A stretch of DNA of 38,896 bases, taken from the NCBI RefSeq assembly GCF_000337575.1, contig NZ_AOIM01000039.1, positions 70,131 through 109,026 on the forward strand, given 5' to 3'. Position numbers and translations under genes: made by a program. Numbering within the stretch: the first letter of the stretch is position 1; each line of letters starts with the position of its first letter. Source of the DNA: Natrialba hulunbeirensis JCM 10989. Lineage in GTDB: Archaea > Halobacteriota > Halobacteria > Halobacteriales > Natrialbaceae. Of this stretch, positions 1 to 38,896 are shown piece after piece. Below the pieces are notes generated by a model that saw nothing but the letters and a program-made list of their open reading frames with translations, did no database searches and was not told the DNA's origin.

Positions 1-1217
1 TCGTACTCCAGCAGCGCGACGTGCGGACCGAAACACTCCTCTTTCAGACAGCGCAGGTCGGTGTCGTACTCGATTTCGTAGACGAACGGACCAACCCAGT
101 TGCCGTCCTCGTGGCCGGCTGGGATTTCGTCGTCCTCGAGTTCGAAGCGATCGACGAGGACGTCTGCGCCTTCCTGTTCTGCCAACTCGTTGTGCTTCTT
201 GATCTTCTCGACGTGCTCGGGCTCGATCGCCGGCCCCATGAAGGTGTTTTCCTGGAGCGGGTCGCCGACAGCAACGTCTTCGGCGATGTCGACGTAGCGC
301 TCTTTGAACTCGTCGTAGACATCCGTGTGGACGATCAGGCGCTCACTCGAAACGCAGCGCTGGCCGGTCGTCTTGAAGCTCGACATGATCGCCGAGTGGA
401 CGGCGATATCGAGGTCGGCTTCCTCGGTGACGATGATCCCGTTCTTACCGCCCATCTCACAGGCTGCGAGCTTGCCCGGCTCGCCGCCGACCTTGCTGGC
501 GATTTCCTGGCCGACTTCCGCCGATCCCGTGAACAGCACGGTGTTGACACGCTCATCGTCCGTGATGGCCGCGCCGGCATCACCGAAGCCCTGGACCATG
601 TTGAAGACGCCCTCCGGAATACCGGCGTCCTCGAACATCTCGGCGATGATCTGACCGCACCACGGTGTCTGTTCGGCTGGCTTCCAAACGACCGTGTTCC
701 CCTCGACCAGCGCGATGGCCATGTGCCAGAACGGAATTGCGACCGGGAAGTTCCACGGCGTAATACAGCCGATGACACCGCGTGGCTTGCGACGCATGTA
801 CGCATCTTTCGAGCCGACTTCGCTCGGTACCACGTCCCCGTGTGGGTGGCGTGCGTTGCCCGCCGCCCACTCGACCATGTGCCAGGCCTCGGCGACGTCT
901 GCTTTCCCTTCGGAAATCTCCTTGCCACACTCCTTGGAGATGATCTCTCCCAACTCGTCGTGGCGCTCGCGCAGTTCGTGGTAGATATCCCAGAGGTACT
1001 CCGCACGGTCGATGTGGGACAGCTCTCGCCACTCTTCGAACGCGTCGTTCGCTGCAGCGAGAGCGGCGTCGACATCGTCTTCGGTGCCGCGCTGGAACGT
1101 CGCCAGCGCCTCCCCCGTCGCCGGATTACCGCTCTCGAACGTTTCCGAGCCGCTGCCATCGGTCCACTCGCCGCCGATGTAGTGTTGGTTCACCTGCTCT
1201 GTTGCTTGCTGGCTCAT
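1..1217 (-). CDS. NAD(P)-dependent aldehyde dehydrogenase, 3' end cut by window edge
   Basis: This is an aldehyde dehydrogenase superfamily enzyme that oxidises an aldehyde to its acid with NAD(P)+; the substrate cannot be read from sequence. The minus-strand frame is open from the ATG at 1217 to the window edge, about 405 residues, so roughly the last 90-100 residues of a typical 500-residue family member are missing. Visible motifs are TPWNFP (cofactor and active-site loop), VWKPAE (cofactor-binding Lys), FTGSAEVG (Rossmann loop), CEMGGKN carrying the general-base Glu region, and TTGQRCVSS with the catalytic Cys. The N-terminus MSQQATEQVNQHYIGGEW is family-like. A T-rich TATA-like box lies about 28 bases before the ATG. 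The long plus-strand open frame over the same bases is antisense shadow. Confidence 0.93.
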   Translation of the reverse strand, partial: MSQQATEQVNQHYIGGEWTDGSGSETFESGNPATGEALATFQRGTEDDVDAALAAANDAFEEWRELSHIDRAEYLWDIYHELRERHDELGEIISKECGKEISEGKADVAEAWHMVEWAAGNARHPHGDVVPSEVGSKDAYMRRKPRGVIGCITPWNFPVAIPFWHMAIALVEGNTVVWKPAEQTPWCGQIIAEMFEDAGIPEGVFNMVQGFGDAGAAITDDERVNTVLFTGSAEVGQEIASKVGGEPGKLAACEMGGKNGIIVTEEADLDIAVHSAIMSSFKTTGQRCVSSERLIVHTDVYDEFKERYVDIAEDVAVGDPLQENTFMGPAIEPEHVEKIKKHNELAEQEGADVLVDRFELEDDEIPAGHEDGNWVGPFVYEIEYDTDLRCLKEECFGPHVALLEY

Positions 1218-1271
1218 ACTCGAGTGGACAACGAGCGACGTAAAAACGCTGCTGGTGGTGGTGTCTCAGAG

Positions 1272-1397
1272 CTATAGTAGCCACTGCAAGTCAATGCACA
1301 CCTGATCGCACGACGGCAGCGCGGTTCTCACTCGTTCCACTCGCTCCGAACCGCGGAAGTGCGATCAGTGTGTAAATAGTTGCAGTTGTTACTATAG
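1272..1397. repeat. 126-bp imperfect palindromic element (MITE-like)
   Basis: The two ends are inverted copies: bases 1272-1311 match the reverse complement of 1359-1397, sharing CTATAGTA, ACTGCAA and TGATCGCAC blocks. A second nested stem, CGCGGTTC at 1320-1327 and GAACCGCG at 1348-1355, encloses a 20-base loop. It sits between the aldehyde dehydrogenase promoter and the convergent end of the SHOCT gene. It has no coding capacity and no obvious target-site duplication. It could be a miniature inverted-repeat element or a bidirectional transcript-end structure. Confidence 0.8.
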
Positions 1398-1475
1398 TCG
1401 GTGGCATTGTTCTGCGTCGATTTCGAGGATGTCTGGTTTCAAGTTTCCGAGTCCGGCTTCCGTGTGTATTCCCGC

Positions 1476-1883
1476 TCAGTTCCGTTCGAGTTCCCGCGCC
1501 GAGTTATCTGCCTCGACTGACTCGGAGTCGACGGTATCTGTCTCGGCCGACTCGGAGTCGAATACGTGCTCGAGTTCGCGGTCCAGTTCACGCTCGGTAA
1601 GATCGCCGCGGGCATACTGTTCGCGCAGGGACTCGAGTTCGGGTTCGGTCGATGTCGCTGCCGCACTGGCAGTACTATCGAGAGTCGCGGCGTTAGCCGC
1701 CGTAGTTGCCGGCTGTGTGTTGTCGTCGGCAAACTGTCCGGCGACGACGAACGCGAGGGCGAGGGTACCAAGAAGACCGAACACGGCGAGTGAGCCAGGA
1801 ACACCTGCAGTGAGAGCAGCAACGACGACCAGCGGAAATCCGAGAACGAGTGCGAAGAGGGCGGCTGCCGTCCCGTTGTCCAT
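1476..1883 (-). CDS. SHOCT-domain membrane protein
   Basis: This 135-residue protein has two hydrophobic segments (about residues 6-27 and 31-50), a low-complexity Thr/Ala linker, and a C-terminal SHOCT-type motif at about residues 82-107 (LESLREQYARGDLTERELD). SHOCT domains are short C-terminal modules often found on small membrane proteins and are thought to mediate oligomerisation; no enzymatic role is known. The tail after SHOCT is acidic and encoded by near-repeats of GACTCGGAGTCGA. The start is the ATG at 1883, which begins directly with the first membrane segment (MDNGTAAALFALVLG). It stands alone, with the RIO-like kinase gene 78 bases upstream on the same strand. Confidence 0.8.
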   Translation of the reverse strand: MDNGTAAALFALVLGFPLVVVAALTAGVPGSLAVFGLLGTLALAFVVAGQFADDNTQPATTAANAATLDSTASAAATSTEPELESLREQYARGDLTERELDRELEHVFDSESAETDTVDSESVEADNSARELERN

Positions 1884-1961
1884 TGGTCAAGTTTCGAGTG
1901 GTGAACGTGAAAAACTTTCGACGAGATACTGGCTGTGGATCGTAACGCGGTCGCGGCGTCC

Positions 1962-2771
1962 CTACTGTTCGCTCAGATCCGCCGCCTTCTCGAGTTCACT
2001 CCGGAGCAAGGTCGAGTCAAACTCGTGATCCGGACGGAGCCGAACGAAGTCCAGGAAGCGACGCGCCGAGAGCAGTTCCGACGGTTGATAGACCGAGGAG
2101 GCGGCGAGGACGGCCTCGCGAGCGCCGATTCGGGGCTCCAAGATCGCGAGCGCACAGGCGAGGTCGTAGGCCGTCGTCTCCGCAACACGGTCTTCGTGGA
2201 CGCTGGTCGCATCGATGAAGTACAGGTCGCCGTCACACAGCAGGATGTTCTCGTCGCGGAGGTCGCCGTGAGCGAGTCCGTGTTCGTGTAGCGTCGCGAG
2301 CATCTCGAACAGTTCCGGCGCGCGGGCGGCGACCTCCCGGTCCGAAACCGTTCGCAGCGATTCGAACTCCGGGAGGTACTCGAGTACCAGCACACCGAGA
2401 CCGTTGACTTCGAAGGCCTCGATTGGGCGGGGAGCGTTGATGCCGATAGCGCGCATGCGCTGGGTGGCTTCGTACTCGTGTTCGACCATCTCGCGGGGGG
2501 TGTCGAAGCGGTCGAAGAAGCCTTCGGTGCCGGAGGAGACGGCACCGACGTTGCGGCCGGTCGTCAGGAGCGCGTGGACGAGCGCGTTCTGGCGGGTGAC
2601 GATTTTGACGAACCACTTCTCATCGATGACGCAGGGGGTCGAGAGCCAGTTGTCGGCTTCGAGGAACTCGACGCGGACGGCGTCGCGGTCGTGTCGTTCC
2701 GCCAGCGTGCGGATGACGCGCTCGATGCGTCCCCACTCGACCGTGCCGCGTGCGAGCTGGCGGAGATCCAT
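1962..2771 (-). CDS. RIO-like serine/threonine protein kinase
   Basis: This 269-residue protein has the layout of an archaeal RIO/lipopolysaccharide-type kinase. Residues 1-90 hold an N-terminal region with the ATP-binding Lys in WFVKIV (about K56). A hinge-like VLEYLPE lies near 130. The catalytic loop HGDLRDENIL is at 168-177 (Asp170, Asn175), and the metal-binding Asp is in FIDAT (Asp187). It probably phosphorylates a protein or small molecule in the cytoplasm; the target is unknown. Haloarchaea carry short stand-alone RIO-domain proteins of this kind beside classical Rio1/Rio2. The ATG at 2771 is preceded by a TATA-like box (2796-2803, minus strand), consistent with leaderless or short-leader transcription. 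It is divergent from the membrane protein gene at 2973. Confidence 0.83.
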   Translation of the reverse strand: MDLRQLARGTVEWGRIERVIRTLAERHDRDAVRVEFLEADNWLSTPCVIDEKWFVKIVTRQNALVHALLTTGRNVGAVSSGTEGFFDRFDTPREMVEHEYEATQRMRAIGINAPRPIEAFEVNGLGVLVLEYLPEFESLRTVSDREVAARAPELFEMLATLHEHGLAHGDLRDENILLCDGDLYFIDATSVHEDRVAETTAYDLACALAILEPRIGAREAVLAASSVYQPSELLSARRFLDFVRLRPDHEFDSTLLRSELEKAADLSEQ

Positions 2772-2795
2772 TACTAGAGATGGTGTGGGCTCGGA

Positions 2796-2803
2796 GTTAA
2801 ATG
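2796..2803 (-). promoter_or_regulatory. TATA-like box for the RIO-like kinase
   Basis: On the minus strand this reads CATTTAAC and lies 25-32 bases before the ATG at 2771, the spacing expected of a leaderless haloarchaeal promoter. Confidence 0.5.
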
Positions 2804-2972
2804 CGTCTCGAAGTGTCTCTACCGAGACGTGTCACTCACACCACTCGTTCGAACGTTCGATCGTCACGGAAACAGAGGTGTGAACGACTATATCGGAGCA
2901 TACAGCACCGTGCGGGCGCATCTAAGCAGTACTGTTTTCATCGTTGCTCTGAGAGTACGACCTAGACCTAGC

Positions 2973-4331
2973 ATGGACGCTGTGGATGACCTCGGTGATG
3001 CGATCGACGTGACGCGAGAGTTGTTGGTGCCGGTTCGGGTCGGCCGCTGGCTCAAACTGGCGTTCGTCGTCCTCTTCGTCGGCGGCGGCCTTGGTGCAAG
3101 CGGCGGCGTGCCGGTCGGAGACGTTGAACCCCTGCTTGATCAGCCGATGCCGACAGTCGAAACGGATGTCGACCCCGTTCCAGACGAGGTGATCGCCGTC
3201 CTCGGGCTGTTGATCGTAGCTGGCGTTCTCCTCTGGATCGCATACGCGGTGGTCGGTGCGATTATGGAATTCGTCTTCATCGAATCGCTTCGGTCGAATG
3301 CGGTCCACGTCAGGCGCTATACCCGAGCAAACATCGGGCGCGGGTTGCGGCTGTTCGCCTTCAGAGCTGTTGCAGTGCTCCTGTTGAGTAGTGTTTTCGG
3401 GGTCGCAGTACTGGCCACATTTGGCGGCGTTCCAGACACGAGTTCACTCGCACTTGCCGGCGTCCTCGCGATTCCGCTGTACCTCGTCTACGCGGTTGTA
3501 ATGCGCTTTACGTCCGAGTTTGTCGCGCCTGTCATGCTCCTCGAGCAGCGAGGGGTAGTGAGCGGGTGGCGACGATTCTGGCCGACCATCTCCTCGAACT
3601 GGGGGAACTACGCCGTCTATTTGGCGCTGGTGTGGGTCCTGCAGTTCGTTCTCAACATCGTCGTCGGCTTCGTCGTCGTGATCAGCGCGCTTATCGTGGC
3701 GATCCCGTTCGTTGTGCTCGCCGTACTTGCGTATGTTCTGGGCGGTGCCGGCGTCTACCTCGCCGTCGCGATCGGTCTCCTCGGACTCGTGGGTGTGATC
3801 GCAGTATTCGCGCTCATCCAGTTACCCATCCGGACCTACTTCCAGTACTACGCGCTGCTCGTCCTGGGTGACACCAACCCCGAACTCGATCTGATCCCGG
3901 ACCAGCGCCGCGTTGCACGAACGGGCAAAAACGGCGTTACTGGTGCCGGCGAGACCGTCTCCCCAACCGACGGATGGGAACTGACTGGCTCGTCAACCGA
4001 CAGCGAGCGAACGAGCAACGAAACGGGCACAAACACCGGAACGAGTACGGATACAACGACCGGGACGGAAACAGAAACAGAAACAGAAACGCGCGGCGTG
4101 CAGGATCCGAACACCAGTTCCGACACTGACGACCGACGGTCCGCCGACGATGCCGGCTTCTGGGGCGACAGCGAGCCAACCAGCAACTGGGACGCCACAG
4201 ACGAGAGTGAATCCGATCAAACGGATACGGAGAGCAGTGCAGACAGTGCCGAGGGAGACGACAACAGGACGGACGGCGAAACCGGCGACACCGATACGGA
4301 CACAGACAGTGACGACGGTCGCGGCTGGTGA
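2973..4331 (+). CDS. Polytopic membrane protein with acidic low-complexity tail
   Basis: This 452-residue protein starts MDAVDDLGDAIDVTRELL. The first 320 residues form five or six membrane segments: near residues 28-43, 72-95, 128-155, 160-180, 215-250 and 255-290. The layout and N-terminus resemble a haloarchaeal family annotated as DUF7544, recalled rather than searched. Residues after about 325 are a soluble, very acidic Thr/Asp/Ser/Glu tail of some 125 residues, including a run of Thr-Glu encoded by GAAACA hexamers near 4070-4090. No catalytic motif is visible; a transporter or membrane-organising role would be guesswork. The start at 2973 is chosen over an in-frame start at 2829 because it begins with the conserved-looking helix and avoids the divergent promoter region. 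Confidence 0.7.
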   Translation: MDAVDDLGDAIDVTRELLVPVRVGRWLKLAFVVLFVGGGLGASGGVPVGDVEPLLDQPMPTVETDVDPVPDEVIAVLGLLIVAGVLLWIAYAVVGAIMEFVFIESLRSNAVHVRRYTRANIGRGLRLFAFRAVAVLLLSSVFGVAVLATFGGVPDTSSLALAGVLAIPLYLVYAVVMRFTSEFVAPVMLLEQRGVVSGWRRFWPTISSNWGNYAVYLALVWVLQFVLNIVVGFVVVISALIVAIPFVVLAVLAYVLGGAGVYLAVAIGLLGLVGVIAVFALIQLPIRTYFQYYALLVLGDTNPELDLIPDQRRVARTGKNGVTGAGETVSPTDGWELTGSSTDSERTSNETGTNTGTSTDTTTGTETETETETRGVQDPNTSSDTDDRRSADDAGFWGDSEPTSNWDATDESESDQTDTESSADSAEGDDNRTDGETGDTDTDTDSDDGRGW

Positions 4332-4373
4332 CCACTACAGACCACTCTCATCTATTGCAACCCCGCCATCCCG

Positions 4374-4380
4374 TTTATTT
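4374..4380 (+). promoter_or_regulatory. TATA-like box for the 130-residue membrane protein
   Basis: TTTATTT lies 30-36 bases before the ATG at 4410 in a short intergenic gap and fits a haloarchaeal promoter. Confidence 0.45.
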
Positions 4381-4409
4381 CATCAGTCGGTGACGTATCC
4401 CGAGAACCG

Positions 4410-4802
4410 ATGGGACCACCGACACTCGAGGTCACGTTGATCGGACTGGACTCGAGTACCAACTGGACCACGCCCAGCCTCGAACCCGTCCGCCAAATCG
4501 GATCGGGTGGCGGGATTGGTGGGAGGAGTGGGGGTAGTGTATTCGCCAGGAGTGGTCTGGCTGATGGCGGTGACGGATTCCGATGGAGTGTGTTTGTCGT
4601 CGGATGTTGTCTGATCCTGCTCGGTGTCGTCGGCGTTCGATACGCGCCGGCGATTGTCCGTGCGCAAGCGAGAGAAGGAATGACGCCAGTCGAGGACGAA
4701 CACCTCGAGGAGACGGATCGGATTCGTGTGACGAAAGGGACGAGCGTGGTTTTTTTGGTCGTCGGAGTGGTGCTCGTCGGTTATGCGAGTGGCGTCGTTT
4801 GA
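4410..4802 (+). CDS. Small two-helix membrane protein, unknown function
   Basis: The 130-residue product has a Gly/Ser-rich N-terminal part (residues 1-55) and two hydrophobic segments, about 60-78 (WSVFVVGCCLILLGVVGV) and 110-128, joined by an acidic-basic loop (EDEHLEETDRIRVTKGT). The second helix runs to the C-terminus. Its function is not recognised. It follows the larger membrane protein gene by about 80 bases but has its own TATA-like box. It is convergent with the lipoprotein gene downstream, whose stop is only about 10 bases from its own. Confidence 0.65.
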   Translation: MGPPTLEVTLIGLDSSTNWTTPSLEPVRQIGSGGGIGGRSGGSVFARSGLADGGDGFRWSVFVVGCCLILLGVVGVRYAPAIVRAQAREGMTPVEDEHLEETDRIRVTKGTSVVFLVVGVVLVGYASGVV

Positions 4803-4811
4803 GGAGCGCTG

Positions 4812-5708
4812 TTAGCTGATCGTGGAGAGAATGCCGTCGTCGTCATCATCATCGTCATCCTCATCGTCCCCGCTATCGTCTTCATCGTCGCCTGTCTCGT
4901 CGTCGCTGTCGCCAGCTGTATCGTCCTGGCTGTCACCGTCGTCTGCATCGCCGTCGCCGTCACTGTCGTCGTCACCATCATCAGTCGCCTCATCGCCCTC
5001 ATCACCGTTCCCACCATCACCTTCGCCCGCCTCCTCGTCGATGGCAGGAACGACGCCGTCCATAAGCGAGAAGATGTTCTCCTCTTCTTGCCAGTCGAGG
5101 TCCCGTGGATAGACGCCGATCGTCACGAGCAGGTCCTCACCCGCCTCGACTGCCTCGGTGATATGGAGCGCAACATCGACGTCGGTCCCGTCGAACGACG
5201 CGTTTGCTGAGAAGCGAGACTGCGTAGTGGACTGGTCGGCGACAGTCGCCGCGGACTCTTCCTCGAGTTCGACGTTACTGAGATCGTCGTAGTTGCTCAC
5301 AACCAGTTCGACGAGGTCGCCCGTGGACATGTCAGAGACCGGGTTGACTTGCTGACCCAGGACGGAAACCTGTGGTGTCGAGAGCACGATGAAGACGGCA
5401 CCGCGCTGACGGCCGAGCGGCCCCATATCGACTGCCTTCTCGTGTTCGGTCATGTAGTTCGTCACCACGACCTCTTCGGTCGCGATGCTGGCACCAACCT
5501 CCTCGCGGACGACGAGGTCGTCGATCCGCGTCTGTTCGTATCCCGTCTCTGCCCGGACGGATTCGTCGACACCTGCTGGTGATGCCTCGTGGGTCGCGAG
5601 TCCGACGAGAGTGAGACACCCAGCGAGTCCGGCGAGGCTGGCGGTGCCGATACCACCCAGCATGGTTCGACGATTCAGATCCATGGGGGAAATCTCACGT
5701 TGGTTCAT
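4812..5708 (-). CDS. DUF6517-like secreted lipoprotein with Asp-rich tail
   Basis: The 298-residue product begins with a signal peptide: a twin-arginine motif (NRRTML), then GTASLAGLAGC, in which Cys31 (numbered from the 5708 start) is the likely lipidated residue. The mature domain carries conserved-looking stretches such as VTNYMTEHEKAVDMGPLG and HITEAVEAGEDLLVTIGVYP, matching the haloarchaeal family annotated DUF6517; function is unknown. The last 70 residues are almost pure Asp, Gly, Glu and Ser, encoded by tandem GAC/GAT-type triplets (about 4830-5040), a flexible acidic tail that probably extends into the high-salt exterior. An alternative start is the ATG at 5684 (MDLNRR); I kept 5708 because an AT-rich promoter-like stretch lies about 20 bases upstream of it. 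Confidence 0.8.
   Translation of the reverse strand: MNQREISPMDLNRRTMLGGIGTASLAGLAGCLTLVGLATHEASPAGVDESVRAETGYEQTRIDDLVVREEVGASIATEEVVVTNYMTEHEKAVDMGPLGRQRGAVFIVLSTPQVSVLGQQVNPVSDMSTGDLVELVVSNYDDLSNVELEEESAATVADQSTTQSRFSANASFDGTDVDVALHITEAVEAGEDLLVTIGVYPRDLDWQEEENIFSLMDGVVPAIDEEAGEGDGGNGDEGDEATDDGDDDSDGDGDADDGDSQDDTAGDSDDETGDDEDDSGDDEDDDDDDDDGILSTIS
4830..5020. repeat. Low-complexity Asp-coding triplet repeat
   Basis: The plus strand here is dominated by GTC/ATC triplets (complement GAC/GAT), encoding the poly-acidic tail of the DUF6517-like lipoprotein. It is a slippage-prone simple sequence inside a coding region. Confidence 0.7.
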
Positions 5709-5799
5709 AAGTGTTTATTGGATTCGAGACTGTCACGCAACGGACCAATACGCATATCGGCAAACGGTCTCCGCTGGGTCTGACAGGTCACGAACCGGG

Positions 5800-6303
5800 C
5801 TACTTCCGTTTGAACGCGCGAAGAACCAATGAGCCCACCGACAGATTGGTCAGTCGACCTTGCCGTGCGTGCTGGGCACGCGTCAACCAACGGACGACGA
5901 CGTAACTCACCCCAGTGAGGGCCACTGCGATGAGCAGATTTCCGACGAGTAGCTGACGGATGGCTACCCCGGCCGACTCAGCCGCCGTCTCATACGAGAC
6001 AACCGGATCAGTTCCAAGGATGAACCCACCAAGCGTGATACTCGAGACGTACACTGCCGGTTTGACGAACGGGTTGAGCACTGCTGCGGAGGCGAACAGC
6101 GCCGGTGTCGAGATCCACGACCAAAGACGACCAAAGACGACGAAGAGTCCGAGTCCGAGGCCGCCAGTCGGCATCGCCGTGACGAAGATGCCGAGTGCGA
6201 AACTGGCTGCGACCTGATGTGGCGTATGCTCTTCTTCGAACGCCTGTCGAAGCTTTGCGCGAGCAGTGGCACGATAGTGGCCCAAGCGATCCCGGAGATT
6301 CAC
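5800..6303 (-). CDS. DUF2062 family membrane protein
   Basis: This 167-residue protein has the DUF2062 signature: an amphipathic N-terminus, then HQVAASFALGIFVTAMPTGG followed by a hydrophobic segment, then a second block ALFASAAVLNPFVKPAVY with the conserved Asn-Pro, and a third and fourth membrane segment before a basic C-terminus (LRAFKRK). The family is found in bacteria and archaea, sometimes fused to glycosyltransferases, and its function is not established. The start used is GTG at 6303, giving MNLRDRLGHY. An AT-rich stretch only a few bases upstream leaves open a slightly later start. It lies between the lipoprotein gene (same strand) and gdhB. Confidence 0.85.
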   Translation of the reverse strand: MNLRDRLGHYRATARAKLRQAFEEEHTPHQVAASFALGIFVTAMPTGGLGLGLFVVFGRLWSWISTPALFASAAVLNPFVKPAVYVSSITLGGFILGTDPVVSYETAAESAGVAIRQLLVGNLLIAVALTGVSYVVVRWLTRAQHARQGRLTNLSVGSLVLRAFKRK

Positions 6304-6463
6304 GTATATCTATCCGTCTCCCTCGTTCGACCCAACGTGCAAAAAGCTACCGAGAGTCAAGATAAACACCCACGACCCGTCAAATTCGAACCATGTTTCG
6401 GACACTGGCTACGCCTCACGAGCGACGACGGATGTGAACGATAGCAGTGGTGTCGGACGGTCG

Positions 6464-7720
6464 TTATGGGAACGAGCCCGCTTCGTCGTACGCGTCGGCG
6501 ACGCGCTGCAGCGCAACGACGTACGCAGCGGTCCGTGGGTTATCCAGATCGTGTTCCTCGTAGGTTTCGACGAGCGCATCGAACGCCTCGACGATGATCG
6601 TCTCGAGTTCGTCGTTCACGCGCTCTTCCGACCAGGAAAATCGCTGGCGATTCTGAACCCACTCGAAGTACGAGACAGTGACACCGCCCGCGTTCGCGAG
6701 AATATCCGGAATGACAAAGACGTCCTTCTCCTCCATCACTGCGTCGGCTTCGGGCGTCAGCGGTCCGTTCGCGGCCTCCGAAATGACGTCGGCAGAGACC
6801 TCCTCGGCGAGTTTGCCGTCGATTGCGTTCTCCAGTGCGGCCGGAATGAGCAGGTCGACATCCAGCGTGAGGGCCTCCTTGTTGGTGATCTCTTCCTCGC
6901 TCTCCTCGTAGCCGACAATACTTCCGGCCTCGTTCTTGTGCTTTTTCGCAGCGACCGGGTCGAACCCATCCGGGTTGTAGATGCCGCCACTCGAGTCGCT
7001 CGCGGCGACGACGGTGGCACCCATCTCGTCGATCAGTTTGGCGGCAATCCAGCCGGCATTGCCGTATCCCTGCACGGCGACGGTTGCGCCGTCGAGATCC
7101 TTGTTGAGGTAGTCGAACGCCTCGCGGGCTGCGAGCACGGTCGAACGGCCGGTTGCCTCGACGCGGCCTTTGCTGCCGCCGCTGGCGATGTTTTTGCCCG
7201 TGATGACGCCGGGTTCGGTGGTGTTCTCGAGTGTCTCGTAGGTGTCTTTGATCCAGTTCATCTCCCGCTGGCCGGTGTTCACGTCGGGTGCGGGAATGTC
7301 GCGGTCGACGCCGATCAGGGGACGCAGTTCGGTCGCGAACGCGCGAGTGAGGCGCTCGAGTTCGCTCTCCGAGTATTCTGCGGGATCGACGATGATCCCA
7401 CCCTTGCCACCGCCGTAGGGGATTCCGACGGTCGCACACTTGTAGACCATCCAGCCTGAGAGCGCCTTGACTTCGTCGCGGGAAACACCCGGGTGGTAGC
7501 GGATGCCGCCCTTGTACGGCCCGCGGTCGCCGTTGAACTGCGAGCGGAAGGCTTTGAACCGTTCGAGGTCGCCGTTGTCGAGTTCGACCGTGAGATTCGT
7601 CTCGAGCACGCGCTCAGGGTGCTTGAGCCGCTCGATTACGTCATCACCGATGTCGAGATGTGCTGCCGCGTCGTCGATCTGCGACTGCAGGCTCTCGAAC
7701 GGGTTTGTCTCTGCTGCCAT
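6464..7720 (-). CDS. gdhB: Glutamate dehydrogenase GdhB
   Basis: This 418-residue enzyme interconverts glutamate and 2-oxoglutarate plus ammonium with NAD(P). It has the full length of the hexameric Glu/Leu/Phe/Val dehydrogenase family. The substrate domain shows [11 protein letters not shown] (residues 67-77), Lys94 in MVYKCA, and the catalytic Lys106 in PYGGGKGG. The nucleotide domain has a Rossmann loop VQGYGNAGW, then [13 protein letters not shown] and [16 protein letters not shown] near the C-terminus. The N-terminus [17 protein letters not shown] matches haloarchaeal GdhB as I remember it. The start at 7720 has a TATA-like box about 26 bases upstream. A paralogue lies at 11767-13044 on the same strand, on the other side of the replication origin. 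Confidence 0.95.
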
Positions 7721-7741
7721 AGGTCAGTATTTCGCAGAACC

Positions 7742-7750
7742 GAAAATAAG
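7742..7750 (-). promoter_or_regulatory. TATA-like box for gdhB
   Basis: The minus strand reads CTTATTTTC about 25 bases before the ATG at 7720, in a markedly AT-rich gap (7735-7815). Confidence 0.5.
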
Positions 7751-7926
7751 CGTGGCGAACATCACCCATAGTAAGTAAAACACAATATAAGGATTATAGT
7801 CGTGTTAATATCTGATACAGGTGTTGCCGCCGAGCCTGCAATGGGGTCTTGTCTTTGACTCCGAGACGGAGATCGTCTCCGACTTAGGGACGAAATATCC
7901 ACAACACACCTCCCGGTACCGCCGAC

Positions 7927-8874
7927 TTACGAATCGGCCGCGTCCGCCCGCTCACGAATCCGTTCCGCCTGTGCAATCAACGGCGCATCGATCATCTCCC
8001 CATCGACCTCGAAGACACCCCGTCCCTCACCGTCCGCCTCTCGCTTCGCCTCGAGTACAGCCGTCGCCCACTCGAGTTCCTCGGCTGTCGGCGTGAACGC
8101 CTCGTTGATCGGGGCGACTTGAGCGGGATGGATCGCCAACTTGCCGTCGTAGCCGAGTTGAATTGCGAACTCAGTTTCCTCGATAAGTCCGTCTTCGTCG
8201 CCGAAATCGGTGAAGACCGTATCGATCGCCTGGCAGTCGTGTGCGGCGGCCGCCACGACGACGCGCTCGCGTGCGTAGAGGACTTCCGTTCCCTCGTCGG
8301 TCCGCGTCGCGCCCAGATCCGCCGAGAGGTCTTCGGCACCGAACAGGAGGGCGTCGGTTTCGGGAACGGCCGCGATTTCCGGTGCTGCGAGCACGCCCCG
8401 TGCGTTTTCTATCAGTGCCAGGATGGGGATCTCGAGTGCGTGGGACTCGAGTTCCGCCGCAAGCGTGTGGACGTCATCCGCGGAGCCGGTTTTAGGGAGC
8501 ATGACGCTATCGAGGCGGAAGTCGGTTGGCGAGCTGGCGGTATCGGTGTCGGTGTCAGTGGCAGTGTTGGAGCCGGTGTCGGTATCAGTGTCAGTGTTGG
8601 TGCCGGTGTCGATATCGGTACCACCGCCCGCGATAACCGCAAGGTCGGCCGCCAGCTCGTTGACGGGGGCGTTCACCCGAACACAGACCTCACAGTCGGG
8701 ATCGAACCTCGGGTCAGTCAGAACTTCACGAACGGTTTCTCGTGCCGATTCTTTCTCGGTCGGTGCAACTGCATCTTCGAGGTCGAAGACGATGGTGTCA
8801 GCACCTGCGCTGGGTGCCTTGCGGAGCATATCCGGCTGGTCACCGGGTGTAAAGAGGATACTGCGTCGTACCAT
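7927..8874 (-). CDS. CitE-type HpcH/HpaI aldolase family acyl-CoA lyase
   Basis: The 315-residue protein belongs to the CitE-like CoA-ester lyase family (citryl-, malyl- or citramalyl-CoA lyases), Mg-dependent TIM-barrel enzymes that split a 3-hydroxyacyl-CoA. Visible motifs are RRSILFTPGDQPDM at the N-terminus, VFDLEDAVAP (residues 29-38, metal region), VRVNAP (65-70), LPKT, LIENARGVL with a metal-binding Glu, LFGAEDLSADLG, and KLAIHPAQV. Residues 86-117 are an Asp/Thr/Gly low-complexity insertion encoded by near-repeats. The start is ATG 8874 (MVRRSILF); longer frames to 9057 run into non-coding origin sequence. A MaoC-type hydratase that could be its pathway partner lies about 6 kb away (14881). 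The exact substrate is not determinable. Confidence 0.88.
   Translation of the reverse strand: MVRRSILFTPGDQPDMLRKAPSAGADTIVFDLEDAVAPTEKESARETVREVLTDPRFDPDCEVCVRVNAPVNELAADLAVIAGGGTDIDTGTNTDTDTDTGSNTATDTDTDTASSPTDFRLDSVMLPKTGSADDVHTLAAELESHALEIPILALIENARGVLAAPEIAAVPETDALLFGAEDLSADLGATRTDEGTEVLYARERVVVAAAAHDCQAIDTVFTDFGDEDGLIEETEFAIQLGYDGKLAIHPAQVAPINEAFTPTAEELEWATAVLEAKREADGEGRGVFEVDGEMIDAPLIAQAERIRERADAADS
8523..8622. repeat. In-frame GT-rich hexamer repeats inside the lyase gene
   Basis: Variants of GGTGTC, GGTATC and AGTGTC are repeated across this stretch (minus strand GACACC-type units). They encode alternating Asp-Thr with Gly, Asn and Ala, residues 85-117 of the CitE-type protein. The length is a multiple of three, so the reading frame is kept. 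Confidence 0.75.
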
Positions 8875-9053
8875 AACCGACTGTGTGCGTACCACTACTG
8901 TCAATGTATGGGACATGGGTGAGGAAAGCGGATCGGGGTTGGGAGTGTTGAGGACGGAGATATTGATAAAGACACATTGGGGAAGGGATGGGGTAGGTGA
9001 GGACGTTGGATGGGGGAGCAAGAAGTGTAGAAAGCGGGCCCCTCTCTGAGGAG

Positions 9054-9076
9054 ACACCCCTCATTCAAAGTGAAAT
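9054..9076 (-). promoter_or_regulatory. Origin recognition box A
   Basis: On the minus strand the core reads TTTCACTTTGAATGAGGGG. It matches box B except for one base in the left half and the two bases before the G run. The G tail points toward the lyase gene. Confidence 0.75.
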
Positions 9077-9110
9077 TGGATGGGAGAGAACTGAATGGGT
9101 TGTGTGGCGG

Positions 9111-9133
9111 TTTTCACTCTGAATTGGGGGTGG
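9111..9133 (+). promoter_or_regulatory. Origin recognition box B
   Basis: The core is TTTCACTCTGAATTGGGGG followed by TGG. It is divergent from box A 35 bases away, so the two form a close inverted pair. Confidence 0.8.
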
Positions 9134-9163
9134 ACGATTGACGGACAGTGTCACTCTCGAGTC

Positions 9164-9366
9164 ATGGAGGAGGCTAAATACGAGACTCGAAAAGATCCGA
9201 CAGAGAGTAGGATAAGAGTGGGAAGAGGGAGAGTAGGACAAGATTGGAGAGAAGGAGGAAGTATAGGGTGGGAGTAAAAGCGGGGTAGAAGTAAGAGCAA
9301 CAGGCGTGAGCGAGGAGAAAACAGAGATGGAAAGCGAGTAAGAGAGTGAGTAAGAAAGAGTGGAAG
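9164..9366 (+). repeat. Purine-rich arm of the origin
   Basis: For about 200 bases the plus strand is overwhelmingly A and G (for example AAGAGGGAGAGTAGG and AGAGAGTGAGTAAGAAAGAG). This is unlike any coding region nearby, and it mirrors the pyrimidine-rich stretch at 9722-9980. Confidence 0.8.
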
Positions 9367-9403
9367 CGTCGAAATCCGACAGGCGAAACAGGATTTACCC
9401 CCA

Positions 9404-9428
9404 GGGACCCCTCATTCAGAGTGTATCC
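9404..9428 (-). promoter_or_regulatory. Origin recognition box C (left inner box)
   Basis: On the minus strand it reads ACACTCTGAATGAGGGGTCC. With box D it flanks the AT-rich core in inverted orientation, G tails outward. Confidence 0.8.
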
Positions 9429-9534
9429 TTTCTGTGGGAGGGTGGGGGTGGAGAGAGCGAGGGGGAGTTGCTGATCGCTTCGGGTCTCTGCCAACGTTTG
9501 GTATGAGTTTCTAGTATTCGGAATCTGTTGCTGG

Positions 9535-9625
9535 AACCACAACATTCAAACCATAACTAGAAACGGTTCTAGACTAGAATACATACTGAAGATTTGTTGT
9601 TGAATCGATAATCTACAGTGGAACC
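9535..9625. other. AT-rich centre of origin, candidate unwinding element
   Basis: This is the most AT-rich part of the origin. It contains the inverted repeat CTAGAA-ACGG-TTCTAG at 9557-9572, and GTTTCTAGT (9508-9516) paired with ACTAGAAAC (9556-9564). It sits between boxes C and D, where a duplex unwinding element is expected. Confidence 0.6.
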
Positions 9626-9706
9626 GCCGATGGTGTGTCAATGACGTGCCGATGACCTATCGGGGATAACAGTGAGGGATCGGTCGCTGGAGAGCCACCT
9701 CCCTCC

Positions 9707-9728
9707 AGCGGTACTAGTTGATACCGCT
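9707..9728. repeat. Short inverted repeat at the start of the pyrimidine arm
   Basis: AGCGGTA (9707-9713) and TACCGCT (9722-9728) form a perfect 7-bp stem around an 8-base loop beginning with CTAG. Confidence 0.6.
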
Positions 9729-9980
9729 CTTTCTCACGTCTCTTACCTCCTTCACTCACCCTTATTTTCCCTCCAATCTCCTCCATTCACTCTTCTCTCA
9801 CCCCTCACCATCATCACCCGCTCTCAGCTCACCCCTGTTATCTCCTCCATTCACTCTTCTCTCTCCCCTCTCCATATTCACCCGCTCTCAGCTCTTCTCT
9901 CACCACTCTCACTCGCTCTTCTCTCCCACTTACTTCTCTTCCCATCTCCCTCTCTTCTTCTCCCACCTCACCCCCTATTC
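9722..9980 (+). repeat. Pyrimidine-rich arm of the origin
   Basis: About 250 bases are nearly all C and T on the plus strand, the strand-reversed counterpart of 9164-9366. Because CT-rich triplets rarely make stops, it is open in the orc1 frame, which falsely extends that gene upstream. Confidence 0.8.
9777..9904 (+). repeat. Tandem duplication, 64-bp unit
   Basis: Copy 1 is 9777-9840 and copy 2 is 9841-9904. Both begin TCTCCTCCATTCACTCTTCT; the first 54 bases match with four differences and the last ten diverge. Confidence 0.85.
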
Positions 9981-9988
9981 ATCGCTGC

Positions 9989-10012
9989 CTTTCACTCTGA
10001 ATCAGGGGTGGG
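9989..10012 (+). promoter_or_regulatory. Origin recognition box D (right inner box)
   Basis: The core is TTTCACTCTGAATCAGGGG followed by TGGG. It is the inverted partner of box C and lies about 145 bases before the orc1 start. Confidence 0.8.
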
Positions 10013-10126
10013 CCTGTTCACCACTGATTCGTTCGTTCACATCTTGTATTTCAGCCGTTTCCAGCGCTACTGCAGTCAAATAGAGCCCAGTCGTGATTCA
10101 TTATCAGTCTGCATTCTTTCCCATGG

Positions 10127-10134
10127 TTTTATAA
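10127..10134 (+). promoter_or_regulatory. TATA-like box for orc1/cdc6
   Basis: TTTTATAATA begins at about 10127, 24-31 bases before the ATG at 10158. That spacing gives a leaderless transcript and supports this start. Confidence 0.65.
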
Positions 10135-10157
10135 TACCGGTCTTCCAGAATGGAAGC

Positions 10158-11450
10158 ATGGCTGATACGGCCGGTGGGGACCCGCTCTTCCAATCCCACG
10201 ATCCGATCTTCAATCGGAAGGAACTCCTCCACGTCGGGCACGTCCCCGATGAGGACCGGATCGTCGGTCGGGACAACGAAATCCAGTCCGTTGCCGCCGA
10301 AGTCGGCGCGATCACGCGCGGCGATCCACCGAACAACGTGATGATCTACGGCAAAACCGGAACCGGGAAGAGTCTCATCTCCCGCCACGTCGCCACGCGA
10401 GCCCAGGATGCTGCCAGCAGCAACGAAATCGACTGTGGCGTTCTCTACGTTGACTGCTCTGAAGCGAACACGGAAACGCGTGCGACCCGCCAACTCGCCC
10501 TGAGTCTCAAAGAACAGACCGCCTACCAGGACCACATCCCGCTTCGTGGCGTCGGGACCATGGAGTACTACCAGCACATCTGGCGTATTCTGGAGTCCTT
10601 CTTTGACGCCGTCATCGTCATTTTAGACGAAATCGACAAACTCGATAACAGTAATATCCTGATGCAACTCTCCCGCGCTCGCGAAGCGCGCAAGACGGAC
10701 GCCTACATCGGCGTCATCGGCATCAGTAACAAGGTCCAGTACCGCGAAACCTTAGACGAGCGCATCGACAGCAGCTTCGGCCACCGCGAACTGTTCTTCC
10801 ACCCCTACGATGCTTCCCAGCTTCGCGAAATCATGCGCAACCGCGAGGACGCCTTCCAGCCGGACGTACTCGAGGACGGAACGATCGAACTCTGTGCTGC
10901 ACTCGCGGCGAAGAAACACGGAGACGCACGCAAGGCGATCGAGATTCTGAAGGAAGCGGGCGAGCTGGCGCGGCGAACCGGGTCGGAGTCCGTCTCGGAG
11001 GAACACATCCAGCAGGCCCAGGAGGTAGCCGAGATCAACCGCATCGAGGAGTTGACCAGTGGAGCGACGGTCCACGCCAAACTCGCACTGTACTCGCTCG
11101 CGAGTCGCATCATCACTGGCGACCGCGAGACGTACAAGACCCGAGAGATCTACCAGCGCTACGTCGGTATCTGCGAACTGGTCGCAAACGATCCGATCAC
11201 GGAGAACGGACTCTATCGCCAACTCAAGGAACAGGCGTTCCTCGGCGTCATCGAGTCTGAAAAGACCGGCGGCGGCCGCTCACAGGGGAGTTACCTGCTT
11301 CATCGACTTGTGACGGACCCAAAGCACATCGTCAAGGCGGTCAAACGCGACTCCTCGCTCGAGGACCTACCGTCCTACGAGCAACTCGCAAATGGTGGCG
11401 ACTCCTCGCGAGAGCACGAGGTGGAGACGGATCTGTCTTCGTTCTCGTGA
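10158..11450 (+). CDS. orc1: Orc1/Cdc6 replication initiator ATPase
   Basis: This 430-residue initiator binds origin boxes and loads the MCM helicase. The AAA+ core shows the Walker A motif YGKTGTGKS, Walker B ILDEIDKL, sensor 1 in IGISNK, and sensor 2 Arg in KHGDARKAIEIL. The C-terminal winged-helix domain follows (about residues 310-400: YSLASRIITG to GRSQGSYLLHRL). The start MADTAGGDPLFQSHDPIF at 10158 has a TATA-like box at the right distance; the frame is open up to 9672 only because that stretch is pyrimidine-rich. Origin boxes lie both upstream and downstream, the usual arrangement in which an Orc protein recognises its own adjacent origin. The stop codon falls at the junction of two 23-bp tandem repeats (11426-11471). 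Confidence 0.95.
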   Translation: MADTAGGDPLFQSHDPIFNRKELLHVGHVPDEDRIVGRDNEIQSVAAEVGAITRGDPPNNVMIYGKTGTGKSLISRHVATRAQDAASSNEIDCGVLYVDCSEANTETRATRQLALSLKEQTAYQDHIPLRGVGTMEYYQHIWRILESFFDAVIVILDEIDKLDNSNILMQLSRAREARKTDAYIGVIGISNKVQYRETLDERIDSSFGHRELFFHPYDASQLREIMRNREDAFQPDVLEDGTIELCAALAAKKHGDARKAIEILKEAGELARRTGSESVSEEHIQQAQEVAEINRIEELTSGATVHAKLALYSLASRIITGDRETYKTREIYQRYVGICELVANDPITENGLYRQLKEQAFLGVIESEKTGGGRSQGSYLLHRLVTDPKHIVKAVKRDSSLEDLPSYEQLANGGDSSREHEVETDLSSFS

Positions 11451-11471
11451 CGGACCTGTCCTCGTTCTCGT
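11426..11471 (+). repeat. 23-bp tandem duplication spanning the orc1 stop
   Basis: GACGG-ATCTG-TCTTC-GTTCT-CGT (11426-11448) is followed directly by a second copy (11449-11471) with two differences. The orc1 stop TGA is at 11448-11450, at the junction. Confidence 0.8.
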
Positions 11472-11516
11472 AGTTTTTCGGTCACGCTTGTCTCGCACTG
11501 TCGTTCGTACTCGAGT

Positions 11517-11541
11517 ACAGTCTGAACGACGGGGGTGGGGG
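11517..11541 (+). promoter_or_regulatory. Degenerate origin recognition box F
   Basis: ACAGTCTGAACGACGGGGG keeps the CAGTCTGAA half and the G tail of box E but differs in the middle. It may be a decayed box. Confidence 0.4.
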
Positions 11542-11635
11542 AGAAACGTGGGGGGGTTGCTACACAGACTGTGTGAGCCGGTTGCTCCGTCGTGCGGTGT
11601 GGGGACGGTACAAATCGGTGAGTGTCTGTGTGACG

Positions 11636-11660
11636 CTTTCAGTCTGAATTGGGGGTCTGG
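11636..11660 (+). promoter_or_regulatory. Origin recognition box E, downstream of orc1
   Basis: CTTTCAGTCTGAATTGGGGG matches box B with a single C-to-G change in the left half. It lies 11 bases before the 30-bp tandem repeat. Confidence 0.7.
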
Positions 11661-11670
11661 GTTTGTGTCT

Positions 11671-11760
11671 GAGCCTGGGCGTAGGTCTGTGCCTGAGCCT
11701 GAGCCTGGGCGTAGGTCTGTGCCTGAGCCTGGGCCTGGGTGTAGGTCTGTGCCTGGGTGT
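11671..11760 (+). repeat. Three 30-bp tandem repeats
   Basis: Units 11671-11700 and 11701-11730 are identical and 11731-11760 differs at a few bases; all contain GTAGGTCTGTGCCTG. Partial CTGGGT/CTGAGCC units flank the array. It ends just before the stop of the second glutamate dehydrogenase gene. Confidence 0.9.
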
Positions 11761-11766
11761 GGATAA

Positions 11767-13044
11767 TTATGGCCAGAGCCCGCGTGCCTCGTGTGCTTCT
11801 GCGATGCGCTGTAGTGCGACGATGTACGCCGCATCGCGCCAGGTCACGTCGTTGCGTCCGTACTCGTCACAGACCGCGCCCCAGGCGCGGAGCATCTCCG
11901 TTTCGAGTTCCTCGTGGACGCGTTCTAAACTCCAGGCGCGGCGGTTGATGTCCTGGAGCCACTCGAAGTACGAGACGGTGACGCCGCCCGCGTTCGCGAG
12001 AATGTCCGGGATAACCGGAATGTCTCGGTTCTCGAAGATCTGGTCGGCCGTCGAGGTCGTTGGACCGTTCGCCCCCTCGACGATCATGTCGGCGTTGACG
12101 TTGCGCGCGTTATCGCCGGTGAGTACGTTTCCAATCGCGGCGGGGATGAGCACGTCGACGTCGAGTTCGAGCAGTTCCGCGTTGGTGAGCGACTGCGGAG
12201 CATTGTAGCCCGAGACCATGCCGGGTGTTTCGTCGTGATCTTCCACGTCGTTCGTATCGAGGCCGTCAGGGTCGTAAATCGCGCCGTCGATGTCGGAGAC
12301 GGCAACGATGGAGGCACCGCGTTCGTCCAGATAGCGGGCGGCGTTTGCGCCAACGCTACCGAACCCTTGTACGGCAACAGTCGTTTCGTCGAGATTCCAG
12401 TCGTAGTAGTCGACCGCTTCCGCAGTGATGATACCAACACTCCGGCCAGGCGACTTTTCACGGCCCTGGGAGCCACCGATAACTGGCGGCTTCCCGGTCA
12501 CGACGCCCGGCGTGGTTTCACCTTCCTGCATCGAGTAGGCGTCCATGAACCAGGCCATCGTCTCGGGGTCGGTCCCCATATCCGGTGCCGGGATGTCTTT
12601 CATCGGGCCGATAACGGGTCGAAGCTCCTCGGCGAACCGACGGGTGAGCCGCTCTTTCTCGTCCGTGCTGAGATCCTTCGGGTCAACGACGACGCCACCT
12701 TTCGCGCCGCCGAAGGGGAGATCCATCACGGCACACTTCCAGGTCATCCACATCGAGAGACCGACACACTCCTCCTCGTTGACGGCAGGGTGATAGCGCA
12801 GCCCTCCCTTGTAGGGGCCACGAACGCTGTCGTGGTGGGCGCGGTAGCCGGTGAACATCTCGCGCGTGCCGTCGTCGCGTTCGAGTGGAATCGTAACTCG
12901 GTAGACGCTGGTCGGGTGACGAAGCCGCTCGACGATGCCCTCGTCGACATCCAGGTGGGCGGCCGCGCGCTCGAGTTGGCGACGGGCTGTTTCGACTGCG
13001 CTTTCCTCTTCGTCGGGTTCCGTTGTCGGTTCGGCTGCGGTCAT
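11767..13044 (-). CDS. gdhA: Glutamate dehydrogenase, second copy (GdhA-type)
   Basis: This 425-residue Glu/Leu/Phe/Val dehydrogenase has the same fold and length as GdhB. The substrate region shows [30 protein letters not shown] with the catalytic Lys, and the Rossmann loop [15 protein letters not shown]. The C-terminal block [30 protein letters not shown] is nearly the same as in GdhB. It has an extra acidic N-terminus of about 20 residues ([19 protein letters not shown]). Haloarchaea often keep one copy for glutamate synthesis with NADPH and another for catabolism with NAD; which is which cannot be read here, and the gene symbol is by family resemblance only. It lies 55 bases from a 3 x 30-bp repeat and is divergent from the aldehyde dehydrogenase gene. 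Confidence 0.9.
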
Positions 13045-13335
13045 AGTGAGAGTGGTGAAGGCTGTGCCCGCACAAGACGACGATCAGACGACACCTCGAC
13101 TGAACGTGGTCATACCACGTCGTGTCGGCGTACTGAAACCGCCGGCGGGTGTAGATGTGTGGGTTTCCGACCCATCGCCATAACCCTTGTTACTCCCTCG
13201 TGATTCATGCAATACTTGCTCAAACGAGTGGCCATTGCCGAGTTCTACCTGCTAGCACCGCCAGCAATACGGAACCAGTTCGGCATGAGAGAACTGCCCG
13301 TTCGTTTGAAGCAGTTCCTCGTGGTCGGCTTTCGT

Positions 13336-14736
13336 ATGTCTATCGAGAGTACAAACCCAGCAACCGGTGACGTGATCGAAACGTACGACGAAACGGATGC
13401 GAGCGAACGCGAGAATCGACTCGACCGCGCACAGGCTGCGTTCGAGGAGTGGCGCGACGTACCGATCGAGACGCGCCAGCGGTTGCTCGTGGATGCGGGC
13501 GACATTCTTCGAGAGAACACCGAGGAGTACGCCGAACTGATGACACGAGAGATGGGGAAACCGATCGAGCAGGCCCGCGCCGAGGTCGAGAAGTGTGCCT
13601 GGGTCTGTGACTATTACGGCGAGCACGCAGCCGAGTTCCTGCAGGACGAAGTCGTTGCAGGTGATCCGAACGCCCGAACGGTGGTCGCACATCAGCCGCT
13701 TGGACCGATCCTCGCGATCATGCCGTGGAATTTCCCGTTCTGGCAGGTGTTCCGATTCGCCGCACCGAATCTCGTTGCGGGGAACGTCGGCCTGCTGAAA
13801 CACGCCTCGAACGTCCCCGGTTGCGCACGCGCGATAGAAGATATTTTCCACGAAGCCGGCTTCCCGGCGGACGTTTTCACGACGCTGCTAATCGACTCCA
13901 GTGAAATCGAAGCGGTGATCCAGGACGACCGCGTTCAGGGCGTGACGCTTACTGGAAGCGACGGTGCAGGCCGTGCAGTCGCCGAAACCGCCGGCAGCGA
14001 ACTCAAAAAGACCGTCCTCGAACTCGGCGGCAGCGATCCGTTCGTGGTACTCGAGGACGCCCCGTTGGACGAGACGGTCGAGACGGCAGTTCAGGCGCGA
14101 CTCCTGAACTCGGGACAGTCCTGTATTGCGGCGAAGCGGTTCATCGTCGTCGAGGACGTCTACGACGAGTTCGTCGATCGCTTCGTCGCGGAGATGGACG
14201 CACAGGTCGTCGGTGACCCGCTTGACGAGGAGACGGATATCGGTCCGCAGGCGCGGCCGGATCTGCTCGATCAACTGCACGAGCAGGTACAGGAGACCGT
14301 CGAACAGGGTGGCGAGGTCCGGCTGGGCGGCGAGCCGATGGATCGTGAGGGTGCGTTTTACCCGCCAACCGTGCTGACCAACGTTCCCGAGGACGCACCC
14401 GCCGACCAGGAGGAACTGTTCGGTCCCGTCGCGACGGTGTTTCGGGTTCCCGACGAGGCGGCTGCGATCGAAAAGGCCAACGACACCCGATTCGGTCTCG
14501 GCGCGAGTGTCTGGACTGACGATCTGGAACGCGGTGAGCGCGTTGCCCGCGAGTTCGACTCCGGACTCGCGTTCGTGAACGAACTCGTCAAATCCGATCC
14601 GCGGTTGCCCTTCGGCGGCGTCAAGGACTCGGGCTACGGTCGCGAACTCGCCCGCGACGGGATCCATGAGTTTACCAACACGAAGACGATCTGGGTGCAA
14701 CAGGACGCTGGCGAGGAGTCGGAACTGGTGGACTGA
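13336..14736 (+). CDS. NAD(P)-dependent aldehyde dehydrogenase, succinate-semialdehyde type
   Basis: This 466-residue aldehyde dehydrogenase begins [17 protein letters not shown], the form typical of succinate-semialdehyde dehydrogenases without a long N-terminal extension. Motifs are MPWNFPFW (active-site loop), LLKHASNVP with the cofactor Lys, [23 protein letters not shown] with the general-base Glu, [15 protein letters not shown] with the catalytic Cys, and [13 protein letters not shown] plus [15 protein letters not shown] near the C-terminus. It probably oxidises succinate semialdehyde or a similar aldehyde to feed the TCA cycle; substrate assignment is inference. The in-frame ATG at 13207 is rejected because the family N-terminus starts at 13336. 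The MaoC-type gene follows on the same strand after 145 bases. Confidence 0.9.
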
Positions 14737-14880
14737 GGACGCTGCGGGTGACGGGCGACACACTGCAGTCCCACACGCGTTCTCGCCGGACCGGTGTGTC
14801 AGCTACGGTGACGGCACAACACCGTAGTTGAGCGCCGCCACTACACTATCTTTTTGAGGCGACCCCGCCACGTCGCACGT

Positions 14881-15342
14881 ATGACCGGTTTGTACTACGA
14901 GGAGTTCACGGTCGGCGAAACGATCGAACACGAACGGAGGCGAACGGTTTCCGAGAGCGACAACCAGCGGTTCTGCGATATGACGATGAATCAGCAACCG
15001 CTGCACTTAGACGACGAGTTTGCAGCCGACACCGACTTCGGTGAACGGCTGGTCAACGGCCTCTACACGATGAGTCTCGCCGTCGGCATTTCGATCCCCG
15101 AGACGACCGACGGGACCATCGTCGCGAATCTCTCGTACGACAACGTCGAACACCCCCATCCCGTATTCCACGGCGATACTCTCCGCGTCCAGTCGACTAT
15201 CACCGACAAGCGCGAGACCAGCGACGGCGAACGCGGTGTCGTCACGATGCACGTTGAAGTGTTCAATCAGGACGACGAACTGGTGTGTGAGTTCGACCGG
15301 ACTGCACTTTCGCTGAAACGGGAGTTCGTCGACGACGAGTGA
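14881..15342 (+). CDS. MaoC family hydratase (itaconyl/mesaconyl-CoA hydratase-like)
   Basis: The 153-residue protein is a single hot-dog-fold hydratase domain starting MTGLYYEEFTVGETIEH. The hydratase motif region reads TMNQQPLHLD, followed by DFGERLVNGLYTMSLAVGIS and HPVFHGDTLRV. In classical R-specific enoyl-CoA hydratases the motif is GDxNPLH. Here the Asp is Asn and the Asn is Gln, a variant I recall from the subfamily paired with CitE-like lyases (C5-dicarboxyl-CoA hydratases). A hydratase plus CitE-type lyase, as with the gene at 7927-8874, would convert an unsaturated dicarboxyl-CoA into two smaller CoA and keto products. The start at 14881 is chosen because a T-rich box (CTATCTTTTT) sits about 30 bases upstream. 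Confidence 0.85.
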   Translation: MTGLYYEEFTVGETIEHERRRTVSESDNQRFCDMTMNQQPLHLDDEFAADTDFGERLVNGLYTMSLAVGISIPETTDGTIVANLSYDNVEHPHPVFHGDTLRVQSTITDKRETSDGERGVVTMHVEVFNQDDELVCEFDRTALSLKREFVDDE

Positions 15343-15421
15343 TCGTCGAACCGGGGCGAACAGATATCCCCTATCAGTGATCGCATCGGGCGAAACGGTG
15401 ACTTTCGGCGCGCTTCCGGCC

Positions 15422-15772
15422 TCAGAGGACCGTCGAAATCATGTAGACGTTGATCCCGCTCGCGATGAGCCACGGAAGGGCCAGTCCGGCTGGGACGATC
15501 GGCTGGTACACTCTGGGGAGGAGCGGCCGACAACAGAGGCCGACGCCGACAGCTGCGGCTTTCAGAACGAGCATTCCGACGAGTCCGTAGCCATCGATCG
15601 CGCTCCGGGCGATCGGATTCGACTCGGTCAACCCGAGGTGGAGGCCGAGAAACGTCGTCACGACATCGCCGACGAGCGAGACGGCGACAAGTACCCAGAG
15701 AAGCCGGTCGAGATCACTCGTTGTGACAGTAACAGTTAGCCGCGGTACCGAGTAGACGGCGTCGGATTGCAT
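15422..15772 (-). CDS. DUF5658-like small membrane protein
   Basis: This 116-residue protein has three or four hydrophobic segments. The central block LLWVLVAVSLVGDVVTTFLGLHLGLTESNPIAR, followed by GLVGMLVLKAAAVGVGL, matches the DUF5658 pattern with its conserved Asp-x-x-Thr-T and Asn-Pro. The function is unknown. The start is the ATG at 15772 (MQSDAVYSVPRL); the frame stays open to 15907, but the added residues are Cys/Arg/His-rich and unlike the family. It is convergent with the MaoC-type gene, 79 bases away. Confidence 0.75.
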   Translation of the reverse strand: MQSDAVYSVPRLTVTVTTSDLDRLLWVLVAVSLVGDVVTTFLGLHLGLTESNPIARSAIDGYGLVGMLVLKAAAVGVGLCCRPLLPRVYQPIVPAGLALPWLIASGINVYMISTVL

Positions 15773-16494
15773 ACACTCCCACCCGGAATCGAACCGGATA
15801 GCCAGTCTGTGGCCAAGAGCAGCGAGTGGGTCGGATGTCGGATGTCGGATCTCCCACCGGTATCCACAACACAGTACCGACCGTTCGCCGTCGCCCACCG
15901 GGAGCAACCGGAGTTCAGTCGGTACTATCCCAATTATGGGTATTGTTATGCGAGCCGTATCCTCGTCCTACGAGTGGTTACCAGTCAGTAACAAGTGCCA
16001 AACCCAAACTCGCTGACAGCGAGGTGCCGTGTCTCTCGACAGCGTCCGTGCTCAGCAGGCGGGTAACGGAGAGTGAGAGGAACACCGGTATCGAACACCC
16101 AGCGACGCGGCAGGGCGGTACACGCCACGAGCGGACGAGTTGGGGGGAATGTGCGACGTGGGTGTCACGACCCGGTTGGAGGTGTGTCGGTTCGGCGGTT
16201 GTCTCCGCGGTCACCAGCACGGAGACATTGCAACGTATTGCCGATGGCGTGAGGAACGTTTGCGTTCAGTCGTCCAGTCATTATATCGCGAGTGAGTATT
16301 CAGGCCGAGTGTATTCGTGTCCAGACATGTGTCAGCGGGCCGTTGAAATAGGGTGTTTACTGGTGACAACTGCAGGCACAACGCCTATCCATAATTCTGC
16401 CTATCCTGCAGATACAGCTGCAATAACCCGTGTACGTGAATATTAGCTTTGACGTGACGAGGTGAAACCGAAGACGGTATCGACTCTCAAATAC
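15773..16494. other. Long intergenic region, no gene supported
   Basis: These 720 bases have lower GC than the neighbours. The plus-strand open frame 15826-16446 encodes a basic, Cys-, Ser- and Thr-rich peptide without haloarchaeal composition, and the minus-strand frame 15978-16220 is similar. A small perfect hairpin, CTCGCT-GAC-AGCGAG, lies at 16009-16023. An AT-rich box (GAATATTAG, about 16438-16446) probably belongs to the protease promoter. I saw no tRNA or known RNA gene. Confidence 0.6.
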
Positions 16495-17730
16495 ATGTCA
16501 GATGAGACGATAGAACGTTCTACCCGACGACTCGCGACGATTCGGGATCGACTCGATTCGGGGATGGACCGTCGTGAGTTCGTCCGGACGCTCGTGACCG
16601 GTGGCTACGCCGTTGGCATGGCACAGTTCCTCGGCGTCGAGGACTTCTTGCGTGCCGACGACGGCGACGTACCGATCGTTACCGCACTCGTCAGGGACGA
16701 TCCGAACGACCCCTGGTCGTTGACAGAGCGAACGCGATACGTCCCTGCGGACTGGTACGCTGCAGTCGAGTCTGCGATCGAACTGAACGAACGGCTGGCA
16801 CGGCTCGCGTTCACCGGCTATCTCGGGAGTGCGGTCGTTCCCGGCTCCTACCAGAGCGAGACGGCAACAGTCTCGGTCGGGATCTCGCGCGACTGGGACT
16901 CCGTTCGGGACCTCCTCGACCAGCTCGTCGCCGGCATTCCAGTCGATATTGAGGCACTTTTCGACAACGACGGGATCAACGACCTGGAAGACGTCGGCGA
17001 CATCGAAGACGCGGAGGATCTCGAGAGCGTCGAGAACATCGAGGCCGGTCGTGACTCGTTCGAGCCGCGTATCCTCGAACACGTTCACAACGGATACGCC
17101 CCGAGCGGTGTCGCCTGCGAGACACCGACGAGTCTGGCAACGCTCGGGCCGGCACTATACAACCCTGATACGGAACAATCGTTCTTTGTCACAGCAGAAC
17201 ACGCCTTCAACAGTGGACCCGATCCGGTTGGCGAACCTGTCTCACTTCCCATCCAGGACTCAGACCACGTCTCACTCGGCACCGTTGCAAGTGCCCACCC
17301 GGCCGAGGACTTCGCCACGATCGAACCGACGGGCGACATCGAACCGGCCAGTTTGATCGATACGCAGCCGTCGCTGCGAGTGCGCGGCCAGTACACCAAG
17401 TTTGGCCTCGCAGACCTCATGGCTCGCGACGAACGACTCGAGAAGGTCGGCGCAATGACTGGCCATACAACGGGTGCGATCCAGGGGATTGATGCAGTGA
17501 CCTGCTTTACGGACGACTTCTGCCGATACGGTCAGATCCGGTGGGGAGGAGAGATGGATTTAACTGACGGTGACAGCGGATCGGTGAGCTTTCACGCTGA
17601 TCCGGAGGGCGACGATGACGACGTCCTCATCGCTGGCTTCAACAATGCTCGCACCTGGTGGCCCGGCCAGAGCTACGTCTGGGGCGTCGGTGCGTACAGG
17701 ATAACCGAACGTTATGGCTATCACTTTTGA
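16495..17730 (+). CDS. Tat-exported trypsin-like (S1 fold) serine protease
   Basis: This 411-residue protein has a twin-arginine signal (MDRREFVRTLVTGG, residues 24-37) after a longer-than-usual charged leader. The catalytic triad of a chymotrypsin-fold protease is visible in order: His236 in VTAEHAF, Asp272 in EDFATI, Ser361 in DGDSGSVSF. Cys337 and Cys343 (CFTDDFC) could form a small disulfide outside the cell. Between signal and protease domain lie a conserved-looking domain (residues 58-155) and a short acidic stretch repeating D-L/I-E-D/S (162-184). No clear lipobox follows the signal, so it may be released or anchored by the uncleaved signal. A GTG at 16462 is an alternative in-frame start with an AT-rich box closer to leaderless spacing. 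Confidence 0.78.
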   Translation: MSDETIERSTRRLATIRDRLDSGMDRREFVRTLVTGGYAVGMAQFLGVEDFLRADDGDVPIVTALVRDDPNDPWSLTERTRYVPADWYAAVESAIELNERLARLAFTGYLGSAVVPGSYQSETATVSVGISRDWDSVRDLLDQLVAGIPVDIEALFDNDGINDLEDVGDIEDAEDLESVENIEAGRDSFEPRILEHVHNGYAPSGVACETPTSLATLGPALYNPDTEQSFFVTAEHAFNSGPDPVGEPVSLPIQDSDHVSLGTVASAHPAEDFATIEPTGDIEPASLIDTQPSLRVRGQYTKFGLADLMARDERLEKVGAMTGHTTGAIQGIDAVTCFTDDFCRYGQIRWGGEMDLTDGDSGSVSFHADPEGDDDDVLIAGFNNARTWWPGQSYVWGVGAYRITERYGYHF

Positions 17731-17740
17731 ACGCGGCCAA

Positions 17741-17778
17741 CGACAACGGCGACGACAACGACGACAACGACGACGACC
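17741..17778 (+). repeat. Short GACAAC/GACGAC simple repeat
   Basis: Degenerate CGACAA and CGACGA units fill the gap between the protease stop and the next small gene. It may be remnant coding sequence or slippage. Confidence 0.5.
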
Positions 17779-17820
17779 GATCCCAGTGACCAACGCGTCA
17801 CTGTCCACGAGGTGGCAACA

Positions 17821-18051
17821 GTGAGCGACGGCTCACCGCACTCGAGTACCGGGTCGGCTTCGACTTCCACCACCAGTGCCGGCACGATCCTTGGCGGGAT
17901 CGGCCGGGTTGTCGCCGACGCGATCATCGTTGCCGCGTTCGTCCTGTTGGTGACACTGCTGTTCTTGCAGACCGGCTGGCCGCGCTGGGCGTTTTATGTG
18001 GTGCTGTTTCTCGGTGTTGCAGGCTACGTGTCGATTACGCGGCCGTGGTGA
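17821..18051 (+). CDS. Small membrane protein, unknown function
   Basis: The product is 76 residues from the GTG at 17821 (79 if the GTG at 17812 is used). A Ser/Thr/Gly-rich N-terminus of about 25 residues precedes two hydrophobic segments, VVADAIIVAAFVLLVTLLFL and WAFYVVLFLGVAGYVSI, and the protein ends ITRPW. No ATG is available, so the start is a choice between two GTG codons. The function is not recognised. It lies 90 bases after the protease gene on the same strand, so they could be co-transcribed, and it is convergent with the fbp-fba operon. Confidence 0.6.
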   Translation: MSDGSPHSSTGSASTSTTSAGTILGGIGRVVADAIIVAAFVLLVTLLFLQTGWPRWAFYVVLFLGVAGYVSITRPW

Positions 18052-18148
18052 CAGAGTCGACTGTGACACGTCGTCAGTCAATAACGAGGGTGAAAATCGC
18101 GGTCCGGTTCTGGTTTGAGTTCAGTTCCGATTTCAGCTCGCCCGCTGC

Positions 18149-19018
18149 TCAGGACAACTGCGTCTCGAGTCGGTCAATCAGCGGCTCGTTGCCGACGAAC
18201 ACCGGTGTCCGCTCGTGAATGCCCTCGCTTGGCTCGACGGTCAGCAGCGATTGCTCGCCGTTCGAGGAGCGGCCACCTGCTCGTTCGATGATGTACCCAA
18301 TCGGGTTCCCCTCGAACTGAAGGCGGAGCTTTCCTTCAGGACGGGACTCGAGTCCCGGGTAGCCGAAGATACCGCCGTAGGTGACGACCTGATTGACGTC
18401 ACCGATCATCGCGCCGCCGTAGCGCAGTTTGAGTTCGGTTTCGATCTCGCGGGCGTACTGCGTGAACGCGTCGGTCCAGTCGGGGACGCGACCGCCAAAG
18501 CCGTAGACGACCGGGTCGTCGGGAAGCGTGACGTCCTCGCGGATGCGGCGTCGCTCGCCGCCAGTTAACTCGTACTCCGAGACGGTGTCCTCGGTTGCGA
18601 GGAGCATCGTCGTGATCGGGCCGTAGAGCACGTACGCGGCCGCGACGAGGTCCTCGCCGCGGGCTGGCAGCGGTGCGTCGTAGACGCCGACGATGGTCCC
18701 CATCGCGTTGTTGGAGGTGAGATTCGAGGAGCCGTCGAGTGGGTCGACGGCGACGGTGTAGCCGGCCGCCGAAGCTGTGTCTCCACAGTCGACGATCGCT
18801 TCGCGCTCCTCGCTGGCATACTGGCTAATCCCGTCGATTGCCAAGAGCCGCTCGGCGAGCAACTCGTCCGCCCAGATGTCGGCTTCGACCTGCGTCTCGC
18901 CGCTTGGATTCTCCTCGTCGACGGCGCCGCGGCGACCGACCAGCCCCTGTCGAATCTCCGTCGCCGACCGACTCAGTGTCGCCACGACGGCCTCGACGAC
19001 CGGATCGGAAACCGTCAT
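18149..19018 (-). CDS. fbp: Fructose-1,6-bisphosphatase, class I
   Basis: The 289-residue enzyme removes the C1 phosphate of fructose 1,6-bisphosphate, the committing step of gluconeogenesis in the cytoplasm. Metal-binding residues are visible in ASEEREAIV (Glu70-Glu71) and VDPLDGSSN (residues 91-99, the family signature), with a later substrate region [20 protein letters not shown] and [20 protein letters not shown], all typical of class I. It is somewhat shorter than the roughly 330-residue bacterial enzyme, as in other haloarchaea. The ATG at 19018 is one base after the stop codon of the aldolase gene, so the two are certainly co-transcribed and probably translationally coupled. The frame stays open upstream inside the aldolase gene, which is shadow. 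Confidence 0.93.
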
Positions 19019-19019
19019 C

Positions 19020-19814
19020 CTATTCGGTTGCCTCGAGTGCAGCGTCTGCCGTCTCCTCCTCGTAGATGACTTTCTCGAGTGCGTCGAGAATGCGGGTTGG
19101 GTTCTCGCGCTGCCAGACGTTGCGGCCGACGGCGAGGCCGGTACAGCCGGCGTTGATGGCGGCTTCGACAGTCGAGAGGAAGTCGTAGTCGGAGGTCTTC
19201 GAGCCACCGCTCATGACGACGCTCATGTCGCCGGCGGCCTTGCAGGCGTGTGCCATCGCGTCGGGGTTGCCGGGGTACTTGACCTTCGCGATGTCGGCAC
19301 CGAGCTCGAGTCCGAGGCGGGTCGCATAGGAGATGGTGCTCGGCTTGGTGTCGTTCTTGAGTCCCTGGCCGCGCGGGTACGACCACATGACGACAGGGAG
19401 GTCGTGTTCGCGGGCGTCTTCTTGGACGTCGCGGAACTCTTCTGCCATCTCGACCTCGTGGTTCGAGCCGCCATAGAGGGTGAAGCCGATGGCGTCAGCG
19501 CCGAGTTCGGCGGCGTAGTCGACCGAGCAGTTGACCGCCGAGTCGTACTCGCCCATCCAGAGGTTCGAGGTCCCGTTGACCTTCAACAGGAGGTTGACGT
19601 CATCCTCGTAGCTTGGGTAGTAGCCCTCGGCGATCCCCTTCTGGACGGCCATCGCGCTGACGGCGTCGTGGGTCGCCGTCTCGAAGACCGTCGACGGATC
19701 GAGTTTTTCGGGCACGTCTTCGAAGTCGACCGGGCCGTGTTCGAGGCCGTGGTCCATCGCGAGGATCAGTGTCTTACCGTCACGAACGATTGGGGAATCG
19801 TCGATCGGAATCAT
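19020..19814 (-). CDS. fba: Class I fructose-bisphosphate aldolase (DhnA type)
   Basis: This 264-residue Schiff-base aldolase condenses dihydroxyacetone phosphate with glyceraldehyde 3-phosphate. Motifs are [11 protein letters not shown] (residues 18-28), [19 protein letters not shown] with the likely Schiff-base Lys (Lys177 or Lys179), [15 protein letters not shown] (phosphate binding) and [14 protein letters not shown]. The related archaeal 2-amino-3,7-dideoxyheptulosonate synthases for aromatic amino acids share the fold, so that activity cannot be excluded. The KVKYPG motif and coupling to fructose-bisphosphatase favour aldolase. The ATG at 19814 is about 25 bases after a TATA-like box, giving a leaderless transcript. 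Confidence 0.87.
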
Positions 19815-19820
19815 CTGTTA

Positions 19821-19857
19821 GATGGTCCAACAGGCCGCTATAAATCTCTGATGGTCC
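19821..19857 (-). promoter_or_regulatory. Promoter of fba-fbp with TATA box and GATGGTCC direct repeats
   Basis: On the minus strand ATTTATA (19839-19845) lies 25-31 bases before the ATG at 19814. Two direct GATGGTCC repeats (plus-strand 19821-19828 and 19850-19857) bracket the box and could bind a regulator. Confidence 0.6.
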
Positions 19858-19870
19858 GTATTATCGATAT

Positions 19871-19884
19871 TACTCATTTGAGTA
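19871..19884. promoter_or_regulatory. Perfect palindrome TACTCATTTGAGTA, candidate TrmB-like operator
   Basis: TACTCA and TGAGTA are exact inverted halves around TT. The site lies about 26 bases upstream of the TATA box of the fba-fbp operon, an activator position. The published Halobacterium TrmB motif is TACT, 7-8 bases, GAGTA; here the spacer is 5, so the match is approximate. Confidence 0.5.
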
Positions 19885-19940
19885 GTAACCATTGCTCAGA
19901 AACAGTGTGATAGACGTCGACCACCAGCAAGGGACAGGTG

Positions 19941-20915
19941 TCAGGGCGAAAGCAACTCACGCGCGTTGTGGCGCCACGACCGAACGTGAAGCACGTCCAG
20001 TTCCAGCAGGCGGGCGATCGTTACCGCTCGAATCGTCGCTAACCGCTCTGCCGAGACGATTCCCGCCTCGGCGAGCACCGCCGCATCGTCCGGACCGACG
20101 CCCGTGACGGCGGTCAGCGGTGTTGGCCGTGGGTACGGCCGCTCGTCGCCGCTCTTATCGTCGCCGTCGGTATCAAGTCCGTCAGTATCGTTTGCGTCTG
20201 GCCGACAGTCCGAGTCGGGAACCGTACTCGAGTCCCCTGCGTGCGCAGTCGGTGGCTGTGCCTCGAAGCGCTGCCATTCTTCGCTGTCGCTGGCTGCGAT
20301 CCACGCACGTTCGGCCGCACCGAGGCCGCGGACTTCGTCGGAGCGGCGGTCGAGGCCCAGTTCGCTGTCGGTCTGGAACGACCACGGGAGCGAGAGTCGG
20401 CGGCGGAGTTCGGCCGCGAACGCCTCGTCGAGGTCGGTTTCGAGGAGCTGCTGGTAGGAGTACTCCTTGTTGGCGACTGCCTCGGGGTCTAGATCCACTG
20501 CTGTTAGCTGCTCGCGCTGGTTGTCGTCGAGCCGAGAGTTAGAGTCGTGATCGGTAGGCGACTGATCGGTGGGGTCGACTACGAAGACCTCGTCGGGTTC
20601 ATCGATGACGGGGAGTTCGATGCCGAGTCCGATGCCGAGGCTGATCGTTTCCGATTCGTCGTTTTCAACGGTTTCGTTAGTCTCGGTAATCTCGTCAGTC
20701 TCGCCAGTCTCGTCGTCGGAATCGATCCCGTCGCTTTCATCGCCCTCGTCCTCGCCCTCGCTCTCACCAGCCCGCTCTTCGATCGCCGTCCGCACCGCTG
20801 GCGGGCGCTCCTCGTAATCGCGGTCTGTTTGCCCACTCGGCTCCCCGTCCCACTCGTTCGCCGAACCTGCCTCGTTCGGTTCGGTTACGAACTGTTCCTT
20901 ACTCACGCGAGTCAC
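19941..20915 (-). CDS. Acidic protein with C-terminal helix-hairpin-helix
   Basis: The 324-residue protein has a very acidic, low-complexity N-terminal half (Asp, Glu, Thr, residues 40-100), a middle segment with a conserved-looking helix-rich block (EYSYQQLLETDLDEAFAAELRRRLSLPWSF, and LGAAERAWIAASDSEEWQRFE), and a C-terminal helix-hairpin-helix-like repeat beginning LTAVTGVGPDDAAVLAEAGI. HhH motifs bind DNA backbone or mediate protein contacts; the acidic N-terminus makes a regulatory or bridging protein as likely as a nuclease, and no catalytic residues are evident. The start used is GTG at 20915 (another GTG lies nine bases later). It is upstream of fba on the same strand but 126 bases away, with a separate promoter between. 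Confidence 0.75.
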   Translation of the reverse strand: MTRVSKEQFVTEPNEAGSANEWDGEPSGQTDRDYEERPPAVRTAIEERAGESEGEDEGDESDGIDSDDETGETDEITETNETVENDESETISLGIGLGIELPVIDEPDEVFVVDPTDQSPTDHDSNSRLDDNQREQLTAVDLDPEAVANKEYSYQQLLETDLDEAFAAELRRRLSLPWSFQTDSELGLDRRSDEVRGLGAAERAWIAASDSEEWQRFEAQPPTAHAGDSSTVPDSDCRPDANDTDGLDTDGDDKSGDERPYPRPTPLTAVTGVGPDDAAVLAEAGIVSAERLATIRAVTIARLLELDVLHVRSWRHNARELLSP

Positions 20916-21017
20916 CGCCCGTCCGTAGCTCTCACTGTCGAGTCTTGAAACTTGTCCTCACATTGATGCACATCCTGTCGACCGAACTACTATTGTTGCT
21001 GCCGCTGACTGTCTCGT

Positions 21018-22283
21018 ATGCGTTCACCTCCCCGCGTCGCCACGGCCGCCGTCGCCCTCTCGGTCCTCTGTCTCGCAGTCGTCGCACTCGCTGCTGGTGC
21101 GCCACCACCGTCACCCATCTGTGGGGTCTGTGGCACCGACACGCTCGACGGCGCAACCGAGGCGGGGACACTTGACATCTACGTCGACGAGAGCGGTGAC
21201 TCCCAGTGGGTCGAACAGGTCCCCGTCACCGAAACGGCTGCGAACACCTATCAAAACGATACCCGCGCGCTCGAAACAGCCGTCGACGACAGTCAACATC
21301 GATACCGCGCCGTCGGCACCGATGCCCAACCCGTTACCGCCACGATCGAGGACCAGGCCGTCCACGTCGAGTACACCGTTCCCAACGTCGCGAGTCAGGT
21401 TGGGGTTGGCAATGGATGGGTACTCGAGTACTTCTACGCTGGCGACAGCCCGGTGCGGTACGAACTCGTCGCCGACCGGGTGTCGATTCACCTGCCGGAC
21501 GACTACGCGGTAACCAACAGCCCGGAAGCGGGGAGTATCGAGGATGGAACACTGACGTGGACGAGCGGTGGGTCCGGGGAAGACGAGGATGGAGCGGGTG
21601 GCGACTTCCACAGCCGAACCTACGTCACCTACGCCCAGTCGGGGCTCACGAACACCGCCGCCTCCTGGACTGCGGCGGCAGTCGCGTTCGGACCGGTGGT
21701 ACTCGAGCACACCGTGCTGGCTGGCGTCGTCCCGGTGGTAGTGGTAGGGTTCGCGGCAGTCGCGACCAGTACTGTCGGTGCTGGCCGATCACGAGAGCTG
21801 GCTGGCCGCAGCCGATGGGTTGGAACCGTCGGACGAACTGGCTGTGTCGCGCTCTGTCGCCGCCTCGGTGTGTATCACTCCCGGCGAACGCTGACGCTGC
21901 TCGGGCTGGCTACAGTGGGGCTGCTCGCCGGGGCGAGTTGGCTGCTTGGATTCCTGTTCGAGGCGCTTCTGATCGGTGCGTTCGGCCTGTCGGTCGTCCT
22001 GTTTTTCCCGTTCGGACATGCACTCACACGGGGAGAGCGGCGTGCGTGGCTGTATGGCGTGGCCTGTCTGCTGGCACCGCTTGGTGCCGTCGCTGTGCTA
22101 GCACCGTTTCCGACGTCTGGCACGATCTTCGTCCTCAGTCTGTTCGTCTTCCTCCCGATTGCGGGAGCGGCGGCCGTGCTCGGGTACGTGTTGTCGCTGG
22201 TCGGCCGAGAGATTGCACTGGCAGGAGACACAAAGCAGCGAGAAACACAACGTAGACAGACCAGCGCCGACGGGCGACCCTGA
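21018..22283 (+). CDS. Signal-peptide membrane protein with extracytoplasmic domain
   Basis: This 421-residue protein starts with a hydrophobic signal (residues 7-27), then a short CxxC motif (ICGVCGT, Cys35 and Cys38), then an extracytoplasmic domain to about residue 205 rich in beta-strand patterns (LDIYVDESGDSQWVEQVPV, VHVEYTVPNVASQ), then four or five membrane segments to the C-terminus (near 215-250, 290-330, 335-360 and 370-395). This plan, an external domain followed by a membrane bundle, is common among uncharacterised haloarchaeal proteins. I do not recognise a named family. The start MRSPPRVATA at 21018 directly precedes the signal core. It is divergent from the HhH gene and convergent with the squalene synthase gene. 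Confidence 0.72.
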   Translation: MRSPPRVATAAVALSVLCLAVVALAAGAPPPSPICGVCGTDTLDGATEAGTLDIYVDESGDSQWVEQVPVTETAANTYQNDTRALETAVDDSQHRYRAVGTDAQPVTATIEDQAVHVEYTVPNVASQVGVGNGWVLEYFYAGDSPVRYELVADRVSIHLPDDYAVTNSPEAGSIEDGTLTWTSGGSGEDEDGAGGDFHSRTYVTYAQSGLTNTAASWTAAAVAFGPVVLEHTVLAGVVPVVVVGFAAVATSTVGAGRSRELAGRSRWVGTVGRTGCVALCRRLGVYHSRRTLTLLGLATVGLLAGASWLLGFLFEALLIGAFGLSVVLFFPFGHALTRGERRAWLYGVACLLAPLGAVAVLAPFPTSGTIFVLSLFVFLPIAGAAAVLGYVLSLVGREIALAGDTKQRETQRRQTSADGRP

Positions 22284-22329
22284 GCCGAGCCAGCGATTCA
22301 CCGTACCGCCTGTCTCGTACCGGACGACG

Positions 22330-23382
22330 CTACTGGTGAAGCGGCTGTTCTGCCATCGTGGCCCGTAGCTCGTCGAGTCGAGAGCGGGACATACCCTCCT
22401 CGAACTGCTGCAGCAACGCATACACTTCCGCGCGCGGAACCTTCACGTCGCCCTCTTCGACGACATCTTCGGGTCGCTCGCGGAGTTCGCGCATCGTGCC
22501 GACGGCGAGGAGATACGGAATCGCCCACGCCGAGAGTCGGTTGCCGTGTTGTTCCGGCACGACCTCGAGGTAGCGCTGGGCGTCGTCGAGGTAGGTTTCC
22601 GCACGCCCGGTGACACGTTCGACCACGTTCGTCACGCCGTTGTGGTTCTCCTCGTCGGTGACGGCGTCGAGGTCGACGTCCTCCTCTGCGAGCCACTCTG
22701 CAGGCAGGTAGACGTTGTTCTCCTCGTGGTAGTCCGACTCGACGTCCTTGGCGATGTTGACGAGTTGCAAGAGCAACGCGAACGAGCGGGCGTTATCACG
22801 CATCTCTGCGGCGCGCTCTTGCGATGCGCCGCGGGCGACGAGCCCGGTGATCAGCGTTCCGACCGTGCCGGCGGCATACCAGCAGTACTCCTCGAGTTCC
22901 TCGAGTGTCTGCAGTCGGAGGCCGCCTTCGTCGGCGTACCGATCGGTGAACATGGCCATCCCGTCGACGAGTTCGCGGACGGGTTCGCGCATGATCTCGC
23001 GGGGCTCCTCATCGAGCGATTCGAACGTCTGCAGCACGCGCGGCGTTTCGGCCACGACATCCCAGTCGTTCGATCGGTCCGCTGGCTCGGGAATCCAGGG
23101 CTCAACGTCGGCCATGAACGCCTCGACGGACTGGTCCGTATCGGGGTCGAGGAGACGATCGTACTCGGTGAGCAACTCGGTCTGTTCGGCAGGCGGAATG
23201 TGGCCCGCGTCCTCGATCGTGTCTGCAATTCGACAAAGGAGGTATCCCAGACAGATGTGTTTCGACATCGGCTCCTCGAGCCGGTCGATCGTGATCGAGA
23301 ACGTCCGCGAAACGCCATGTACCGCGTCGTAACACCACTCCAGGTCGGCGTCGGTTGTGAGTTCGTGCTGGGCCGTGGTCAT
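22330..23382 (-). CDS. Squalene/phytoene synthase family protein
   Basis: The 350-residue enzyme is a head-to-head prenyl synthase that condenses two farnesyl or two geranylgeranyl diphosphates. Both Asp-rich motifs are present: DTIED (residues 54-58) and NIAKDVESD (209-217, Asp213 and Asp217), with the substrate-pocket block YCWYAAGTVGTLITGL (166-181) between. The length and the CRIADTIEDAG form favour squalene synthase over the shorter haloarchaeal CrtB phytoene synthase, but this is not decisive. Squalene and its reduced forms are membrane lipids in haloarchaea. The ATG at 23382 gives MTTAQHELTTDADLEWCYDAV. It is divergent from the NAD(P)-binding protein gene, sharing a 163-base intergenic region. 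Confidence 0.88.
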   Translation of the reverse strand: MTTAQHELTTDADLEWCYDAVHGVSRTFSITIDRLEEPMSKHICLGYLLCRIADTIEDAGHIPPAEQTELLTEYDRLLDPDTDQSVEAFMADVEPWIPEPADRSNDWDVVAETPRVLQTFESLDEEPREIMREPVRELVDGMAMFTDRYADEGGLRLQTLEELEEYCWYAAGTVGTLITGLVARGASQERAAEMRDNARSFALLLQLVNIAKDVESDYHEENNVYLPAEWLAEEDVDLDAVTDEENHNGVTNVVERVTGRAETYLDDAQRYLEVVPEQHGNRLSAWAIPYLLAVGTMRELRERPEDVVEEGDVKVPRAEVYALLQQFEEGMSRSRLDELRATMAEQPLHQ

Positions 23383-23545
23383 CTACTGGCTTCTCTTTCG
23401 TCCCCATCCCGGAAAAGCGCCGCGGTCGTAACATTCTATTCTGTTGGGGGCTATAGAACGGAATTCGGCGATACTGAGGGGCCAGACCGGCATCCCGGCA
23501 CGTCACGGGACCATCACTTTCTGCCTTCGTCTCGACTGAGCACGT

Positions 23546-24235
23546 ATGTCCGATACCGACGATCCGACCGCGACCGAAACCGTCCTCGTCGCCGGCTCAC
23601 ACGGCCAGGTCGGCCAACACGTAACGGAAACACTCGCCGCACACGAGGGGTATCACGTCCGCGCGATGGTCCGTGACGACAGCCAGGTCGAGGAAATGGA
23701 ATCGATGGGGGCAGACATTGACGCCGTCGTCGCCGACCTGACCGACTCCGTCGAGCACGCTGTCGACGGCTGTGATGCAATCATCTTCGCCGCGGGCTCC
23801 GGCGGCGAGGACGTCTACGGCGTCGACCGCGACGGCGCGATCCGGCTCGTCGACGCCGCAGCAGACCAGGGGATCGACCGCTTCGTCATGCTCAGTTCGA
23901 TGGGGGCGGACGATCCCGAATCCGGTCCAGAGCCACTCCAGGACTACCTGATTGCGAAAGCCGAAGCCGACGAGTACCTCCGCGAAAGCGGGCTCTCACA
24001 CACCATCGCCCGTCCCGGCGAACTGACGACCGAGTCCGGCACCGGCGAGATCCGGGTCGGCACCGACTTCGACCTCGGCGACGGCGACATTCCGCGCGAA
24101 GACGTGGCTACTGTGCTCGTGGGTGTACTCGAGTACGACGGTCTCATTGGCGAGACGTTCGAGTTGCTCTCGGGTGACGATCCGATCGATGCAGCACTCG
24201 AATCGCTGGCCGGGGCAGGGACGGACGCTGCCTGA
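23546..24235 (+). CDS. NAD(P)-binding atypical SDR / NmrA-like protein
   Basis: This 229-residue protein has a Rossmann fold of the atypical short-chain dehydrogenase (SDR_a5, YwnB/NmrA-like) group. A strand and glycine motif VLVAGSHGQVGQHV binds the dinucleotide; AMVRDDSQ, VVADLTDS and IIFAAGSGGED follow; then MLSSMGADDPESGP and a YLIAKAEADEYL block with Lys but no classical YxxxK Tyr at the usual spacing. Such proteins act as oxidoreductases or redox-sensing regulators. The substrate is unknown. The ATG at 23546 is followed by a short acidic leader typical of halophilic cytosolic proteins. Confidence 0.82.
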   Translation: MSDTDDPTATETVLVAGSHGQVGQHVTETLAAHEGYHVRAMVRDDSQVEEMESMGADIDAVVADLTDSVEHAVDGCDAIIFAAGSGGEDVYGVDRDGAIRLVDAAADQGIDRFVMLSSMGADDPESGPEPLQDYLIAKAEADEYLRESGLSHTIARPGELTTESGTGEIRVGTDFDLGDGDIPREDVATVLVGVLEYDGLIGETFELLSGDDPIDAALESLAGAGTDAA

Positions 24236-24367
24236 CTGATTCCCAACGGTTCACCACGAATCTGGCGGGCATTCGTGTACGACTCTGAATAAACGCGAAA
24301 CAATCAGCCATCCGTGAACCGGAATCCGAGAGGTAACAGTAAAGAATCGACCCGCCATAGCGAAAGT

Positions 24368-25513
24368 ATGGACTTTGCGCTCTCGGCCGAGCAGCAACAG
24401 ATTCGGGACATGGTTTCGGAGTTCGTCGACGAGGAGATCGTTCCCGTCGCGGACGAAATCGACCACGAGGACGAGTTCCCGCAGGACCTCGTCGACGAGA
24501 TGGCCGACCTCGGACTGATGGGGATGCCGTTCCCCGAGGAGTACGGTGGGGCCGGTCTCGACTACCACTCCTACGCGATCGGACTCGAGGAGATTTCGCG
24601 TGGCTCCGGCGGCCTCGGGACCGTCGTCGCCGCCCACACCTCGCTCGCGGGGAACATGCTCTACGAGTTCGGTGACGACGCCCAGCTGGAGGAGTACCTG
24701 ACACCGCTTGCAGCAGGGGAGGACGTTGGCGCGTTCGCGCTCTCCGAGGCGGGCGCAGGCAGTGACGTGCCGGCGATGGAAACGATGGCTGAAAAGGATG
24801 GCGACGAGTACGTGATCAACGGCGGCAAGCTCTGGATCTCCAACGGCTCCGTCGCGGACACCGTCACGGTCTTCGCGAAGACGGACCCCGAAGCCGGCAA
24901 CAAGGGCATCTCCTCGTTCGTCGTCCGCCCCGAGGAGGACGACGGCTTCATCGTCGAGAACACGGAGGAGAAACTCGGCGACAAGGGCTGTCCGACGGCC
25001 GAACTCCGATTCGACGACCTCCGGATTCCCGAGGACCGCCTCCTCGGTGCCGAGGGCGACGGCTTCGTGCAGGCGCTGAAGACCCTGAACGGCGGCCGGA
25101 TCACCATCGCCGCCCGGAGCATCGGTATCGCTCGCGCTGCGTTCGACGAGGCCCGGGACTACGCCGGCGAGCGCGAACAGTTCGGCCAGCCGATCGGCGA
25201 GTTCCAGTCGATCAAACACAAGCTCGCGGATATGGACACGAAGATCCAGGCGGCCCGGATGCTGATGCACAAGGCCGCAGACAAGAAGATCCGCGGCGAG
25301 AACTTCATCAAGGACTCCGCGCAGGCGAAGCTCTACGCCAGCGAAATCTCCCGCGAGGTCGCAAACGAGGGGATCCAGATCCACGGCGGCTACGGCTACA
25401 CGAAGGACTTCCCCGCAGAGCGGTTCTACCGCGACGCCAAGCTGAACGAGATCTACGAGGGCACGAGCGAAGTGCTGCGGAACACGATCGGCGATCAGTT
25501 GCTCGATAACTGA
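24368..25513 (+). CDS. Acyl-CoA dehydrogenase
   Basis: The 381-residue flavoenzyme catalyses alpha,beta-dehydrogenation of an acyl-CoA. It has the full length of the family. The signature LSEAGAGSDVPAMETMAEK lies near residue 130, the FAD region is GRITIAARSIGIARAAFDEARDYAGEREQFGQPI (about 240-275), and the C-terminal block IHGGYGYTKDFPAERFYRDAKLNEIYEGTSEV carries the catalytic base Glu364 (YEGT), the position used by short- and medium-chain enzymes. It may serve branched-chain amino-acid or fatty-acid oxidation; chain length cannot be told from sequence. The start MDFALSAEQQQ at 24368 is the standard family N-terminus; an in-frame ATG at 24314 is rejected. Confidence 0.95.
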   Translation: MDFALSAEQQQIRDMVSEFVDEEIVPVADEIDHEDEFPQDLVDEMADLGLMGMPFPEEYGGAGLDYHSYAIGLEEISRGSGGLGTVVAAHTSLAGNMLYEFGDDAQLEEYLTPLAAGEDVGAFALSEAGAGSDVPAMETMAEKDGDEYVINGGKLWISNGSVADTVTVFAKTDPEAGNKGISSFVVRPEEDDGFIVENTEEKLGDKGCPTAELRFDDLRIPEDRLLGAEGDGFVQALKTLNGGRITIAARSIGIARAAFDEARDYAGEREQFGQPIGEFQSIKHKLADMDTKIQAARMLMHKAADKKIRGENFIKDSAQAKLYASEISREVANEGIQIHGGYGYTKDFPAERFYRDAKLNEIYEGTSEVLRNTIGDQLLDN

Positions 25514-25613
25514 GCGACTCCGAGTCGTTGCGGTTGTCGTCCCTCTTTCCCACTCGGCTAGTCCGTTCCGTACTCGAGTCCACAATCGTCGCTGACGCGG
25601 CCTGTTCGATGCA

Positions 25614-25621
25614 TATATCTT
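25614..25621 (+). promoter_or_regulatory. TATA-like box for the 25649 gene
   Basis: GCATATATCTTAC is centred about 31 bases before the ATG at 25649, in an otherwise GC-rich gap after the acyl-CoA dehydrogenase gene. Confidence 0.5.
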
Positions 25622-25648
25622 ACACGAACGCCCTGCAGAAAACGAGCG

Positions 25649-26488
25649 ATGTCAACGCGTACTCGAGTCGCCCTCCTGCTCCTCCTTGGAATCGGGCTGT
25701 TATGCAACCCGTTCTACCTCTGGCCGCACCACGCTGGCGACGCACACGAACTGCGTGCGAGTGAGACGACGATCACGGCGGATGCTGCGACGGCCGTTCC
25801 GGTGGATGACCTGCCACCGGAGACGAAAACTGCCGTGGAGTCCGCAGTCGAGACACTCGAGTCGGCCGCGGACCTACCCGTCGGCTGGTACCACAGCGAT
25901 CAGGGTGGTGGCCACGACTGGCCGCGATACGAGAGCGAGGCGGCGGTCCCGATGACTGGGCTGGCCGAGACCGGTCCACCGACTGTCACGGTCGAGGAAA
26001 CGGAGTATCTGCTGACGACCGTTGCGGTCGAGCGCTCACCACCCGTCCTGCCCGAGCAGTTTCGCGTTCCGATTGGCTTCACCGGCGCGCTGGCGCTCGC
26101 GTTCGGTGGGTTGCTTGCCGCTCGCGGGACGGTACAACTGACCACTCGCGCCGCGTGGGTCGTCGTCGGCGTCTGGACCGGCGTTCTCCTTGTGACGGCC
26201 GCCTACGACGGAAGTTTCGCGGGTGTTGCTCTTACGACTGTCCACGAAATTCCGCTCGTCGGGATCGACCTCTCTACAGTTGCCGGTAATTTCCTCGGAA
26301 CAGTCGTCTGGGTCCTGCCGGCGGTTGGGTTCGTCCTCGGCGTCGGCTTCCGGCGCGAGCGGTGGCGGTCTGGCGTCGGCGGGACGGGTGAACTCCTCTC
26401 GGTCCTCGCGTTGGTGGCGGTCACGTGGCCGTTCACGCTGCCGGGAGGGGCGCTCGGATTCCTGATCGGGCAGGATCGGCGCTCGTAG
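25649..26488 (+). CDS. Membrane protein with extracytoplasmic N-terminal domain, unknown
   Basis: This 279-residue protein has an N-terminal hydrophobic segment (residues 6-22, signal or anchor), an extracytoplasmic region of about 110 residues (DAATAVPVDDLPPETKTAVESAVETLESA, then GWYHSDQGGGHDWPRYE), and four membrane segments in the C-terminal half (about 140-158, 165-185, 207-235, 245-270). The N-terminal pattern resembles small domains found in other haloarchaeal membrane proteins, but I recognise no named family with confidence. It has its own TATA-like box and is convergent with the PadR-like gene. Confidence 0.68.
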   Translation: MSTRTRVALLLLLGIGLLCNPFYLWPHHAGDAHELRASETTITADAATAVPVDDLPPETKTAVESAVETLESAADLPVGWYHSDQGGGHDWPRYESEAAVPMTGLAETGPPTVTVEETEYLLTTVAVERSPPVLPEQFRVPIGFTGALALAFGGLLAARGTVQLTTRAAWVVVGVWTGVLLVTAAYDGSFAGVALTTVHEIPLVGIDLSTVAGNFLGTVVWVLPAVGFVLGVGFRRERWRSGVGGTGELLSVLALVAVTWPFTLPGGALGFLIGQDRRS

Positions 26489-26506
26489 CCAGCGGTTTAG
26501 CACCGT

Positions 26507-26857
26507 TCAGCGATCAACGTCAAGACACGCACTCATCCACTCGTAGTGGTCGTACAGCCGCCGCTCGCCCGCCTCGGTGAGCGCGTACACGTCGTGCAGT
26601 CCCTCTGTTCGCTTCTCGACAAACCCCGTGTCAACGAGTGCCGACAGCGTGCCGTAGAACGACTTCGGCTCGATTCGGTCGTCGTAGTGGGACTCGAGTT
26701 GGGACTTGAGCTGCTGGCCGCGGAGTTCGCCGCGGTGGGCGGCCTGGCTCGCTGTGTCGTCCGTCGCATCCACAGTATCCTCGGTATCCGAACCGCTGGC
26801 CGCCGCCAGCAGCACACAGATGTCCCGTCGCCGCCCGCTCTGGAGCCACTTGGTCAT
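26507..26857 (-). CDS. PadR-like winged-helix transcriptional regulator
   Basis: The 116-residue protein has a PadR/winged-helix pattern: MTKWLQSGRRRDICVLLAAA (helix 1), the linker SDTEDTVDATDDTASQAAHRG, QLKSQLESHYDDRIEPKSFYGTLSALVDTGFVEKR (recognition helix and wing approach), and GLHDVYALTEAGERRLYDHYEW. The acidic linker between helix 1 and helix 2 is longer than in typical PadR proteins. The start is ATG 26857; upstream codons in the same frame are low-complexity Gln/Pro/Asn/Glu and run into simple repeats. It lies next to the membrane protease gene on the same strand, 116 bases away, and might regulate it; that is inference. Confidence 0.78.
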   Translation of the reverse strand: MTKWLQSGRRRDICVLLAAASGSDTEDTVDATDDTASQAAHRGELRGQQLKSQLESHYDDRIEPKSFYGTLSALVDTGFVEKRTEGLHDVYALTEAGERRLYDHYEWMSACLDVDR

Positions 26858-26894
26858 ACGCAGTTTCGGTTCGTCCGGCGCACGAGCGTTACGG

Positions 26895-26950
26895 TTCTGG
26901 TTCTGTTCTGGTTCTGGTTCTGGTTGGGTCCTGGTTAGGTTCTGGTCGGG
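26895..26950. repeat. GGTTCT-type hexamer repeats upstream of the PadR-like gene
   Basis: GGTTCTG, GGTTCT and GGTTGGGT units repeat along the plus strand between the protease stop and the PadR-like start. They occupy its promoter region, so repeat length could influence expression. Confidence 0.6.
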
Positions 26951-26973
26951 TGCTAGTCGTCCTCGAAACCAAC

Positions 26974-27915
26974 TCATGGATCCCGTACCACCCACTCCGA
27001 AAGCCAGCCAAGCACCGCCCAGCACAGTCCGCCCGCCAAACTCACGGCACCCACCGCAACCTCACCCACCTCGAATCGCGCGACGCCACTCGAGTCCACC
27101 GCGTGTCTGAACAGCAGCAGCCGGTCGGTGGCGAGTTCGACAGTGCCGGAGCCGGCGGCGAGTGAGGCGAGAACGAGAGCGATGACGGTAGTTCCGAAAA
27201 GAGCGAGCGTTGCGACGGTACCGGTGGCGATCCGCGAGAGCGTCTGCATTCCGGCGAGTCGTAGTGTTTCGTCGCCGGAGCGGCAATCTGATTCGGGATC
27301 GTAAATCGCGAACCCCTGAATGTCGTCGTCCGGCAGCGCATCGACCCGGACACGGCTCGGATACTGGAGCAAGACGGCGGCCATCCAGAGGTCCCCGACG
27401 GAGCCGGCACCGTTCACCGCGAGTGCGAACACGAGAAGCACGGCGAACAGGTGTTCCGGCATGGCTGCCATGAGCAGGAGTCCGCTCGCGGTGAGCAGGA
27501 CGAACGGGGAGACGAGAATGACGAGCAACTGGTTGCGAGTAAATCGGTCGCCGCCGACGGCTGCGTAGGCGTACGGAAAGAGCGCGTAGGAGAGCCCGAC
27601 TCCGAAGGATGGAGCACTGCCATAGTAGGCCATAAAGAGACCGTGACAGGCCTCGTGGAGCACGACAACCACACCGAGGACAACCGCTGCGAGTCCGAGC
27701 CAGAACAGCAGCGTCCCTGACGGAAGCACGGGGATCGCGACCTGAGCGAGCTGTTCTCCGCGGAAGCGCGCGTGCAGGTGAACACCGTAGTAGACGAGCG
27801 CGAAGAAGCCGACGACCGAGACGGTGAGCCACTGGAGGGCGACGAGCCGCGTCAGCCGGAACTCGGTGACGGGCTGGGAGGGCGAGGAGGCCGGCCGTGA
27901 TTCGGCTCGCGTCAC
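26974..27915 (-). CDS. DUF3267 membrane metalloprotease
   Basis: This is a polytopic membrane protein of 313 residues from the GTG at 27915. Five or six hydrophobic segments are visible. The second carries HEACH (His87-Glu88-His91), a zinc-binding HExxH motif inside the membrane, and a later segment has GAGSVGDLWMA whose Asp is the likely third ligand; this is the DUF3267 pattern, related to site-2-type intramembrane proteases. The substrate is unknown. The frame is open to 28116, but that would overlap the divergent gene at 28022 and add a stretch read antisense to it, so GTG 27915 is preferred. A nearer start cannot be excluded. Confidence 0.8.
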   Translation of the reverse strand: MTRAESRPASSPSQPVTEFRLTRLVALQWLTVSVVGFFALVYYGVHLHARFRGEQLAQVAIPVLPSGTLLFWLGLAAVVLGVVVVLHEACHGLFMAYYGSAPSFGVGLSYALFPYAYAAVGGDRFTRNQLLVILVSPFVLLTASGLLLMAAMPEHLFAVLLVFALAVNGAGSVGDLWMAAVLLQYPSRVRVDALPDDDIQGFAIYDPESDCRSGDETLRLAGMQTLSRIATGTVATLALFGTTVIALVLASLAAGSGTVELATDRLLLFRHAVDSSGVARFEVGEVAVGAVSLAGGLCWAVLGWLSEWVVRDP

Positions 27916-28021
27916 GCGCAAACCGTCCGCCGGGGACGAAAAAGGAATATCGGTTCCAGTCGCGCCACCCCGTCGCAAGCGAACCGATACTTTCCCGGTG
28001 GCTGCCCTCCGAGTAGGGAGT

Positions 28022-28393
28022 ATGACCGAGGACGCTGACACGGACGCCGCGCCCGAGAGCACGAGTGCGACCACCACCGCTACCACTACCGCCACCGCCA
28101 ACGGCATCCGCGCCACCTACGACGAAACCGAGACCGAGCGCCGACTCGAGTTCGTCGCTGGCGTCGAGGACGAAGATTCGGGCGCGACTGCAACACCACG
28201 CGGGACCGGCACCGCGGCCATCGCTCAGAACATCGAGGGCTACGCCATGCTCAAGGTGCGACCGACCGCGGACGGCGACGAACTCGAGCGCTACTACGGC
28301 TTCGATATGGCGCTCGATCACGCGGCGGAACTGCTCGGCGTCTCACAACACGACCTGCCGATTCCCGAGGCGGCCGACGACATGGGGATGTAA
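28022..28393 (+). CDS. DUF7111-like small acidic protein
   Basis: This 123-residue soluble protein has an acidic Thr/Ala-rich leader (residues 1-27), then a compact domain: NGIRATYDETETERRLEFVAG, then TAAIAQNIEGYAMLKVRPT, and a C-terminal YYGFDMALDHAAELLGVSQHDLPIP. The pattern matches a small conserved haloarchaeal family that I recall as DUF7111; function unknown. The start at 28022 follows from the divergent promoter arrangement with the membrane protease gene. The ctaB fusion gene follows after 126 bases with its own promoter. Confidence 0.72.
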   Translation: MTEDADTDAAPESTSATTTATTTATANGIRATYDETETERRLEFVAGVEDEDSGATATPRGTGTAAIAQNIEGYAMLKVRPTADGDELERYYGFDMALDHAAELLGVSQHDLPIPEAADDMGM

Positions 28394-28480
28394 CTGACAC
28401 TCGAGACCGACACCTCCTTTCGAACACGTTCGCCCGAGACCCCGTGAGAACCGACGAAGCGGCCGCGGAAAACGGGAGCC

Positions 28481-28488
28481 ATAAATAC
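28481..28488 (+). promoter_or_regulatory. TATA-like box for the ctaB fusion gene
   Basis: ATAAATAC lies 32-39 bases before the GTG at 28520; together with the absence of an upstream ribosome-binding site it suggests a short leader. Confidence 0.5.
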
Positions 28489-28519
28489 GCGGAGTGGAAG
28501 GCTCTAGACGAGAGTAGCC

Positions 28520-30025
28520 GTGGCAACCGAATCCGAGTCATTTCCCCGCCCGATCGGGACGCGCCGGCGCTTTTCAGGACTGCTCGCAGCGACCGCGCTC
28601 GGCGTCTACCTCCTGTTGATCGTCGGCGCGACGACCTCGCTGACGGACGCTGCCGCGGCCTGTTCGACCTGGCCGACCTGTCACGCGCCGGCCGATCCGC
28701 TGAACCAGACCCAGCTCGTTGTCGCCTGGGGTCACCGGCTGGCGGCCGTGCTCGTCGGCCTGCTCGTCGCCGTGACGGCCCTTGCGGCCCTGTTCGGCGA
28801 CGTTTCCCGCCGCGTGCAGGCGGCCATCCTCGTCGGAACGGTGCTGTACGCCGTCCAGATCGGCGTCGGTGCTGCAACGGCAGTGCTCGGCCCCGCTGCG
28901 GTCGTCCCGGGACTGCACCTCGGACTCGGTCTCGTGATCTTTACGGCAATCGTCCTCGCACTCGCCTGGGATCTCGAACTCGCAACTGGCTCCGCAGACG
29001 ACGATGGACTCGAGTTCGGAACGCCAGCGGACGGGCCATCGGTTTCGGCTTCGGCTTCGGCTTCGACTGCGAGTTCGGAGCCGGAGCCAGCACCGGCCGC
29101 TGATGACGCGACGGCTGGACTGTCCCTGCCCGAGAGCCGCCTCGCTCGCGCTCGACTCACCGCCTTTGCGTACTTCAAAATGATGAAGCCACGGCTGATG
29201 TGGCTGCTGTGTCTCGTCGCAGCGGCGGGGATGGCGCTCGCGGCTGGCCCTGCGCTGACGCCCGACGTCATCCTCGCCACGCTCGGCGGCGGGGTGCTCG
29301 CAATCGGCGCATCGGGGACGTTCAACCACGTCCTCGAGCGTGACGTGGACAAGCGTATGTCCCGGACCGCGGACCGGCCGCTCGCGACCGAACTGATTCC
29401 GGTTCGCAACGCAATGCTGTTCGGCCTGTTCCTGACGGCAGCGTCGCTGTCGGTTTTCCTGACGATCAATATGCTCGCGGCCGCGCTCGGACTCGCCGCG
29501 ATCCTGTTCTACAGCGTCGTCTACACGCTGTTGCTCAAGCCGAACACGGTCCAGAACACGGTCATCGGCGGCGCGGCGGGCGCACTGCCGGCGCTGATCG
29601 GCTGGGCCGCCGTGACGAACGAGATTGGACTTCCAGGGCTCGCGCTCGCTGGTGTGATCTTCCTCTGGACGCCGGCGCACTTCTACAACCTCGCGCTCGC
29701 GTACAAGGACGACTACGCCCGCGGCGGCTTCCCGATGATGCCCGTTGTCCGCGGCGAGACGGAGACGCGAAAGCACATCATCTACTACCTCGCGGCGACG
29801 CTCGTTAGCACAGTCGCACTCGCCTGGATCACCGACCTCGGCGCGCTCTACGCCGGGACGGTCGTCCTCTTCGGCGGCATCTTCCTCTGGGCCGCCATCG
29901 TCCTCCACTTCGAGCAGACCGAGGCTGCGGCCTTTCGCGCGTTCCACGCTTCGAACGCCTTCCTCGGCGCTGTGCTCGTCGCGATTCTCGTCGACGCGCT
30001 CGTGGTGACGACGCCGCTGTTCTAG
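28520..30025 (+). CDS. ctaB: Heme O synthase CtaB with N-terminal half-CtaA (COX15) domain
   Basis: The 501-residue membrane protein has two parts. Residues 20-155 are a four-helix half-size heme A synthase-like domain with a Cys pair (CSTWPTC, Cys48 and Cys54) and two candidate heme-ligand His (AWGHRLAAVL, His72; GLHLGLG, His133). A linker of about 50 residues (156-205) is low-complexity Ser/Ala/Glu/Pro/Asp. Residues 207-501 are protoheme IX farnesyltransferase: KMMKPRLMWL, then NHVLERDVDKRMSRTADRPL (269-288, the prenyl diphosphate Asp motif), and later AYKDDYARGGFPMMPVVRG. CtaB makes heme O for terminal oxidases; the fused domain could carry it on to heme A. The start is GTG 28520. Confidence 0.92.
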   Translation: MATESESFPRPIGTRRRFSGLLAATALGVYLLLIVGATTSLTDAAAACSTWPTCHAPADPLNQTQLVVAWGHRLAAVLVGLLVAVTALAALFGDVSRRVQAAILVGTVLYAVQIGVGAATAVLGPAAVVPGLHLGLGLVIFTAIVLALAWDLELATGSADDDGLEFGTPADGPSVSASASASTASSEPEPAPAADDATAGLSLPESRLARARLTAFAYFKMMKPRLMWLLCLVAAAGMALAAGPALTPDVILATLGGGVLAIGASGTFNHVLERDVDKRMSRTADRPLATELIPVRNAMLFGLFLTAASLSVFLTINMLAAALGLAAILFYSVVYTLLLKPNTVQNTVIGGAAGALPALIGWAAVTNEIGLPGLALAGVIFLWTPAHFYNLALAYKDDYARGGFPMMPVVRGETETRKHIIYYLAATLVSTVALAWITDLGALYAGTVVLFGGIFLWAAIVLHFEQTEAAAFRAFHASNAFLGAVLVAILVDALVVTTPLF

Positions 30026-30050
30026 GTTTCCGTTTCAGCCCTCGAGCCGG

Positions 30051-31049
<999 letters not shown>

Positions 31050-31211
31050 ACTCGTCTGCACGTATTTTCCCGGGTGCCAAAACAGATGGGGCGACGTGAG
31101 CCGGTTGCCGGCTCCGCGTACTTGTGTCTGTACCGGGGCTCCCGACGCAGTTGTATCACACGAACTTGCATATATTGGATCGGAACAGGTGCCATATTGG
31201 GCACAAACCCG

Positions 31212-31222
31212 AGCATTAATGA
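31212..31222 (+). promoter_or_regulatory. TATA-like box for folD
   Basis: GCATTAATGAG is about 30 bases before the ATG at 31247; it fits a leaderless or short-leader promoter in the divergent gap. Confidence 0.45.
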
Positions 31223-31246
31223 GCATCCCAGCCGGCAACTCGAGTA

Positions 31247-32140
31247 ATGACCGAGATCATCGACGGCAACGCCGTCGCGAGCGAGATTCGCGAGGACTTG
31301 ACCGACGCCATCGAGACGCTTGCCGACGCGGGCGCGCGTCCCGGGCTGGCGACGGTGTTGATGGGTGACGACCCCGCCAGCGAAACCTACGTGAACATGA
31401 AACAGCGCGACTGCGAGGAGGTCGGCATCGAGAGCTACCACGTCGACGTCGACGGCGACGCCTCCCCGGAGACGCTGTACGACGAAATCGCCGCGCTCAA
31501 CGAGAACGACGACGTTCACGGCTACATCGTCCAGGCTCCCGTCCCCGACCACGTCGACTACCGCGAGGTCATCCGTCGCGTCGACCCCGCCAAGGACGTC
31601 GACGGCTTCCACCCCGAGAACGTCGGTCGCCTCGTCGCCGGCGACGCCCGCTTCCGTCCCTGCACACCCCACGGCGTCCAGAAGCTACTCGAGTCCGCTG
31701 GCGTCGAGATCGAGGGCACAGACGTGACGATCGTCGGCCGCTCGGATATCGTCGGCAAACCGCTCGCGAATCTGTTGATCCAGAAGGCCGACGACGGCAA
31801 CGCGACGGTGACGGTCTGTCACTCCCGGACGGATGATCTAGCCGAAAAGACCCGCAGTGCAGACATTGTCGTCGCAGCGGTCGGCGTGCCGGAACTGATC
31901 GACGGGTCGATGATCGGCGACGACGCGGTCGTCATCGACGTCGGCGTCAATCGCGTGGATGCCGATACCGAGAAGGGGTACGAACTCGTCGGCGACGTCG
32001 AGTTCGAGACCGCGAAGGAACAGGCGAGTGCGATCACGCCGGTGCCGGGCGGCGTCGGTCCGATGACGCGTGCGATGTTGCTGTACAACACCGTCACGGC
32101 TGCGAGTCTGCAGGAAGATATCGACGTTTCGCTGCCCTGA
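31247..32140 (+). CDS. folD: FolD bifunctional methylenetetrahydrofolate dehydrogenase/cyclohydrolase
   Basis: The 297-residue enzyme interconverts 5,10-methylene-, 5,10-methenyl- and 10-formyl-tetrahydrofolate, supplying one-carbon units for purine and other syntheses in the cytoplasm. The signature blocks are present: SETYVNMKQRDCEEVGI with Tyr48 and Lys52, GYIVQAPVPDH (VQLPLP in bacteria), DVDGFHPENVGRL, VTIVGRSDIVGKPLANLL for NADP binding, and TPVPGGVGPMTRAML near the end. Length is normal. In the same window purD (37360-38652) uses the 10-formyl-folate-dependent pathway, so both serve purine synthesis, but they are 5 kb apart and not an operon. Confidence 0.96.
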   Translation: MTEIIDGNAVASEIREDLTDAIETLADAGARPGLATVLMGDDPASETYVNMKQRDCEEVGIESYHVDVDGDASPETLYDEIAALNENDDVHGYIVQAPVPDHVDYREVIRRVDPAKDVDGFHPENVGRLVAGDARFRPCTPHGVQKLLESAGVEIEGTDVTIVGRSDIVGKPLANLLIQKADDGNATVTVCHSRTDDLAEKTRSADIVVAAVGVPELIDGSMIGDDAVVIDVGVNRVDADTEKGYELVGDVEFETAKEQASAITPVPGGVGPMTRAMLLYNTVTAASLQEDIDVSLP

Positions 32141-32156
32141 GACAGGGTAATCAGTT

Positions 32157-32909
32157 TCAGATCTCTGTTTCGAGTCGCTCCAACCGATCCTGCGCCCGCC
32201 CCAGCGCCACCTCGTCGCCGCGAAGCCCGTCCCCCAGGTCGCGGGTCGCTTCGACCAGCCGATCCGCGGTTTCCGCGTCGATATCACCATCTAAGAGTCG
32301 AATCCGTTTGACGTGCTCACCGAGGGACTCGAGTACCTGCCGGTCCGGTTTCGTCAGTTCCGCCTGTGTTCGTCCCGTTTTTCCCTCCTCGAGCCACGTG
32401 CGAACGTCGCGGCGATACTCTCGAATGGCGTTCGCGACGGCGAGTCCCCGCGCTGCCTGTAGTCCGGGTGGGACCTCGTCGGCCGGTGGACGCTCGCCAC
32501 CGTCTGCATCGCGGAGCAAGGAGAGGAAGTACAGTTCATCGCGGTCGTCGAGCGAGGCGTTATACTCGAGTTCCCGAGCGACGACGTCGGCGACGTGTCT
32601 GAGTTCGATGGCGGCGAGGTAGGTGTCGTCGAGGTCACGAAGATCGCCGGCGTTGATGAAGCCGCGCTGGCGGACGTATTCGCGACAACGGTCGCGGGCG
32701 CGGTCGGCGAGGTCGCCGGTCGACGTGTCGTCGATGTCGGAGCGGATGGGCGTGAGGTCGAACGGGACCTGCAGGTCGGTGTGTTCGGTTCGGTCGTCGG
32801 TGCCGACGCTGCGGAGGCTGCCACAGCCGGGACAGTCGATGCTGCCGGTTTCGTAGTACGACCACCGGGTGCCACACTCCGTACACTCGCGCTCGCCCCG
32901 AATCTTCAT
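32157..32909 (-). CDS. Zinc-ribbon protein, DUF7117-like
   Basis: The 250-residue protein begins with a zinc ribbon: MKIRGERECTECGTRW, then SIDCPGCGSLRS, giving two CxxC pairs about 14 residues apart. The rest is alpha-helical and charged, with blocks such as ARDRCREYVRQRGFINAGDLRDL, ELYFLSLLRDADGGERPP and VLESLGEHVKRIRLLDGDIDAETADRLVEATRDL. It resembles a conserved haloarchaeal family (DUF7117 as I recall). The ribbon suggests binding to RNA, DNA or protein, possibly in transcription or translation, but no partner is evident. It is convergent with folD (16 bases between stops) and downstream of the membrane protein gene on the same strand. Confidence 0.8.
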   Translation of the reverse strand: MKIRGERECTECGTRWSYYETGSIDCPGCGSLRSVGTDDRTEHTDLQVPFDLTPIRSDIDDTSTGDLADRARDRCREYVRQRGFINAGDLRDLDDTYLAAIELRHVADVVARELEYNASLDDRDELYFLSLLRDADGGERPPADEVPPGLQAARGLAVANAIREYRRDVRTWLEEGKTGRTQAELTKPDRQVLESLGEHVKRIRLLDGDIDAETADRLVEATRDLGDGLRGDEVALGRAQDRLERLETEI

Positions 32910-33003
32910 GCAGGCGTCTACGATGGGGGCACAAAAAGTCCTCACGGAGTCGGGGGCAGAACCGAAGTTGCGGAGCGTGTTGCCGTCCCGGCTGTGGGAC
33001 GAC

Positions 33004-34053
33004 CTACGAATCGGGGTTCGCTTCCGGCTGTGGGCCGCGGAGGAACATTGCGGCAGCAGAGAGTCCACCGATGCCGACGGTGAGCCAGTAGGTGCTGAGC
33101 CGGTAGATGAGTGCGACTGTGAGTGCGGTAGCGAGTTCGAGGCCGCCGAGCGTCGCGAGGACGCCGGTTACCATCGTTTCGACGCCGCCGGTCCCGCCGG
33201 GGGCGGGGACGACCGCGCCGAGTTTTCCGAACGCGACGGCGAGTGCGACGATGGGGAGTGCGAGCCGGTAGCCGAGTGCGAGCGCGCCGAGGTAAACCGG
33301 TAGCATGAGAAAGAGCATGCCGAGGTGGGCGAAGACGATGGCGGCGACGAGTGCCATTCGGTCCGCCGAAATCGTGTCGATAGTCCCGTAGAACCCGTCG
33401 AGTCGCGATCGGACGGTCTGTTTCGCAAATCGATCTTCAAACCGGGTCGAGAACCGACAGAGGACGCACCGGAGTCCCGCGGTTACCCATAGAACCAGCC
33501 CGTAGACGACGGATGGACGCCGAATCGTGACGAAGACGACGCCAACGACGACGGAGAACAGGCCGGTAAATGCGAGCAACTGCAGGGAGAGGTCCGTTCC
33601 GAGCGCGCCGGTAACGACGATCACGCCGAGCGCGACGAACCCGTAGGTGTAGTAGGGCACGTAGTTCAGCAGATCCGCGGAGAGCACGCCAGCGAGTCCG
33701 TCTTCGAAGGCCATCTCGCCGTGCTGTGAGACCAGATAGGCCACGAACGGCTCGGTCGCGAGCTGGCCGTAGGGTGTGATGTACTTGAGGAACATCGCAC
33801 TCAGAAAGAGCGCGACGATCCGTATACGGGGCAGTGTGTCGTCGACAAGCGAGAGGAACTGCTCCCAGACGAGTGCTCGAAAGGTCAATGCGAGGAGTCC
33901 CGATCCGACGGCGAGTCCAAGAAACCGATAGTCGGCACTCGAGAACTCCCCGGCGACGGCCTGGCCGCCGACGACGCGAATCAGGACGCCCAGGAGGAGG
34001 AGGGCGAGGACGAAACCAAGGGCGATCCGGCGGTTCACAGACGAACATTGCAT
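33004..34053 (-). CDS. LPG synthase-type (UPF0104) integral membrane protein
   Basis: This 349-residue protein has eight or nine hydrophobic segments. The pattern SAMFLKYITPYGQLATEPFVAYLVSQ, then FGKLGAVVPAPGGTGGVETM with the Gly-Gly-x-Gly loop, then ATALTVALIYRLSTYWLTVGIGG, is that of the lysylphosphatidylglycerol synthase transmembrane/UPF0104 (AglD-like) family. In archaea such proteins are linked to membrane lipid or glycolipid handling and N-glycosylation; the role here is inferred only from family. The ATG at 34053 is used. An AT-rich box (CTTAATTG) lies so close upstream that a GTG at 34038 (MNRRIALGF) may be the true leaderless start. Confidence 0.85.
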   Translation of the reverse strand: MQCSSVNRRIALGFVLALLLLGVLIRVVGGQAVAGEFSSADYRFLGLAVGSGLLALTFRALVWEQFLSLVDDTLPRIRIVALFLSAMFLKYITPYGQLATEPFVAYLVSQHGEMAFEDGLAGVLSADLLNYVPYYTYGFVALGVIVVTGALGTDLSLQLLAFTGLFSVVVGVVFVTIRRPSVVYGLVLWVTAGLRCVLCRFSTRFEDRFAKQTVRSRLDGFYGTIDTISADRMALVAAIVFAHLGMLFLMLPVYLGALALGYRLALPIVALAVAFGKLGAVVPAPGGTGGVETMVTGVLATLGGLELATALTVALIYRLSTYWLTVGIGGLSAAAMFLRGPQPEANPDS

Positions 34054-34402
34054 TGAAACTACAATTAAGTTGCGAATAGTCTCACCACATCGATAGCTCC
34101 CCGCACTGATCAGCAAACAGCCGTCCTGTGCCGACCCCCGTCGAGTCATCCATCACCGTTTCTGACTGTTGTGGAACCAAACGGACGACTACTGCGTGAA
34201 ACGACAGCGACGCCCGAGCGGAATGTGCTACGGCGATGCCAACAACGTGTTACCGGGTACCCGTCGTGGACACCGAGAACGAGACCAGGGTATTTCTCTC
34301 TCAGCCGCTGTGTCCGATCGAGTCACTGACGGAGCACGCACTCGCTCACTGGCCAGTTGCTATCCCGGCGACCTTTTTTGTCTGTCGGTGGTACACCTTC
34401 AT
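34054..34402. other. Intergenic region between membrane protein and 48-residue protein genes
   Basis: The region has a divergent promoter part near 34060-34080 (AT-rich) and a T-run (34373-34379) about 25 bases before the start at 34403. An in-frame extension of the small gene to 34169 is Arg/Cys-rich and looks non-coding. I see no RNA gene or repeat in it. Confidence 0.5.
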
Positions 34403-34549
34403 ATGCGTGATGAAGATGAGATCCGAGAGCAGTACGAGTTTCTGACGGAGCACCTCGAGAGCGACGAGATGAACCACGACGGCGTCGAACAGATGTTTAC
34501 CTATTATAAGCGTGCCCTCGGTTGGGTACTCGAGGAAGAGCACATGTGA
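34403..34549 (+). CDS. Small acidic protein (48 residues), unknown function
   Basis: The product MRDEDEIREQYEFLTEHLE continues with SDEMNHDGVEQMFTYYKRALGWVLEEEHM. It is acidic, predicted almost wholly helical, with an aromatic patch (FTYYKRALGW), and has no Cys pair or membrane segment. Such tiny proteins are frequent in haloarchaea; I know no function for it. The composition is strongly halophilic, which supports it being real, and a T-rich box (CCTTTTTTG) is placed about 25 bases before the ATG. A perfect hairpin 8 bases after the stop looks like a transcript end. Confidence 0.65.
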   Translation: MRDEDEIREQYEFLTEHLESDEMNHDGVEQMFTYYKRALGWVLEEEHM

Positions 34550-34556
34550 ACCCTCA

Positions 34557-34572
34557 CGGCCCGCTAGGGCCG
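34557..34572 (+). terminator. Hairpin after the 48-residue protein gene
   Basis: CGGCCC-GCTA-GGGCCG forms a perfect 6-bp GC stem with a tetraloop 8 bases after the stop codon. No T-run follows, so a processing or stabilising role is also possible. Confidence 0.5.
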
Positions 34573-34615
34573 AGACAAACACATCACAAATCGGGAGTGT
34601 GTCGTCACATTTAAG

Positions 34616-34735
34616 TGGTCCCAGCAGAATCTTTCTGGTGACGCTTCGCTTGGAGGGCCGAAGCGTCAGCGGGGACCAATTCAGGGCGGCAAGCGATCGC
34701 GTGACGTTTTTCCCGTCACGCGATCTGCTTTCCTG
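34616..34735 (+). ncRNA. Strongly structured non-coding stretch, possible small RNA
   Basis: Three stems are visible. Stem 1 is TGACGCTTCG / CGAAGCGTCA (34639-34648 and 34659-34668), a perfect 10-bp stem with a 10-base loop. An outer stem TGGTCCC / GGGACCA (34616-34622 and 34672-34678) encloses it. Stem 2 is GATCGCGTGACG / CGTCACGCGATC (34695-34706 and 34714-34725), a perfect 12-bp stem extended by AAGC/GCTT past a one-base bulge. A TATA-like TTTAAG (34609-34614) lies upstream at about the right distance for a start near 34637. There is no open frame. It might instead be a palindromic repeat element. Confidence 0.45.
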
Positions 34736-35032
34736 TTTACTACATTCCTGAGCGACTGTGCCGGCTGTCGCGAGCGATCTATAGACCGTCTTGAGGTCGG
34801 CCTGTATTCACCGCTGGGCAGTGTCGAACCACAAGCAAATATTCGCTTCTGGAAACGACGAACTGTAAACATGAATGGCTCATTATGTGTGTTGCCACAC
34901 CGAATCAGTCATGGGTGTTATCATTCGAAATTCAATGAAACGACTATATTCAGTGGTAATACCCCAGTTTCGTTCGAAACAACCCGACACCCTTATTAAA
35001 ATTCGACAGTAAGTGCAGGTGGTACTTTCCCA
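34736..35032. other. Upstream region of the second PadR gene
   Basis: This is an AT-richer stretch with no gene. It contains a TATA-like TATTAAAA (34994-35001) and a GGTGG ribosome-binding-like motif (35018-35022) before the ATG at 35033. Confidence 0.5.
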
Positions 35033-35308
35033 ATGTACGACCTGACAGGATTCCAGCGGGATTTGCTGTACGTCATCGCTGGTGAGGAGGAACCCCACGG
35101 ACTGGCAATCAAGGAGGAACTCGAGCAGTACTACGAGAAAGAGATTCACCACGGCCGTCTCTATCCGAATCTGGACACACTCGTCGACAAGGGCCTCGTC
35201 GAGAAGGGACACCGCGACCGGCGGACGAACTTCTACACGCTCACTCGACGTGGCCGGCGGGAACTCGAGGCGCGCCGGGACTGGGAAGGACAGTACGTCG
35301 AACTATAG
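35033..35308 (+). CDS. PadR family transcriptional regulator
   Basis: The 91-residue protein is a single winged-helix domain: MYDLTGFQRDLLYVIAGEEE (helix 1), PHGLAIKEELEQYYEKEIHHGRLYPNLDTLVDKGLVEK (helices 2-3 with the recognition helix HHGRLYPNLDTLVDKG), then the wing GHRDRRTNFYTLTRRGRRELEARRDWE. It lacks the long C-terminal dimerisation helices of classical PadR, like the minimal PadR-s2 group. It probably represses or activates a nearby gene; candidates are its own promoter or the flanking membrane protein. It is shorter than the PadR-like gene at 26507-26857 and only distantly similar. Confidence 0.88.
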   Translation: MYDLTGFQRDLLYVIAGEEEPHGLAIKEELEQYYEKEIHHGRLYPNLDTLVDKGLVEKGHRDRRTNFYTLTRRGRRELEARRDWEGQYVEL

Positions 35309-35510
35309 CGTTCGCTGCCACCGTCTGTACTGCCTCCCACTGTCTGTAATTGATCGGATTGCCGGACTGTTCCAAGCACCAGACTGTTACCGTCACTCGA
35401 CGATTCCTCCTCACACTACTGCTCCGCTGCGTTCTCTGTCTTGTGCAGTCGTCCATCCCAGGCCGACTACGCTCGGCACCGGTCTCCTCTCGCCACAGGC
35501 GCCACGGCGC

Positions 35511-35517
35511 TTATATG
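35511..35517 (+). promoter_or_regulatory. TATA-like box for the MgtC/DUF4010 gene
   Basis: TTATATG is 23-29 bases before the GTG at 35540, which decides that start and implies a leaderless transcript. Confidence 0.6.
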
Positions 35518-35539
35518 CAGTCGTGGAGAACAGCCAGCA

Positions 35540-36874
35540 GTGAACGAGGCCGTATTGCAGATCGCTGATGCGCCACTCGACGAGACGGTCGTCCGGATCG
35601 CACTCGCCGGTGCGCTCGGCATGTTCCTCGGGCTCGAGCGCGAGTGGTCACAGAAGTCCGCGGGCATTCGGACGTTCTCGCTGATTAGCCTGCTCGCTGC
35701 GGTATTCACGATTCTCGTCCTTCAGACAGACATTGGGGAGAGTCTGCTCATCCTCGGCGGACTGCTCGTCATCGTTCAGGGTGTCTTGCTCGCGGTGCAG
35801 GGACTGCTCGGTGACGAGGACGCCGGCCTCTCGCTGACGACGTCGGTGTCGATGCTCGTCGCTTACGGTGTCGGCTCGCTCGTCGCAGCCGGCTTCATCA
35901 TCGAGGGCGTCACCGTCGCCGTCCTCTCGTCGCTCCTGCTCGTCCTCAAACGCGAACTCCACGAGTTCGCGTGGGGACTCACCCGCGAGGAGATGCGTTC
36001 GACGACCGAGTTCGCCATCCTCGCGTTCGTCATCTACCCGCTCTTGCCCGCCGAAGCCGCCCTCGACCTCGGCGCGGTGACGATTCCACTCGAGCCACAG
36101 ATAATCTGGCTCATGGTCGTCGCCGTCGCCGGTATCGGCATCGTCAACTACGCGATCGTCTCCACCTACGGCGGACGCGGTATCGCCGTCACGGGCTTTT
36201 TTGGCGGTCTCGCGTCCTCGACGGCCGTCGTCGGGACGATGCTCGACCACGTCCGCCAGCGACCCGAAGCCGCCTCGTACGCCGTCGCCGCTATCTTACT
36301 CGCGAACGCGGCCATGGCTACCCGCAATCTGGCGATTGCGGTTGGTTTCACGATGGGTGCCGGTGCCGGTACCGGAACCGGCACCGATGCCGATGCAGGC
36401 GCAAACACCGGCATCCTCGTCGAGGCCATCCTTCCTCTCGGCGCTGTCATCGTGATCGCGTTCGCAATTGCCGGCCTCACCGCCGACTGGCGCGAGTCCG
36501 GCTCGATGGAACTCGAGAGCCCCTTCTCGATGAAGAACGCACTCGCGTTCGGCGCCGTCTTCCTCGTCGTGCTCGTTTTCGGGTCGCTCGCCGAAACCTG
36601 GTTCGGCACCCTCGGCTTCTACGCGACCGCCGTCGCGAGCGGCTTCGTCTCGAGTGCGGGCGCGACTACGTCCGCCGTGGTGCTCTATCGGGGCGGCCAG
36701 CTCGGCGCCCCGGAGGCGACGATCGCGATCTTGCTCGCGACCGTCTCGAGTATCGTCGTGAAGGCGATGCTGGCGGCGACGTCGACGAACAAGAACTTCC
36801 GGAATCAGGTTGCTGCGTACAGCGCGCTGCTGTTGCTTGGTGGTGCGGCGGCGGTGCTCGTCGTCGTTGTGTAA
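35540..36874 (+). CDS. MgtC/SapB plus DUF4010 family membrane protein
   Basis: This 444-residue polytopic membrane protein has two halves. The N-terminal MgtC/SapB-type domain (residues 10-145) shows LAGALGMFLGLEREWSQKSAGIRTFSLISLLAAVFTIL, with the conserved LGLERE and GIRTF motifs. The C-terminal DUF4010 half (150-444) includes YGGRGIAVTGFFGGLASSTAVVGTM and ATAVASGFVSSAGATTSAVVLYRGGQ. It has about a dozen hydrophobic segments. A Gly/Thr/Asp loop (GAGAGTGTGTDADAGANTG) interrupts the second half. The family is implicated in magnesium or other ion homeostasis in bacteria; the archaeal function is unknown. The GTG start is fixed by a TATA box at leaderless spacing. Confidence 0.9.
   Translation: MNEAVLQIADAPLDETVVRIALAGALGMFLGLEREWSQKSAGIRTFSLISLLAAVFTILVLQTDIGESLLILGGLLVIVQGVLLAVQGLLGDEDAGLSLTTSVSMLVAYGVGSLVAAGFIIEGVTVAVLSSLLLVLKRELHEFAWGLTREEMRSTTEFAILAFVIYPLLPAEAALDLGAVTIPLEPQIIWLMVVAVAGIGIVNYAIVSTYGGRGIAVTGFFGGLASSTAVVGTMLDHVRQRPEAASYAVAAILLANAAMATRNLAIAVGFTMGAGAGTGTGTDADAGANTGILVEAILPLGAVIVIAFAIAGLTADWRESGSMELESPFSMKNALAFGAVFLVVLVFGSLAETWFGTLGFYATAVASGFVSSAGATTSAVVLYRGGQLGAPEATIAILLATVSSIVVKAMLAATSTNKNFRNQVAAYSALLLLGGAAAVLVVVV
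36360..36408 (+). repeat. GCCGGTACC-type repeats in the MgtC/DUF4010 gene
   Basis: Overlapping GGTGCCGG, GGTACCGG and GGCACCGA units encode the Gly/Thr/Asp loop. It is another in-frame simple repeat, like the one in the CitE-type gene. Confidence 0.55.
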
Positions 36875-36959
36875 GTGGGTCCGTCACAGCAGCGCGTTGC
36901 TGGCGGCCTCCACACGAAGGGCCCAAGCTCTTGCCCGTACTCGTCCTACGACGAGCACT

Positions 36960-37292
36960 ATGATCGGCTTGCTTACCGTCGGGAAGAAGGCGATGACTGT
37001 CGGCTACCGGCGCTACGGCGTACGGGGCGCGTTGGCGATGGGCGTTCTCACAGTCGTTGGCTACGTCCTCCTGCGTCGGGCGCTCGACAGAGCCGCAGAT
37101 TCGGAGCGCGTCGCCACCGCGGTCGATGTCGAGACAATCCAGTCGGCCGTCGACGACCAGGGCGTCGGCGCGGTCGCCGACCCTGGTACGCTCGGCGAGG
37201 CGGTCAACCCCGGGAATGTGGGCGACGCGATCCGAGGCGGCGACGCACAGTCGATCGAGTTCGACGATGACGAGTCGGACTCGACGCAGTAA
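36960..37292 (+). CDS. Small protein with one membrane helix, unknown function
   Basis: The 110-residue product starts MIGLLTVGKKAMTVGYRRYGVRGALAMGVLTVVGYVLL, with one hydrophobic helix at about residues 23-39, followed by a hydrophilic region (DVETIQSAVDDQGVGAVADPGTLGEAVNPGNVGDAIRGG) with repeating Val/Asp/Gly turns, and an acidic C-terminal tail. It may be a single-pass membrane protein with its C-terminus in the cytoplasm. I recognise no family. It follows the MgtC/DUF4010 gene by 85 bases and is convergent with purD. Confidence 0.65.
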   Translation: MIGLLTVGKKAMTVGYRRYGVRGALAMGVLTVVGYVLLRRALDRAADSERVATAVDVETIQSAVDDQGVGAVADPGTLGEAVNPGNVGDAIRGGDAQSIEFDDDESDSTQ

Positions 37293-37359
37293 CACTGCTA
37301 CTCATCGCGGTACACCACTGAAAACGCCGCTACCGCCACAGCAGCAGTCGCGACTGCAA

Positions 37360-38652
37360 CTACTCGCCGCGCAGCTCTTCGACGTGATCGATTCGCTGCT
37401 GTACCAGTTCCGGCTTCCCGATGTCGTGGCGCATGTGCAGTCCTTCTTCGCCGGCGACTTCGAGTGCGGCCTCGGCAATCTGTTCGGCTTCAGTAATCGA
37501 ATCTGCACGACCAACCACGGCGAACGAGCGCGAGGTTGTGGTGTAGATACCGTCGTCACGCTCGTCCACGCTCGCGTAGTAGAGGAGTGCATCGCCGGCA
37601 CTCTCCTCGTCCACCTGCACTTTCGCACCCGCGTCCGGCTCCGTTGGGTACCCCTCCGGAACCGCGTACTTACAGACCGTCGCCTGCGAGGCGAACTCGA
37701 GTACCGGCAGCGCGTCGCCGTCCCGTGCAGCCGTCAGGATGTCGAAAAAGTCTGTCTCGAGGACCGGGAGCGTGTTCATCGCTTCGGGGTCGCCAAAGCG
37801 GGCGTTGAACTCGATGACCTTCGGCCCCTCGCTCGTGAGCATGAACTGGCCGTACAGAATCCCGCGGTAGTCCTCGAGTGCGTCCACAGTCGCCTCGATG
37901 ATCGAGACGGCGTCGTCGTAGTCTGCGTCGGTCATGAACGGCAGCGCGGTGGTCGCGTCGGAGTAGCTGCCCATCCCGCCCGTGTTCGGGCCTTCGTCGC
38001 CCTCGTAGGCGCGCTTGTGGTCCTGGACGGCGGGTGCCGTGCGCACGTCGCCGTTGGCGACGAACGCCTGGACCGTGAACTCCTCGCCGATCAGGCGCTC
38101 CTCGAGGACGATCCGGTCGTAGTCTGAGTCACGGATGTACTCTTTGCCCTCTTCGGCGGTGACCTGGTCGCCGATGACCTTGACGCCCTTGCCGCCGGTG
38201 AGTCCCGCGGGCTTGATCGCCAGGTCGCCGTCGTACTCGTCGACGAAGTCACACGCGGCGTCCATGTCGTCGAACGTCTCGAAGTCTGGACAGCCCGGAA
38301 TGTCGTGTTCGGCCATGAACCGTCGCTGGAAGGCCTTGTCCGTCTCGATGCGGGCTTCGGCCTCCTTCGGTCCGAAGGCGTAGATGCCGGCGGACTCGAG
38401 TTCGTCCGCGACGCCGGCCTGGAGGGGTGCTTCGGGGCCGACGACGGCGATCGTCGCGTCGACCTCCTCGGCGAACTCGACGACGGCCTTCGGGTTGGTC
38501 GTCTCGAGTGTCTCGAAGCCGTCTGTGATGCGGGCGATGCCGGGGTTTCGGTTGCCGGCGCAGGCGTAGAGGTCGGCCTCACTGGTTTCGAGCGCGCGGG
38601 CGATGGCGTGTTCGCGACCGCCGCCGCCGATCAGGAGCACGGTCTCTGACAT
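37360..38652 (-). CDS. purD: Phosphoribosylamine-glycine ligase PurD
   Basis: The 430-residue ATP-grasp enzyme joins glycine to phosphoribosylamine with ATP, the second step of de novo purine synthesis. The start MSETVLLIGGGGREHAIARAL is the standard PurD N-terminus. Further blocks are VVGPEAPLQAGVADEL, AIKPAGLTGGKGVKV (ATP binding), HKRAYEGDEGPNTGGMGSYS (HKR and GPNTGGMG signatures), and VIEFNARFGDPEAMNTLPVL with the metal-binding Glu and Asn. The C-terminal domain ends normally at 37360. A longer frame to 38703 is rejected. It has no neighbour in an operon; the plus-strand open frame over the same bases is antisense shadow. Confidence 0.97.
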   Translation of the reverse strand: MSETVLLIGGGGREHAIARALETSEADLYACAGNRNPGIARITDGFETLETTNPKAVVEFAEEVDATIAVVGPEAPLQAGVADELESAGIYAFGPKEAEARIETDKAFQRRFMAEHDIPGCPDFETFDDMDAACDFVDEYDGDLAIKPAGLTGGKGVKVIGDQVTAEEGKEYIRDSDYDRIVLEERLIGEEFTVQAFVANGDVRTAPAVQDHKRAYEGDEGPNTGGMGSYSDATTALPFMTDADYDDAVSIIEATVDALEDYRGILYGQFMLTSEGPKVIEFNARFGDPEAMNTLPVLETDFFDILTAARDGDALPVLEFASQATVCKYAVPEGYPTEPDAGAKVQVDEESAGDALLYYASVDERDDGIYTTTSRSFAVVGRADSITEAEQIAEAALEVAGEEGLHMRHDIGKPELVQQRIDHVEELRGE

Positions 38653-38767
38653 GGTCGATACCGAAACGCACGAACCTGTAAGTGTTGCTCTTTCCACGAG
38701 CAAGAAGTACGCACATCCGTGTATATGGTCCGCTACTCCAGCCAGTGTGCTGATACTGAATGCAGGG

Positions 38768-38896
38768 CTAGTACCGCTGCCGGACGTGTTCGACGAACCG
38801 CGTCACACCCCACCACGAACCGCTGAGTACAGCCGCGAGACAGACGGTCAGTCCAAGCCCGGTAAGCAAGCCGTCCGCCAGTTGCATTGAGGCGTA
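38768..38896 (-). CDS. Membrane protein, C-terminal fragment at window edge
   Basis: The minus strand is open from the window edge to a TAG at 38768-38770, giving the last 42 residues of a protein. The readable end has a hydrophobic helix (ADGLLTGLGLTVCLAAVLSG) followed by SWWGVTRFVEHVRQRY. The single membrane helix close to a short basic C-terminus suggests an integral membrane protein. Too little is present to name it. The purD promoter lies in the gap just downstream. Confidence 0.55.
   Translation of the reverse strand, partial: YASMQLADGLLTGLGLTVCLAAVLSGSWWGVTRFVEHVRQRY

Follow-up and report, generated by a model that had tools for sequence, protein, structure and literature searches.

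Whether the intergenic DNA around the orc1/cdc6 gene of Natrialba hulunbeirensis JCM 10989 forms a replication origin, and if so of which kind, was examined in a 38.9 kb stretch of its genome (38,896 nucleotides, hereafter the window). The gene was originally predicted to be accompanied by six origin boxes. Its product has the AAA+, lid, and winged-helix domains of an Orc protein, exceeds the 300 aa expected of a full-length initiator, and is related in sequence to Aeropyrum and Sulfolobus initiators of solved structure. The features of the locus are listed in Table 1.

Table 1 Features of the orc locus in the window. Coordinates of boxes 1 to 6 are those of the 19-mer cores.
Feature	Position	Strand	Sequence	Remarks
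HpcH/HpaI-type lyase gene, left cassette border	7927..8874	-		Pfam PF03328; adjoins gdhB where orc is absent
Box 1	9057..9075	-	TTTCACTTTGAATGAGGGG	Matrix score 34.6; kept in relatives
Box 2	9112..9130	+	TTTCACTCTGAATTGGGGG	Matrix score 32.8
Box 3, left member of inner inverted pair	9408..9426	-	ATACACTCTGAATGAGGGG	Matrix score 26.3; innermost minus box in relatives
G-rich purine arm, just inside box 3	9434..9467	+		Purine excess at left inner box in 20/35 loci
AT-rich stretch between inner inverted boxes, proposed unwinding element	9471..9640			Second AT peak of the window
Pyrimidine arm matching the purine arm, just inside box 4	9950..9976	- (purine-rich on minus strand)		20/35 loci
Box 4, right member of inner inverted pair	9990..10008	+	TTTCACTCTGAATCAGGGG	Matrix score 36.3
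Half-box without G-string	10102..10113	+	TATCAGTCTGCA	56 bases before start codon; about 33 Natrialbaceae orthologs
TATA-like element of orc promoter	10128..10136	+	TTTATAATA	Kept beside half-box
orc1/cdc6 initiator gene, 430 aa	10158..11450	+		Pfam Cdc6_lid, Cdc6_C, AAA_16; TIGR02928, E 4e-116; 2V1U, E 4e-54
Box 5, 3' of orc, most degenerate	11515..11533	+	core CAGTCTGAACGACGGGGG	Matrix score 26.0; present in other Natrialba
Box 6, 3' of orc	11637..11655	+	TTTCAGTCTGAATTGGGGG	Matrix score 32.9
gdhB, right cassette border	11767..13044	-		NF041398 above its cutoff; synteny

A position matrix was derived from 189 boxes of relatives, with the window and its nearest relative excluded, and the whole window was scanned with it. 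Exactly six sites scored between 26.0 and 36.3; every other site scored 6 or lower, and the top score in 40 shuffles was 10.6. With an independent 19-mer pattern allowing up to three mismatches, five boxes were matched in the window against 0.02 expected. All six predicted sequences were thus present, within 4 bases of where they had been placed, and their division into four upstream and two downstream of the initiator gene was correct. The consensus among relatives was TTTCACTCTGAACGAGGGGTG, with C or G as the sixth base, and boxes with a G-string are repeated in the intergenic DNA beside orc. A low-complexity tandem repeat (GTCTGTGCCTGAGCCTGGGCGTAG type) was also observed at 11653-11760, immediately after box 6.

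The intergenic region is repetitive with a strong purine or pyrimidine bias, and the boxes might be explained as chance or low-complexity likenesses within purine-rich DNA. However, shuffles yielded nothing comparable, and the boxes are kept across genera although the flanking DNA diverges. The matrix scan, together with the linkage to Orc in 61 genomes described below, refutes this explanation, to which we assign a negligible chance.

In the linkage survey, 61 genomes were searched for the box at one mismatch or fewer, with the reversed pattern as a control. The box was found in all 15 genomes carrying this type of Orc, nearly every site being located at the orc locus, and the reversed pattern gave no site in the 61 genomes. 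Genomes with neither the window-type Orc nor the sister Orc described below had no box, save one lone site in genome G025. These results indicate that the box sequence is tied to the Orc family. Scattering of the boxes without linkage to orc, the outcome that would speak against an origin, was looked for in the same 61 genomes; the boxes tracked Orc, and the reading as an origin stands. In viral contigs, one box match was obtained; it fell within a coding region, on an AT-rich contig that looks unrelated, and was taken as chance. The GGA box of the sister group had no match there. The lone box in G025 (L210:3217; G025:C1:752216), a genome lacking the window-type Orc, is about 0.8 kb away from maoC and may be a relic, since maoC commonly neighbours the origin.

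The arrangement of the boxes was then compared among the window and 34 ortholog loci. Each locus had two to six upstream boxes, always including an inner inverted pair of a minus and then a plus box (35/35), and at least one downstream box (35/35), with all 44 downstream boxes on the plus strand; about 35 Natrialbaceae loci have the same design. The gene order gdh2 - lyase - boxes - orc - box - gdhB is also kept across Natrialbaceae. In six genomes of the same family without orc, the gap between gdhB and the lyase gene was 53-340 bp and contained no box. Because gdhB lies beside the lyase gene in these orc-less genomes, free of boxes, the boxes and the orc gene appear to have been gained or lost as one unit. 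On the gdh2 and gdhB trees, the presence of orc was clustered (3 changes versus 7.5-9.2 with shuffled labels), and no relic of orc was found in the wider gdhB-lyase gaps of genomes G028 and G016. In Natronorubrum bangense, the origin region was observed twice, on the chromosome and on a plasmid of 828 kb (L063 and L064), with boxes and genes arranged alike; this is either a real duplication or an assembly artefact.

The third and fourth boxes had been described as inverted around an AT-rich core. Indeed, they form an inner inverted pair with a spacing of 563 bp and bracket AT-rich DNA, and in most relatives the AT maximum likewise falls between the inner boxes. The top AT stretch of the window was located at 34820-35030 (61% over 150 bases), far from every box. 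Over 150 bases, purine content and pyrimidine content both reach their window-wide maximum in this intergenic region, the most pyrimidine-rich DNA being at 9735-9979. Across loci, the DNA was purine-rich inside the left inner box and pyrimidine-rich inside the right one in 20 of 35 loci each, versus a background of 8% (threshold, 0.6 or more); the 35 loci are mutually related and hence are not independent cases. These arms resemble the G-rich inverted repeat of Haloarcula hispanica oriC1, which is an enhancer located inside its boxes (PMC3936714).

We then asked how the locus relates to the main origin. In the genome of the window, oriC1 was found on contig C34 with the classic inverted pair TCTCCAGTTGAAACGAAGGGGTG, and the locus studied here does not have the classic CCAGTTGAAACGAAGGGG-type box and conserved neighbourhood of oriC1. 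In N. magadii, the published position of the main origin oriC1 is 1.96 Mb (PMC3403918); the ortholog of the window origin maps to 2.38 Mb. Given the different contig and the separate positions in N. magadii, the locus is regarded as a secondary origin and not as oriC1. The two share inverted G-string boxes about AT-rich DNA with the G-strings facing outwards, but differ in box sequence, Orc, contig, and gene neighbourhood. The oriC1-type Orc gene (G000:C34:77704-79131; also in three other genomes) matched the window Orc in two blocks about 100-300 bases apart, corresponding to an insertion relative to the window Orc.

In 2012, Wu et al. reported on 15 genomes including N. magadii and described Orc families with their own box families and, in some members, boxes on both sides of the orc gene (PMC3528665). 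Their origins and the present one have in common an orc gene beside inverted G-string boxes about AT-rich DNA and a box that follows the Orc family. Their paper names oriC1, oriCa, and oriCb only, and the family of the window is probably among the unnamed predicted origins, as N. magadii, a member of that 15-genome set, has this origin. The kind of origin is already known, and the locus is one specificity group within the 2012 framework. No description of the box sequence itself was found in a literature search that covered few subscription papers. In H. hispanica oriC2-cdc6E, a downstream cluster, oriC2D, restrains firing, probably by titrating Cdc6E (PMC3936714). The window-type loci similarly have boxes 3' of the orc gene, but only one or two are conserved, whereas oriC2D contains 11.

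Taken together, these findings suggest, with a probability of roughly 0.85, that the locus is a secondary, Orc-specific chromosomal origin of Natrialbaceae that is carried as a cassette consisting of the boxes, the AT-rich element, orc, and the downstream box. Such a cassette could be competent as an origin but normally dormant and silent in the wild type, which would be a sub-case of the origin reading and not exclusive of it. Some haloarchaeal origins of such anatomy are dormant or without plasmid-replication activity (PMC4595724, PMC3528665), and one dormant origin with inverted boxes is Haloferax mediterranei oriC4-cdc6H (PMC4595724). In the genome of the window, oriC1 on contig C34 is joined by boxes of at least one other Orc family. 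GC skew, analysed along 800 kb of the N. magadii chromosome, gave no signal at the orthologous locus, nor at oriC1 there. However, the full architecture has been retained vertically for a long time in many genera, in contrast to H. mediterranei oriC4, which is recent and lies in a variable context (PMC4595724); we therefore consider dormancy possible but somewhat unlikely. Comparison of the published Natrinema J7 plasmid-replication primers (PMC5350488) with the Natrinema orthologs of the cassette gave no convincing match.

The Orc proteins of the window type showed 88% or higher identity across Natrialbaceae with a single box consensus, whereas the sister Orc group showed about 53% identity with a box altered mainly at one core base. 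These values support the earlier suggestion of a distinct specificity group. Its separateness from Haloferax is less than had been suggested, since the sister box is present in Haloferax gibbonsii. The sister group comprises this species, plasmids, and contig C34 of Natrialba sp. SSL1. Its box, TTTCACTCTGGACGAGGGGTG, is near-identical to that of the window, and its promoter also has a half-box (TACACTCTBG; TACACTCT) at about -60. The group differs in that the core GAA is changed to GGA or TGA and in that gdhB was not found as a neighbour. Sister-type sites (TTTCACTCTGGAC) were present in genomes G001, G020, and G052, and were next to the sister Orc in G001 and G020. In the recognition helix, N350, G351, L352, and Q355 of the window Orc are replaced by H, R, V, and L in the sister Orcs. 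As about 80 positions differ by group between the GAA and GGA Orcs, these changes are suggestive only as candidate specificity determinants. In Natrialba sp. SSL1 (L212; G001:C34), both box groups were observed, the GAA box at one origin and the GGA box at a sister origin whose orc frame has one TAG stop.

The list of six boxes was correct as such, but a shortened seventh copy in the orc promoter had been overlooked. When the upstream DNA was searched for shared words with the boxes masked, one outstanding element, ATCAGTCTG, was obtained in 25 of 27 loci. This element corresponds to the box core minus the G-string (TATCAGTCTGMA). In about 33 Natrialbaceae orthologs it is located at -55/-56 from the start codon and immediately precedes the TATA-like element, and in two Haloferacales orthologs the equivalent position is occupied by CACTCTGA. 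Nearly all of the 44 cores without a G-string in these loci lay in the orc promoter region. Many loci of Natrinema and Natronococcus, and some others (L057:4867 is one example), have another degenerate core, TTCAGTCTGCAT with CGG after it, at about -134 from the orc start and 78-79 bases before the -56 half-box; it was not seen in the window.

The relation extended to other Orc families. In a third family, with full boxes of TTACATMCGCGANGGGGGTG, the promoter element was TTACATCCGCG in 26 of 29 loci, and the three misses are attributable to a contig start that cuts the locus and leaves the promoter outside the sequence. Among 39 Orc loci examined without preselection of the core, 17 had in the promoter a core that agreed with the full boxes of the locus, versus 0.30 expected from shuffles. 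As evidence against self-regulation by such half-boxes, the GGAAAC-type Orc families retain the G-string at this site, and several Orc loci had no site in the promoter. The site agrees with the Orc family rather than with a general promoter element, and it is therefore most simply read as a place where each Orc binds the promoter of its own gene. The shortened box copy thus suggests self-regulation of the initiator, as predicted from the sequence. In E. coli, dnaA is autoregulated, the initiator having a site in its own promoter. Likewise, Orc1-2 of Sulfolobus acts as a regulator and binds to the promoter of its own gene (PMC9738581). As in these cases, an initiator-type protein here has a predicted site in front of the gene that encodes it; in the present case, this site is a half-box that lacks the G-string, and the promoter is that of a replication initiator. 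More generally, haloarchaeal initiators may commonly control their own genes by means of a half-box with their respective specificity just upstream of TATA. With the G-string absent or weakened, as in at least three families, such a site would sense free initiator at low affinity and would be the archaeal equivalent of DnaA autoregulation; we give this generalization an even chance. No description of Orc autoregulation via half-boxes in haloarchaea was found in the literature search, which covered few subscription papers, and the promoter half-box rule seems to be undescribed.

The original statement that the box occurs nowhere else held for the window in the matrix scan; genome-wide, one further full box was found (L120:4488-4506; G000:C41:10987-11005), upstream of the promoter of a gene for a 131-aa ribbon-helix-helix protein. 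This box, located 70-90 bases before the start, was present in four of seven Natrialba genomes and not in other genera, and it was the only recurrent site outside the orc locus; it is a possible Orc target outside the origin. Identification of the gene as CdrL was rejected, as it showed only a weak CdrS match (E 0.0014), is away from cdrS-ftsZ2, and is without the zinc-ribbon domain. The Orc might, then, be mainly a transcription regulator at the locus with the boxes as operator sites, as the half-boxes in orc promoters, this full box, and the precedent of Sulfolobus Orc1-2 (PMC9738581) would allow. Yet the boxes of a genome lie almost all at the orc locus and are not spread across promoters, and they form inverted pairs with G-strings about AT-rich DNA; we regard this explanation as highly improbable and retain the origin reading.

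Beside the observed anatomy, conservation, and joint presence or absence of Orc and box, we infer the following course of binding, firing, and regulation. On the TTTCACTCTGAAYNRGGGGTG boxes, the winged helix of the Orc would contact the CASTCTGAA core and the AAA+ domain the G-string, as predicted from the solved relatives and the linkage. By analogy with known archaeal origins, Orc bound at the inner inverted pair would open the AT-rich stretch at 9471-9640 and load the helicase. The downstream boxes may take up further Orc and dampen firing by titration, for which H. hispanica oriC2 is the precedent. The half-box at -56, with the missing G-string side towards TATA, would be a weaker site at which excess Orc represses or otherwise controls orc transcription; judging by its orientation, bound Orc would repress by occluding the TATA side.

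With GAA and GGA boxes occurring together in one Natrialba strain, the two groups represent a near-minimal pair for how Orc proteins discriminate between origins. As to how archaeal cells with multiple origins and multiple initiators hold each initiator at the right level, the family-specific half-box offers a prediction about a single site for genetically tractable haloarchaea.
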